A model generated the notes under the pieces. It made no database searches. It saw only the letters and a program-made list of their open reading frames with translations, and was not told the DNA's origin. Shown here in pieces: positions 1-46,088 of a stretch of 46,088 nucleotides of DNA. Position numbers and translations under genes: made by a program. Positions within the stretch are counted from its first letter, which is position 1. Each line of letters begins with the position of its first letter. The DNA is from Candidatus Vecturithrix granuli (GTDB lineage Bacteria; Moduliflexota; Moduliflexia; Moduliflexales; Moduliflexaceae): assembly GCA_000739535.1 (NCBI GenBank), contig DF820471.1:297044-343131 (forward strand), written 5' to 3'.

Positions 1-179
1 GAAACTCCAGTTTCGCGGCTGTCAACAATGCGCGAAACTAGAGTTTCGCGCTACATTTTCAAAGGAGCTGTCATGAGTTAACGCTCACCCGGCGCAATGA
101 AAATGCAATGTAGCGTGAAACTCCAATTTCGCGGCTGTCAACAATGCACGAAACTGGAGTTTCGCGCTACACTTTCAGG
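1..179. repeat. Duplicated palindromic leader upstream of azlD
   Basis: Two direct copies (about 1-79 and 117-190) each contain two near-palindromic units of the form GAAACTCCAGTTTCGCG and CGCGAAACTAGAGTTTCGCG, separated by GCTGTCAACAATG. Each copy ends in a purine-rich Shine-Dalgarno-like stretch and an ATG. The first ATG (73) opens only a two-codon reading frame, while the second (190) opens the AzlD-like gene. The arrangement looks like a duplicated gene leader. Whether it acts as operator, hairpin or mobile repeat is not decidable from sequence alone. Confidence 0.75.
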
Positions 180-189
180 AGAGACATAC

Positions 190-498
190 ATGATAGAACT
201 TACACTCACATCTTCAACATATCTCACGATTGGTGCGGCCGCGCTTGCGACCTACTCCCTGCGGCTCGGCGGCCTGATGCTTGCCAGTAAACTGCCGCAA
301 TCCGGTCGTTTTAAAAAGTTTATGGACGCGCTGCCTGGCACGATTCTGCTGTCGCTGATCGTGCCGGGTATGGTCGAGGCCGGCATTATCGGCGGAATTG
401 CTGCTGGTTGTACGGCCATCTGCGCCTATAAAACAAAGAATGCCTTTGTTTCGATGTTGATCGGCGTGCTGATTGTGGCGCTGTATCGCCGGTTCTAA
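190..498 (+). CDS. azlD: AzlD-like branched-chain amino acid exporter subunit
   Basis: This 102-residue, highly hydrophobic protein has the size and pattern of the AzlD/YgaH family, the small membrane subunit that works with AzlC/YgaZ to export branched-chain amino acids. Hydrophobic helices occur near residues 8-32, 48-65 and 68-98, and a conserved-type LPGTILLSLIVPG stretch lies at about 48-60. An upstream in-frame start at 97 would add residues translated from the palindromic leader, so ATG 190, preceded by AGGAG, is preferred. The AzlC partner is not visible and may lie just outside the left edge. The gene ends about 90 bp before the TetR gene. Confidence 0.75.
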   Translation: MIELTLTSSTYLTIGAAALATYSLRLGGLMLASKLPQSGRFKKFMDALPGTILLSLIVPGMVEAGIIGGIAAGCTAICAYKTKNAFVSMLIGVLIVALYRRF

Positions 499-624
499 GG
501 CAAGATTCTATTGTCTTTGAAGAAAAAAGCAACTTCATGAAAAAAAATGCTTGACAGAATTAGAGGTCAGGTTTTTTTGTGAAAGAGAGTGAATATTCAG
601 TCAGAAATTTCACAGGAAATAATA

Positions 625-1221
625 ATGAACCAAAACAATCAGAAAACTGACAAAAAAGTAGCTATCCTTGAAGCGACGATGGAGTTGGTAGCGGAACAGG
701 GGTTTGATCATACGCCGACTTCTCAGATCGCCGAAAAGGCAAAGGTTGGCATTGGAACAATTTACCGCTACTTTAAAGACAAAGATGAGCTGATTCATGA
801 GGTGTTTCGCTATATCCTTGAAAGGGAGAACCTCGATACGTTCAAGGATTTTCATCCGGAAAGCCCTATCAGACAACAATACATTCAATATTGCACCAGG
901 TTGATTGACTACTCTTTGCAACACCTGCAAGAATTTAAGTTTATTCAGCATTATTTTCATTCCCCCTATGGCTTGTCTCATCGTCAGGAAAAAATATATA
1001 ACACGAAGGTGAACAGCGCTGATGAATCGCCGTTAATCCGCCTGTTTGAAATCGCCAGAACTCAGCAGATCGTCAAAGATCTGCCGTCGTTCGTTCTAGG
1101 CGCGTTGACTATCGGGCCGATCATTTGGCTGCTGCGGGATATTCACTCAGGTTTGATTCCATACAACCCTGAGATGATGCGCAGTGTAGTTGAAGCCTGT
1201 TGGGATGCTGTCAAACGTTAA
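625..1221 (+). CDS. TetR/AcrR-family transcriptional regulator
   Basis: The N-terminal 55 residues form a typical TetR helix-turn-helix: ILEATMELVAEQGFDHTPTS, then IAEKAKVGIGTIYRYFKDKDE. The C-terminal ligand-binding domain is all-alpha and divergent, as usual. Total length (about 198 residues) is normal for the family. ATG 625 follows CAGGAAAT; a GTG at 589 would add 12 residues and cannot be excluded. A TTGACA hexamer at 551 may be its -35. The gene lies 92 bp upstream of a MATE pump in the same direction, and a 16-bp dyad sits in the gap, so it probably controls that pump and possibly itself. The inducer is unknown. Confidence 0.88.
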   Translation: MNQNNQKTDKKVAILEATMELVAEQGFDHTPTSQIAEKAKVGIGTIYRYFKDKDELIHEVFRYILERENLDTFKDFHPESPIRQQYIQYCTRLIDYSLQHLQEFKFIQHYFHSPYGLSHRQEKIYNTKVNSADESPLIRLFEIARTQQIVKDLPSFVLGALTIGPIIWLLRDIHSGLIPYNPEMMRSVVEACWDAVKR

Positions 1222-1253
1222 TGAAAAAAGATGATGTTCATGCACAAAGAAGG

Positions 1254-1269
1254 GAATGATTAGTCATTC
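1254..1269. promoter_or_regulatory. Candidate TetR operator dyad
   Basis: The sequence GAATGATTAGTCATTC is an inverted repeat with 7 of 8 symmetric positions, in the gap between the TetR and MATE genes. Its length and form resemble TetR-family operators. No good -10/-35 pair is obvious beside it, so the functional call is inference. Confidence 0.4.
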
Positions 1270-1313
1270 TCTTCCAATGATCAAAGAAGCCCGGAGAAAC
1301 AGAGAAGAAATCT

Positions 1314-2711
1314 ATGAATCAAAAAAAGCTCCACATACTTGCCGATATGCCAGTGCAACAAGCGATTCTTCATCTCGCGATTCCAACCATGCTTGGGATG
1401 GTTGTACAGATTTTTTATAACATCACCGACACTTTTTTTGTAGGAAAATTGAATGATCCTAATCAAGTCGCGGCAGTGGCGATTATCATGCCGATTTTTA
1501 TGATGCTGATGGCCCTGAGCGGCATCTTTGGAAATGGCGGCGCATCCTATCTTTCACGCCTGTTAGGTCAAAAAGATTATGAAACTGCACAGCAGACCCT
1601 GGCTACGGCCTGGTTTTCCTGCGTCATCCTGGGAATAACCGTCACAATTCTCGGCTTATGGGGAATGCCGACTATTTTAGCGTTGTCCGGGGCAAGCGAA
1701 CAGACTGGACCCTTTGCCGCTGCCTATCTGCGTATTATTCTGATTGGAAGTGTAATTATTATGGTAAATTTTTGCGCCGGGCAACTCTTACGCGCGGAAG
1801 GCGCAGCCAAAGAGGCGATGTTCGGCATGGTCATCGGCACTGTCACCAATATCGTTTTAGATCCGGTGTTTATTTTCGGATTGCGCCAGGGCGTCGCCGG
1901 GGCAGCAATTGCAACAGTGATCGCCAATGCGATTGCGTTTGCGTATTATCTCAGCTACTATATTCGTCGCAAAAGCCTTATCCCACTGGCATGGAAATCT
2001 GTTCGTTGTCGCTGGGCATTGTATAAGGAAATTACCAAAGTCGGCATTCCCGCGTCAGTCAATCAACTTTTGATGAGCAGTTCACACATCCTCGTGAATA
2101 ACATTGCCGCCAGCTATGGCGACATCGTTGTGGCTGCTATGGGGATTGACATGCGCATCTTCACGATCCCGATTATGTTAAGTATCGGTCTGGCCGTTGG
2201 CTCCCAACCGCTGATCGGTTATAGCTATGGCGCAAAGAACCTTTCCCGCCTGAAAGCCTCCGTTAAGCTCGCAGCCGCAATGGCGACAAGCATTGTGACG
2301 ATCTTTACCGTTCTGTTTGCTCTGTTTCCCAAACAACTGATCCGGATTTTCATTCAGGACCCGGCGGTCATTTCGACCGGAACGACCATTTTATACGCCA
2401 TGCTCATCGGTCTGCCCTTTATCGGCTTTCAGATGGTGATGATGAATACGTTTCAGGCCATGGGCAAGGGATTGCCAGCCCTGCTGGTATCTCTTTCACG
2501 TCAGGGCATTATCTTTGTCCCGGCGATTCTGCTGTTAAACACGTTTTTTGGATTTTCAGGGTTTATCTATGCCCAGGCGGTGGCCGATGTGTTAACCGTG
2601 CTATTTTCCGCCACGCTGTTTTTACGACTCATCGCAGAGGTTGAACGCCGCGCCGCACACCCCTTCGTATCGCAGAAGGTAGCTCTGTGTTCTGATGAAG
2701 GCGCATATTAG
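1314..2711 (+). CDS. MATE-family multidrug efflux transporter (first copy)
   Basis: This 465-residue protein has the normal length of a MATE exporter (NorM/MepA/DinF superfamily), an inner-membrane cation-driven antiporter that expels cationic drugs. It shows the two-fold repeat of six membrane helices. The first half begins IPTMLGMVVQIFYNITDTFF near residue 25, with GNGGASYLSRLLG at about 75; the second half begins VGIPASVNQLLMSSSHILVN near 245. It is the partner of the upstream TetR gene, with only a weak ribosome site (AGAGAAG) before ATG 1314, consistent with cotranscription. It is only distantly similar to the second MATE gene at 8476, so the two are paralogs rather than a recent duplication. 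Confidence 0.92.
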   Translation: MNQKKLHILADMPVQQAILHLAIPTMLGMVVQIFYNITDTFFVGKLNDPNQVAAVAIIMPIFMMLMALSGIFGNGGASYLSRLLGQKDYETAQQTLATAWFSCVILGITVTILGLWGMPTILALSGASEQTGPFAAAYLRIILIGSVIIMVNFCAGQLLRAEGAAKEAMFGMVIGTVTNIVLDPVFIFGLRQGVAGAAIATVIANAIAFAYYLSYYIRRKSLIPLAWKSVRCRWALYKEITKVGIPASVNQLLMSSSHILVNNIAASYGDIVVAAMGIDMRIFTIPIMLSIGLAVGSQPLIGYSYGAKNLSRLKASVKLAAAMATSIVTIFTVLFALFPKQLIRIFIQDPAVISTGTTILYAMLIGLPFIGFQMVMMNTFQAMGKGLPALLVSLSRQGIIFVPAILLLNTFFGFSGFIYAQAVADVLTVLFSATLFLRLIAEVERRAAHPFVSQKVALCSDEGAY

Positions 2712-2781
2712 GTATTTTTTCATTGACTGTAACCACCCAAAATGTAAAAACGTTTAGGAATTATTCCCCAAATACGCCTGG

Positions 2782-2836
2782 CAGGAGCGTCAAAGCTTGA
2801 GGTTGACCACGCTGCGAAGCAGCGTTCGCACTCCTG
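2782..2836. repeat. CAGGAG-type palindromic repeat, copy 1
   Basis: Imperfect inverted repeat with outer arms CAGGAGCG and CGCACTCCTG and an inner CACGCTGCG/CGCAGCGT-like pairing. The same outer arms recur at 10423-10483 and 14522-14574. It sits just downstream of the first MATE gene and could form a terminator-like hairpin in RNA. Confidence 0.6.
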
Positions 2837-2876
2837 ATCTGTCAGAAAGGCAAATATAAAAAAAGGAGACATGCCT

Positions 2877-3143
2877 ATGAGTTCATTGAATGCACAACAG
2901 TTGGCCCATGAAATCGCAAGAGGACTAGTTTCGATTAATCCGAGTCGCTTAAAAAAATATGGTCCTAACGAACTCAAAGCCCTGTTAGCCCAATTAAACG
3001 CTGAACAGCGCAAAATTCGAGCAAAACAGGTGTCTGCCGATCATCTTGAGGAAATCAAGGAAAAGAATCGTTACTTGCAAAATATCCAGCAAGCCATTAC
3101 AATTATCTCCGGCTATGCTAAAAAGTATAATATCGGTTCATGA
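2877..3143 (+). CDS. Small hypothetical protein, charged and helical
   Basis: An 88-residue protein of unknown function, rich in Lys, Glu and Gln, with long predicted amphipathic helices (residues 35-65, LKALLAQLNAEQRKIRAKQV onward) and no membrane segment or recognisable domain. ATG 2877 is chosen over 2871 because AAAGGAG ends 8 bases before 2877 and only 2 bases before 2871. The gene stands alone and is followed at once by a strong hairpin at 3150-3186, which supports its being a real transcription unit. Confidence 0.6.
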   Translation: MSSLNAQQLAHEIARGLVSINPSRLKKYGPNELKALLAQLNAEQRKIRAKQVSADHLEEIKEKNRYLQNIQQAITIISGYAKKYNIGS

Positions 3144-3149
3144 ACGGCA

Positions 3150-3186
3150 GACACCAGTAGGTTTCCTGAAGAAACCCACTGGTGTC
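3150..3186 (+). terminator. Hairpin terminator after the 2877 gene
   Basis: Arms GACACCAGTAGGTTTC and GAAACCCACTGGTGTC pair at 15 of 16 positions around a 5-base loop, followed by TTTAT. The short T-run makes it a moderate intrinsic terminator. Confidence 0.65.
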
Positions 3187-3206
3187 TTTATGTGACCATA
3201 TCTTGA

Positions 3207-3425
3207 ACCTGGTGTCAAAAATTTTTACAGGAGAATTCTGAAATGAATTTCCTTATTAATACGGGGAATAGAAGAAATTTTGCAGAATTTCTAAAAATCT
3301 GGTGTCGGAAATTTTTACAGGGTAACTTTGAAATGAAATTCCTTATTAATACGGGAGAGAGAAGAAGTTTTGCAAAATTTCTAAAAATAGGGTGTCGGTT
3401 TTCTTTACAAAATACGAGAGAGTAA
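3207..3425 (+). repeat. Tandem 90-bp repeat with duplicated short coding unit
   Basis: About two and a half units of period 90 bp. Each unit contains GGTGTCNGAAATTTTTACAGG, a purine-rich stretch and an ATG (3243 and 3333). Because 90 is divisible by three, the units read through as one 60-residue frame (3243-3425), giving two related 30-residue peptides: MNFLINTGNRRNFAEFLKI and MKFLINTGERRSFAKFLKI. The third unit is cut short after the GGTGTCGG motif. No known family is recognised. The frame may be expressed as one or two short basic peptides, or be the 5-prime remnant of a larger gene. Confidence 0.7.
3243..3425 (+). CDS. Hypothetical small basic protein made of two 30-residue repeats
   Basis: A 60-residue frame formed by the 90-bp tandem repeat. 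Each half carries FLINTG-x-RR-x-FA-x-FLKI-x-CR. An AGGAGAATTCTGAAATG context precedes the first ATG, and a weaker CAGGGTAACTTTGAAATG precedes the internal one. The N-terminal half is conserved between units mostly through amino-acid changes of charge (N/E, E/K), so selection on the peptide is possible but unproven. Function unknown. Confidence 0.35.
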   Translation: MNFLINTGNRRNFAEFLKIWCRKFLQGNFEMKFLINTGERRSFAKFLKIGCRFSLQNTRE

Positions 3426-3710
3426 TATTGTTATGAAGCAACAACGTTGCAATTAGCCTCAGTCGCTGTACGTGGGAGTATTCTGGCGCCATGGGCAGAT
3501 GTTAATAATCCTTCAGGGGTCATCTGGGGGACAATTATTGCAGCTTCATGGCATGGACCTATGCAGCAAAACCATGTTCCGTTTGATGGAGAGGATGAAT
3601 CAGAAGAAGAGGTTCCATCAGTTATCCCGGAACCTGAACAGCCAGTAGTTCCGCCAGCCGTGCCTGAAGCCTATGTCGCAGCTTCTTCAATTATAAACCG
3701 GGGCTCTTGA
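3426..3710 (+). pseudogene. C-terminal remnant of a choice-of-anchor-A surface protein
   Basis: The open frame after a stop at 3423 encodes VRGSILAPWADVNNPSGVIW, GTIIAASWHGP, then QNHVPFDG. This matches from memory the end of choice-of-anchor-A (pAdhesive_15-like) domains, which carry G-S-I-L-A-P-x-A-x-V, then G-x-I-x-G-T-x-I-A, then a final F-x-G. An acidic and proline-rich tail follows (EDESEEEVPSVIPEPEQPVV), as in anchored surface proteins. The only nearby ATG (3433) is out of frame and stops after seven codons; the remaining start would be TTG 3447. The expected 200 or more upstream residues and the signal peptide are absent, so a decayed fragment is the best reading. Confidence 0.6.
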
Positions 3711-3725
3711 AAAGCTCTGGTTTGT
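3697..3725 (+). terminator. Possible hairpin terminator
   Basis: The end of the surface-protein remnant overlaps an imperfect hairpin AAACCGGGGCT ... AGCTCTGGTTT followed by GTCC. It may be the original terminator of the lost gene. The T-run is poor. Confidence 0.35.
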
Positions 3726-3753
3726 CCTGCCGGAAAATCTCTGTTTATGTAAA

Positions 3754-3905
3754 CGCTCTTCTGGAAAGTTTTGACAAAATGGAAGATTTAGAACTTTTTA
3801 TATTGTTCCGATTTTCTCAAAACCTGTGATCATAGGAAATTTCTCCTGTTACCATCTGAGCAAAACATCAATTTTTTGAGTTTGTCAAAACTTTCCAGAA
3901 GAGCG
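3754..3905. mobile_element. MITE-like 152-bp element with perfect 25-bp terminal inverted repeats
   Basis: The left end (3754-3778, beginning CGCTCTTCTGG) and the right end (3881-3905) are perfect 25-bp reverse complements. Both ends are flanked outward by TAAA (3750-3753 and 3906-3909), which fits a 4-bp target-site duplication. The interior is about 100 bp of A+T-rich DNA with no reading frame. This is the form of a non-autonomous transposon (MITE). The mobilising transposase is not in the window. Confidence 0.7.
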
Positions 3906-4002
3906 TAAAAATTTAAAGATTCTGCCCCATCTGTTCTAACAAGCTGACCAGCCTTTTGTCAGGCAATTTCAAGGAAAAGCAGGTTGACAAGAGAAAAATT
4001 TT

Positions 4003-4031
4003 TTGACAAATTTATTCGTCTCAGATACATT
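4003..4031 (+). promoter_or_regulatory. Sigma70-type promoter for the chemoreceptor
   Basis: TTGACA (4003-4008), a 17-bp spacer and TACATT (4026-4031). A second TTGACA lies at 3984. Transcription from here would give a leader of about 125 bases before ATG 4164. Confidence 0.55.
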
Positions 4032-4163
4032 ATTATGTTTGTTCAACTTATACACACCCACTGGAATACCATAGGGAATTGGATACTTTTTTCTAAAACA
4101 CATCACTTTTCAAATGACGCATTGTATCATAGACATTAGGGGCATAAAGGGAGAGGACGCAAA

Positions 4164-5879
4164 ATGTACATGAGGCTTGGAACGAAACTGGTTCTCCAGA
4201 TCGGATTGATTTTTTTATTTGCGATGACATGCTTTGGGGTATTTGAGGTCTATCAGCGAAAGAACGATTTCACGGCAATACTTGAAGAAAAAGAAGCTCG
4301 AACATCACAGCAATTATCAATGGTGCTTGGTGAAACTCTCTTTAATATGGATGCAACTCAGACAGAAAATTTTATGCGTGTGTATCTTCAGGATCGGGAC
4401 ATCCTCGCTCTCAAAGTGCTGGCCAGGGGAATGTCAGGGAAATATTTTGTCAGAAATAGTGAAACCGATGAAATTGAGGACTGGTCAGATCACGATACCG
4501 AACCGGTTCGGACTTCTCAGAGCTTTTTAACATCGATCCCTTTAGTGTATGAAGATCAGGATGTTGGAACGCTTGAAGTTGTTTTTTCACGCCGACTCGT
4601 GTACTATGAGATTCAAAAGGCGACCGTTACGGTGAGAAATGCGGCGATGATCATCTTGCTCCTGGAAAGTGTGTTGATCTTTACTGTGATCAAAAGGCGT
4701 ATAACGACTCCTTTACTTCACATTGTCCAGGCAGCTCAACACATCGCAGAGGGCAACCTGGCGTTTCCTCTGAAAAAAATGGCTTCGCAAGATGAAATAG
4801 GCACGTTGACTATGGCGTTTGAGCAAATGCTCACGTATCTTCGCGAAATGGCAGGCGTTGCCATGGCGATTTCGCATGGAGATTTACGTCAGAGTATTCG
4901 CCCTCGATCTGCTAATGATATGCTTGGGAAGGGTTTTCAAGCGATGTCATCCTATTTAAATGAGATGGCGGTTGCCGCTTCTGCTCTTGCTGAAGGCGAT
5001 CTACGCCAGAGCATACAACCCCGAACAGAGCATGATGTGTTAGGCGCGGCGTTTCAGCGCGTTGAATTGCTGCGTTTTTCTATCAGTCAGATCATTCAGG
5101 GCGCCAATCGTGTAAAAGGCGCGTCAGAAAAGTTGAGACTGATAAGCGCCCAAATGGCGGCAAATGCTGAACAACGTTCTCAGCAGGCAAGTTCTGTGTC
5201 CTCAAATAGTCAGCAGATTAGCCAGCATGTCAATGAACTTGCCGGAGCGACAGAGCAATTTTCTGCCAGTATTCATGGCATTTCCACGTATGTCGGCAAT
5301 GTGAACCAGGTTGTAAATCATGCGGTGGCGTTGGCAAACTCTTCAAAAGAGATCATGGACAAGTTGAGTACCCATTCTGAAGAAATCGGTGTCATTGTCA
5401 AGTTGATTACCGATATTACTCAGCAGACAAACCTGCTGGCCCTGAATGCCGCAATTGAGGCTGCTCGCTCCGGTGAAGTCGGGAAGGGCTTTGCGGTTGT
5501 TGCCAATGAGGTGAAGGAATTAGCTCGACAAATCGCCATGTCGGCCAAAGAGATTACGCAAAAGGTCAAGGTGATCCAAACGAGCAGTGGGGATGCTTCA
5601 ACGGCGATCGAGGAAATGGCGACAGTCATTCATCAAATCAGCGATATTTCTCATGCGATTGCGATTGCGATTGACCAGCAAAACGCAGCCTTGAAAAATA
5701 TTGCTTCGAACCTCTCGATTACAGCGATAGGGAGTGATGATGTAACAAAAGCTATTGGCGGCATTGCTGCCAGTGTGCAGGAAATGTCTGAAAATGCGAT
5801 CAAGGTGCAGATAGAAGCGCAAGAGTTGACCGAATTCACGGATGAACTCCAGCAACTTATGCAGCATTTCAAGATTTGA
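4164..5879 (+). CDS. Methyl-accepting chemotaxis protein with multiple HAMP units
   Basis: A 571-residue transmembrane chemoreceptor. TM1 spans about residues 9-29, a periplasmic sensor about 30-155, and TM2 about 157-176. Three consecutive HAMP-like units follow, recognisable by AEGNLAFPL (about 197), SHGDLRQSI (about 240) and AEGDLRQSI (about 282). The coiled-coil signalling domain occupies about 300-571, with the conserved tip [20 protein letters not shown] near 418-437 and [15 protein letters not shown] after it. That tip binds CheA/CheW in known receptors. No C-terminal CheR-binding pentapeptide is seen (ends QHFKI). The small sensor has no family I recognise. The downstream gene encodes a secreted binding-protein-like product that could be its ligand partner. 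Confidence 0.95.
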
Positions 5880-5923
5880 GCGTCACTGAAAACAGGTAAT
5901 TTTTCGACAGAGAGGAGGGATAA

Positions 5924-5940
5924 AGCTGGATTATCCAGCT
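5924..5940. terminator. Short perfect dyad after the chemoreceptor gene
   Basis: AGCTGGAT-T-ATCCAGCT is a perfect 8-bp inverted repeat about 45 bp after the stop, with A/T-rich sequence beyond. It could be a weak terminator or a protein site. Confidence 0.3.
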
Positions 5941-6040
5941 CTATGATATTTGAAAAATTTTTGGTTATTCTTGATTCTTGTAGTTACTGATAAAAGTGCT
6001 TACTACCGATAAATAGTCATCTTTTTCAGGAGGGATGTTT

Positions 6041-6964
6041 ATGATGTCACAAAGACGTATCTATGTCCGCAAGATCGGAAATCTTTTCATATCCTGCCTT
6101 TCGTTTTCATGCTTTATAGCGTTCTTTCTCACGTGTTTGTTGTGTCTCGCAGGAATCATGGGGAATCCTGGTTCTGGATGGGCGTTAGAAACGCTTCCAA
6201 TTATCTCTGAGGCTCAAACTGTTTATGAACAACACATCAAAAATCAGGATCCCTATGAGCAGCTCGATTATCACGGCCTTACTCGAACGGAAGCAGATCT
6301 GGCTCTGATTTGGAAAGCCTTGCATGAAGGAGGACTGAAAAATGTGAATTTTACATTTATAGAATCCAGAACGCTTGCGCGGAATATTCAAATGGTGAAA
6401 GACGGAGAAGTCGTACTTTTTGCTCACGACCTCCCTGTTGGAGATTTTGAGGAGACCGTATTTATGACCATCCCGATCATCCCGCCAAGGCGATTTGAGA
6501 AAGGCATCTATACCATCCCTTCTCATACAGAACTCTTGAAGGTAAAAACGCTTGAAGAATTAAAAAATTTTACTGCAGTTTCCAGCAGAAGTTGGGTTGC
6601 CGATTGGGAAATTCTTGAGAAAATGCAACTCAAAAAGGTGTTTGATACGGTTAAATTTCAGAATATGCTGGATATGGTGGCAAATGGACGGGTAGATTTT
6701 GCTGTACTCGATTTCCCCAATAGAGAAGATTTAAACCGCACACTCTCTGATGGCAATATCCTGACGCCGGTTCCAGGCGTGAAAATTGTGTTGGACGTTT
6801 CTCGTCATTTCATGGTTTCCAGGAAACACCCTGATGGGCAGCTCGTGTTTGAGGCCTTGCAAAAAGGACTGAAAATTCTTGAGGAACGTGGAGAAATTGA
6901 ACGTGCGTTGACCGAATGTGGATTTTATCATGAAAAAGTCAAAGATTGGAAGATTCTGAACTAA
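6041..6964 (+). CDS. Periplasmic solute-binding-like protein (family 3 fold)
   Basis: A 307-residue protein with an N-terminal hydrophobic export segment (about residues 15-45) followed by a two-lobed binding-protein-like body. LKTLEELKN-type boundaries (KVKTLEELKNFTAVSSRSW, about 168-186) and DMVANGRVDFAVLDFPN (about 208-224) match the lobe pattern of extracellular family 3 binding proteins, where the second motif reports ligand-dependent ordering. ATG 6041 is preferred to 6035 because AGGAGG ends 7 bases before it. No permease or ATPase is adjacent. It lies 160 bp after a chemoreceptor, so it may serve sensing rather than transport. Confidence 0.65.
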   Translation: MMSQRRIYVRKIGNLFISCLSFSCFIAFFLTCLLCLAGIMGNPGSGWALETLPIISEAQTVYEQHIKNQDPYEQLDYHGLTRTEADLALIWKALHEGGLKNVNFTFIESRTLARNIQMVKDGEVVLFAHDLPVGDFEETVFMTIPIIPPRRFEKGIYTIPSHTELLKVKTLEELKNFTAVSSRSWVADWEILEKMQLKKVFDTVKFQNMLDMVANGRVDFAVLDFPNREDLNRTLSDGNILTPVPGVKIVLDVSRHFMVSRKHPDGQLVFEALQKGLKILEERGEIERALTECGFYHEKVKDWKILN

Positions 6965-7052
6965 ACAATTCTATTCATTTCTTTCACTCTTAAAAAATCC
7001 GGTTGACAATTCTCGATCGGGGCACAACATCATTTTGTAAGCGAGAAAAAGT

Positions 7053-7083
7053 TTGACAGAACCCTTTATTTATTTCTTATACA
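7053..7083 (+). promoter_or_regulatory. Promoter of the Fur-family gene
   Basis: TTGACA (7053-7058) with a TATACA-like -10 near 7078-7083. A/T-rich sequence ATTATGTATAGTAATGATTC directly after it loosely resembles Fur/PerR boxes and may be an autoregulatory site. The operator call is inference. Confidence 0.45.
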
Positions 7084-7131
7084 GAAATTATGTATAGTAA
7101 TGATTCTTAAAAAATAAGCAAGAGTATATCT

Positions 7132-7590
7132 ATGACGCATAAAGACCGACAACGTGAACGCTTCGAACAGCAGTGCAGGGAACAGGGGATGAAGTTGACG
7201 CCGCAGCGCTTGATCATTTACGATGCGCTGATAGATGCTGATGAACACCCAACAGTGGATATGATTTACGCCAGGGTCAGACAAACGTTTCCGACGATTT
7301 CGCTTGATACCGTTCATCGTACTCTGGTGACATTCTGTGAGATGGGTGTGGCAAGCATGGTTGAGGGCACCGGCAGCCCCAAACGTTTTGAAGGGAACCT
7401 GGAACTGCATCATCACGCTCGTTGTGTGCAATGTGGGAAGATTGTTGATTTTTACCATCAAGACTATGATAATCTTACTGCGCCGCCTGACATTCAGCAG
7501 GAATTTTCCATACTGAAAAAAACTGTGCATATAGAAGGAATTTGTTCCACATGCCGTCAAATACAACAGCAAGATTCGTCATGTTCATAG
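7132..7590 (+). CDS. Fur/PerR-family metal-dependent regulator
   Basis: A 152-residue protein of normal Fur-family length. The N-terminal winged helix includes MKLTPQRLIIYDAL (about residue 20) and ISLDTVHRTL (about 62), where most homologs have VYRTL. The C-terminal dimerisation and metal domain shows HHHARCVQCGKIVDF (about 97) and ICSTCRQ (about 143), supplying the two CxxC zinc-binding pairs. Such proteins repress iron, zinc or peroxide-stress genes. The HHHARC motif and double CxxC fit PerR or Fur subtypes equally well. No peroxidase or metal transporter neighbour narrows it down. Confidence 0.9.
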   Translation: MTHKDRQRERFEQQCREQGMKLTPQRLIIYDALIDADEHPTVDMIYARVRQTFPTISLDTVHRTLVTFCEMGVASMVEGTGSPKRFEGNLELHHHARCVQCGKIVDFYHQDYDNLTAPPDIQQEFSILKKTVHIEGICSTCRQIQQQDSSCS

Positions 7591-7632
7591 CCATGCTTAG
7601 CCCTTTCAGCTAGATATGTAAAGGAGATCAGG

Positions 7633-8010
7633 ATGTCATCTCAAAATTTTGCTGAACGCATTCAAGAATATAAGGCCACAATCCACCAATTGCCGGATGT
7701 TAATGATGCTGCTCGCATCCAATATACGGTCAAACGTCTTGAAGGATTGCATTTTGTACCGACATTAATACTTCCTATAGAACGTTTCACATCCCTTTCG
7801 AAAGTCGATATTCTCAGGGAAATTGACCGGATTGCCAATTTATCCGAGCAAGAAATTCACGCCTCAGGCGTTCGGATCAATCAGGAGGTTCAGGAAACGA
7901 AAATAGAGCAGATCGGATTGTTGGTGTATCATTTTACCTTGTTAACCAGACTTCGTCAGGATGATCCTCTGGCCTGGGATGAAATTGATGAACTCTATGG
8001 GGATGATTAG
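7633..8010 (+). CDS. Hypothetical acidic protein
   Basis: A 125-residue soluble, acidic protein with no recognised family. AAGGAGATCAGG precedes ATG 7633 at good spacing, and a strong intrinsic terminator follows, so the gene is likely real. Its helix-forming sequence ends in DEIDELYGDD. It starts about 40 bp after the Fur-family gene and could be cotranscribed with it. Confidence 0.65.
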   Translation: MSSQNFAERIQEYKATIHQLPDVNDAARIQYTVKRLEGLHFVPTLILPIERFTSLSKVDILREIDRIANLSEQEIHASGVRINQEVQETKIEQIGLLVYHFTLLTRLRQDDPLAWDEIDELYGDD

Positions 8011-8111
8011 AAAACCGGAATGCCCAAGAATTTTCCAAAATGCCTGGCTGGACAACCGAATAAGCATTTGATGATGGATGACTGTCTGTTCTGACTGACT
8101 CACAGCCTGAG

Positions 8112-8155
8112 AACGCCCCTGATACAGAATTTGTATCAGGGGCGTTGTTATTTTT
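8112..8155 (+). terminator. Intrinsic terminator
   Basis: Perfect 14-bp arms AACGCCCCTGATAC and GTATCAGGGGCGTT around a short loop, followed by GTTATTTTT. A textbook Rho-independent terminator for the Fur/7633 unit. Confidence 0.85.
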
Positions 8156-8172
8156 AGATTATTTTTAAAAAG

Positions 8173-8221
8173 TAGTTGACAGCGCAACTATATCCATATA
8201 TTTTGGTTGCATAGTCAACTA
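8173..8221 (+). promoter_or_regulatory. Promoter with two MarR-type operator dyads
   Basis: Two copies of TRGTTG-N6-CAACTA lie at 8173-8190 and 8204-8221, with centres 31 bp apart (about three helical turns). A promoter is interleaved: TTGACA at 8176-8181 falls inside the first dyad and TATTTT at 8199-8204 abuts the second. The dyads match the size and symmetry of MarR-family operators, and the operon downstream encodes a MarR regulator. Confidence 0.65.
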
Positions 8222-8257
8222 AGTAATTATGAATAACTTTGCTGCACATTTCAAGAA

Positions 8258-8466
8258 CCTCACCCCTGGCCCCTCACCAAAGGAGAGGGGAGACTCCCTC
8301 CCCCTTCGGGCAGGGCTGTTAAGTTCTACCCCCACAGTCCCCCGCAAGCGGGGGAGGTCGATCCGTTTCACCCCGGTTGCGGAGGGAATAAAAGGGGGGT
8401 CACAGCTTTTCCCCGCGAGAACTTAACAGCCCTGCTCCCCTTCAGGGAGGGCTGGGGTGGGGTAAG
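8258..8466. repeat. LTPGPSPKERG-coding palindromic repeat, interrupted
   Basis: The left half (8258-8310, CCTCACCCCTGGCCCCTC...) and right half (8435-8466, CTCCCCTTCAGGGAGGGCTG...) form the two arms of a known type of dispersed repeat whose translation reads NLTPGPSPKERG. A 124-bp element with its own inverted ends is inserted between them. The right arm runs into the ribosome-binding region of the MATE gene at 8476. Confidence 0.7.
8311..8434. mobile_element. 124-bp element with CAGGGCTGTTAAGTTC terminal inverted repeats, copy 1
   Basis: Perfect 16-bp ends at 8311-8326 and 8419-8434. The interior carries another hairpin, TCCCCCGCAAGCGGGGGA. It splits an LTPGPSPKERG-type repeat. A second element with the same ends and the same total length is at 10404-10527 but with a different interior. 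Confidence 0.7.
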
Positions 8467-8475
8467 GATGCCCGG

Positions 8476-9867
8476 ATGAAAGACACCAAAAAGGCTCAAT
8501 TAATCGAGGGATCGATAGCAAAAACCTTGTTCAATCTGACGATTCCGATGATGCTGGGAATGTTGGGAATGAGCGCCTTTAATCTGACGGATACCTATTT
8601 TGTCGGACAACTCGGCACACGGGAATTGGCGGCGATGAGCTTTACTTTCCCGGTGGTCATGATTATTTCAAGTCTGGCGCATGGGCTGGGAATTGGCGTC
8701 TCAGCCGTGGTATCACGCGCGATCGGAGAGGGTGATCAGAAGAAGGTGCAGCGTTTAACCACTGATAGCCTGGTATTATCGCTGCTGCTGGTGGTGAGTT
8801 TTGTGGCGACCGGATTATTGACGATCACCCCTCTCTTCCGTTTTTTAGGCGCAACACCGGAAATTTTACCGCTGATTGAACGCTATATGCGGGTTTGGTA
8901 TCTCGGCATGATTGCCGTTGTCATTCCGATGGTGGGGAATAGCGCCACTCGCGCCACAGGCGACACGAAAACCCCGGGCATGATCATGCTGGTAGCAGTG
9001 TTCGTCAATATCATCTTAGATCCGCTGTTCATCTTTGGAATTGGTCCCTTTCCCAGACTGGAAATCGTTGGAGCAGCCCTGGCAACCGTGTTTGGCCGCA
9101 CGATTACGCTTTGTGTGGCGCTGTGGGTGCTCATTCGCCGCGATAAGATGATTACGTTTGAACGCCCTTCTTTAAATACGTTGTTACAGTCGTGGAAACA
9201 TATGCTCTATATTGGTTTACCGACCGCCGGGACGAATATGTTACTTCCGATTTCGGCAGGAATCATTACGAAATTAATCGCGACCTATGGCCCCGCAGCG
9301 GTGGCCGGGTTTGGCGTGGCGACCCGCGTCGAAATGTTTGCGCTGTTACCCGTTATGGCCCTGAGTTCGGTACTTGGGCCGTTTATCGGCCAAAATTGGG
9401 GCGCAAAAAAATATGAGCGGGTATGGGCGGGCAGTTCCTATAGTCACCGGTTTTCAATCGGATGGGGTCTGGGGATGTTTCTGCTCTTAGCCTTCTCAGG
9501 TAAATTCATTGCGTCACTCTTTAATCCTGATCCGGTCGTGATTTCAACCGCGGCGACCTATCTCTGGATCGTTCCGCTTGGCTATGGCGCGCAGGGAGGG
9601 TTGCGTCTTTCAACTATCGCGTTAACTGTGCTGCATAAACCATTGCGCTCCGCATTGATTACGCTGGTGCAGGCGTTTATCCTGCACATTCCATTGGCAT
9701 ATCTCGGATCCCAGATTTTCGATTTAAAAGGAGTGTTTTCGGCGGCGGTCATGTCATATCTGATTGCCGCCCTTATTGCCTATTGGTGGTTGAAAAATTC
9801 TCTGGCAACAGAACAAGGCATCGCTCTTTCACAACAGCTTGATACACGGGTGATAGAAACACTATGA
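8476..9867 (+). CDS. MATE-family multidrug efflux transporter (second copy)
   Basis: A 463-residue, 12-helix inner-membrane antiporter of the MATE superfamily. The N-terminal half starts TIPMMLGMLGMSAFNLTDTY near residue 24, with an SAVVSRAIGEGD signature near 76; the C-terminal half starts YIGLPTAGTNMLLPISAG near 245. ATG 8476 is preceded by TAAGGA, which belongs to the end of a dispersed repeat. It overlaps the next gene (MarR) by 4 bp (ATGA), so the two are translationally coupled. Regulation by that MarR protein at the 8173-8221 dyads is a direct prediction. Substrate unknown. Confidence 0.92.
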   Translation: MKDTKKAQLIEGSIAKTLFNLTIPMMLGMLGMSAFNLTDTYFVGQLGTRELAAMSFTFPVVMIISSLAHGLGIGVSAVVSRAIGEGDQKKVQRLTTDSLVLSLLLVVSFVATGLLTITPLFRFLGATPEILPLIERYMRVWYLGMIAVVIPMVGNSATRATGDTKTPGMIMLVAVFVNIILDPLFIFGIGPFPRLEIVGAALATVFGRTITLCVALWVLIRRDKMITFERPSLNTLLQSWKHMLYIGLPTAGTNMLLPISAGIITKLIATYGPAAVAGFGVATRVEMFALLPVMALSSVLGPFIGQNWGAKKYERVWAGSSYSHRFSIGWGLGMFLLLAFSGKFIASLFNPDPVVISTAATYLWIVPLGYGAQGGLRLSTIALTVLHKPLRSALITLVQAFILHIPLAYLGSQIFDLKGVFSAAVMSYLIAALIAYWWLKNSLATEQGIALSQQLDTRVIETL

Positions 9868-10325
9868 AGGACCATGTAAAAAAACCACAAGAATCCCTGG
9901 GACGCCTTATTGCGTGTTTATATCATCAGGCGCGCAGCTATTTTGAAAAAGAGTTGGCACCTTATGATCTTGGAAGCGGGGCCATGCCAGTATTGAAAGC
10001 GTTGTTATATCATGATGGCATCAACCAGCAGGAATTAAGCGAAAAATTACATGTGGATAAAGCCACGACGACCCGCGCTATCGCAAAACTGATTGAAAAC
10101 GGCTATGTGCGCCGGGAGAAGGATATTGAAGATCATCGTGCTTATCGCCTTTTTGTCACTCAAAAAGCTCAGGACATTGCGCCGGAAATACAACGAGTCT
10201 TACAATCATGGACTGCTATTCTGGCTGAAGGTTTGACGGAGAAGGAAAAAGAAGCGGCCCTGGCGCTGTTGCAACACATGCGGAACAATGCCCTGCGCCA
10301 TAAAGTAGGTGAGGAAGGAGAATGA
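9864..10325 (+). CDS. MarR-family transcriptional regulator
   Basis: A 153-residue winged-helix regulator. The core reads INQQELSEKLHVDKATTTRA (about residues 53-72), then IAKLIENGYVRREKDIEDHR, which covers the recognition helix and the wing with its conserved D-x-R. MarR proteins are dimers that release DNA on binding phenolic or other small ligands or on oxidation; no Cys-based sensor is evident here. It overlaps the upstream MATE gene by 4 bp. Its likely targets are the two dyads upstream of that gene, giving autoregulation of the operon. Confidence 0.92.
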   Translation: MKDHVKKPQESLGRLIACLYHQARSYFEKELAPYDLGSGAMPVLKALLYHDGINQQELSEKLHVDKATTTRAIAKLIENGYVRREKDIEDHRAYRLFVTQKAQDIAPEIQRVLQSWTAILAEGLTEKEKEAALALLQHMRNNALRHKVGEEGE

Positions 10326-10403
10326 GCTTTGAAAGAGTCTGGCGAGATAGGAGGCGTACAGGTAAACACCTCTGTTCTCTGTATGCCCGGGTCTGGGCAT
10401 CCC

Positions 10404-10527
10404 CAGGGCTGTTAAGTTCTCTCAGGAGTGCGACATGGTTGTCGCATCAGAAATGCCTCTACGACGACCACGTCGCACTCCTGGATGCTTTTCATGGTGA
10501 ACAATTCTTGGGAACTTAACAGCCCTG
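10404..10527. mobile_element. 124-bp element with CAGGGCTGTTAAGTTC terminal inverted repeats, copy 2
   Basis: Perfect 16-bp ends at 10404-10419 and 10512-10527, identical to those at 8311-8434. Nested inside is a CAGGAG-type palindrome (10423-10483). It lies between the MarR gene and the 10621 gene; the 65-codon frame across it is repeat-derived and is not called as a gene. Confidence 0.7.
10423..10483. repeat. CAGGAG-type palindromic repeat, copy 2
   Basis: Perfect 12-bp outer arms CAGGAGTGCGAC and GTCGCACTCCTG, nested inside the 124-bp element. Related copies lie at 2782-2836 and 14522-14574. Confidence 0.65.
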
Positions 10528-10552
10528 CTGGGGCATCTCTGTCTGGCTATTT

Positions 10553-10607
10553 GGAGAGTAGCCGCTTCAGTCGCTTTTAAAACGCTGAAGCGCTTACGAC
10601 AAACTCA
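10553..10607. repeat. GTAGTT/CGCTTCAG-type palindromic repeat, degenerate copy
   Basis: CGCTTCAG (10563-10570) and CTGAAGCG pair across about 14 bases, and the sequence ends ACAAACTC like the copy near 25246. It is a degenerate member of the family seen at 25165-25246, 31038-31091 and 45435-45490. It lies just upstream of the ribosome site of the 10621 gene. Confidence 0.45.
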
Positions 10608-10620
10608 GGAGGATAACAAT

Positions 10621-10941
10621 ATGACAGGACATCCATTAGCTGTATTTATGCAGCATGATCCACAATTAATGGAATTGGTGAATCAATCCAGAGAGTTGAC
10701 TTTCGTAGATGGGGCCTTATCGAAAAAACACAAACTCCTCATTGCGTTGGCGTTGGATGCAGCGCATGGCGCAGTCAATGGTGTACGATCCCTGGCGCAG
10801 CAAGCCCTCGCTGCTGGCGCAACCAAAGCAGAAATCCTGGAAGCCGTGCACGTGACGCACTATGTTTCCGGCGTTGGCAGCGTCTATACTTCAGCGCAGG
10901 GACTTCAAGACGTGTTTGCAACTGAACCTGATTCACGTTAA
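10621..10941 (+). CDS. Carboxymuconolactone decarboxylase (CMD/AhpD)-like protein
   Basis: A 106-residue, all-helical protein. The core LSKKHKLLIALALDAAHGAV (about residues 33-52) and ATKAEILEAVHVTHYVSGVG (about 69-88) fit the CMD family. The CxxC pair that gives AhpD-type members their peroxidase or disulfide activity is absent (HGAVNGV at that place), so a redox role is unlikely; it may be a CMD-fold protein of unknown chemistry. CAGGAGG precedes ATG 10621. Its stop codon overlaps the start of the ABC exporter gene by one base (TAATG), so it belongs to the exporter operon. Confidence 0.78.
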   Translation: MTGHPLAVFMQHDPQLMELVNQSRELTFVDGALSKKHKLLIALALDAAHGAVNGVRSLAQQALAAGATKAEILEAVHVTHYVSGVGSVYTSAQGLQDVFATEPDSR

Positions 10942-12683
10942 TGCATTCATTACGACAACTGGCAAGCTTTTTACGCCCTTATTGGCGCTACGCTATGATT
11001 TGCCCGCTGCTGATGATCGTGGAAGTGGCAATGGATTTGTTACAACCCAAACTGATGCAGCAAATCGTGGATGTAGGTATTGTCCGACTCGACCTGACGA
11101 TGGTTCTGCACACAGGTATGCTCATGATAAGTGTGGCCTTGATTGGACTCCTGGGCGGCGGGGGAAATACGATTTTTGCTGTCAAGGTCGCTCAGGGAGT
11201 CAGTGCGGATGTACGTAGCACCCTGTTTCGCAAGGTGTTATCCTTTTCCTTTGGCAATCTGGATACCCTGAAGACAGGAGAATTAGTCACGCGGCTCACC
11301 AATGATGTCAACCAGGTACAGGAAGTCGTTCTGATTCTGTTCCGTATTTTGCTCAGAGCGCCATTGATGCTGATCGGAAGCATCATCATGGCGGTGTTTA
11401 CCAGTCCCAGGTTGGCGGTGATTGTGTTTCTGCTGCTGCCGGTATTGGCCGGACTTCTTCTCTGGGTGCTCCGGTCAGTCCAGCCAATGTTTGCTGAAGT
11501 ACAGCGCAGGCTTGATGTGATCAATACGATCCTTCAGGAAAATCTGGCCGGTATGCGAGTGGTAAAAGCCTTTGTCCGCGCTGATTATGAAGAACACCGA
11601 TTTGCCCGGGTCAATGACGATCTGATGGCTCAGACCATCCGGGCTATCCGCCTGATGGCAATTGTCATGCCGGGTATGACGCTGGTGCTAAACCTGGGGA
11701 TCGTGGGCGCAATCTGGTTCGGCGGCTTGCAGGTGATGTACGGCAATATGCAGGTCGGACAAATCATCGCTTTTGTCAACTATTTGTTACGCACGTTGTT
11801 TGCTGTGGTGATGGTCGGGATGTTGCTTGTGCGGGTATCGCGCGCCGAAGCCTCGGCGGAACGCATTTTGGAAGTATTGCACAGTCAGCCGGAAATCACA
11901 GATAAACCCGATGCGCTCGCCGCGTTTACGCCGCAGGGTCGCGTGACCTTTGAGCATGTCGCCTTTAATTATAACGGCAATCGCCATGAGCCTGTACTTC
12001 AGGATATTCATTTTACAGCAGAGCCGGGACAGACGGTTGCGATTCTCGGAGCGACTGGTTCGGGAAAATCGAGTTTAGTACATTTAATCCCTCGCTATTA
12101 TGATGTAAGCGCCGGGCGCGTATTGATTGATGGCGTAGATGTTCGCGATATAAATCTCACGGTCTTACACCGGCGAATCGCGGTGGTCTTTCAGGAAGCG
12201 GTACTGTTTTCAGGGACGATTCGTGAAAATATCTGCTACGGCCGACCGGAGGCGACGGAAGAGGAAATGATTACTGCGGCTAAAGCGGCCCAGGCGCATG
12301 AGTTCATCAGCGCGTTTCCCGATGGTTATGCCACGTTAGTTGGTCAACGTGGGGTCAATTTGTCCGGCGGACAAAAACAGCGGATTGCCATTGCCCGCGC
12401 CTTGCTTACGAACCCGGCGATTCTGATTCTTGATGATAGCACCAGCGCAGTGGATATTGAAACCGAAGGCAAAATCCAGAACGCCTTAGCTGTCTTGATG
12501 CAAGGCCGCACGAGTTTTGTCATCGCGCAGCGTATCAGTACGGTATTAACTGCTGATAAAATTTTGGTATTAGACGAAGGGCGGCTTGTGGCTGAAGGGA
12601 AGCATTGTGATCTTATGACCAGCAGTACAGTGTATCGTGAGATTTATGAATCGCAGTTAGGCGGCAGAGGGATGGCATTATGA
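10941..12683 (+). CDS. Heterodimeric ABC exporter, subunit with degenerate ATPase site
   Basis: A 580-residue half-transporter: six membrane helices (about 1-310) fused to an ATPase domain (about 335-575). Walker A is GATGSGKSS, and the signature is the canonical LSGGQKQR. Walker B reads ILILDDSTSAVD, with Asp where the catalytic Glu should be, and the H-loop reads FVIAQRISTV, with Gln for His. These are the marks of the inactive-site subunit of exporters such as LmrCD, BmrCD and TM287/288. It overlaps the next gene by 4 bp. Its partner supplies the complementary residues. Confidence 0.93.
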   Translation: MHSLRQLASFLRPYWRYAMICPLLMIVEVAMDLLQPKLMQQIVDVGIVRLDLTMVLHTGMLMISVALIGLLGGGGNTIFAVKVAQGVSADVRSTLFRKVLSFSFGNLDTLKTGELVTRLTNDVNQVQEVVLILFRILLRAPLMLIGSIIMAVFTSPRLAVIVFLLLPVLAGLLLWVLRSVQPMFAEVQRRLDVINTILQENLAGMRVVKAFVRADYEEHRFARVNDDLMAQTIRAIRLMAIVMPGMTLVLNLGIVGAIWFGGLQVMYGNMQVGQIIAFVNYLLRTLFAVVMVGMLLVRVSRAEASAERILEVLHSQPEITDKPDALAAFTPQGRVTFEHVAFNYNGNRHEPVLQDIHFTAEPGQTVAILGATGSGKSSLVHLIPRYYDVSAGRVLIDGVDVRDINLTVLHRRIAVVFQEAVLFSGTIRENICYGRPEATEEEMITAAKAAQAHEFISAFPDGYATLVGQRGVNLSGGQKQRIAIARALLTNPAILILDDSTSAVDIETEGKIQNALAVLMQGRTSFVIAQRISTVLTADKILVLDEGRLVAEGKHCDLMTSSTVYREIYESQLGGRGMAL

Positions 12684-14515
12684 CCAGGCAGCAGGCAGAG
12701 CGGAAAAATCATGCTGAGATGCGAATGATGCGCGGCCCTGGCAGTGGGGCGCGTCGCATGATGCTGGGGCAGGTACAGAAAGCGAAAAATGTCCAGGGCA
12801 CCTTGCGCCGCGTATGGAACTATTTACAACAGCAGCGACTGGGACTTGCAGAAGTTGTCGGTTTGGTCTGTTTGACGACCGGATTTAACATCACAGGTCC
12901 ATACCTGATGGGTATGGCAATTGACCAGTATATGTTCAGGCACGATTTGAAGGGTCTGACACTGATCGCTGTCTTGATGATCCTTGTCTATACCCTGGCA
13001 ACCTTAACCACCTGGCTGCAAATCTATTTGATGTCAGCGCTGGCTCAACGTGTGGTACGTGATATTCGACATGATCTCTTTGCAAAATTGCAGACCCTGG
13101 TCCCACGCTTTTTCGACGAACGTCCGCACGGCGAATTGATGAGTCGTTTAACCAATGATGTTGAAAACATCAGTAATGTGCTCTCTGAGGGGGTCACGCA
13201 ATTCATCGCCAGTCTGCTCACCATAACAGGCGTCGCGCTGATGATGCTCTGGCTGAATCGCTGGTTGGCGGTTGTGAGCCTGGTGACAGTTCCTCTGATG
13301 GGATTTCTGACAAAATGGGTTGTCGCACACACGCGCCAGGGATTTCGTGAGCAGCAGCGCACGTTGGGTGTGTTGAATGGATTAATTGAGGAAACCATCA
13401 CCGGCGCGCGCGTGGTGAAAGCCTACGGGCGTGAACAGGCGACCTTTGCAGCCTTTGATCAGGCCAATGAGCATTTACGCGTTGCCGCCATCACCGCACA
13501 AACCTATTCCTTGTTGTTATTTCCGTTGACAAATTTTGTGAACAACGCCGGTTTTGCTATTGTAGCTGGAGTCGGAGGATGGATGGCCTTACGAAGTCTG
13601 GCAACGGTGGGCGTCATCGCGAGTTTCCTGAGTTACACGCGTCAATTCGGCCACCCTCTGAATCAGATCGCTGGTCTGTATAACAGTATTCAATCTGCCC
13701 TGGCCGGCGCAGAGCGTATCTTTGAAATCCTTGATGAAGTCCCTGAATTGTCTGATGATCCCGAAGCCAAGCCTTTAAACTCGATTCAGGGTGACATTGT
13801 GTTTCATGAGGTCAATTTTAGTTATAAAGCGGATATTCCGGTACTCAAACAGGTAAATCTGCACGCGCAGCCCGGGCAGGTGATCGCTCTGGTTGGGCCG
13901 ACCGGTGCAGGGAAAACAACGATTGTGAACGTGCTGATGCGCTTCTATGATATTGACTCTGGAACCATCTTAATTGATGGAAAAGATATTCGGCATGTCC
14001 AAAAAGCCAGTCTGCGTTGTCAATTAGGGATTGTGCTCCAGGATACATTTTTGTTTTCTGCCTCAGTTATGGAAAATATTCGTTATGGTAGGCTCGATGC
14101 GACCGACGAGGAAGTTTTCGCTGCCGCCAAAATCGCCGAAGTCGATCATTTCATTCGCCGTCTGCCTCAGGGATATGCTACGCTGCTCTCAGAACGTGGG
14201 AGTAATCTGAGTCAGGGACAACGCCAACTCCTGGCCATTGCTCGCGCTGTGCTTTCTGATCCCGGTATTCTGATCCTTGATGAAGCCACCAGCAGCGTGG
14301 ATACTCGCACTGAAGTCCAGATTCAAAGAGCGTTACTGCGGCTGATGCAAGGGCGTACAAGCTTTGTCATTGCCCATCGGCTGAGCACTATCCGCAATGC
14401 GGATCAGGTGTTAGTGATCCATGAAGGGCGTATCGTCGAACACGGCACTCATGACGCATTATTGAGGCAACACGGCTTGTATGCTAATTTGTATATGAGC
14501 CAGTTCAAAGGCTGA
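12680..14515 (+). CDS. Heterodimeric ABC exporter, catalytic subunit
   Basis: A 611-residue half-transporter. An extra N-terminal stretch of about 40 basic residues (MRMMRGPGSGARRMMLG) precedes six membrane helices and the ATPase domain. Walker A is GPTGAGKTT, Walker B is ILILDEATSSVD with the catalytic Glu, and the H-loop is FVIAHRLSTI with His. The signature is altered to LSQGQRQL. Thus the pair forms one full site (this Walker A/B/His with the partner's LSGGQ) and one degenerate site (partner's Walker B with this LSQGQ), as known for heterodimeric multidrug or lipid exporters. Substrate unknown. It is followed by a palindromic repeat. Confidence 0.93.
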   Translation: MTRQQAERKNHAEMRMMRGPGSGARRMMLGQVQKAKNVQGTLRRVWNYLQQQRLGLAEVVGLVCLTTGFNITGPYLMGMAIDQYMFRHDLKGLTLIAVLMILVYTLATLTTWLQIYLMSALAQRVVRDIRHDLFAKLQTLVPRFFDERPHGELMSRLTNDVENISNVLSEGVTQFIASLLTITGVALMMLWLNRWLAVVSLVTVPLMGFLTKWVVAHTRQGFREQQRTLGVLNGLIEETITGARVVKAYGREQATFAAFDQANEHLRVAAITAQTYSLLLFPLTNFVNNAGFAIVAGVGGWMALRSLATVGVIASFLSYTRQFGHPLNQIAGLYNSIQSALAGAERIFEILDEVPELSDDPEAKPLNSIQGDIVFHEVNFSYKADIPVLKQVNLHAQPGQVIALVGPTGAGKTTIVNVLMRFYDIDSGTILIDGKDIRHVQKASLRCQLGIVLQDTFLFSASVMENIRYGRLDATDEEVFAAAKIAEVDHFIRRLPQGYATLLSERGSNLSQGQRQLLAIARAVLSDPGILILDEATSSVDTRTEVQIQRALLRLMQGRTSFVIAHRLSTIRNADQVLVIHEGRIVEHGTHDALLRQHGLYANLYMSQFKG

Positions 14516-14521
14516 CAAGTT

Positions 14522-14574
14522 CAGGAGTGTGAAAGCTCTGCTTTGACAGCGAAAGCAAAGCTTTCACACTCCTG
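14522..14574 (+). repeat. CAGGAG-type palindromic repeat, copy 3
   Basis: Outer arms CAGGAGTGTGAAAGCT and AGCTTTCACACTCCTG form a perfect 16-bp stem with further inner pairing. It starts 7 bp after the ABC exporter stop codon and could end or stabilise that transcript. Confidence 0.65.
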
Positions 14575-14654
14575 GAGTCTATTCGTCAAAATTCATTTTA
14601 CAGAGCAGGAGTTTTTTCTTGAAAAAATATTGAGGTCTGGTTGAGGATGGACGT

Positions 14655-15899
14655 ATGAAAAAGATCATTGGAATACTTGTAATAATCTGTCTCATCGGTC
14701 TGTTAGGCTGGCAAATTTATCAGCGGGTGCAGGAATATAGAGCGACCAATGCCGGAAACGGGGGCGCTCCTGGCGGACAATCAGGAGGCCGTTCCAGACC
14801 GGCGGTCACAGTTGAAATCGCCGAGGTACAGCAGAAAACGATCCAGGATATTGGTCAATTCACCGGCTCCCTGCTGCCAACCTCACAATTTATTGTCACG
14901 CCGAAAGTGTCCGGACGCATCGAACAACTCCTGGTGAATATCGGCGACCGGGTTGAGCGGGGACAATTGATTGCCAAACTCGATGACGAGGCGTTTCGGC
15001 AGGCAGTGGATAAGGCCAAAGCGGAATTAGAAGTTGCGAAAGCCAATCTGGTAGAGACCCAGAGTGCATTGGAAATAACCAGACGCGATTTTGAACGTGC
15101 GAAAACTCTTTCGCAGAGTAATATCCTCAGTCAATCAAATCTGGATATGGCTGAAGCGAAATATAATGCTGCGGTTGCCAGCCAGAAAGTCGCTCGCGCA
15201 ACCGTGACCAATCGCCAATCCGGCCTGGATACAGCGAAACTCAATCTCTCGTACACTGAAATCACCGCAGACTGGAATAGTGGCAGCGATACTCGCGTTG
15301 TAGGGGAACGCTTTGTGGATGAGGGCGCAATTTTGAAAGCGAATGACTCGATTGTCTCTCTGTTAGATCTCAGTACTATTATCTCTGAAATTAATGTGAT
15401 CGAGCGTGATTATTTTCGTATTCGCCAGGGTCAGGAAGCCGTGATTATGACGGATGCGTTTCCTGGAACGCCCTTTATAGGGAAGGTTGCCAGAATTGCG
15501 CCGTTACTTCAGGAACAATCCCGGCAGGCCCGGGTGGAAATTGAAATCCCGAACCCGGAGGAATTGCTCAAACCGGGGATGTTTGTACGCGTCCGTCTGC
15601 AATTTGAGAATATTGAGAATGCGACTGTCGTTCCAATGTCGGCCCTGGTTAAACGTGAAGAACAGCAAGGCGTGTTTGTGGCCGATACAAACAATATGAC
15701 TGCCCGCTTTGTCCCGGTCACAGTGGGCGTGACCAGCAACGGTCTGGTGCAGATTCTTGATCCGTCATTATCGGGCGCAGTTGTTACCCTTGGCCATCAC
15801 CTGCTCGAAGACGGCGCGACAATTGCGTTGCCTGAACAAGCCTCTGGGGGACCACAGGCGGAACAACGACGACAAGGTTCACAACCGACCGCTCCTTAA
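14655..15899 (+). CDS. RND efflux periplasmic adaptor (membrane fusion protein)
   Basis: A 414-residue adaptor with an N-terminal membrane anchor (about residues 3-22), a Gly-rich linker (NAGNGGAPGGQSGG), a lipoyl-type half-motif (VSGRIEQLLVNIGDRVERGQ, about 91-110), a coiled-coil hairpin (about 115-195), and a beta-barrel and membrane-proximal region ending in a polar tail. It belongs to the HlyD/AcrA family, which bridges an RND pump to an outer-membrane channel. It is 32 bp upstream of the RND gene. GAGGAT precedes ATG 14655. No TolC-like gene follows. Confidence 0.92.
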   Translation: MKKIIGILVIICLIGLLGWQIYQRVQEYRATNAGNGGAPGGQSGGRSRPAVTVEIAEVQQKTIQDIGQFTGSLLPTSQFIVTPKVSGRIEQLLVNIGDRVERGQLIAKLDDEAFRQAVDKAKAELEVAKANLVETQSALEITRRDFERAKTLSQSNILSQSNLDMAEAKYNAAVASQKVARATVTNRQSGLDTAKLNLSYTEITADWNSGSDTRVVGERFVDEGAILKANDSIVSLLDLSTIISEINVIERDYFRIRQGQEAVIMTDAFPGTPFIGKVARIAPLLQEQSRQARVEIEIPNPEELLKPGMFVRVRLQFENIENATVVPMSALVKREEQQGVFVADTNNMTARFVPVTVGVTSNGLVQILDPSLSGAVVTLGHHLLEDGATIALPEQASGGPQAEQRRQGSQPTAP

Positions 15900-15931
15900 T
15901 CCTTTTTTTATTTACGATAGGGTTGAAACGT

Positions 15932-18900
15932 ATGAAAATATCACGATTTTCCGTACATCGTCCGATTTTTACCACGATGATCATACTCATTCTCATTATT
16001 CTGGGCGTGGTCTCATTGAGTCGCTTACCGATTGATTTGATGCCGGATATGACCTACCCGGTCTTGTCAATTTCTACCTCCTATGGCAATGTCGCGCCCC
16101 AGGAGATCGAACAATTGATTACGCGCCCAATCGAAGAAGCCATGAGCGCAGTAGCCGGGGTAGAAGAAGTCACGTCAACTTCCTCGGAAGGTCGCAGCAC
16201 GGTGCGCGTCAGTTTTGCCTGGGGCACCGATTTGAATGAGGCCGCCAATGATATTCGCGACCGACTTGACCGGGTGATGAGTGCTTTGCCTGACGACGCT
16301 GATCGTCCAAGTTTGCGTAAATTCGATCCCTCAGCCTTTCCGATTTTGATCCTGGGAGCGTCCGGCAATCTCGATCCCATTGAAATGCGGAATATGATCG
16401 AGGATCAGGTTAAAACCCGGATCGAGCGTATTCCGGGGGTAGCTTCGTTGGATGTCTTTGGCGGGTATGAACGGGAAATTCATGTCAATTTTCTGGCGGA
16501 TGAAATTAATGCCCTGGGCCTATCCCTCGATCAGGTCATTTCAGCTCTGAGAACCGCCAATCAAAATGTGCCGGGAGGCACAATCGAACGGGGAAACGTA
16601 GAAATTACAGTCCGAACGCCTGGGGAATATACCAGTCTCGATGAGCTCCGTCACACGGTCGTCGCTGTGCGCCAGGGCGCGCCTATTCGGTTGGGAGAAA
16701 TCGCCAGCGTCGAAGATACGACCGCCAGAGTGACCCGGATTATCAGAATTAATGGGAAACCGGGCATTTACGTTGCAGTCTCCAAACAATCCGGCACCAA
16801 CACGGTGCAGGTCGCACGCAATGTGTTGCTCGAAATTGAGCAGGTAAACCGGGATGTACCGCAAATTCAACTTATACCGATTACCAATACGGCAACCTAT
16901 ATTGAACGGTCAATTGCGAATGTGAGTACCTCCGCGCTATACGGCGGACTTTTGGCGATCCTGGTCCTCTTCTTTTTTCTGCGCAATCTCCCCAGCACCT
17001 TTGTGATTGCCACCGCCATTCCGATTTCGATTATCAGCACCTTTACCCTGATGTATTTCTACGGTTTTACCCTGAACATTGTCTCCTTAGGAGGATTAGC
17101 TTTGGGAATTGGCATGATGGTGGATAGCGCCATTGTAGTACTGGAAAACATCACACGCCTGCGGGAAAGCGGACATGAGAGCATCGCGGCCGCTGTTCAT
17201 GGCAGCGAAGAAGTGACTGCGGCCATTATTGCCGGCACCTTTACCACGTTGGCTGTCTTTCTGCCCCTGGTTTTTGTGCGTGGCATGGTGGGCGTCATGT
17301 TTAAGCAATTAGCGTATGTCGTAAGTTTTGCGCTGTTATGCGCCTTATTTGTTTCGCTCACCTTAGTGCCGATGCTTGCAGCGCATTTGCACCGACCGCT
17401 CGCTCTGGAAAACGGCAACGCCAAACAGCATCGCATTTATCGCGCCAGTGAAAAGCTCTTCCGACGGGTTGAGGAAGGATATAGCCACTTCCTGGATATC
17501 GCATTAAACCATCGTATTCTGGTCGTTCTCGGCGCAGTGCTGCTGATCGGCGGCAGTTTGTTGCTTATCCCTCTGGTCGGTTTTGAATTTATGCCGGCTG
17601 CTGACGAAGGGGAGGTACGTGTAACAGCAGAAGTCGAAACCGGAACGCGGCTGGAGGTGCTGGATGAAATTATGCGTCCGATCGAAGCCCGGGTGCTTCA
17701 AGCCGTGCCTGAAGCGGAAAAATGGTTAGCCTTCCTCGGCGGTACCTGGGGGGGAGGATCGCGGACAGGGGATATTCGTATCACATTAGTTCCGGCTAGA
17801 GAACGAACACGAACAAGCGAAGAAATCGCTTCAGCGCTGCGACGACAACTCATGAATATTCCGGGGGTGACAATTCGAACGCGAGCCGGTCAGGGGATGT
17901 TTTTCATGCGGATGGGCAGCGGCGGCGGGACCGAACGGATCGAGCTTGAAATTCTGGGCTATGATTTACAAACCGCTGACCGATTGGCCACCCAGATTCG
18001 CCAGGCGATCCGCGATATCGAGGGCGTGACGGATGTTCGCATCAGCCGTGATTCCGGCAGCCCGGAAAACCTGATTCTCATTGACCGCGCCAAAGCGGCC
18101 GATATGAACCTGACGGTCTCCCAAATTGCCAATATGCTCAAAACCGTCATGCAAGGCACAATTGCGACCTATTTTCGCGAACAGGGGGATGAATATCCGA
18201 TTCGTGTCAAAGTCAAAGAAGCCGAAAAAATGGACTTGCGCGATTTGTTAAATTTGACGCTTACCAATTCCGCCGGACAGCCCGTCGTGTTGCGGAATGT
18301 CGTACACGTGGCTTCCCAGACCGGCCCCACCAGTATTGATCGCAAAAATCAGGAGCGGATTGTCACGATTTCCGTCAATATCAGCGGCCGCGATATGGGG
18401 CATATTGTTGCGGATATTCGCGAGCAACTGAAAACGATTCCCGTGCCTCGCAATTTCACGCTCAATTTTGGCGGTGATGTTGAAGAGCAACGGAAAGCGT
18501 TTAACGAACTACTATTAAGTCTGGTGCTGGCGCTTATGCTGGTGTATATGGTCATGGCCTGTCTGTATGAGTCGTTGCGTGATCCCTTTGTGGTAATGTT
18601 TTCCGTTCCGCTGGCGATTATCGGCGTCGTACTGGTACTTTTTCTCACGCGCACCACGTTCAATGTGCAATCCTACATCGGCTGTATTATGTTAGGGGGT
18701 ATTGTGGTGAATAACGCCATCCTGCTGGTCGATCACATTAATTTACTGCGTCGGCGCAACGGACTTCCATTGCGCGAAGCGATTGAAGAAGCCGGTAAAC
18801 ATCGTCTGCGTCCGATTTTGATGACCTCATTGACCACGATCCTGGCGCTCTTACCCTTAGCTATTGGCATAGGCGAAGGTTCGGAAGCTCAGTCGCCGCT

Positions 18901-19033
18901 GGCCCGCGCCGTAATTGGCGGCTTACTCAGTTCGACCTTGATTACACTGGTGTTTATTCCGGTGATTTATTCCATCTTTGAAGCCTCGTTAACGAAGAGA
19001 AAAACCAAAAAAGAAGCGCGGGTAGCGGTATAA
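15932..19033 (+). CDS. RND-family multidrug efflux pump (AcrB/HAE1-like)
   Basis: A protein of about 1033 residues, normal for the hydrophobe/amphiphile efflux subfamily. It begins [20 protein letters not shown] and has 12 membrane helices with two large periplasmic loops. Helix 4 carries [20 protein letters not shown] (about 391-410), and the second half carries the matching [20 protein letters not shown] (about 922-941). The single Asp in helix 4 is followed by Ser rather than the Asp-Asp pair of AcrB, as in many HAE1 relatives of the MdtC or Gram-positive-like type. ATG 15932 is chosen; a TTG at 15923 would add three residues. It forms an operon with the adaptor. Confidence 0.93.
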
Positions 19034-19059
19034 GTTCTTGTGCAACAAGGAGAGATCGG

Positions 19060-19263
19060 TTATGAAGTATACTTGGCAGAATCAGTTGCACGTTTTATCA
19101 TCTCAAGAAGCTTGTCCTTGCCCAGGCACTCTGCAAGCTGTTTCATGATTTCGATCTAATATCCAAATCTCCACTCAAATGCTTTTTCATACGTCATGGT
19201 AAGTTCTTTATCGAATTTATGCATTTCAGGCAGTCCTTGGGTATTCCTGCCTTTGACAAACAT
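19060..19263 (-). pseudogene. Decayed fragment, possibly ATC-hydrolase-like
   Basis: On the minus strand one frame reads MFVKGRNTQGLPEMHKFDKE, then YEKAFEWRFGY, a TAG stop (19156-19158), and continues IEIMKQLAECLGKDKLLEMI, KRATDSAKYTS. The segment after the stop resembles the short helical motif (LGKDKxLExxKRA) of L-2-amino-thiazoline-4-carboxylate hydrolase-like proteins and related small enzymes. The frame is too short and interrupted to be a working gene. Family assignment is tentative. Confidence 0.35.
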
Positions 19264-19266
19264 CGC

Positions 19267-19859
19267 CAAGAAGGGAAGCGATGGCAGAATTCACATTGGA
19301 ATTGGAAGATGACATATATCGCGGCGAGCTCCTGGGAGAACGATTTGAATTCCCAGCCGCGTCGTCGAATAAGTAAGAAAATATGCGGAATGGCAGAATT
19401 CCTGACAACAGAGGATACGACAGCATAGGATATGAAGGGGCTTGATGTACAAGTTTTTTTAGTGTATAGGCCAGAAAATGCTTGACAATTTAGTGAAGAG
19501 CCTGGAACGTACAACCATTGCCCAGATATGTGAGCAGTTCAATTCAACGTGAGTGAGGCTACGACACGCGGGGATCTGGAGAGATTGGCCGGTTCGGCAT
19601 AGCCCGGCGTATCGAGGATGGCCAGACCGCCTTTCTGGGAAGCAGACAGGGTGATCATAAGGATTCGAGCGTTAAGTTTGGATGCGAGCCTGGCCAATAA
19701 CTACCTGCCGGAAACCGTAACGGATCGTACGATCATCCCGATGAGTTCATCCGGTCACTAAAAAGCTGAGGAGTCGATGTACTGTTGGTGTAGTGTGGGC
19801 TGTGGAGGCTTGCAGACGTTCTTTGCCGTGATTCTCAGTCAAGGAAAGGAGTGTTGCGC
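19267..19859. other. Gene-poor decayed region before the importer block
   Basis: No convincing gene. Two very short plus-strand frames both start ATGGCAGAATTC (19281, 31 codons; 19391, 12 codons). A minus-strand frame of about 53 codons (near 19550-19705) contains GGLAILDTPGY, which looks like a GTPase G3 motif, but it lacks P-loop and start and may be a remnant or chance. A TTGACA occurs near 19482. G+C rises along this stretch toward the importer genes. Confidence 0.4.
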
Positions 19860-20660
19860 GTGTCGGAGGAATCGCAGAAGCGTGAGGATGTAAAAATCTG
19901 TATTGAACACCTGGATTTCAGTTATTCAGGCGACCAAAAATGGGAAAGCAAGGTAATTGCCGATTTGAGCTTGAGTCTCAGAGACCAGGAATTCCTGACG
20001 ATTGTCGGAGCTTCGGGTTGCGGGAAGTCCACTCTGTTGAATATCATCACCGGCCTGCTTCCGCCCTCCGCAGGCACCGTGTTGCTCGACGGCAAGGAGA
20101 TCCGGGGGCCTGGCCCGGACAGAACGATGGTTTTTCAGGACGACGCGGTGTTTCCCTGGTACACCGTCCGGGAAAATGTCGCCTACGGATTGAAGATATC
20201 TGGGACCAGCAAAAAGGAAGTGGAGCAACAGGTCAAGTATTATCTGGATCTGGTGGGCCTGAGCGAATGCGCGGACTACTATCCACGCCAACTGTCCGGT
20301 GGGATGAAAAAGCGGGTGGATGTCGCCCGGGCCATGATCACACAGCCGGAAGTGCTGTTGATGGACGAGCCTTTCGCGTCACTGGATGTCATGACCAAGC
20401 AACGACTGCAGGAGCAGTTCCTCAATATATGGAACGAAACACGCATGACGGTCATTTTCGTCACCCATGACCTGGAGGAAGCGCTCTTCCTGGCGGACCG
20501 GGTGGCGGTGATGGCCAGCCATCCCGGCAGGATTGTAAGTATTGTGGATGTGCCCTTCGGCCGGCCGCGGGAAAAAGACCTGAAGACCTCCGGAGAGTTT
20601 CAAGACCTGCGGAGGAAACTCAATTATATCATCGACGCAGACCAGTCGGAAACCGTTTGA
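19860..20660 (+). CDS. ABC importer ATPase, NitT/TauT (SsuB/TauB) type
   Basis: A 266-residue ATPase with Walker A GASGCGKST, Q-loop FQDDAVFPWYTV, signature LSGGMKKRVDVAR, Walker B LLMDEPFASLD and H-loop FVTHDLEEAL. The PWYTVRENV and GGMKKR forms are typical of nitrate/sulfonate/taurine-type importers. AAAGGAG lies 8 bases before GTG 19860; an upstream GTG at 19851 overlaps that site and is rejected. It forms an operon with the permease and binding protein that follow. Codon and base use are visibly G+C-richer than in the flanking kilobases. Confidence 0.9.
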   Translation: MSEESQKREDVKICIEHLDFSYSGDQKWESKVIADLSLSLRDQEFLTIVGASGCGKSTLLNIITGLLPPSAGTVLLDGKEIRGPGPDRTMVFQDDAVFPWYTVRENVAYGLKISGTSKKEVEQQVKYYLDLVGLSECADYYPRQLSGGMKKRVDVARAMITQPEVLLMDEPFASLDVMTKQRLQEQFLNIWNETRMTVIFVTHDLEEALFLADRVAVMASHPGRIVSIVDVPFGRPREKDLKTSGEFQDLRRKLNYIIDADQSETV

Positions 20661-20670
20661 GGAAAAGGAA

Positions 20671-21489
20671 ATGAGCGACGAGTATTTACAAACAAAGAAA
20701 TCCCGGTTCTCGGAGTTCCTGCCGAAAATCGTCGTGCCCCTCGCCCTGATTGTTCTTTGGATCGTCGTATCCGAATTGAAACTGGTGAAGCCCATTTTCT
20801 TGCCGCCCCCGGCGGCTGTATGGAAGGCCTTCCTCGGCATGTACAAGCTTCTACCGAGTAGCATTTTGACCACCGTGACGATGACCTTGACCGGTTTCGG
20901 CATCGGCGTGGTTTTCGGTGCTGCATCCGGACTGCTCATGGCCTACAACAAGACGATCCGGAGTCTGCTGGGAGCAATATTCGATTTCTCGCGACCGGTG
21001 CCTGTTTTTGCTCTCATTCCCCTTTTCATCCTCTGGTTCGGTATCGGCAGGGCCCCCCAAATCGCCTTGATCGCCCTGGGAACCTCGGTTGTGCTCGGCG
21101 TAACCACCCTGGAAGCGATCCGCAATGTTCCCACGATCTATATCCGGGCGGCGCTCACCCTCGGCGCCGGGCGGCAGACGATCTATTCCACCGTGATCGT
21201 GCCCTATATCATTCCTCACCTGATCGGTGCAATTCGGGTCGCGGCGGCAGCTTCATGGGGGCTGGATGTAGCCGCCGAGTTCATGGGCTCTCAAGCCGGA
21301 TTGGGCTACTTGATTATTCTGCAACAGACATACCTGAGGACGGCAGGGATCATCCTGCTAGTCGCCATCTACAGCATCATCGCCGTTCTGATGGATACAT
21401 TGATAGCCTGGACGGAAAGGCGGATTACCCGCTGGACGGAACGCAGGTCCAATATAGGTGTTGTGGCTTCTATCGTCGGCAGTACGTAG
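20671..21489 (+). CDS. ABC importer permease, NitT/TauT (SsuC/TauC) type
   Basis: A 272-residue inner-membrane permease with about six helices. The ATPase-contact EAA loop reads EAIRNVPTIYIRAALTLGAG (about residues 149-168), and SWGLDVAAEFMGSQAGLGYL (about 194-213) is a segment shared with SsuC/TauC relatives. ATG 20671 follows AAAGGAA, 10 bp after the ATPase stop. It is the channel of the importer; the substrate cannot be read from it. Confidence 0.9.
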   Translation: MSDEYLQTKKSRFSEFLPKIVVPLALIVLWIVVSELKLVKPIFLPPPAAVWKAFLGMYKLLPSSILTTVTMTLTGFGIGVVFGAASGLLMAYNKTIRSLLGAIFDFSRPVPVFALIPLFILWFGIGRAPQIALIALGTSVVLGVTTLEAIRNVPTIYIRAALTLGAGRQTIYSTVIVPYIIPHLIGAIRVAAAASWGLDVAAEFMGSQAGLGYLIILQQTYLRTAGIILLVAIYSIIAVLMDTLIAWTERRITRWTERRSNIGVVASIVGST

Positions 21490-21582
21490 AGAAAGGGGGT
21501 GAGACAGGCGGTTATATATTACCAGGGGATTCGAAACGATGTTTTTCAGGTATAAATTTATTCATGGAGGTAATTCAGAATC

Positions 21583-22692
21583 ATGAAAAAGACAAGCATT
21601 TTCGTTGCTATGGTGTTGATGGGAGCTTTCGTGCTGGGTGCCGGTGGTTCCCAGGAGGCCGCCGAGCTGGTGTCGGTTCGTGTTGCGATGACGCCGTTCT
21701 TCGATTACCAGTTCTTCAGTGTGGCCAAAGAGTTCGGCTGGGACAAGGAACTGGGGCTCGATCTTCAGTTTACCTGGCTCACCCAGAGCGGCCCGTCCAT
21801 CCAGGCGCTGGCCAACGGCTCGGTGGATACGGTGAACACCTGCGTGGTGTGCAACTATCCTTTCTACGAATCGGTGCCGGAGATGAAAAATTTTCTCACC
21901 GTGAACCAGTTCAAGGGCTTCGTCGTGCTGGGACGCCAGGGGAAATCGAAATCGTACAACGAATTTCTGGCGGAACTGGGAGATGCAGAGCAAGCCAAAA
22001 AGGCGACAATCGAGCAGCTCAAGGGCAAAACATTCCCGATCTATCTGGCCAACTACCAGCCCCTTCTGGCGGCTGTTTTGGAGCAGGTCGGGTTGAGCAT
22101 TTCGGATGTCAAAACCATTAACTTTCCGGATGACGAGAAAGCCGCTCTGGCCGCAATCAGCGGTGAGGGGGATTTCTATATAGGCGGCCTGCCCTCCGAA
22201 ATCAACCTCCTGATGAATCATCCGGATGATTTCAAACTGATAGGCGGGGAGGAAATACTCGGGCCGGCGGGCTTGTGGTACAGTAATATCGCTTCCTCTG
22301 AAAAGTGGCTCGATGGGAATGAAGATGCCGCCTTGAAAATAATGGCGATCTCCTACCGGTACAATCGCTATGTCCAGGAGGATATCGATAAGATTCTGCC
22401 GATCGTCGTGGAAGCAATGAATGCCCACTCCGGCGTGGCGACGGAGCTAGAGGAACTGAGATTCATCTTTGACACTTTTCTGGAGTTCCGTACTTACGGC
22501 CAGGACAAGGATACGACCTATAATCCGGATTCCCCGCTGTTCTGGGAAAACTCGGCGAAATACTATGTCGAAAAATCGGCAGAGCTTCCGAAAGGAGCGG
22601 ATTATCTGATGCAGAACCCGCTGGGGCTCTGGTTCGAGAAGTTTCTGCAACGCAAGGACCTGCTAGAGTGGATCGACAGACCCCTCGATTGA
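21583..22692 (+). CDS. ABC importer solute-binding protein, NMT1/SsuA type
   Basis: A 369-residue secreted protein. The signal peptide (MKKTSIFVAMVLMGAFVLGA) leads into GGSQEAAE, a mature N-terminus style I associate with spirochaete binding proteins. The body follows the NMT1/THI5-SsuA plan: VRVAMTPFFDYQFFSVAKEF (about 33-52), then GPSIQALANGSVDTVN (about 69-84), where these proteins line the ligand pocket. Unusual Cys residues occur in VNTCVVCNYPF. The ligand may be a sulfonate, taurine, pyrimidine or other small anion. A strong hairpin follows the gene. Confidence 0.85.
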   Translation: MKKTSIFVAMVLMGAFVLGAGGSQEAAELVSVRVAMTPFFDYQFFSVAKEFGWDKELGLDLQFTWLTQSGPSIQALANGSVDTVNTCVVCNYPFYESVPEMKNFLTVNQFKGFVVLGRQGKSKSYNEFLAELGDAEQAKKATIEQLKGKTFPIYLANYQPLLAAVLEQVGLSISDVKTINFPDDEKAALAAISGEGDFYIGGLPSEINLLMNHPDDFKLIGGEEILGPAGLWYSNIASSEKWLDGNEDAALKIMAISYRYNRYVQEDIDKILPIVVEAMNAHSGVATELEELRFIFDTFLEFRTYGQDKDTTYNPDSPLFWENSAKYYVEKSAELPKGADYLMQNPLGLWFEKFLQRKDLLEWIDRPLD

Positions 22693-22718
22693 GGATGGAA
22701 AACAGATAAAAGAGAAAG

Positions 22719-22748
22719 ACCTGGCTCGGTGCGAGCGAGCCAGGTTTC
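22719..22748 (+). terminator. Intrinsic terminator or attenuator after the binding protein
   Basis: Perfect 10-bp arms ACCTGGCTCG and CGAGCCAGGT around a 7-base loop, followed by TTTCC. It lies between the importer genes and the TIM-barrel gene, so the latter may be transcribed at a reduced level. Confidence 0.7.
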
Positions 22749-22777
22749 CATTGGAAAAAGGAAAGGTCAAAAAGGTA

Positions 22778-23992
22778 ATGGGAAGGAAATACAAGCTCAT
22801 TGCGCAACTGTCCACAGTCCATTCAAAGGACGATCAACTGGAGCCGGAGAGGGTGCTGAATCGCCTCGAGGAAACGGTACGGATCGTACCCCTCGATGTA
22901 CTGGCCATGGGATGGAAGGAGCGGACGGAGCTGTTCGAAATGCTGACCGGTGCTTCCCGGGTTTGCCGCGAGGTGTTCCTGTGGTATCCGCTGCTCTCTG
23001 ATTATCCCGGCTTCGATCTGTCTCATCTCGTGGTGAATTATCGATCCGAAAGGAGCAGGGGATGGGGAGGCTATGGAGGTACAGGTATAGAGGAAAGTTT
23101 TAAACAGGCCTGTCCGAACAATCTGGAGGCTTTTCGTCTGACCTGGGGGAATCTCGATAGACTCCTTTCACACTATGACTTCGACGGGGTTTTTCTCGAC
23201 AAGATCCGCTTTCCCTCAATGGCCAACGGACTTCAGGACGTACTGACGTGCTTTTGTCCGTTTTGCCGCGAAAAAGCCGCTTCTGTCGGTCTCGATCTCT
23301 TCGAGGTTCAGGCCGCTCTGGAAGAAGGAGGCAGGTCCGGAAAAGGGGCAGGGACCGCGGCCATTCCTCCAGGGGCGGAGTGGCTGGAGGAACTGCTGGC
23401 CAGCCAGCCCATGCTGTTGCAGCATATACGGTTCCGCGCACATTCGATTAGCCGGGTCGTGGCCGATGTCGCGAAGCGGGTTCAAGCAATGGGAAAGAAA
23501 GTCGCGGTTGACGTCTTTTCTCCATCCCTGGCTGCGCTTGTTGGTCAGGACCTTCCCTTCATGGCCGGGCTGGCGGAATGGGTCAAACCGATGATCTACC
23601 GTTTCGGCAACGGCCCCGCCTGCCTGCGCAGTGAAATCCCTGCCTTGATCCGCGAGCTGGCGGGGTTCCTGGGAATCGAGGTGGACGAGGCGCTGAAGTG
23701 GGCGGCGGCGCATATCGAGGAACTTTCAGGGTACTCCCTCCGGCAGATCGAAACTGCGGCGCCTCTGAGCCTCATCGGAGCCGAAGCCCGCAAGGCCGTT
23801 CGGCTTGTATCCGGTACTTCCCTGTGCATGGGACTGGAAACGGTAAGCATGCCCGGGGTGATGGAAGTATCCCCCCAACATGTCGAGGAAGCGATCGAGG
23901 TCGGTATCGGAGCGGGAGTCGGCGGTTTTGTCCTGTCCTGGGATCTCCTCCATACTCCTCTTCAAAACATTCAGCCTCTGCGATCCCTCTAG
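22778..23992 (+). CDS. Cytoplasmic TIM-barrel, putative glycoside-hydrolase-like protein
   Basis: A 404-residue protein without signal peptide. The central segment YDFDGVFLDKIRFPSMANG followed by CFCPFC resembles putative glycoside-hydrolase barrels (GHL10/DUF4015 style), where D-G-x-x-L-D-x-I-R-F-P sits at the end of a beta strand and contributes active-site acids. Later barrel strands include KKVAVDVFSPSLA and GLAEWVKPMIYRFGN. ATG 22778 is chosen with upstream AAAGG; a TTG at 22751 would add nine residues. It follows the importer operon and shares its G+C-rich composition, so it may act on the imported compound. Specific chemistry is not known. Confidence 0.6.
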   Translation: MGRKYKLIAQLSTVHSKDDQLEPERVLNRLEETVRIVPLDVLAMGWKERTELFEMLTGASRVCREVFLWYPLLSDYPGFDLSHLVVNYRSERSRGWGGYGGTGIEESFKQACPNNLEAFRLTWGNLDRLLSHYDFDGVFLDKIRFPSMANGLQDVLTCFCPFCREKAASVGLDLFEVQAALEEGGRSGKGAGTAAIPPGAEWLEELLASQPMLLQHIRFRAHSISRVVADVAKRVQAMGKKVAVDVFSPSLAALVGQDLPFMAGLAEWVKPMIYRFGNGPACLRSEIPALIRELAGFLGIEVDEALKWAAAHIEELSGYSLRQIETAAPLSLIGAEARKAVRLVSGTSLCMGLETVSMPGVMEVSPQHVEEAIEVGIGAGVGGFVLSWDLLHTPLQNIQPLRSL

Positions 23993-24054
23993 CGCGGCAG
24001 GCTGGGGATTCGGCGTTCTTTGACATCCTGTTTCCGCTTGAACAGTTCCTTAAA

Positions 24055-24275
24055 AGTTCCGTAGGAACGAGATATTCGTAGCAAAGATGCCACCCCGTGA
24101 CCTCTCTGAGTCCCGTAGGGATGACAGGTCTCTGACCGGATACCTTGTGAAAGAGGTGAACATGCCGTCCCTCTGGGACTCAGAAGGGAGAGAAGGACGA
24201 TCGATTTTCTACACACAGGCCGATCCAACGGAGCTAAACATACGTATCTCTGTCATTTTGTAGAAAATTTTCGAT
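24055..24275. repeat. CCGTAGGGA-type repeat and neighbouring dyads
   Basis: GTTCC-GTA-GGAAC (24056-24068) begins a dispersed-repeat-like block, then CTGAGTCCC (24106-24114) pairs with GGGACTCAG (24175-24183) around GTAGGGATGACAGG. A further dyad pairs TCGATTTTCTACA (about 24201) with TGTAGAAAATTTTCGA (about 24260). No gene is supported here. The block marks the right border of the G+C-rich importer segment. Confidence 0.55.
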
Positions 24276-24284
24276 CTACTGACA

Positions 24285-25151
24285 TTAAAAAATCATCCCC
24301 GCATACCCGACAATATCGGCAACCGGTCGGTCGGGCATAACCTCCTGACTGGTGGTATGTTCCAGCAGAAAGCCTTGCGAGGCTCCCAGAGCTTTGGCGG
24401 CTGTCACTGTGGCAGCAATCGCGCCTGCGCCGCAGGCATTCCGATGTCGTTCTGCTTCGGCAAGCACTGCTTCAGCTTTCATCTCTGTCGCGAGTTGCAG
24501 AAGGCGTCGATCATTGTCCTTCATCGGAGCAAGGGATTGTTCACCGATGCCGTAAGTAATAAAACCGAAACTCGGCCCATAGTGCGTGAGATCGGTGCTC
24601 CCAATCACACACACCGGCCTGTCGCGGCTGGCTAGCAGTTTGCCGATTTTTTCTCCTAAGCGCACTGCGAGTTTCTCAGGGGAGACCATGATCGGCAAAA
24701 TCTTCGCATCCGGGAAAAGATGTTGAATAAAGGGGATTTGGACTTCTATCGAGTGTTCACGTTCGTGAGCAGATGGATCGGCGACTACCTCTTCCCCGGC
24801 TTCCGCTAAAACAGTATCGGCCAGTTCCTCATCAATCTCAATCGTGCCGCAGGGCGTTTGCCAGGCGCCTTGCGCAAACATGGCCGCTTTGCGCCCCACA
24901 CCCCACACATGCACCGCCCCAAAAATCAGAAATGTCTCCGGCGAGCTTTTTTGCTGAACACTTTTATAGACTTTTGCAGCGGTTGGCCCTGAAAACATCC
25001 AGCCCGCATGAGGCACGATTCCAGCAATAACTTTTTCCGGAGCTGCCGGTGGTTGGTATTGACCAAGACAGTCTTCAATCTGTCGGTGGCAGGAACGTGC
25101 ATCTGCCGGATAAAAACTTCCTGCGCGAAAAGCTTTACGAATGTTCATCAT
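24285..25151 (-). CDS. amrB: AmmeMemoRadiSam system protein B / MEMO1 family
   Basis: A 288-residue protein opening with IRKAFRAGSFYPAD, the typical MEMO1 start. Conserved motifs follow: VPHAGWMFSGPTAAKVY (about 46), HEREHSIEVQIPFIQHLFP (about 128) and GSTDLTHYGPSFGF (about 194), whose His and Asp residues form the metal or active pocket in the dioxygenase-like fold. Bacterial members often sit with AMMECR1 and radical-SAM genes; neither is adjacent here. Two ATG codons are consecutive (25151, 25148) and either may be used. The biochemical role is unsettled. Confidence 0.88.
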   Translation of the reverse strand: MMNIRKAFRAGSFYPADARSCHRQIEDCLGQYQPPAAPEKVIAGIVPHAGWMFSGPTAAKVYKSVQQKSSPETFLIFGAVHVWGVGRKAAMFAQGAWQTPCGTIEIDEELADTVLAEAGEEVVADPSAHEREHSIEVQIPFIQHLFPDAKILPIMVSPEKLAVRLGEKIGKLLASRDRPVCVIGSTDLTHYGPSFGFITYGIGEQSLAPMKDNDRRLLQLATEMKAEAVLAEAERHRNACGAGAIAATVTAAKALGASQGFLLEHTTSQEVMPDRPVADIVGYAGMIF

Positions 25152-25164
25152 CTTTAACAGGTTC

Positions 25165-25246
25165 GTAGTAAGCGCTTTAGCGTTTTTAGCAGGTTCATAG
25201 TAAAAGTTTTAACGTTTGGGCCGCTGAAGCGGCAACTACAAACTCC
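25165..25246. repeat. GTAGTT/CGCTGAAGCG palindromic repeat
   Basis: GGTTCGTAGTAAGCGCTTTA...GCCGCTGAAGCGGCAACTAC: outer GTAGT/ACTAC and inner CGCTTTAGCG/CGCTGAAGCG pairings, with an internal partial duplication (CAGGTTCRTAGTAA twice). Same family as 31038-31091 and 45435-45490. It lies between two minus-strand genes. Confidence 0.6.
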
Positions 25247-25282
25247 TCCATCAATCTTATCGTTATAATCATGCAAGATCCA

Positions 25283-26233
25283 TCATGTTTCAAGTTGTTC
25301 AATAATCGCTGCGGCAAGTAACGGCACAAGAATCTCATGGTGCCCAATCAGCGTATAACCTTCGCCGCCGTCGGAGGTCGGTCGAATCACCACATTCTGA
25401 ATCGGGCGATAATGTCGGATGAAATCCATATTGACGGTCGTAAAATGTTTGACCACATAGCCAAGGTTCCGAACAGTTGAGATCGCTTTGAGAAACACTT
25501 CCGGGAGAATCACGGCTGACCCAATATTGAAATACACGCCGCCTTCCAATTGCGAAATCACACTGATAAAATGTTGAAAATCACGATGCGATCCGGCCCC
25601 CAACGCCGCTCCATTAGCTTCGGGATGCGTATGAATAATATCTGTGCCAATTGACACATGGACTGTAATAGGAATTTGCAAGCGATATCCCGCAGCCACA
25701 AGACTATACTGAAGATAGGGAGGATTCGCGTCATATAGAGCCTTTCCGACCGCCTGACCGATTCCCAATCCGTCTTCCTGTCCCTGGATAATAACAGCAT
25801 TCAGAAATTGTGCGGTTTCACGCCCCATGCCGAATTCTCCGGTCGAAATGGCTTCGGCCACATCTTCGGAAGTCGCGCCAGTGTAAGCCAATTCGAAATC
25901 ATGAATAATGCCTGCGCCATTCAACGCAATCGCTGACACAACCCCGCGCTCCATCAAATCAATAATCAGCGGCGAAAGTCCGCACTTAATCACATGTGCG
26001 CCCATGGCCAGCACAACCAGGCGTTCACTGCGAACGGCCGTCGCAACCCGCTCAACAATCTGCTGAAACTGCTTTCCCGCCAGAATCGCTGGTAATGATT
26101 GTAAAAATGTTGAAAAACTTCCTCCCTTGCGCCAGGGAGTCGCAAACGTCTCGACCTGCACTAAACTTTTACGTTCAAATATAGAGTACGTGGTAATATC
26201 ACGAAAATCAAGAGATGGAAATGTTTTTTTCAT
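25283..26233 (-). CDS. Deoxyhypusine-synthase-like protein
   Basis: A 316-residue protein with an NAD-binding-type core. LVVLAMGAHVIKCGLSPLII (about residues 72-91), VSAIALNGAGIIHDFELAYT (about 98-117) and an acidic SEDVAEAI segment resemble the substrate and NAD pocket of the deoxyhypusine synthase superfamily, where G-x-x-x-K-x-G-L-S-P and N-G-A-x-x-x-H-D-x-E recur. Bacterial homologs act in polyamine metabolism or have unknown roles. I cannot place the catalytic Lys with certainty. It is cut off from the AmrB gene by a palindromic repeat. Confidence 0.5.
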   Translation of the reverse strand: MKKTFPSLDFRDITTYSIFERKSLVQVETFATPWRKGGSFSTFLQSLPAILAGKQFQQIVERVATAVRSERLVVLAMGAHVIKCGLSPLIIDLMERGVVSAIALNGAGIIHDFELAYTGATSEDVAEAISTGEFGMGRETAQFLNAVIIQGQEDGLGIGQAVGKALYDANPPYLQYSLVAAGYRLQIPITVHVSIGTDIIHTHPEANGAALGAGSHRDFQHFISVISQLEGGVYFNIGSAVILPEVFLKAISTVRNLGYVVKHFTTVNMDFIRHYRPIQNVVIRPTSDGGEGYTLIGHHEILVPLLAAAIIEQLET

Positions 26234-26490
26234 AAATTGTTTTCCTGAACAGATTCACCGTCCAGACGACTATTGCTGAGATGAACTATGATCAAAAATT
26301 AATGAATTGCGTTTAGTTTTCAGGATAGGAAGAACAGGTGTGATGTGTCAAGAGAAATTCTTTCAAGAAACGGATTGACGGACATTCAACCTGTCACTCT
26401 TCGACGATAGCGTCTGCCCCATAGACCCAACTAATAGGACACTTCTTTAGCATGAATCGAGTTCTGGTCAGTTTTGTGCCATGAAAGTAC

Positions 26491-26545
26491 TTGACAAGAA
26501 AAGAATCTATCACTTGCAATAGAAATGATAGATTCTCGTTGTCAA
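26491..26545. promoter_or_regulatory. Extended dyad upstream of the Fe-alcohol dehydrogenase
   Basis: TTGACAA and AGAATCTATCA (26501-26511) are mirrored by TGATAGATTCT (26526-26536) and TTGTCAA (26539-26545). A TATAAT lies at 26552-26557, 35-40 bp before the ribosome site. The dyad is well placed to be an operator covering the -35 region; it could instead form a hairpin in a longer transcript. The rest of 26234-26490 shows nothing recognisable. Confidence 0.55.
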
Positions 26546-26596
26546 CCGGAATATAATCTGTTAACATGATGCAAAAAACGAAAGAGGAGAAGAATT

Positions 26597-27865
26597 ATGA
26601 ATACATTTGAACACGCACGTGCATTGTTGCAAGAATTTAAGGGCGATTCGTATGTATATGGGAATGGGGTGTTGAACGAGGTGGGGAAAATTGCCGCTTC
26701 GTCAGGTACAAAAGTTGTGTTAATCTATGGGCAATTTCCTGGCGTCGAAGCGTATGTGAAGACGATTCAGGACTCGGTGGCGCAAGCCGGAGTGCAGCTT
26801 GTGGCTGTCATAGAAGGCGCGCAGCCAAATGCTCCGCGTGAAGATGTGGCGCGCATCACCGCTGAACTCACGCAGGCCAATCCGGACGTGCTTATCAGCT
26901 TTGGCGGCGGGAGCACAATTGATGCGACCAAAGCCGCAGAAGTGTTACGTACCTTAGGCGGCGGAATCGAAGACTATTTCGGCGTCGGCCTGGTGACAAA
27001 AAAACTGGCGGACTCCGGGAAAACGCTCACACCGCATATTGCCATTCAGACCGCCGCCAGTTCCGGGGCGCACCTGACAAAATATTCCAATATTACGGAC
27101 ATCCATACCGGCCAGAAGAAATTGGTCGTGGATGAGGCGGTTGTCCCGACGCGCCCGATGTTCGATTATACGATCACGCACACGGCTCCGCCTGCGCTGA
27201 CCGCTGACGGTGCCCTGGATGGAATTGCCCATATTGTGGAAGTGCTCTATGGCGCAATCGGGAAACCCTATTACAACAAAATGGAGGAAATTGCAAAAGC
27301 TGGTATTGCCTTAGTGGTGAAATACTTGCCGAAAATCAAGGACAATCCGCAGGATGCTGAGGCGCGTGAAGCTCTCTGCCTGGCGACCGATCTCGGCGGC
27401 TATGCCATTATGATCGGCGGCACCAATGGCGGCCATCTGACCAGTTTCTCGCTGGTGGACATTCTGAGCCATGGCCGCGCCTGCGCCTTGATGAATCCCT
27501 ATTATACAGTCTTCTTTGCGCCAGCCGTCGAGGGACCATTGCAGATTATCGGCCAAATTTTTCAAGAAGCCGGCTATATTTCCCAGGATTTGTCCGGTCT
27601 GAAAGGCCGTGAGCTTGGCGTCGCCGTCGCCCAGGGAATGTTTGCCTTTGCCCAGGCCATTGATTTTCCAACCACGCTGAATGCAGTCAAAGGCTTCACT
27701 CAGGCGCACATTGATCGCGCCTTGACTGCGGCAAAAAATCCGCAGTTAAAAATGAAATTAGAAAACATGCCGATTCCCTTGACCGCCGAGATGATTGATG
27801 AATACATGGGACCGATTCTGGAAGCCGCTAAAACCGGCGACCTCCGCCTCATCAAAAATGTGTAA
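26597..27865 (+). CDS. Iron-containing alcohol dehydrogenase
   Basis: A 422-residue group III (iron-activated) dehydrogenase. The NAD(P)-binding loop ISFGGGSTIDATKAAE spans about residues 99-114. The metal-binding region includes ADGALDGIAHIVE (Asp and His, about 202-214), then GGHLTSFSLVD and LSHGRACALMNP, which supply the remaining His ligands. It oxidises an alcohol or reduces an aldehyde; whether the substrate is a simple alcohol, a glycol or a sugar aldehyde is not readable. AAAGAGGAGAAG precedes ATG 26597, and a hairpin terminator follows. Monocistronic by context, with an upstream dyad as likely control site. Confidence 0.92.
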   Translation: MNTFEHARALLQEFKGDSYVYGNGVLNEVGKIAASSGTKVVLIYGQFPGVEAYVKTIQDSVAQAGVQLVAVIEGAQPNAPREDVARITAELTQANPDVLISFGGGSTIDATKAAEVLRTLGGGIEDYFGVGLVTKKLADSGKTLTPHIAIQTAASSGAHLTKYSNITDIHTGQKKLVVDEAVVPTRPMFDYTITHTAPPALTADGALDGIAHIVEVLYGAIGKPYYNKMEEIAKAGIALVVKYLPKIKDNPQDAEAREALCLATDLGGYAIMIGGTNGGHLTSFSLVDILSHGRACALMNPYYTVFFAPAVEGPLQIIGQIFQEAGYISQDLSGLKGRELGVAVAQGMFAFAQAIDFPTTLNAVKGFTQAHIDRALTAAKNPQLKMKLENMPIPLTAEMIDEYMGPILEAAKTGDLRLIKNV

Positions 27866-27867
27866 AT

Positions 27868-27905
27868 CTGAAATCCGGCCATGATTAGGCTAATCGGATT
27901 TTCAG
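27868..27905 (+). terminator. Hairpin terminator after the alcohol dehydrogenase
   Basis: CTGAAATCCG and CGGATTTTCAG pair with one bulged base, with inner GATTAG/CTAATC pairing. It begins 2 bp after the stop codon. Confidence 0.6.
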
Positions 27906-28150
27906 AGAGGAAAAAGTGCTTACCACAAATTGCACAGATTACGCAGATTGAAGAGAAGAAAGCTCTCTTTAATTTCGTTTTGTCATGTTTGTTGTTTCGG
28001 GAATGGAACGCAATGGAATTCCCGAAACAACGCTGCTGACAGTGATGATTTCCAAATCAAGCGTGACGCATTGTGAAACAAAAGCGGTGAGATCAGGCTT
28101 TTGTTGGAGCATATTGCAGTTGTGATGCACTCTTCTCAGGAACGACAAGC

Positions 28151-28321
28151 ATAAAAGTTCGTATTACCATCCGATTAGATCCAGACATCGTCTCCTGGTT
28201 CAAAGAGCAAGTGACACAGGCAGGGGGCGGGAATTATCAGAGCTTAATCAACGACGCCCTGCGCAGATATATCGAAAATCAGCGGGGATCCCTGCAAGAG
28301 AAGTTACGCCGGGTGATTTGA
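28151..28321 (+). pseudogene. Truncated BrnA/CopG-type antitoxin fragment
   Basis: The frame encodes KVRITIRLDPDIVSWFKEQV, then SLINDALRRYIENQRG, and ends at 28321. This is the ribbon-helix-helix C-terminus of a BrnA-like antitoxin (basic strand, then two helices). The frame is open upstream only to a stop at 28088 and holds no in-frame ATG or GTG, so the N-terminal half and start are missing. Confidence 0.6.
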
Positions 28322-28359
28322 GAAGAGTTACAGGTTGTGAGGTAACACGCAGAAATCCA

Positions 28360-28480
28360 TCTGAAACCATGACAAATGCCTGAATCTCTCCTCTTCCATA
28401 CATAGCGCTGTATCGAGTTTGTCCCACTACTTGACTTCTTCTTCGCAGGTCTTGAATTCAGGTATGTCTAAGGTCTTCAT
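28360..28480 (-). pseudogene. Decayed duplicate of the adjacent antitoxin gene
   Basis: The minus-strand frame from ATG 28480 reads MKTLDIPEFKTCEEEVK, a TAG stop, then WDKLDTA. It aligns with the start of the intact antitoxin at 28799 (MKTLEVPEFKTYEEEAEYWD). Similarity extends at DNA level to about 28360 and then ends. It is a broken duplicate of the antitoxin 5-prime part. Confidence 0.75.
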
Positions 28481-28532
28481 GTTCGTAATTCATCAGTAGT
28501 ACCTTTTTCGAGAAAATTTCTTTAAAATACTG

Positions 28533-28799
28533 TCATGAACTTGCAGGAGCTGTTTCTCGAAGTCGTTCGAGCAACAGGATATTGACCAACGTCTCGATTG
28601 TCAGTCCTTGTTTGCGGGCGCGTTGCGCAAGTTCCATGGCCACATCAGGCACGATCGCCACACGAATGGCCCGTTTTATCGGCGTCTCAAATTGAAACCA
28701 TTCCCCATTATCTTCCATAAACGGCGCCGTATCGAGGTTATCCCAATACTCGGCCTCTTCTTCGTAAGTCTTGAACTCAGGTACTTCTAAGGTCTTCAT
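28533..28799 (-). CDS. BrnA/CopG-like antitoxin
   Basis: An 88-residue protein. The N-terminal part binds the toxin in this type of system (EEEAEYWDNLDTAPFMEDNG). The C-terminal ribbon-helix-helix (RAIRVAIVPDVAMELAQRAR, about residues 44-63, and TIETLVNILLLERLRE) binds DNA. It overlaps the toxin gene by 4 bp (28796-28799), toxin first, as in brnTA operons. The complex would be expected to repress its own promoter upstream of the toxin. Confidence 0.8.
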   Translation of the reverse strand: MKTLEVPEFKTYEEEAEYWDNLDTAPFMEDNGEWFQFETPIKRAIRVAIVPDVAMELAQRARKQGLTIETLVNILLLERLRETAPASS

Positions 28800-29068
28800 G
28801 TTCGTAGTCTCCTAAAATGATGCTTTTCACCAGTCGTCATATCTCTGGCTGTAATAAGCTTATACACAGTGCCTTTGAATTGTTCTAACACAACAAACAC
28901 ATATCGTCCTTCCGTGGTCTGTCCATAGAGACGATACCGATTTCGCCCTTCTCGACGAGCCAAATGTCTTGGATCTTCACACACTTCCCACACTTCGTCG
29001 GGTTCAATTCCATGCCGGGCAATATGTTGAACGCGATCCTCATCCCACTCCAATCTGCTGATAAACAT
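28796..29068 (-). CDS. brnT: BrnT-family ribonuclease toxin
   Basis: A 90-residue protein matching BrnT from memory: LEWDEDRVQHIARHGIEPDE near the start (the usual W-D-x-x-x-x-x-H-x-x-x-H-G), the RNRYRLYGQTTEGRYVFVVL beta core (about 42-61), and ITARDMTTGEKHHFRR at the end with the conserved A-R-D/E. BrnT toxins are RelE-like RNases that slow growth until neutralised by BrnA. AAGGAG precedes the ATG at 29068, and the upstream 50 bp are A/T-rich and probably contain the promoter. Confidence 0.88.
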   Translation of the reverse strand: MFISRLEWDEDRVQHIARHGIEPDEVWEVCEDPRHLARREGRNRYRLYGQTTEGRYVFVVLEQFKGTVYKLITARDMTTGEKHHFRRLRT

Positions 29069-29304
29069 GCGTTTTCTCCTTTGCTGTTTTATCTATTATC
29101 TATAGCTACGCTACAAAAGTTCCTCGAATATGTCAACAGAAACATTTGGCAGAGCGTGAAAATCCATTTGCCATAAAACCCTGCGAAACAAGCTTGACAA
29201 TTTTATGAAGATCGGTCAAACAGACAGAGAGAAGGAATTGTAAGATGAATGCTTTCTGTTGAGTTATAGGTGAAAAATTTAAGACAGCAGTATGGAAGTG
29301 AAAT

Positions 29305-30130
29305 ATGCCCAAAACTGTTCTGGAATCGAAATTTACCGAATTAGAAGGCTTAGATCGGATCAACCATATCGTCTATGAGATGAAATGCCTGTTCAGGGAA
29401 ATCACCAAGAGTGATTACGGCATTGACGGTGAAATAGAACTCTGTATCCCAAAAGAAAATCGCAAAGGGTATCAGGCGACAGGCGGCATCATCAAAGTTC
29501 AGGCCAAATCCGGTAGAAGCTATATCACACAAGATACTCCTGCTTCATTCTCTGCCAAAAGTTCAAAAGATGATTTCGAATACTGGTATAACTCAAATTT
29601 CCCTGCCATTTTTATCATCTTCCATCCCCAGGATAAAAAACTGTATTGCAAAGATATGAAGGCGTATTTGAATAGTACGCCTCATGTCTGGCAGTCACCC
29701 TATAAAAATCACCTTTAACAAAGCAGAGGACGAATTTACCGCTCATTGTTTGTTGTCTATCCTGAATCTTGCTCAGGTGAGTTCATCACGGGTTTCTCAC
29801 AAAGAGCAAGAAAAACTGTTTTCAAATCTGTTAAAAATACAAAAGATGCCCGATCAGGTATGGTCAGTACCTTGCAAAGTAAAGCAACCTCAAGATATTT
29901 TGATGGCGGTTGAAGGGTATATTCCTCCTTTTACAATTGTTGGCAAAAACCTCTATACCTTTGAGAGCCTCAGATCATCAGCTTGTATTTTTAGAGAATT
30001 CCGTGAAGGTAAATATCCCCCATTACGAGGAACCTATTTCACCATCGAAAACCGGCATCATTTCCTCTACACAATGGGCTTTGTCCCTTATTTGGAGACT
30101 TATCCCAAACCTCATGTCCCGACGCCCTGA
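29305..30130 (+). pseudogene. DUF4365-domain protein split by a +1 frameshift
   Basis: The first frame (29305-29718, 137 residues) carries the DUF4365 hallmarks: GIDGEIELCIPKE, IIKVQAKSG, FEYWYNSNFPAIFIIF and a following KLYCKDMKAYL. This is a nuclease-like fold with a D-x-E and V-Q-x-K arrangement. It ends abnormally at 29718. The continuing frame (from about 29702) reads IKITFNKAEDEFTAH and onward to 30130, matching the expected sequel. The shift is at a run of five A residues (29704-29708); removing one base restores a reading frame of about 270 residues. It may be a true mutation, a slippery site or a sequencing error. DUF4365 proteins are often found in defence or mobile contexts. Confidence 0.72.
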
Positions 30131-30202
30131 CAGATAAGGACCCAATACTTGCGCTCAGTAACGATAATTTTTTAGAGAAGCTTTTTATGAAGAGGTGATA
30201 CT

Positions 30203-30436
30203 ATGTTGACGTTAGAAGGCATCTTTGATGGACAACACATAGAAGTGTTAGGGAGTATCCCCTTTCATCAAAAAAAGCGGGTTTTGATTACCTTTCTTGA
30301 CGACACGCTGTTTCCACCGAAACCATCTGCGGATATTGACCCGATCTCAGCCTTGCGCGGACGAGACAAACATGCGCATCTGACTGAAAAATTGCTGGCA
30401 GCGCGAAAGGAGGAACAAGTATGGAAAGCACATTGA
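30203..30436 (+). CDS. Small protein preceding a UPF0175/PIN module
   Basis: A 77-residue protein, MLTLEGIFDGQHIEVLGSIP, then KKRVLITFLDD. This form, a short beta-rich N-terminus followed by a charged tail, is common in small genes upstream of antitoxins. It overlaps the UPF0175-like gene at 30421-30436. Possibly an antitoxin or accessory component; no function can be assigned. GAAGAGGTGATACT precedes ATG 30203. Confidence 0.5.
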   Translation: MLTLEGIFDGQHIEVLGSIPFHQKKRVLITFLDDTLFPPKPSADIDPISALRGRDKHAHLTEKLLAARKEEQVWKAH

Positions 30437-30669
30437 CATATCTTCAGCGATTAACTGATGAAACCCATAAACCGGAGGCTGAAGTGTTGACTCTGGCGTT
30501 TCAGGCCGGCATTCGGCAACTCTGGCGAGAACACGTATTAGGCCGCTATCTGCGCCATGAGGTATCCAGAGAAGAGGCCATTGAAGCCGTCGGGTTCGAT
30601 CTGGTTGAACTCGCAGAACGTCAACATCAAGCAGTGATGGAGGATATCGAATGGGCGCTGCATGCATAA
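30421..30669 (+). CDS. UPF0175-like antitoxin
   Basis: An 82-residue helical protein. LGRYLRHEVSREEAIEAVGF followed by DLVELAERQHQ resembles the UPF0175 pattern in which a YLxGxISxGxAAExxG segment forms the DNA-binding helix pair. AAGGAGG lies just before ATG 30421, inside the end of the previous gene. It overlaps the truncated PIN gene that follows, the normal order for UPF0175-PIN toxin-antitoxin pairs. Confidence 0.6.
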   Translation: MESTLTYLQRLTDETHKPEAEVLTLAFQAGIRQLWREHVLGRYLRHEVSREEAIEAVGFDLVELAERQHQAVMEDIEWALHA

Positions 30670-30851
30670 GTGTGGTGACAGATGCGGGACCAATGATTCA
30701 TCTGTCAGTATTCAGTCAGTTGCATGTTCCTGATGTGGTTTGGCAGGAAATTCTTGGTCATGTCGAAGAAGACGACCTGAAATTTCCCGAGAGGCTTACT
30801 GTACAAAACCATGCGCTCCCGCAAGCCGAGGGGGATATCCTCAAAACCTGA
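30651..30851 (+). pseudogene. Truncated PIN-domain (DUF3368-like) toxin
   Basis: The 66-residue frame begins VVTDAGPMIHLSVFSQLHVP, then DVVWQEIL, matching the first PIN motif (D-x-x-P-L-I-H-L) and the I-P-x-x-V-W-x-E-x segment of DUF3368 toxins. About a dozen residues usually found between them are missing, and the protein ends long before the family length of about 150 residues, losing the later acidic residues. It is therefore an inactive remnant. Confidence 0.65.
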
Positions 30852-30985
30852 AACCTTCAAAAAGTATTAACAAAATTTTCTCCATTGATTTTATTTGGTA
30901 AGAGTCGGTATCATCAATATTGCTGCAATTGGCTCAGGTAATCACAAGGATTTGGAAAACTACCGGAATTTTCATGATACGCATG

Positions 30986-31029
30986 TCTGCCCGGGCGCGG
31001 CTACTATCTAAGGGTAACGCCCGGGCAGA
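30986..31029. repeat. TCTGCCCGGGCG palindrome
   Basis: Perfect 12-bp arms TCTGCCCGGGCG and CGCCCGGGCAGA around a 20-base loop. It lies beyond the end of the minus-strand kinase operon; the stretch 30852-30985 shows nothing recognisable. Confidence 0.6.
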
Positions 31030-31037
31030 TGCGGATA

Positions 31038-31091
31038 GGTGCTCGTAGTTCCGGCTTTGGCGGACTGCCTGAAGGCAGAACTACGAGCACC
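31038..31091. repeat. GTAGTTC-type palindromic repeat
   Basis: Perfect 14-bp arms GGTGCTCGTAGTTC and GAACTACGAGCACC with inner GGCTTTGGCGGA/TGCCTGAAGGCA. Same family as 45435-45490. It is 8 bp past the stop of the minus-strand kinase gene and may end that transcript. Confidence 0.7.
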
Positions 31092-31098
31092 ACGATTC

Positions 31099-32649
31099 TT
31101 ATCTCTGCTGTTCCAGGCGGTGTACGGTCTTTCTGGATTCGTCTTTAAGGGCTTCGTAGGTTTTGACATATTGTTCCACATAGAAGCGGTACTCTTCGTG
31201 TCTGGACATGTCAGGGGCGATCACTTTCTCAATCTTGACCATCTGACCGGCGGCTTCTTCGATTGAAGCATAGATGCCGGCCCCGACGGTTGCCAGAATC
31301 GCACAGCCCAGGACGACGGCCTGCTGCTCTTTCGGAATCGTGACCTGTTTGCCAGTGACATCGGCGTGAATCTGCATCCAGAGATCGCTTTTGCTCGGCC
31401 CGCCGCAGATGACTAATTCGTTGATCGAGACGCCTTCCTGTTCCATCCTGTCAAGAATCACGCTTGTCCCATAAGCCACGCCTTCCATGATCGCTCGAAA
31501 TAGATAGGCGGGCGTATGGCGCAAGGTCAGGCCGCGAATCACGCCGCGCGAGGTCGGATCGGTCCAGGGAGTACGGTTGCCCTGCCAATGATCCAAGACG
31601 ATCAATCCTTCGGAGCCAGGCGGAATTTCCTGGGCCATTGAGCCAAGCAGATCATACACATCAACGCCTTTCTGTCGGGCTTCTTGCTGAAGATTCCCGT
31701 TCACAAAATGATCTTTAAACCACTTGAGAATTGAGCCGGTTGAGACCTGTCCCCCTTCCACCAGGTACTTGCCGGGCAGCACGGCATCCGGATAGGCTCC
31801 GAAAATGCCGGGCGCGTGAATTTCTTTATCCAACAATCCGATGTGAACGTGAGATGAGCCGGTAATTAAGGAGAGTTGTCCGGGATGGATCGCATTCAGT
31901 CCTAAGAGGCCGATAAACGCATCGCCGCCGCCGGCCGCAATCGGAATGCCGGTCTTCAATCCGGTTTTTTCAGCGATCTCCTGGCGTAAAGTTCCGGCCA
32001 CCTCACCGAGGCGCATCACCCTGGACGGCAGTTTCTCAAATACATCCCCTAATCCGACGGCTTCGTAAAGACTAATTGGCAATCCTCCCTGCGTCGCATC
32101 GTAAAACCATCTGGTCGAGGCTGTATCAATATTTATTGTTCGTTCGCCGGTCAGCGTATAAATCAGCCAGTCGGTCAGATCAAAAATCGTGCATGCCTTT
32201 GCAAATATTTCAGGTTCATGGCGTTTAATCCATAAGACTTTGCACGGAAACCACTCGGCCGAGACGTTGCCAAAGCCGACGTATTTCAGAGCCGGATCAT
32301 TGGTAGCCGCAAGCTCTTCGGCTTCCTGATGCGCGCGCACATCCATCCAGATCAACGCATCGCGCAACGGCCTGCCGGCAGAATCCAGAAACACAACCGT
32401 GCATGTGGTGCCGTCAACACTCAGGCCTTCGATGACATTCGGGTTTAGCCCGCTTTTCGCGATTGCCTGATTGATGGCCTTGATCATCGCCTGTTCCCAT
32501 TCGATCACCGATTCTTCGGCCCAACCCGGATGTTTATGAGTCGTTTTATATTCGCTTGCGCCAAAACTGATGCAGGCCCCTTTTTCGTCAAAAATCGCCG
32601 CGCGAACGCTTTCAGTCCCGGCGTCTATTCCTAACACATATCTCGACAT
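31099..32649 (-). CDS. FGGY-family carbohydrate kinase (second of pair)
   Basis: A 516-residue sugar kinase of the hexokinase/actin fold. N-terminal phosphate loop VLGIDAGTESVRAAIF; substrate lobe with LIWMDVRAHQEAEEL (about 98); catalytic-base region IAAGGGDAFIGLLG (about 238); and second-domain motif LVICGGPSKSDLWMQIHADV (about 413), typical of FGGY enzymes. Sequence style suggests a pentulose or polyol kinase rather than glycerol kinase. Its start overlaps the end of the upstream kinase by 19 bp, with AAGGAGG lying inside that gene, so the two are cotranscribed. The exact substrate is not determined. Confidence 0.9.
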   Translation of the reverse strand: MSRYVLGIDAGTESVRAAIFDEKGACISFGASEYKTTHKHPGWAEESVIEWEQAMIKAINQAIAKSGLNPNVIEGLSVDGTTCTVVFLDSAGRPLRDALIWMDVRAHQEAEELAATNDPALKYVGFGNVSAEWFPCKVLWIKRHEPEIFAKACTIFDLTDWLIYTLTGERTINIDTASTRWFYDATQGGLPISLYEAVGLGDVFEKLPSRVMRLGEVAGTLRQEIAEKTGLKTGIPIAAGGGDAFIGLLGLNAIHPGQLSLITGSSHVHIGLLDKEIHAPGIFGAYPDAVLPGKYLVEGGQVSTGSILKWFKDHFVNGNLQQEARQKGVDVYDLLGSMAQEIPPGSEGLIVLDHWQGNRTPWTDPTSRGVIRGLTLRHTPAYLFRAIMEGVAYGTSVILDRMEQEGVSINELVICGGPSKSDLWMQIHADVTGKQVTIPKEQQAVVLGCAILATVGAGIYASIEEAAGQMVKIEKVIAPDMSRHEEYRFYVEQYVKTYEALKDESRKTVHRLEQQR

Positions 32650-34181
32650 AGAATCCCTCCTTGTTTCAAATCATAGAGTTTTGCAAAGTCTGACTGTAAA
32701 TGGATGTAAAGATCTTTATAGATGGCAAACATTTCCTGATAGCCTTGAACATGTTGAGGGCGCGGTTCATAGATTGTTCGTATTTTGATAAACTGCCTTA
32801 TCGTTTGCACAAGATCAGGGAAAAGCCCAATCCCATGACCTGCTAACACGATATCGCCAAAAGGCGCGCCAATGGCGGTTTCAGGAATTAGGATTGGACT
32901 ATTCGTGACGTCGGCTTTGATCTGATTCCATACCGCGCTTTTTGCGCCGCCTCCCACAGAGCGAATTTCCGTGACCGTCATGCCCCCTTCAGTGAACACG
33001 TCTAAGTTATGCTTCAGGCCAAAGGCTGTGCCTTCGAACAGGGACTTGATCAGATGCGCCCGGGTGGTATCAACGGATAATCCAAAGAACACTCCTCTGG
33101 CTTTATTATCCCAGATTGGCGACCGTTCTCCTGCCAGATAGGGCAGAAAAATGATCCCCGACGGGCCATCGGCAAGTTTTTCAACTTCGCGATTCATGAC
33201 CTCGTAAGGATCAATTCCAAAAAGAGCCGCGGCATTTTGTTCTGCCAATCCTAATTGATTCTTGAACCATTTCAAACTTGCGCCAGTTGAACTCATGGGG
33301 CCAATCAAGAGAAACGTATCTTGAACTGAATGCGGAAAAAAGGTCAGACGGGCGTCTGTGATGGGATGCGTCAGGGCAGCCATAATCACGGTTGAAGTAC
33401 CGGTCATTTCACAGGTTGTTCCGTCACGGATGGCCCCGGCTTCAAGGGCGGCGGCGGTTGCATCTACCATACCTGCAATGACAGGCGTACCAGCTTTTAG
33501 TTCGGTTTCTTTGGCGGCTGTTTGAGTCACTTCCCCAATCACGGCCGAACACTCGGAAACCGGAGGAAACACATCGAGCGGGAGTTCCAATGATGCAAAC
33601 AGATTCTCAGCCCATTGCCCTGTCTGAATATCATACAACAGGGTTAATCCGGCCTGCGAGCGATCAAAGGTATATTGGTCGGTCAGCTTGAGCACAATAT
33701 ACCCATTCGCTTGCAATACTTTGTATGTTTTCGCGTAGAGATCAGGTTTCTTTTGCTTTAACCACAGGAGTTCCGGCAGAACATAATAGGAGTTGATCGC
33801 ATTGCCTGTGGTGTGAAAGATCAGTTCCTCCCCGATGGTTTCGCGCAGAAAGGCGCAAGCGTCATCGGCGCGCTGATCCATCCAAATCAGAGCAGGATGC
33901 ACCGGAAGTCCCTTTCTGTCAACGGCAAGCATGGTCGGTCCTTGCGAACTAACGGCGATCGCAGCAATATCGCTGCTCTGAATGCGCGTTTTTTCCAGGA
34001 TTTCCCGGATTGTCAGCACCACCGCCTGCCACCAATCGTCCGGCGCCTGTTCAGCCGCATTTTGATAGGGATAATAGGTGTCATACTCCGCGCTGGCCTG
34101 GTCGATCAATAGGCCTTCATCTGAAAAAATCGCAGACTTTACGGCAGTTGTGCCGACATCAATTCCTAACAAATACGGCAT
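32631..34181 (-). CDS. FGGY-family carbohydrate kinase, xylulokinase-like
   Basis: A 516-residue FGGY kinase: LLGIDVGTTAVKSAIFSDEG at the start; LIWMDQRADD (about 97); VIAGMVDATAAALEAG (about 234) with the catalytic-base Asp; GTSTVIMA (about 262); LPYLAGERSPIWDNKARGVF (about 349) and IRSVGGGAKSAVWNQIKADV (about 404). The ERSPIWD motif is common in xylulokinases. Compared with the neighbour at 31099 it is a clear paralog, not a recent copy. CAGGAG precedes ATG 34181. It is the first kinase of the pair and follows a hairpin at 34329. Confidence 0.9.
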   Translation of the reverse strand: MPYLLGIDVGTTAVKSAIFSDEGLLIDQASAEYDTYYPYQNAAEQAPDDWWQAVVLTIREILEKTRIQSSDIAAIAVSSQGPTMLAVDRKGLPVHPALIWMDQRADDACAFLRETIGEELIFHTTGNAINSYYVLPELLWLKQKKPDLYAKTYKVLQANGYIVLKLTDQYTFDRSQAGLTLLYDIQTGQWAENLFASLELPLDVFPPVSECSAVIGEVTQTAAKETELKAGTPVIAGMVDATAAALEAGAIRDGTTCEMTGTSTVIMAALTHPITDARLTFFPHSVQDTFLLIGPMSSTGASLKWFKNQLGLAEQNAAALFGIDPYEVMNREVEKLADGPSGIIFLPYLAGERSPIWDNKARGVFFGLSVDTTRAHLIKSLFEGTAFGLKHNLDVFTEGGMTVTEIRSVGGGAKSAVWNQIKADVTNSPILIPETAIGAPFGDIVLAGHGIGLFPDLVQTIRQFIKIRTIYEPRPQHVQGYQEMFAIYKDLYIHLQSDFAKLYDLKQGGILCRDMC

Positions 34182-34328
34182 GGTGGTTCTCCTGTGAAAC
34201 TACAAGGATGACTCATAAGCAAGGATTTATTATTCCTGGTGATGTGAAATCCTTATAGTTTCATGGTGACGGGTGAACGCCCGCTCATGTTCACTCCTAT
34301 GTCAATGAAATTTTCATTCGTGCGTGTA

Positions 34329-34361
34329 AGAAACCGGGTTTTTGGGAAAAACCCGGTTTCT
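34329..34361. terminator. AGAAACCGGGTTTTT hairpin repeat, copy 1
   Basis: Perfect 15-bp stem with GGG loop between AraM and the kinase pair. The same sequence type recurs at 35986-36019. As a bidirectional hairpin with A/T ends it could act as terminator or processing site, giving different levels along the operon. Confidence 0.65.
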
Positions 34362-34445
34362 ATGCCCGACCCCCTATGAAAATATCCGTACCGTGGACAG
34401 GGCTGTCCGGGGTACGATCTGTAAAATAACTGCCAATTGTCAATC

Positions 34446-35798
34446 TCAATATTCACTCACAACTTCATCCGTAATTTCTTCAAGCCAGCCAAGCGTATCG
34501 GCCGCGTGCAGCACCGTGTATTTGCTGCGGACTTCTTTAGCATTCAGCAGGGTTTCCCGTAATAATGGGCGATCAACCTCAATCTCTTGCGGCAGAATAC
34601 TGGCGCCGACCGATTGTTGAATGTCAAATACCCTCTGAAATGTCGGTGTGATGGCCTGAAGCCCCTTGATTTCTTGCCAGGCGGCTTGCAACTTTTCAAT
34701 CTGCCACTGCTGCTCTTCCCAGGAGAGATAGATCGAACGGGCGACTTCAACCACACCTTCGGCCGCTCTTCCGAGATTGCGGCGAATCGTGGCTTCTATG
34801 TCTTCCAAAGAGTGTTTCCGCGCGCGGACCGCTGCCAGATTAATATCAAAAGGATTTCTGGCAAAGAATTTTTCATAGAACTTAGACATCACGCCGGTCG
34901 CAACGCCCACTTTTGTGCCGTGCAGGTGCGGGGTTTTCTGTTCCAAAAAGGCTTTCATCTCCCAATAGTGCGAGAGGCTGTGTTCCGAACCGGAAGCCGG
35001 GCGAGAATTACCAACCACAAGCATAGCTATGCCCGAAAGGATTAATCCTTCCATCAGACGCGCCATAATCTCAGGCTCGCCCTGTTTGATTCCGGCGATC
35101 TGCTCAACACACATTCTGACCACGCCGTCAATCAGTTCGGCAAAGTAGTCACAATAGTACTCGCCGGTGATGATCTGACTCAATTTCCAATCAACTCTGG
35201 AAGTCAATTTTCCCAGCATATCGCTGAAGCCGGATGCGGTGAGTTCGTAGGGCGCCCGGCAGAATACATCTACATCCGCAATAATCGCATGAGGATGGGT
35301 TGAAATGATCGTCTTTTTAAATCCGTCTTGCAGCATTGGCGCGCCTGATGAGGCATAGCCATCCATGGAGGCTGCCGTTGGCACAGAGACAAACGGGATG
35401 CCAGTGCGGGAACTGATATAACGGATCAAATCCGTGAGGCTGCCTGAACCGACGACCAGAAGAAACGATGTATCAGCCTCCAGATCGAGCATCACTTTCC
35501 CGATAGCGTATTCATCCGGTTTCACCAGTTCGCGGGTGGGAAACAGCGAGAGCTTGGGAAGATAAGTTCCATTGTGCAGTTTTTCCATCACCTGCTCTCC
35601 GGCGGCCTGGTAGGTGTTCAGATCCGCAATCACCACGCATTTTTTGCCCAGATTCAGGCGGCGCAGAACGTCCTCAAGATCCTCAAGTGCCCCCTGCCTG
35701 ACAACAACTTCTTGAATGGGAACGGCATGTTTTTTGCCGCATACACACATAAACTCTTGATGAACAAGTCGTCCATCAACAAATTTGAAATGTTCCAT
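34446..35798 (-). CDS. AraM-like sn-glycerol-1-phosphate dehydrogenase
   Basis: A 450-residue member of the glycerol dehydrogenase superfamily. The NAD loop VVGSGSLTDLIRYIS lies at about 116-130, followed by PFVSVPTAASMDGYASSGAP (about 136-155), diagnostic of the AraM/EgsA branch. Metal ligands appear as Asp in SGFSDMLGKLT, His in ASGSEHSLSHYWE (about 268) and His in HLHGTKVGVATG (about 291). The enzyme would reduce dihydroxyacetone phosphate to sn-glycerol-1-phosphate. It is longer than AraM of Bacillus (about 390-400) because of its N- and C-terminal parts. An HAD-IIA phosphatase lies upstream, as AraL precedes AraM in the Bacillus ara operon. Confidence 0.88.
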   Translation of the reverse strand: MEHFKFVDGRLVHQEFMCVCGKKHAVPIQEVVVRQGALEDLEDVLRRLNLGKKCVVIADLNTYQAAGEQVMEKLHNGTYLPKLSLFPTRELVKPDEYAIGKVMLDLEADTSFLLVVGSGSLTDLIRYISSRTGIPFVSVPTAASMDGYASSGAPMLQDGFKKTIISTHPHAIIADVDVFCRAPYELTASGFSDMLGKLTSRVDWKLSQIITGEYYCDYFAELIDGVVRMCVEQIAGIKQGEPEIMARLMEGLILSGIAMLVVGNSRPASGSEHSLSHYWEMKAFLEQKTPHLHGTKVGVATGVMSKFYEKFFARNPFDINLAAVRARKHSLEDIEATIRRNLGRAAEGVVEVARSIYLSWEEQQWQIEKLQAAWQEIKGLQAITPTFQRVFDIQQSVGASILPQEIEVDRPLLRETLLNAKEVRSKYTVLHAADTLGWLEEITDEVVSEY

Positions 35799-35827
35799 AA
35801 TGTTTGTTTCGGCAGTGGTTAAATATG

Positions 35828-35888
35828 CGTTCCCTGAGCGAAGTCGAAGGGAACGGTGAGCGGCTCGTTTCGACTTCGCTCAACGAGC
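35828..35888. repeat. GAGCGAAGTCGAAGG repeat, copy 1
   Basis: GTTCCCTGAGCGAAGTCGAA is answered by TTCGACTTCGCTCAACGAGC, with an inner CCCT/AGGG pairing. Copies occur at 39173-39230 (diverged) and 43039-43102. It lies just upstream of the AraM start. Confidence 0.8.
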
Positions 35889-35985
35889 AAGTATCGCTTA
35901 CTATTTAACCACTACCTTTGTTTCCTTTAGGTTCTGAGGTTAAGTTCAGTCAATATTATGAAATTTTGCCAGTTTTAACCGGTCA

Positions 35986-36019
35986 AGAAACCGGGTTTTT
36001 TCGGAAAAACCCGGTTTCT
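35986..36019. terminator. AGAAACCGGGTTTTT hairpin repeat, copy 2
   Basis: Arms AGAAACCGGGTTTTT and AAAAACCCGGTTTCT with a 4-base loop, 15 bp past the stop of the HAD phosphatase on the minus strand. Confidence 0.65.
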
Positions 36020-36033
36020 GATGTACAAAGAAA

Positions 36034-36825
36034 TTATTCAAAATACGCGCTGATGTCGCCAATTGTGTTCAAAACAAAATCCGCTGCGCCGTTCCAGGCG
36101 TCATACATCTCTCGCGTGGTTTCACCGCTCAAGACCAGGATGGACACGATGCCGGCGTTGATGCCGGTTTGAATATCCGTATATAAACGATCTCCGACAA
36201 TGGCGACTTCGTCACGGTGATACGGGTAGAGTTCGAATAATGCATCAATAATCGGCTGATAGGGTTTTCCGATAATCACATCCGGCCGTCGCTCCGTGCT
36301 GGTTGCAATCAGTTCGATCATTGCGCCCGTATCAGGAATCGGGCCGTTTTCTGTCGGGCAATTAATGTCCGGATGAGTCGCAATATAGGTTTTGCCTTTT
36401 CGAATCCAATAGCACGCATTTTGCAGTTTTTGATAGGTGAGGGTTTTATCAAACCCAAGCAGCACAATATCCGGCTCATCCTGCACAAGATTGATGTCCG
36501 CCTCTTGTAATTCATCTTCCATAAAAGGCGTGCCCAGAACATAAATCCTGGCGTCAGCATAGTGCTTTTTCAGGTAAATAATGGTGGCGGTGGTGGAAGA
36601 AAACACATCCGCTGGGGTGGTCGCAAACCCCATCCCGCTGATTTTCTCAGCATAATAGCGTCGGCTTGCTGATGAATTATTGGTCAAAAAAAGATATTGT
36701 TTGCCCCGCTCTTTCAGGGAATTCATGAAGGACTGGGACCAGGGAAACAAATTCGGCCCCAGATAGAATGTGCCATCAAGATCGATCAGGAATAATTTGA
36801 CGTTTTGTAAACTCTTCGTAGTCAT
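36034..36825 (-). CDS. HAD-IIA sugar-phosphate phosphatase, AraL/NagD-like
   Basis: A 263-residue HAD hydrolase with motif I FLIDLDGTFYLG (nucleophile and acid Asp, about 12-23), motif II LFLTNNSS (about 46), motif III Lys in VIIGKPYQP (about 186) and motif IV VAIVGDRLYTDIQTGINAGI (about 210-229). The IIA cap carries IYVLGTPFMEDEL and DIVLLGFDKTLTY. Relatives (NagD, AraL, glycerol-phosphate or nitrophenyl phosphatases) dephosphorylate small sugar and polyol phosphates. Its stop is 200 bp upstream of AraM in the same direction. Its start lies 28 bp after the big HTH gene, across a perfect palindrome. Confidence 0.9.
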   Translation of the reverse strand: MTTKSLQNVKLFLIDLDGTFYLGPNLFPWSQSFMNSLKERGKQYLFLTNNSSASRRYYAEKISGMGFATTPADVFSSTTATIIYLKKHYADARIYVLGTPFMEDELQEADINLVQDEPDIVLLGFDKTLTYQKLQNACYWIRKGKTYIATHPDINCPTENGPIPDTGAMIELIATSTERRPDVIIGKPYQPIIDALFELYPYHRDEVAIVGDRLYTDIQTGINAGIVSILVLSGETTREMYDAWNGAADFVLNTIGDISAYFE

Positions 36826-36835
36826 TTCACCTAAG

Positions 36836-36870
36836 TTAACAATTGATAATTGTCAATTATCAATTGTTAA
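36836..36870. repeat. Perfect 35-bp palindrome, overlapping the regulator stop codon
   Basis: TTAACAATTGATAATTG, a single T, then CAATTATCAATTGTTAA: 17-bp arms with perfect complementarity. The stop of the minus-strand regulator gene (36853-36855) lies at the centre, so the last residues (LTIDN) are encoded by one arm. It could form a hairpin that ends or splits the regulator-phosphatase transcript. Confidence 0.85.
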
Positions 36871-39099
36871 TTCCTCAAGCCATGTGATCAAATTGGCAGA
36901 ATCTTTGAATTGCGGCGGGCATGTCGCCAAAAGATTCCGGTCAATGTATGCCATTAATTTTTCCGCTAATTGCTTGTCATGCAGGATAATTCCGCCGCAA
37001 TCTCCAGCCATGACGGTTTTTTCCAGAATCACCCATTCGCCGTTCATCACTTCCACGTTCACCGGGCCGATCTCCGGTTGTTGAATAAGTTCTACGGTCA
37101 TCTTGCCCGGGTATTTCAGCAGCAGATCGTGAAGATAGCGGAAATGCTGCCTGATCCATTCCCGGTGAAAGGTGTATGTCTTATATTGTCCGGTCTCCCA
37201 GTACTCCTCACAGACATTTTGGGGAATAATCAGACGAATACGGGTAATATCCTGTAATAACGCCTGAAAGAGAATTTGGCGGGTTCGCATGGAACTACGC
37301 GGATCCCAGGGCGCAATATCCGGCGGAATCGTCATCAATGGGAGATGATGACTCAGCATAAAAATTTCTTGCGCCACTTGTTCATGGGTATAGACTTCTC
37401 GAATAAAGGCTTCCGTATCCAGGTAACTCGCCTGGTCAATTAATTCGCACATAAAGGGACAGAGATGCTGTTCTGCAACATTCGCATCTAATAACGCTTT
37501 CAACGGTTCTGCGACCAGAAAGTCAACCACATTCTGCCGGCCGTTTTCATTATCGGTGCGCCACCGGGGATCAATAGCTTTCCAGCGAGCATGAAATTCG
37601 TGGCGGAGTTGATAGACCACATCCGGATGATCAGTCCAGGCTCTGACAAGCAGATCGTCGCGTTTAAACGGCGGTTCATACTGAGCGCCCGGGGGATCAA
37701 ACGACAAAAAGGCCGTGTCGCCGCTGACGGTCATCCGAATAAGATATTCCTGGTCAGCCAGCGCAAAATGAAAATTCGGATTGCGTTTCAGAGCACGCAA
37801 CATTCCGATAATTTGTTTTTTCAGCAATTCCGCTTCAAGAACATTGCTCTGACTAGTCAGACTGGTCAGAGCAAGATTTCTGAAAATTTGTTGAAATTCC
37901 TTTTTCAAAAATCCCCGTTCATGAATCGAGCGATCTTTTCCGCTTTCAATGCGCTTTTCCAGAACCAGCACGCGCTCCTGATGCTGAGTGACAAAGGTTT
38001 CAATCATTTCATCGGAGACCCCTGAAACCTCCAGCAGCAAGCGAATAAGCTCTACGGGACGGTAGCGGCCGGAAAAGGATGATTTGATTAACAGTTCTTC
38101 GGTTTTGAGATTGCACTTTTCAACATCAATCAGTTTTTGAAGCCCTGGAGTGACAGAAAATTTGCCCGGTGAGGCATTGGTTTGCACGAGCGGTTTGCGG
38201 ATGTCCTGAGGGCCTAATAAGTATTCGAGATACTGGATCACTATCGCCAGTTCTGCCGCTTGACCGGGTTGAGCCGCATCTACCAGCACAGTCCGTATCC
38301 AGTAACGATTATCTAATACCGGCCGCGCTTCGATAAACCCCACATCCTCAATGACAAGATATTCGGATAAATGCTGGCCATAGGGAATCTCATACAAAAA
38401 ACAATTCGACGTGCCGATGTATTGCACCAAAAAGTCTAAAATGACTGTGATTTCTTTGGCAATATCTCCGGCCCAGAGATGCAGAATTTGAAAAGGAGAG
38501 TCCACCCAGAGAAAACTCCGCAAGATATCGCGCAATTCTTCGCGGTCACGATTGAAATTGTCCTCCAATAAATCATGATGAAACCAGGTAATGAAAATTC
38601 TTCGGCCCTTGCATGAGCTTTTTTGAGCTTTTTTGAGCAGTTTAATTGCGTTGACAATAAAGGCATGATGATCGCCCTCAACAAAATCAGCGTGCAAGCG
38701 ATTACTTTCTAAATCCTCCGGCTGCGCTTTCTGGTCTTTGAGGACAAGTCCTCTGGTTTGCACCCCGTGTTTCAGTCGCTCAAAGAGATTTCCTTCTTCT
38801 TTAAATTCATCAATTAAAGAGGCTAACAGGCCGCTCCTTTCTTCCTGATAGTTCAAATGCTGGCGATTATACACGTCAATGAGACGTTGTACGTCGAGTT
38901 CAGACACATTGAACTGTCGAAGCGCATCGGTGAGTTTCAAAAGTGTTTTGTGGGCCGGAGGTTTGCGATTCGATTGTTTCAGGCTGCTCAAATAGCTTGA
39001 GGTAATATGCGCTTCCTGCGCAAGTTCTTTGAGGCTGAACACCTTTTCTTGTTTGGCGTGTTCGATGATTTCACTCAACACGCGCGCGAATTCACTCAT
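36853..39099 (-). CDS. Giant XRE-type HTH protein with unknown sensory region
   Basis: A 748-residue protein. Residues about 1-70 form a Cro/CI-type HTH (FSLKELAQEAHITSSYLSSL, about 20-39). The remaining ~650 residues match no family I recognise. A mixed alpha/beta region at about 130-320 contains RRIFITWFHHDLLEDNF and HLSEYLVIEDVGFIEARPVL. A second region at about 440-540 contains EYLIRMTVSGDTAFLSFDPP and LRHEFHARWKAIDPRW. The last quarter has IRLIIPQNVCEEYWETGQYK and VELIQQPEIGPVNVEVMNGE. No kinase, GGDEF, periplasmic-binding or nuclease motifs are visible and no membrane segment. It heads the minus-strand cluster and is divergent from the sugar transporter. A sugar-phosphate-sensing regulator is plausible. 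Confidence 0.75.
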   Translation of the reverse strand: MSEFARVLSEIIEHAKQEKVFSLKELAQEAHITSSYLSSLKQSNRKPPAHKTLLKLTDALRQFNVSELDVQRLIDVYNRQHLNYQEERSGLLASLIDEFKEEGNLFERLKHGVQTRGLVLKDQKAQPEDLESNRLHADFVEGDHHAFIVNAIKLLKKAQKSSCKGRRIFITWFHHDLLEDNFNRDREELRDILRSFLWVDSPFQILHLWAGDIAKEITVILDFLVQYIGTSNCFLYEIPYGQHLSEYLVIEDVGFIEARPVLDNRYWIRTVLVDAAQPGQAAELAIVIQYLEYLLGPQDIRKPLVQTNASPGKFSVTPGLQKLIDVEKCNLKTEELLIKSSFSGRYRPVELIRLLLEVSGVSDEMIETFVTQHQERVLVLEKRIESGKDRSIHERGFLKKEFQQIFRNLALTSLTSQSNVLEAELLKKQIIGMLRALKRNPNFHFALADQEYLIRMTVSGDTAFLSFDPPGAQYEPPFKRDDLLVRAWTDHPDVVYQLRHEFHARWKAIDPRWRTDNENGRQNVVDFLVAEPLKALLDANVAEQHLCPFMCELIDQASYLDTEAFIREVYTHEQVAQEIFMLSHHLPLMTIPPDIAPWDPRSSMRTRQILFQALLQDITRIRLIIPQNVCEEYWETGQYKTYTFHREWIRQHFRYLHDLLLKYPGKMTVELIQQPEIGPVNVEVMNGEWVILEKTVMAGDCGGIILHDKQLAEKLMAYIDRNLLATCPPQFKDSANLITWLEELTIDN

Positions 39100-39703
39100 G
39101 CAACCATCCTGTCCTCAGGCAAACAGCGGCAAAGCCGTCAATTCGAGGAATATAGGCATCCTGAATCATGCGTGTCTTGACTTCGCTCGACAACCGCCCG
39201 GTCACTGAGCGGAGTCGAAGTGACATGACACAACTGATTTAGGATCGCTATAGGTTATCAATGACTCAGAATCGGATTATTTGAGAGAAGTTAAAGAATG
39301 ATCTCTCTTAAATTGTCAAGTTAAAAAATACGTATTAACAATATTTCAATATAAAAAAAATCAAAAAAATAGTGTATAAATTATTAATTAATTAAATAAA
39401 ATAAAATATGATAATATTTTTTTTAATACACTTTTATATTGATAAAAATTTTTACGAAAAATATCTTTTGGCGATATATAATTTTTTAATATTAAAACTT
39501 GACAAAAGAGAAAGTTGCCATGTATGCCTGCCGTTAATCTCAATTGAGAGGTCCATTATTTAAGAAAAAAGGGGGGATGCCTGGGAGATATTGTCGTGTC
39601 AGCATTTACTGAAGTACCTGCTTAAGTGGTGGAAAAGAAGAGGAATTTTGTGAATCGAAATTCCATAATAGAGATTGTCGAAGGTAATTAGAGGAGGGCT
39701 CTT
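39100..39703. other. Divergent intergenic region, very A+T-rich
   Basis: It separates the HTH gene from the transporter operon. It holds a diverged GAGCGAAGTCGAAG repeat (39173-39230), then about 200 bp of near-pure A/T (39300-39500) with the dyad CAATATAAAA...TTTTATATTG and AGTGTAT...ATACACT. TTGACA at 39499-39504 with a TATGCC-like -10 some 18 bp on could start the transporter transcript. A/T-rich upstream DNA is expected of UP elements or nucleoid-protein binding. No gene is seen. Confidence 0.6.
39173..39230. repeat. GAGCGAAGTCGAAGG repeat, diverged copy
   Basis: TTGACTTCGCTCGACAACCG pairs with GTCACTGAGCGGAGTCGAAG in inverted orientation. The same repeat family as 35828-35888 and 43039-43102, here in the opposite arm order. 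Confidence 0.65.
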
Positions 39704-41059
39704 ATGTTGAAAAAGTTCACGTGCTTAGTATTGTCAGTGTTGTTTTTGGTAGTGATTCTGGGGACTGTGCCTGTATCCGCAGCGTTTGATTGGAAGGCTC
39801 ACAGCGGCACAGAAATTAAGCTGTTGCTCAATAAGCATCCGTATGCCGATGCCTTATTGGCGCATTTGAATGAATTCACGGAACTCACCGGCATTACGGT
39901 GACGTATGATGTGTTTCCTGAAGACGAATATTTCGATAAAGTGACCGTGTCGCTTTCCAGTAAATCGCCGGAATATTCCGCTTTCATGACGGGCGCATAC
40001 CAGGTGTGGCAATATGCTCCTCCAGGATTCATGGAAGATCTGCGACCCTATATGGATGATCCTGAAAAGACGAATCCGGAATGGGATGAGGCTGACATTT
40101 ATGAAAACTTGCTGTCTTCGTTAGCCTGGAGCTTGAAGCCCGGCGATCCACTTGGCGCAGAGGGCGCAAAACAGTGGGCATTGCCCTGGGGCTTTGAAAC
40201 CAATACCTTGATTTATCGCAAAGATATTTTCGATAAACATGGATTGGTTCCGCCGAAAGATCTGCCTGAACTGATTGAACTCTGTAAAAAACTCAAGGAA
40301 TTGGAACCCGATATGTATCCTATTGCTGTGCGTGGGACACGTTCCTGGGCGACCATCCATCCAGGATTCCTGTCGTGTTATAATGGTTATGGCCTCAAAG
40401 ATTATGACCCCTTCCCCAAACCGGCGATGAATTCTCCGAAAGCCGTTGAGATGACAAAGCTGTGGGTAGATATGGTCAAAAATTACGGCCCCAAAGCCTG
40501 GACATCCTATATCTGGTACGAAGTAGGAAATGACCTGGGACAGGGACGCGCCTGCATGATTTACGACGCTGACATCCTGGGATACTTCCAGAATCAGACG
40601 GATGCTTCTCCGGTTTCAGGAAAACTGGCATGGGCCCCTGGCCCTGGCGAACCTGGCGCAGCTCCGGCTCCGAATATGTGGATCTGGTCGCTGAGTATGA
40701 ATGCCAATTCGGAAACCAAAGATGCAGCCTGGTATTTCTTGCAATGGGCCACTGGCAAAGACTTCTTGTTAAAAGCGGTGCGCGGCAATTTCTCCTTAGT
40801 TGACCCTGTCCGGAAGTCTGTGTGGGCCGATCCTGAGTTCCAGAAGAAACTCGAGGATTTTACCGATTATTATAAGACATTCCAGACAATTATTGCTAAT
40901 TGCAAAGTCTATTTCACTCCGCAACCCCTCTTCTTCGAGACAACAACAGAGTGGGCGGCAACCCTGCACGAGATCTACAACGGAAAAGACGCACAACAGG
41001 CTCTTGATGAATTGGTAAAACGCCTGGAAAGTACGCTTCAACGCGCAGGGTATAAATAA
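39704..41059 (+). CDS. ABC sugar transporter solute-binding protein (family 1)
   Basis: A 451-residue secreted protein with signal peptide (MLKKFTCLVLSVLFLVVILG, cleavage near ASA-like VSA at residue 26). It follows the family-1 binding protein plan: ITVTYDVFPEDEYFDKVTVS (about 62-81), where such proteins fold the N-lobe, then AMNSPKAVEMTKLWVDMVKN and ACMIYDADILGYFQ. GAGGAGG precedes ATG 39704. It is the first gene of a five-gene importer operon. The preferred sugar or polyol is unknown. Confidence 0.9.
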   Translation: MLKKFTCLVLSVLFLVVILGTVPVSAAFDWKAHSGTEIKLLLNKHPYADALLAHLNEFTELTGITVTYDVFPEDEYFDKVTVSLSSKSPEYSAFMTGAYQVWQYAPPGFMEDLRPYMDDPEKTNPEWDEADIYENLLSSLAWSLKPGDPLGAEGAKQWALPWGFETNTLIYRKDIFDKHGLVPPKDLPELIELCKKLKELEPDMYPIAVRGTRSWATIHPGFLSCYNGYGLKDYDPFPKPAMNSPKAVEMTKLWVDMVKNYGPKAWTSYIWYEVGNDLGQGRACMIYDADILGYFQNQTDASPVSGKLAWAPGPGEPGAAPAPNMWIWSLSMNANSETKDAAWYFLQWATGKDFLLKAVRGNFSLVDPVRKSVWADPEFQKKLEDFTDYYKTFQTIIANCKVYFTPQPLFFETTTEWAATLHEIYNGKDAQQALDELVKRLESTLQRAGYK

Positions 41060-41139
41060 GATGAAACGCTCCGGGGGGAGAACCTCTCCTCCCGGAAACC
41101 CCGTGAAATTCCACTTTCTTCCTGGGAAGGATTAGAGTC

Positions 41140-42096
41140 ATGACGCCAACAAAAGCAGCAACAAAGATGAACTCATCAAAAAACACAAATAATAATTCAT
41201 CTGCGAAAATCATCACCAAAGGGGTGAGCAGCCGGAATCCCTATCTGCCATATTTGATGATTCTACCCGCCCTTGCCCTGACAGTGCCGGTTCTCGTGCC
41301 TTTTTTCCAGAGTATTTACTACTCCATGACCACCTATTCTCTGACCAACCCGGTCAAAAATTTTATCTGGTTTGAGAATTATAAGTGGCTGCTCACCTCG
41401 CCGGATTTTTGGAATTCCGTCCGAGTGTCTTTTGTCTATACGTTTACGGCCGTAGGTACAGAACTGTTATTAGGGTTATTAATTGCCGTTCTTCTGAATC
41501 AAGAGATCTTTTTGGCAAAAATTCTGCGGCCCCTGCTGCTGATGCCCTTGATGATTGCCCCGATTATCGGCACGCTGATGTGGAAGCTGATGATGAGTCC
41601 GGAGTATGGCGTGCTCAATTATTTTCTCTCATTTTTTGGCGCAAGAGATTTCCAATGGGCCTCGGCCGCGAATACCGCCATGTTTTCCGTGGTCTTGATT
41701 GACGTGTGGATGTTTACACCCTTTATTGCGTTACTCCTGCTGGCCGGACTGCGTTCCATGCCGGCCCCGCCATTTGAAGCGGCGATGGTGGACGGCGCGT
41801 CAAAATGGTTTATTTTTAAGAACCTGACGATTCCGATGTTAATGCCATTTATCATCATTGCGGTCGTGTTTCGCATTATTGATTCGGTGCGCCAGTTTGA
41901 TATTATTTTTGGTATGACCAAGGGCGGCCCCGGGCAAACGCTCATGAACTTTCAGGTCTCGGCTTATACAAACGCCTTCACCTATACCAGGGTGGCAGAC
42001 GGCGCCGCGATCATGTTGATCAACTGGCTGATTATCTACCTGATCAGCATGTTTCTCGTGAAATTCTGGCGTAAAAGTCAGGATCGTTTATCTTAA
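41140..42096 (+). CDS. ABC sugar transporter permease (MalF/UgpA type)
   Basis: A 318-residue inner-membrane permease with six helices after a hydrophilic, Lys/Asn-rich N-terminus of about 28 residues. The EAA loop reads FEAAMVDGASKWFIFKNLTI (about 208-227) and contacts the ATPase. The usual N-x-x-x-F-T sugar-permease pattern appears in MTKGGPGQTLMN near 263. ATG 41140 is weakly served by GGAAGGA. It forms the channel with the next gene. Confidence 0.92.
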   Translation: MTPTKAATKMNSSKNTNNNSSAKIITKGVSSRNPYLPYLMILPALALTVPVLVPFFQSIYYSMTTYSLTNPVKNFIWFENYKWLLTSPDFWNSVRVSFVYTFTAVGTELLLGLLIAVLLNQEIFLAKILRPLLLMPLMIAPIIGTLMWKLMMSPEYGVLNYFLSFFGARDFQWASAANTAMFSVVLIDVWMFTPFIALLLLAGLRSMPAPPFEAAMVDGASKWFIFKNLTIPMLMPFIIIAVVFRIIDSVRQFDIIFGMTKGGPGQTLMNFQVSAYTNAFTYTRVADGAAIMLINWLIIYLISMFLVKFWRKSQDRLS

Positions 42097-42114
42097 ACGG
42101 AGGGATGACACATC

Positions 42115-42990
42115 ATGGCAACAACCGAATCTCAGACTCAGAGAACATTCTTTCAAAAGCTCATTATCAATCTCTTATTACTGGCCTGTTTCGTGTTTCT
42201 GCTGTTTCCCGTGTTTTGGGTGGCAACGATGGCCTTCAAAACCCATGAAGATATTTTGACCTGGCCTCCCAAGTTTTTCTTTGAGCCCACGCTGGAAAAT
42301 TTTCGTAATATTACCACAGCGGTACGAAAGGCAAGAGTAGGCGCAGTGAGCAGCGATTTTTTGAAAGGATTTGGCAACAGTCTTGTCGTAACCATATCAG
42401 CTTTAGCAATCTCGTTGGTTACCGGAATTCCTGCGGCTTATGCCCTGGGACGGTTTCGCTTTAAAGGCAAAGATGACATTGCCTTCACCTTTCTTTCTTT
42501 TCGTTTTGCTCCTGAACTCCTGGTCATCATACCGATTTATCTGATCTTTCAACAGATCGGGTTATATGATACCTATATCGGACTGATCTGGGTGTATCAA
42601 TTGATTACCATGCCAATGGTGGTCTGGATTTTAATGAGTTATTTTGAGGATATTTCCGTTGAATTGGAACAAGCCAGTATGGTTGATGGCTTTCCGCCGT
42701 TCCGGACGTTTTTGCGCGTGATCCTGCCGCTTGCGAAACCAGGGATTGCCGCGTCATCGCTGTTAGCCTTTATTTACGCCTGGAATAACTTTATTTTTGC
42801 GTTGATCCTGGGCTCGGCCAAAGTCCAGCCGGTTACGGTTTCGGCTTTAAAATTTATCACGGCTGAAAAATTACGTTATGGCGATATTGCCGCGGCTTGC
42901 ATTCTGGCGGCCATTCCTATCTTTATTTTATCCGTGTATGCACAGCGCTATATGGTGCGCGGGCTGAGTTTAGGGGCAGTGAAAAAATAG
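42115..42990 (+). CDS. ABC sugar transporter permease (MalG/UgpE type)
   Basis: A 291-residue permease with six helices. Typical MalG-family features are FPVFWVATMAFKTHEDI near residue 26, the EAA loop VELEQASMVDGFPPFRTFLR (about 182-201) and AWNNFIFALIL near 223. GGAGGGATGACACATC precedes ATG 42115, 18 bp after the MalF-type gene. It completes the channel. Confidence 0.93.
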   Translation: MATTESQTQRTFFQKLIINLLLLACFVFLLFPVFWVATMAFKTHEDILTWPPKFFFEPTLENFRNITTAVRKARVGAVSSDFLKGFGNSLVVTISALAISLVTGIPAAYALGRFRFKGKDDIAFTFLSFRFAPELLVIIPIYLIFQQIGLYDTYIGLIWVYQLITMPMVVWILMSYFEDISVELEQASMVDGFPPFRTFLRVILPLAKPGIAASSLLAFIYAWNNFIFALILGSAKVQPVTVSALKFITAEKLRYGDIAAACILAAIPIFILSVYAQRYMVRGLSLGAVKK

Positions 42991-43038
42991 GATTGAAAAA
43001 TGAACGTGAAACGTGAAATATGGTTAATGATTGACGAC

Positions 43039-43102
43039 GTTCCCTGAGCGAAGTCGAAGGGAACATGTCCTTGTTCGTTTCGACTTCGCTCAACGAGCGA
43101 GC
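43039..43102. repeat. GAGCGAAGTCGAAGG repeat, copy 2
   Basis: CGTTCCCTGAGCGAAGTCGA through CGACTTCGCTCAACGAGCGA, almost identical to 35828-35888. It lies between the second permease and the first ATPase, so it is transcribed within the operon. A reading frame through it (from 43031) is repeat-derived and not used as the ATPase start. Flanking imperfect dyad ACGTGAAATATGG / CCGTATTTTTTACGT is also present. Confidence 0.8.
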
Positions 43103-43159
43103 ATAATGCGTTGGCTTCATCACGACCGTATTTTTTACGTTTCATGCTTTCATGAAATT

Positions 43160-44278
43160 ATGGCAGTTGTTGCATTACGAAATGTTGTCAAAACCTATGG
43201 CGATGTCACGGCCTTACACGGACTTGATTTCGAAACAAAAGAGGGAGAGTTCTTTGTCCTGTTAGGGCCTTCGGGGGCCGGAAAAACCACGACGCTCAAG
43301 GTAATTGCCGGATTAGAAGATATTGACTCAGGCGAAGTCGTGTTTGATGGCAAAGTGGTGAATACAGTGCCCACCAATCTAAGACCGGTAGGCATGGCCT
43401 TTGAAAGTTACGCCTTATATCCGCATTTTACCGTGTTTGAAAACATTGCCAATCCCTTGCGCGCTCCCGGAAAAACTTATACGGAAACCGAGATCAAAGA
43501 TCGAGTGCAGAAAATGGCGAAAATGCTCAAAATCGAGCACTTATTAACACGGCATCCGGGCGAGTTATCGGGCGGACAAAAACAACGCGTGTCATTGGGA
43601 CGCACCATGGTGCGCGAACCTTCCGTTTATCTTTTAGATGAACCCTTGACGCATGTTGACGCCAAAATTAGATTTGATCTGCGTATCCAGTTTCACCGTC
43701 TGGAAGAATTACAGCAGAGCACCACCGTGTATGTGACGCACGATTATGTCGAAGCCCTGTCGCTCGGCGACCGCATCGGGATTATCGATCAGGGGCGCAT
43801 CGTTCAGATTGGCGAACCAAAACAGATTTATTACCATCCGCGCAATATTTTTGTCGCCCACCTGGTCGGGCAGCCCTCCATTAATCTGATGAATGCCCAG
43901 CTTGATGCTGATGACCACAATGCACATCTTCATGTTCCGCAAGGCGGTTTTAGCATTCCTCTTTCTCCAGAGCGGTTTCACGCCTTGAAACAGGTAAATG
44001 CTCCGCGTGACCTGATTGTCGGTATTCGTCCTCGCGATCTGATGACGTTCACAACTACCCCTGAGACAGCAACTGCTCAGGTGAAAAGCGATGTGTTTGA
44101 ACCCTTCGGATCATTCGGTCTGCTCTCGATTCTTGCCCGCGACATCTACCTGAAACTCTTGACCGATCCGGAGCAGGAAGTTGAACCCGATATTCCCCTG
44201 GGATTAAATTTCAGAGAAGATCGTCTCATCTTTTTTGATCCTACGACCGAAAACAATTTATTATGGAGTGAAAATTGA
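43160..44278 (+). CDS. MalK/UgpC-type ABC ATPase, Q-loop Glu variant (first)
   Basis: A 372-residue ATPase with C-terminal regulatory OB-type domain (about 240-372). Start ATG 43160 (MAVVALRNVVKTYGD) matches family N-termini; a longer frame from 43031 derives from the repeat. Walker A is GPSGAGKTT, signature LSGGQKQRVSLGR, Walker B VYLLDEPLTHVD and H-loop VYVTHDYVEA. The Q-loop reads MAFESYALYPHFT, with Glu (GAA) in place of the conserved Gln that contacts the permease and senses ATP. It runs into the second ATPase with a one-base gap (TGAG-ATG). Likely one half of a heterodimer. Confidence 0.92.
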   Translation: MAVVALRNVVKTYGDVTALHGLDFETKEGEFFVLLGPSGAGKTTTLKVIAGLEDIDSGEVVFDGKVVNTVPTNLRPVGMAFESYALYPHFTVFENIANPLRAPGKTYTETEIKDRVQKMAKMLKIEHLLTRHPGELSGGQKQRVSLGRTMVREPSVYLLDEPLTHVDAKIRFDLRIQFHRLEELQQSTTVYVTHDYVEALSLGDRIGIIDQGRIVQIGEPKQIYYHPRNIFVAHLVGQPSINLMNAQLDADDHNAHLHVPQGGFSIPLSPERFHALKQVNAPRDLIVGIRPRDLMTFTTTPETATAQVKSDVFEPFGSFGLLSILARDIYLKLLTDPEQEVEPDIPLGLNFREDRLIFFDPTTENNLLWSEN

Positions 44279-44279
44279 G

Positions 44280-45419
44280 ATGGCTGAAGTTGTCCTTCGT
44301 AACGTGAAAAAAATTTATCAGTCCAGACAAAAGAAGAAAAAAGAAGATGTTCTGGCTGTGAAGAATTTGAATCTGACCATTCAAGACGGAGAATTTCTGG
44401 CCCTGTTAGGTCCGTCGGGATGTGGTAAAACCACGACGCTGAGAATGATTGTGGGCTTAGAAAGCATCACGGAAGGCGAAATTCTGATTGACGGAAAGGT
44501 CGTCAATTCCTGGAATCCGGCGCAGCGCAATGTGGCCATGGCTTTCGAAACGTATGCGCTCTATACCCATCTGACTGTCCGCGAGAATCTCGGCCTGTGT
44601 TTGAAAGCGAAAAACGTTCAGCCCCAGGAGATCGAGAAACAGGTCAACCACATCGCCGAAATTCTGAAAATTACGGATATTCTTAATGTCAGACCCTCTC
44701 ATCTCTCAGGTGGCCAGCAGCAACGCGTATCGCTGGGCAGAGCTTTGATTCGTCGGCCGAGCGTCACCATGCTCGATGAACCGTTATCGCACCTGGATGC
44801 GGCTCTACGCCTGGAGACTCGGATTGAAATTAAACGTATCCACCAACGGGTCAAGGGCACATTTATCTATGTGACCCATGATCAGTTGGAAGCCCTGGCG
44901 CTTGCCGATCGAGTCGCGGTCATGAATTTTGCCGAGTTGCAGCAAGTCGGCACGCGCAAGGAACTCTTTGAACAACCGGCGAATGTGTTTGTCGCCGATT
45001 TTGTTGGCGAACCACCGATTAATTTGTATTATCAGAGCACCCTTGAGGAACAAGACGGGGAATTATACGCTGTCACGCCTCAAGGCGCTTATCGCTTTCA
45101 ACTGGTGCCGCAAAAGAGGCGTCTGCTTGAAAATCATCAAAAGGAAAAAGTCACTTTAGGCATTCGTCCCCAACATATCGGTCTGGAACAGAAGCCCGGC
45201 TATGTTCCGTTATCGGGAAAGGGTGCGCTGTTTGAATTTCTCGGAGAATACGGCTACCTGACCGTTCACAATCAAGGCTTAGATTTGAGCTTGCTCACTC
45301 CAGCCGATATTGAGTCGCATAGCGAACAGATCGACATTTTTTATGATCCGCACAAAGTGCTGCTCTTCGACTCAGAAAGCGGGGAAAATCTGGCATTGAA
45401 TAGAACAAAGAACATATAG
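44280..45419 (+). CDS. MalK/UgpC-type ABC ATPase, Q-loop Glu variant (second)
   Basis: A 379-residue ATPase with C-terminal OB-type domain. ATG 44280 starts MAEVVLRNVKKIYQSRQKKK, with a Lys/Glu-rich insertion (QKKKKEDV) near the A-loop. Walker A is GPSGCGKTT, signature LSGGQQQRVSLGR, Walker B VTMLDEPLSHLDA and H-loop IYVTHDQLEA. The Q-loop reads MAFETYALYTHLT, again with Glu for Gln. Tandem ATPase genes after two permeases recall the glycerol importer GlpSTPQV of rhizobia. It ends the transporter operon. Confidence 0.92.
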   Translation: MAEVVLRNVKKIYQSRQKKKKEDVLAVKNLNLTIQDGEFLALLGPSGCGKTTTLRMIVGLESITEGEILIDGKVVNSWNPAQRNVAMAFETYALYTHLTVRENLGLCLKAKNVQPQEIEKQVNHIAEILKITDILNVRPSHLSGGQQQRVSLGRALIRRPSVTMLDEPLSHLDAALRLETRIEIKRIHQRVKGTFIYVTHDQLEALALADRVAVMNFAELQQVGTRKELFEQPANVFVADFVGEPPINLYYQSTLEEQDGELYAVTPQGAYRFQLVPQKRRLLENHQKEKVTLGIRPQHIGLEQKPGYVPLSGKGALFEFLGEYGYLTVHNQGLDLSLLTPADIESHSEQIDIFYDPHKVLLFDSESGENLALNRTKNI

Positions 45420-45434
45420 GGGTCTTTCAAATCA

Positions 45435-45490
45435 GGTTCGTAGTTCGCGCTTTAGCGTGTTTTCGCCGCCTGAAGGCGGAACTACGAACC
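45435..45490. repeat. GTAGTTC-type palindromic repeat
   Basis: Perfect 12-bp arms GGTTCGTAGTTC and GAACTACGAACC with inner GCGCTTTAGCG and CGCCTGAAGGCG hairpins. It starts 16 bp after the last ATPase gene and may end the transcript. Same family as 31038-31091 and 25165-25246. Confidence 0.7.
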
Positions 45491-45801
45491 CGTCAGGCAA
45501 ACCTTCCTTTTTATGAACCACAACTGACCAGGGTTCTGCTCCTCCAATGATAGTAAATTAAAGTTTGTACTCCTGTAAACTAACGTGAGTTCGGGATAAG
45601 AAAAACGCCGCAAAGGCCGTAAAAGTCTCGAAGGGGCAGAATCTGCTAGCCCAGAGTGTCAACCCTGGGGGTGAAAATCCGACGTGTACGCCCTCCCCTC
45701 CCTGCCAGGCAATGTCAGAAACTTAAGAGAGGTTCTCAGTTTTCAGATTTTTGCAAATTCACTTTTTTGAGTTCTCTCGTGTATTCCTTGGCAATATTTT
45801 C
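45491..45801. other. Non-coding stretch, possible decayed element
   Basis: No gene seen. The segment around 45583-45625 (AACGTGAGTTCGGGATAAG, then AAACGCCGCAAAGGCCG) looks like the edge of an insertion sequence or dispersed repeat, and the C/G-rich part at 45650-45715 has short dyads, but neither can be assigned. Confidence 0.3.
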
Positions 45802-46056
45802 TCAGATTTCACTCATGCTCTGGAACTTGGCCCCCCCAATAAGCCATGTTTGGACAGACCTCCGGGATCGTGGGCTGTTCTCCTCTCCTGGCTTATCGTG
45901 GCTTTCCGAACTGAACAGCCCCCGAAGCGACGAAATAACCTGTCGCATCGCGGGCGATTTACAGGGCTCGTTTTTTGCGCTTACCGGCGTCAATGCCGCA
46001 CTTACCAGCGCAAGGATCAAGAGCACCGCAAACAACGCAGATTTTTTGGTAAACAT
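45802..46056 (-). CDS. Short secreted protein, body invaded by a palindrome
   Basis: An 84-residue frame with a clear signal peptide (MFTKKSALFAVLLILALVSA, then ALTPVSA cleavage). AAGGAGG lies 6 bases before the start at 46056. After the signal the sequence is Ser/Arg-rich and of low complexity. Its DNA contains GGGCTGTTC (45872-45880) mirrored by GAACAGCCC (45912-45920), so the mature part appears to be disrupted or replaced by a repeat. Either a truncated exported protein or a decaying gene. Confidence 0.5.
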   Translation of the reverse strand: MFTKKSALFAVLLILALVSAALTPVSAKNEPCKSPAMRQVISSLRGLFSSESHDKPGEENSPRSRRSVQTWLIGGAKFQSMSEI

Positions 46057-46088
46057 ACATTTCCTCCTTTTTCAAGTGATTGTTTCAA

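Follow-up and report, generated by a model that had tools for sequence, protein, structure and literature searches.

An XRE-headed protein with an orphan body, a putative regulator of polyol and glycerol uptake in the KSB3 lineage

The 748-aa protein encoded at positions 36853..39099 (minus strand) of the window, i.e. the whole stretch of 46,088 nucleotides of Candidatus Vecturithrix granuli DNA that was analyzed, is the product of a real gene and a probable regulator, confined to its lineage, whose body has no detectable relatives. Its genomic setting points to glycerol and polyols, a narrower focus than the sugar link considered earlier. In our reading, to which we assign a probability of about 0.7, it is a one-component regulator, ancestrally of glycerol uptake and, in the case of the window copy, of the uptake of another polyol, which senses either the substrate or its phosphate. 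If true, a protein specific to this lineage, whose sensor domain is of obscure descent, would have taken the place of the usual glycerol/polyol regulators. The presence of relatives at glycerol uptake genes also provides a concrete ligand hypothesis for an otherwise orphan protein.

The host is a sludge bacterium of the uncultured KSB3 lineage (Moduliflexota). Its genome, UASB270 (Candidatus Vecturithrix granuli, spelled “Vecturathrix” in the published table), comprises 21 contigs and 8,384,694 bases (PMC4312070). These bacteria form filaments, have relatives that cause bulking in wastewater reactors and have been noted for an unusual wealth of environmental sensing (PMC4312070).

The regulator gene and its DNA-binding domain

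The open reading frame (36853-39099, minus strand) begins with an ATG codon and is intact over 748 codons. Two relatives were found, both full-length and free of internal stops: a paralog in the same genome (59% identity) and a copy in the KSB3 MAG DOLJORAL78_50_49 (52%). Full-length conservation in a second genome, together with the same-genome paralog, excludes a chance frame, so this is a true gene, and the 748-residue protein described in the first-pass annotation is confirmed.

Resemblance to known proteins is confined to residues 1-80, which include an XRE/Cro-C1 helix-turn-helix domain (HTH; residues 1-65, 38905..39099, minus strand) that is 69% identical across all three family members. 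By sequence the assignment is weak: Pfam HTH_19 was matched with E=0.004 and 17.5 bits (below the gathering cut-off of 30.2), HTH_3 with 12.2 bits (cut-off 23), and the NCBIfam SlrR model with E=6e-4. The fold supports the XRE-type head that had been proposed. The AlphaFold2 model is confident only over residues 1-80 (pLDDT about 60-81), which form a five-helix HTH fold (helices 3-17, 23-29, 34-40, 50-62 and 67-85), for which Foldseek returned SinR, ClgR, DdrO and C-proteins with a probability of about 1.0, but with E-values of at least 0.02. SinR, SlrR, ClgR and DdrO share this class of N-terminal DNA-binding domain, as judged by profile and fold. They are, however, small proteins, whereas the HTH of the 748-aa protein carries a body of ~620 residues without detectable relatives.

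The body of the protein

Searches of Pfam, NCBIfam, PHROGs, PADLOC and PDB sequences gave no useful match to the ~620-residue body. A body profile run against about 775 sampled genomes (391 of one class, which we took for Clostridia, and 385 mixed genomes) recovered no relative besides the three family members, and the body is thus unclassified, as it had been on first inspection. Matches of the profile within this sample were chance fragments, e.g. a mannitol-1-phosphate dehydrogenase-like ORF. A DUF5867 match present in all three members (E=0.03, 24 residues) was dismissed as too weak; this family was found in none of 335 genomes, but in none of the controls either, so its absence is not established. 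HTH matches in sister-family genomes belonged to a different 500-aa regulator, and other HTH matches with long frames were unrelated to the 748-aa protein.

Within the body, conservation peaks at residues 205-238 (HLWAGDI...QYIGTS...; 38386..38487, minus strand), with 74% three-way identity. A second conserved block, residues 441-530 (SFDPPG...KRDDLLVRAWT.HPDVVYQLR; 37510..37779, minus strand), has 63% identity and no database match. The C-terminal part, residues 601-748 (36856..37299, minus strand), is variable (31% three-way identity) and may possibly be a specificity region.

AlphaFold2 models of the full-length protein and of residues 134-304 were poor (mean pLDDT 38.7 and 44.7, respectively), as expected with an input of only two sequences, from which the paralog was left out. 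Foldseek with the domain model returned Rag/longin-type matches with E above 0.01, which were treated as noise.

TrmB-type sugar regulators have a PLD-like sensor. It is conceivable, but rather unlikely, that a known sensor fold, PLD-like or other, makes up the body in highly diverged form, with an unchanged regulatory role; the protein would then be an XRE counterpart of those regulators. The alternating helix-strand order of residues 144-295 in the low-confidence models is compatible with such a fold. However, no PLD or TrmB family was detected in the body up to E=10 in Pfam or NCBIfam, the HxKx4D (HKD) motif is absent from the 748-aa protein, and Foldseek searches with the (poor) body models gave no PLD-like match. 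The suggestion had originated from E-Y-L segments, which were read as a sign of internal duplication. EYL does occur three times (residues 246, 292 and 451), and at least three copies were obtained in 0.1% of shuffles for this tripeptide, chosen after the fact. Yet both relatives have EFL in place of the third copy, and no internal repeat emerged when the 748-aa protein was compared with itself by BLAST or by profile. A literature search on PLD-like regulators yielded nothing useful. A PLD-like fold of the body is at present unsupported, and body models of this quality are too poor to settle the fold.

It also appears quite improbable that the body is an enzyme or a phosphoryl-transfer switch of the trigger-enzyme type, which modifies, or is modified by, a component of the pathway. 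For a domain that simply binds a ligand the body would be large, and many polar residues are invariant in the conserved blocks 205-238 and 441-530, but no enzyme family, PTS or kinase signature was detected in it by Pfam, NCBIfam and other profile searches.

Genomic context in the window

The regulator gene is divergent from a five-gene polyol-type ABC importer, across a gap of 604 bp, and so faces the importer as originally claimed. The importer genes, all on the plus strand, encode a substrate-binding protein (SBP_bac_1; 39704..41059), two permeases (BPD_transp_1, UgpA-like and MalG-like; 41140..42990, i.e. 41140-42096 and 42115-42990) and two UgpC-like ATPases (ABC_tran and OB_MalK; 43031..45419, i.e. 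43031-44278 and 44235-45419). Among solved structures, the binding protein is closest to 4rya, titled sorbitol-binding, followed by 5iai (“sugar ABC transporter”).

On the minus strand, the first gene after the regulator (27 bp gap) encodes a HAD-IIA phosphatase (36034..36825), identified by a profile match. Next come genes encoding a glycerol-1-phosphate dehydrogenase (G1PDH)-like protein (34446..35798; Fe-ADH_2 E=4e-32, G1PDH model 213 bits, below the cut-off of 413) and two FGGY carbohydrate kinases, xylulokinase-like (32631..34181) and ribulokinase-like (31099..32649). The regulator gene had been placed at the head of a kinase cluster; the kinase genes do follow, but its immediate neighbor is the phosphatase gene. 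Moreover, perfect palindromes occur in the 235-bp gap that precedes the G1PDH-like gene and in the 264-bp gap that precedes the first kinase gene, so a single transcript from the regulator to the kinase genes is uncertain.

The Bacillus subtilis ara operon contains araL, araM, araN-P-Q and araB. A comparable set of functions lies near the window copy (HAD-IIA phosphatase, G1PDH-like protein, importer and FGGY kinase), but the window locus has two kinases and an XRE-headed regulator, and arabinose is not claimed as its substrate.

Relatives at glycerol import and glycerol kinase genes

In contig scans of the genome collection, the MAG copy was the sole relative outside the host genome, and the regulator is so far known from one bacterial family of the KSB3 lineage. 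Two sister-family genomes contain neither the regulator nor a GlpV-type protein or close GlpK.

The paralog gene is divergent from a complete glpS-glpT-glpP-glpQ-DUF2160-glpV importer set, in which the DUF2160-like frame owes its name to its place and its similarity to the Azospirillum gene order rather than to a profile. The binding protein of this locus shares 73-75% identity with Azospirillum proteins. The matching gene of A. lipoferum is set in the same gene order, with glpD on one side and glpK on the other, and a DeoR-type regulator gene lies upstream. We take the paralog-locus importer to be a glycerol transporter of the GlpSTPQV type. The gene name is used for glycerol transport (PMC4597393), and a 2012 work cited in PMC11962113 is taken to concern this type of importer. 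The MAG copy is located 7 bp upstream of a glycerol kinase gene (glpK) and is divergent from an importer ATPase gene 76% identical to its counterpart at the paralog locus, shortly before the end of the contig. A point against the proposed role is that the main glpK of the host genome is not adjacent to the regulator.

Since both relatives occur at glycerol import or glycerol kinase genes, a regulator sensing the imported substrate or its product gains support, and uptake or phosphorylation of glycerol or a polyol is the theme common to all three loci. The earlier proposal that the protein senses a sugar or a phosphorylated product of it is therefore kept in its outline, with glycerol or a polyol, as indicated by the survey of these neighborhoods, in place of the sugar.

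It is highly improbable that the protein is another XRE-headed protein, e.g. of a defence system or mobile element, standing beside the importer by chance: the PADLOC HTH_VI and capH models match it weakly, but within the HTH only, divergence from importer genes holds for every one of the three members and two of them lie directly upstream of a metabolic gene, and while viral and phage searches recovered no relative, the plasmid search gave one match, limited to the HTH. As the family has three members only, shared ancestry may account for part of the conservation in position.

In almost every segment, the window copy is the most distant of the three, and the paralog and the MAG copy resemble each other most. 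This pattern, taken from segment comparisons, is consistent with a duplication before the split of the two genera, and the paralog and MAG loci are probably orthologous. In the KSB3 MAG, pieces of a window-type importer occur in a row (L076:8290-9390, contig C72 of G001), i.e. the end of the binding protein (79% identity), the start of permease 1 and the end of permease 2; a window-type regulator was not found in this MAG. The fragments fit gene decay, with joint loss of the regulator, or could be a misassembly. A second GlpV-type binding protein (56% identical) is encoded at L077:8669-10393 (contig C21 of G000), with no ABC permease or ATPase gene within the stretch read.

The divergent promoter region

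The intergenic region between the regulator and importer genes (39100..39703) is the probable site of regulation. Comparison of promoter layouts distinguished two facing -35-like boxes, CTTGACAA, one on the regulator side (39313..39320, minus strand) and one on the importer side (39498..39505, plus strand), around a core of 87% AT. Two facing CTTGACA boxes around a core of 80-88% AT are present in all three intergenic regions of the family. CTTGACA also occurs at other likely promoters of the host genome, where the AT content of other facing pairs is 57-65%.

Beside the importer-side box lies a perfect palindrome, TTTTAATATTAAAA (39484..39497), and none of 60 shuffles produced an element as similar among the three loci as a 22-nt element at this box. 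A candidate operator pattern derived from the promoters of the paralog and the MAG copy proved not to be specific, since in a genome search it matched one unrelated promoter and missed the window copy. Designation of the palindrome or the 22-nt element as a candidate operator is speculative.

Proposed mode of action and comparison with known regulators

We propose that the gene encodes a cytoplasmic one-component transcriptional regulator, whose N-terminal XRE-type HTH would bind the AT-rich divergent promoter region. The body would bind a small molecule, for which the imported polyol and its phosphorylated product are the likeliest candidates, and this binding would raise expression of the importer, by either derepression or activation. 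It would also tune the regulator's own transcript, probably including the HAD phosphatase gene. The ancestral role would have been the control of glycerol import (GlpSTPQV) and glycerol kinase, while the window copy would be a paralog re-tuned to another polyol.

DeoR proteins have a different HTH and a sugar-phosphate-binding domain. The 748-aa protein is like DeoR-type (GlpR-like) regulators in position and presumed task, as a DeoR gene stands at the equivalent A. lipoferum glycerol locus, but it differs from them in matching no DeoR profile in Pfam or NCBIfam. With TrmB-type regulators it would share the proposed logic, i.e. a one-component sensor of a transported carbohydrate encoded beside an ABC importer. 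TrmB-type proteins, however, have another class of HTH, and the 748-aa protein gives neither sequence nor structural evidence of their sensor domain. We only tentatively consider that the body is a new sensor fold of one KSB3 family, and that this regulator replaced DeoR-type glycerol control before a duplication gave rise to a copy re-tuned to a second polyol.

Other features of the window

A G1PDH-like protein (34446-35798) is encoded here in a bacterium, next to genes for a HAD phosphatase and FGGY kinases, a set that recalls the Bacillus ara enzymes. The G1PDH-like gene is bracketed by a perfect 15-nt inverted repeat in two copies, AGAAACCGGGTTTTT / AAAAACCCGGTTTCT (34329-34361 and 35986-36019), which is either a terminator or a dispersed palindromic repeat. 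Another dispersed palindromic repeat, TTCGACTTCGCTCA, was identified at 35835-35882, 39206-39219 and 43045-43092. At the start of the first ATPase frame it is read through as the peptide FPERSRREH...RFDFAQRA, so the true start probably lies downstream of the one annotated at 43031; an ABC exporter frame in L009 opens with a similar peptide.
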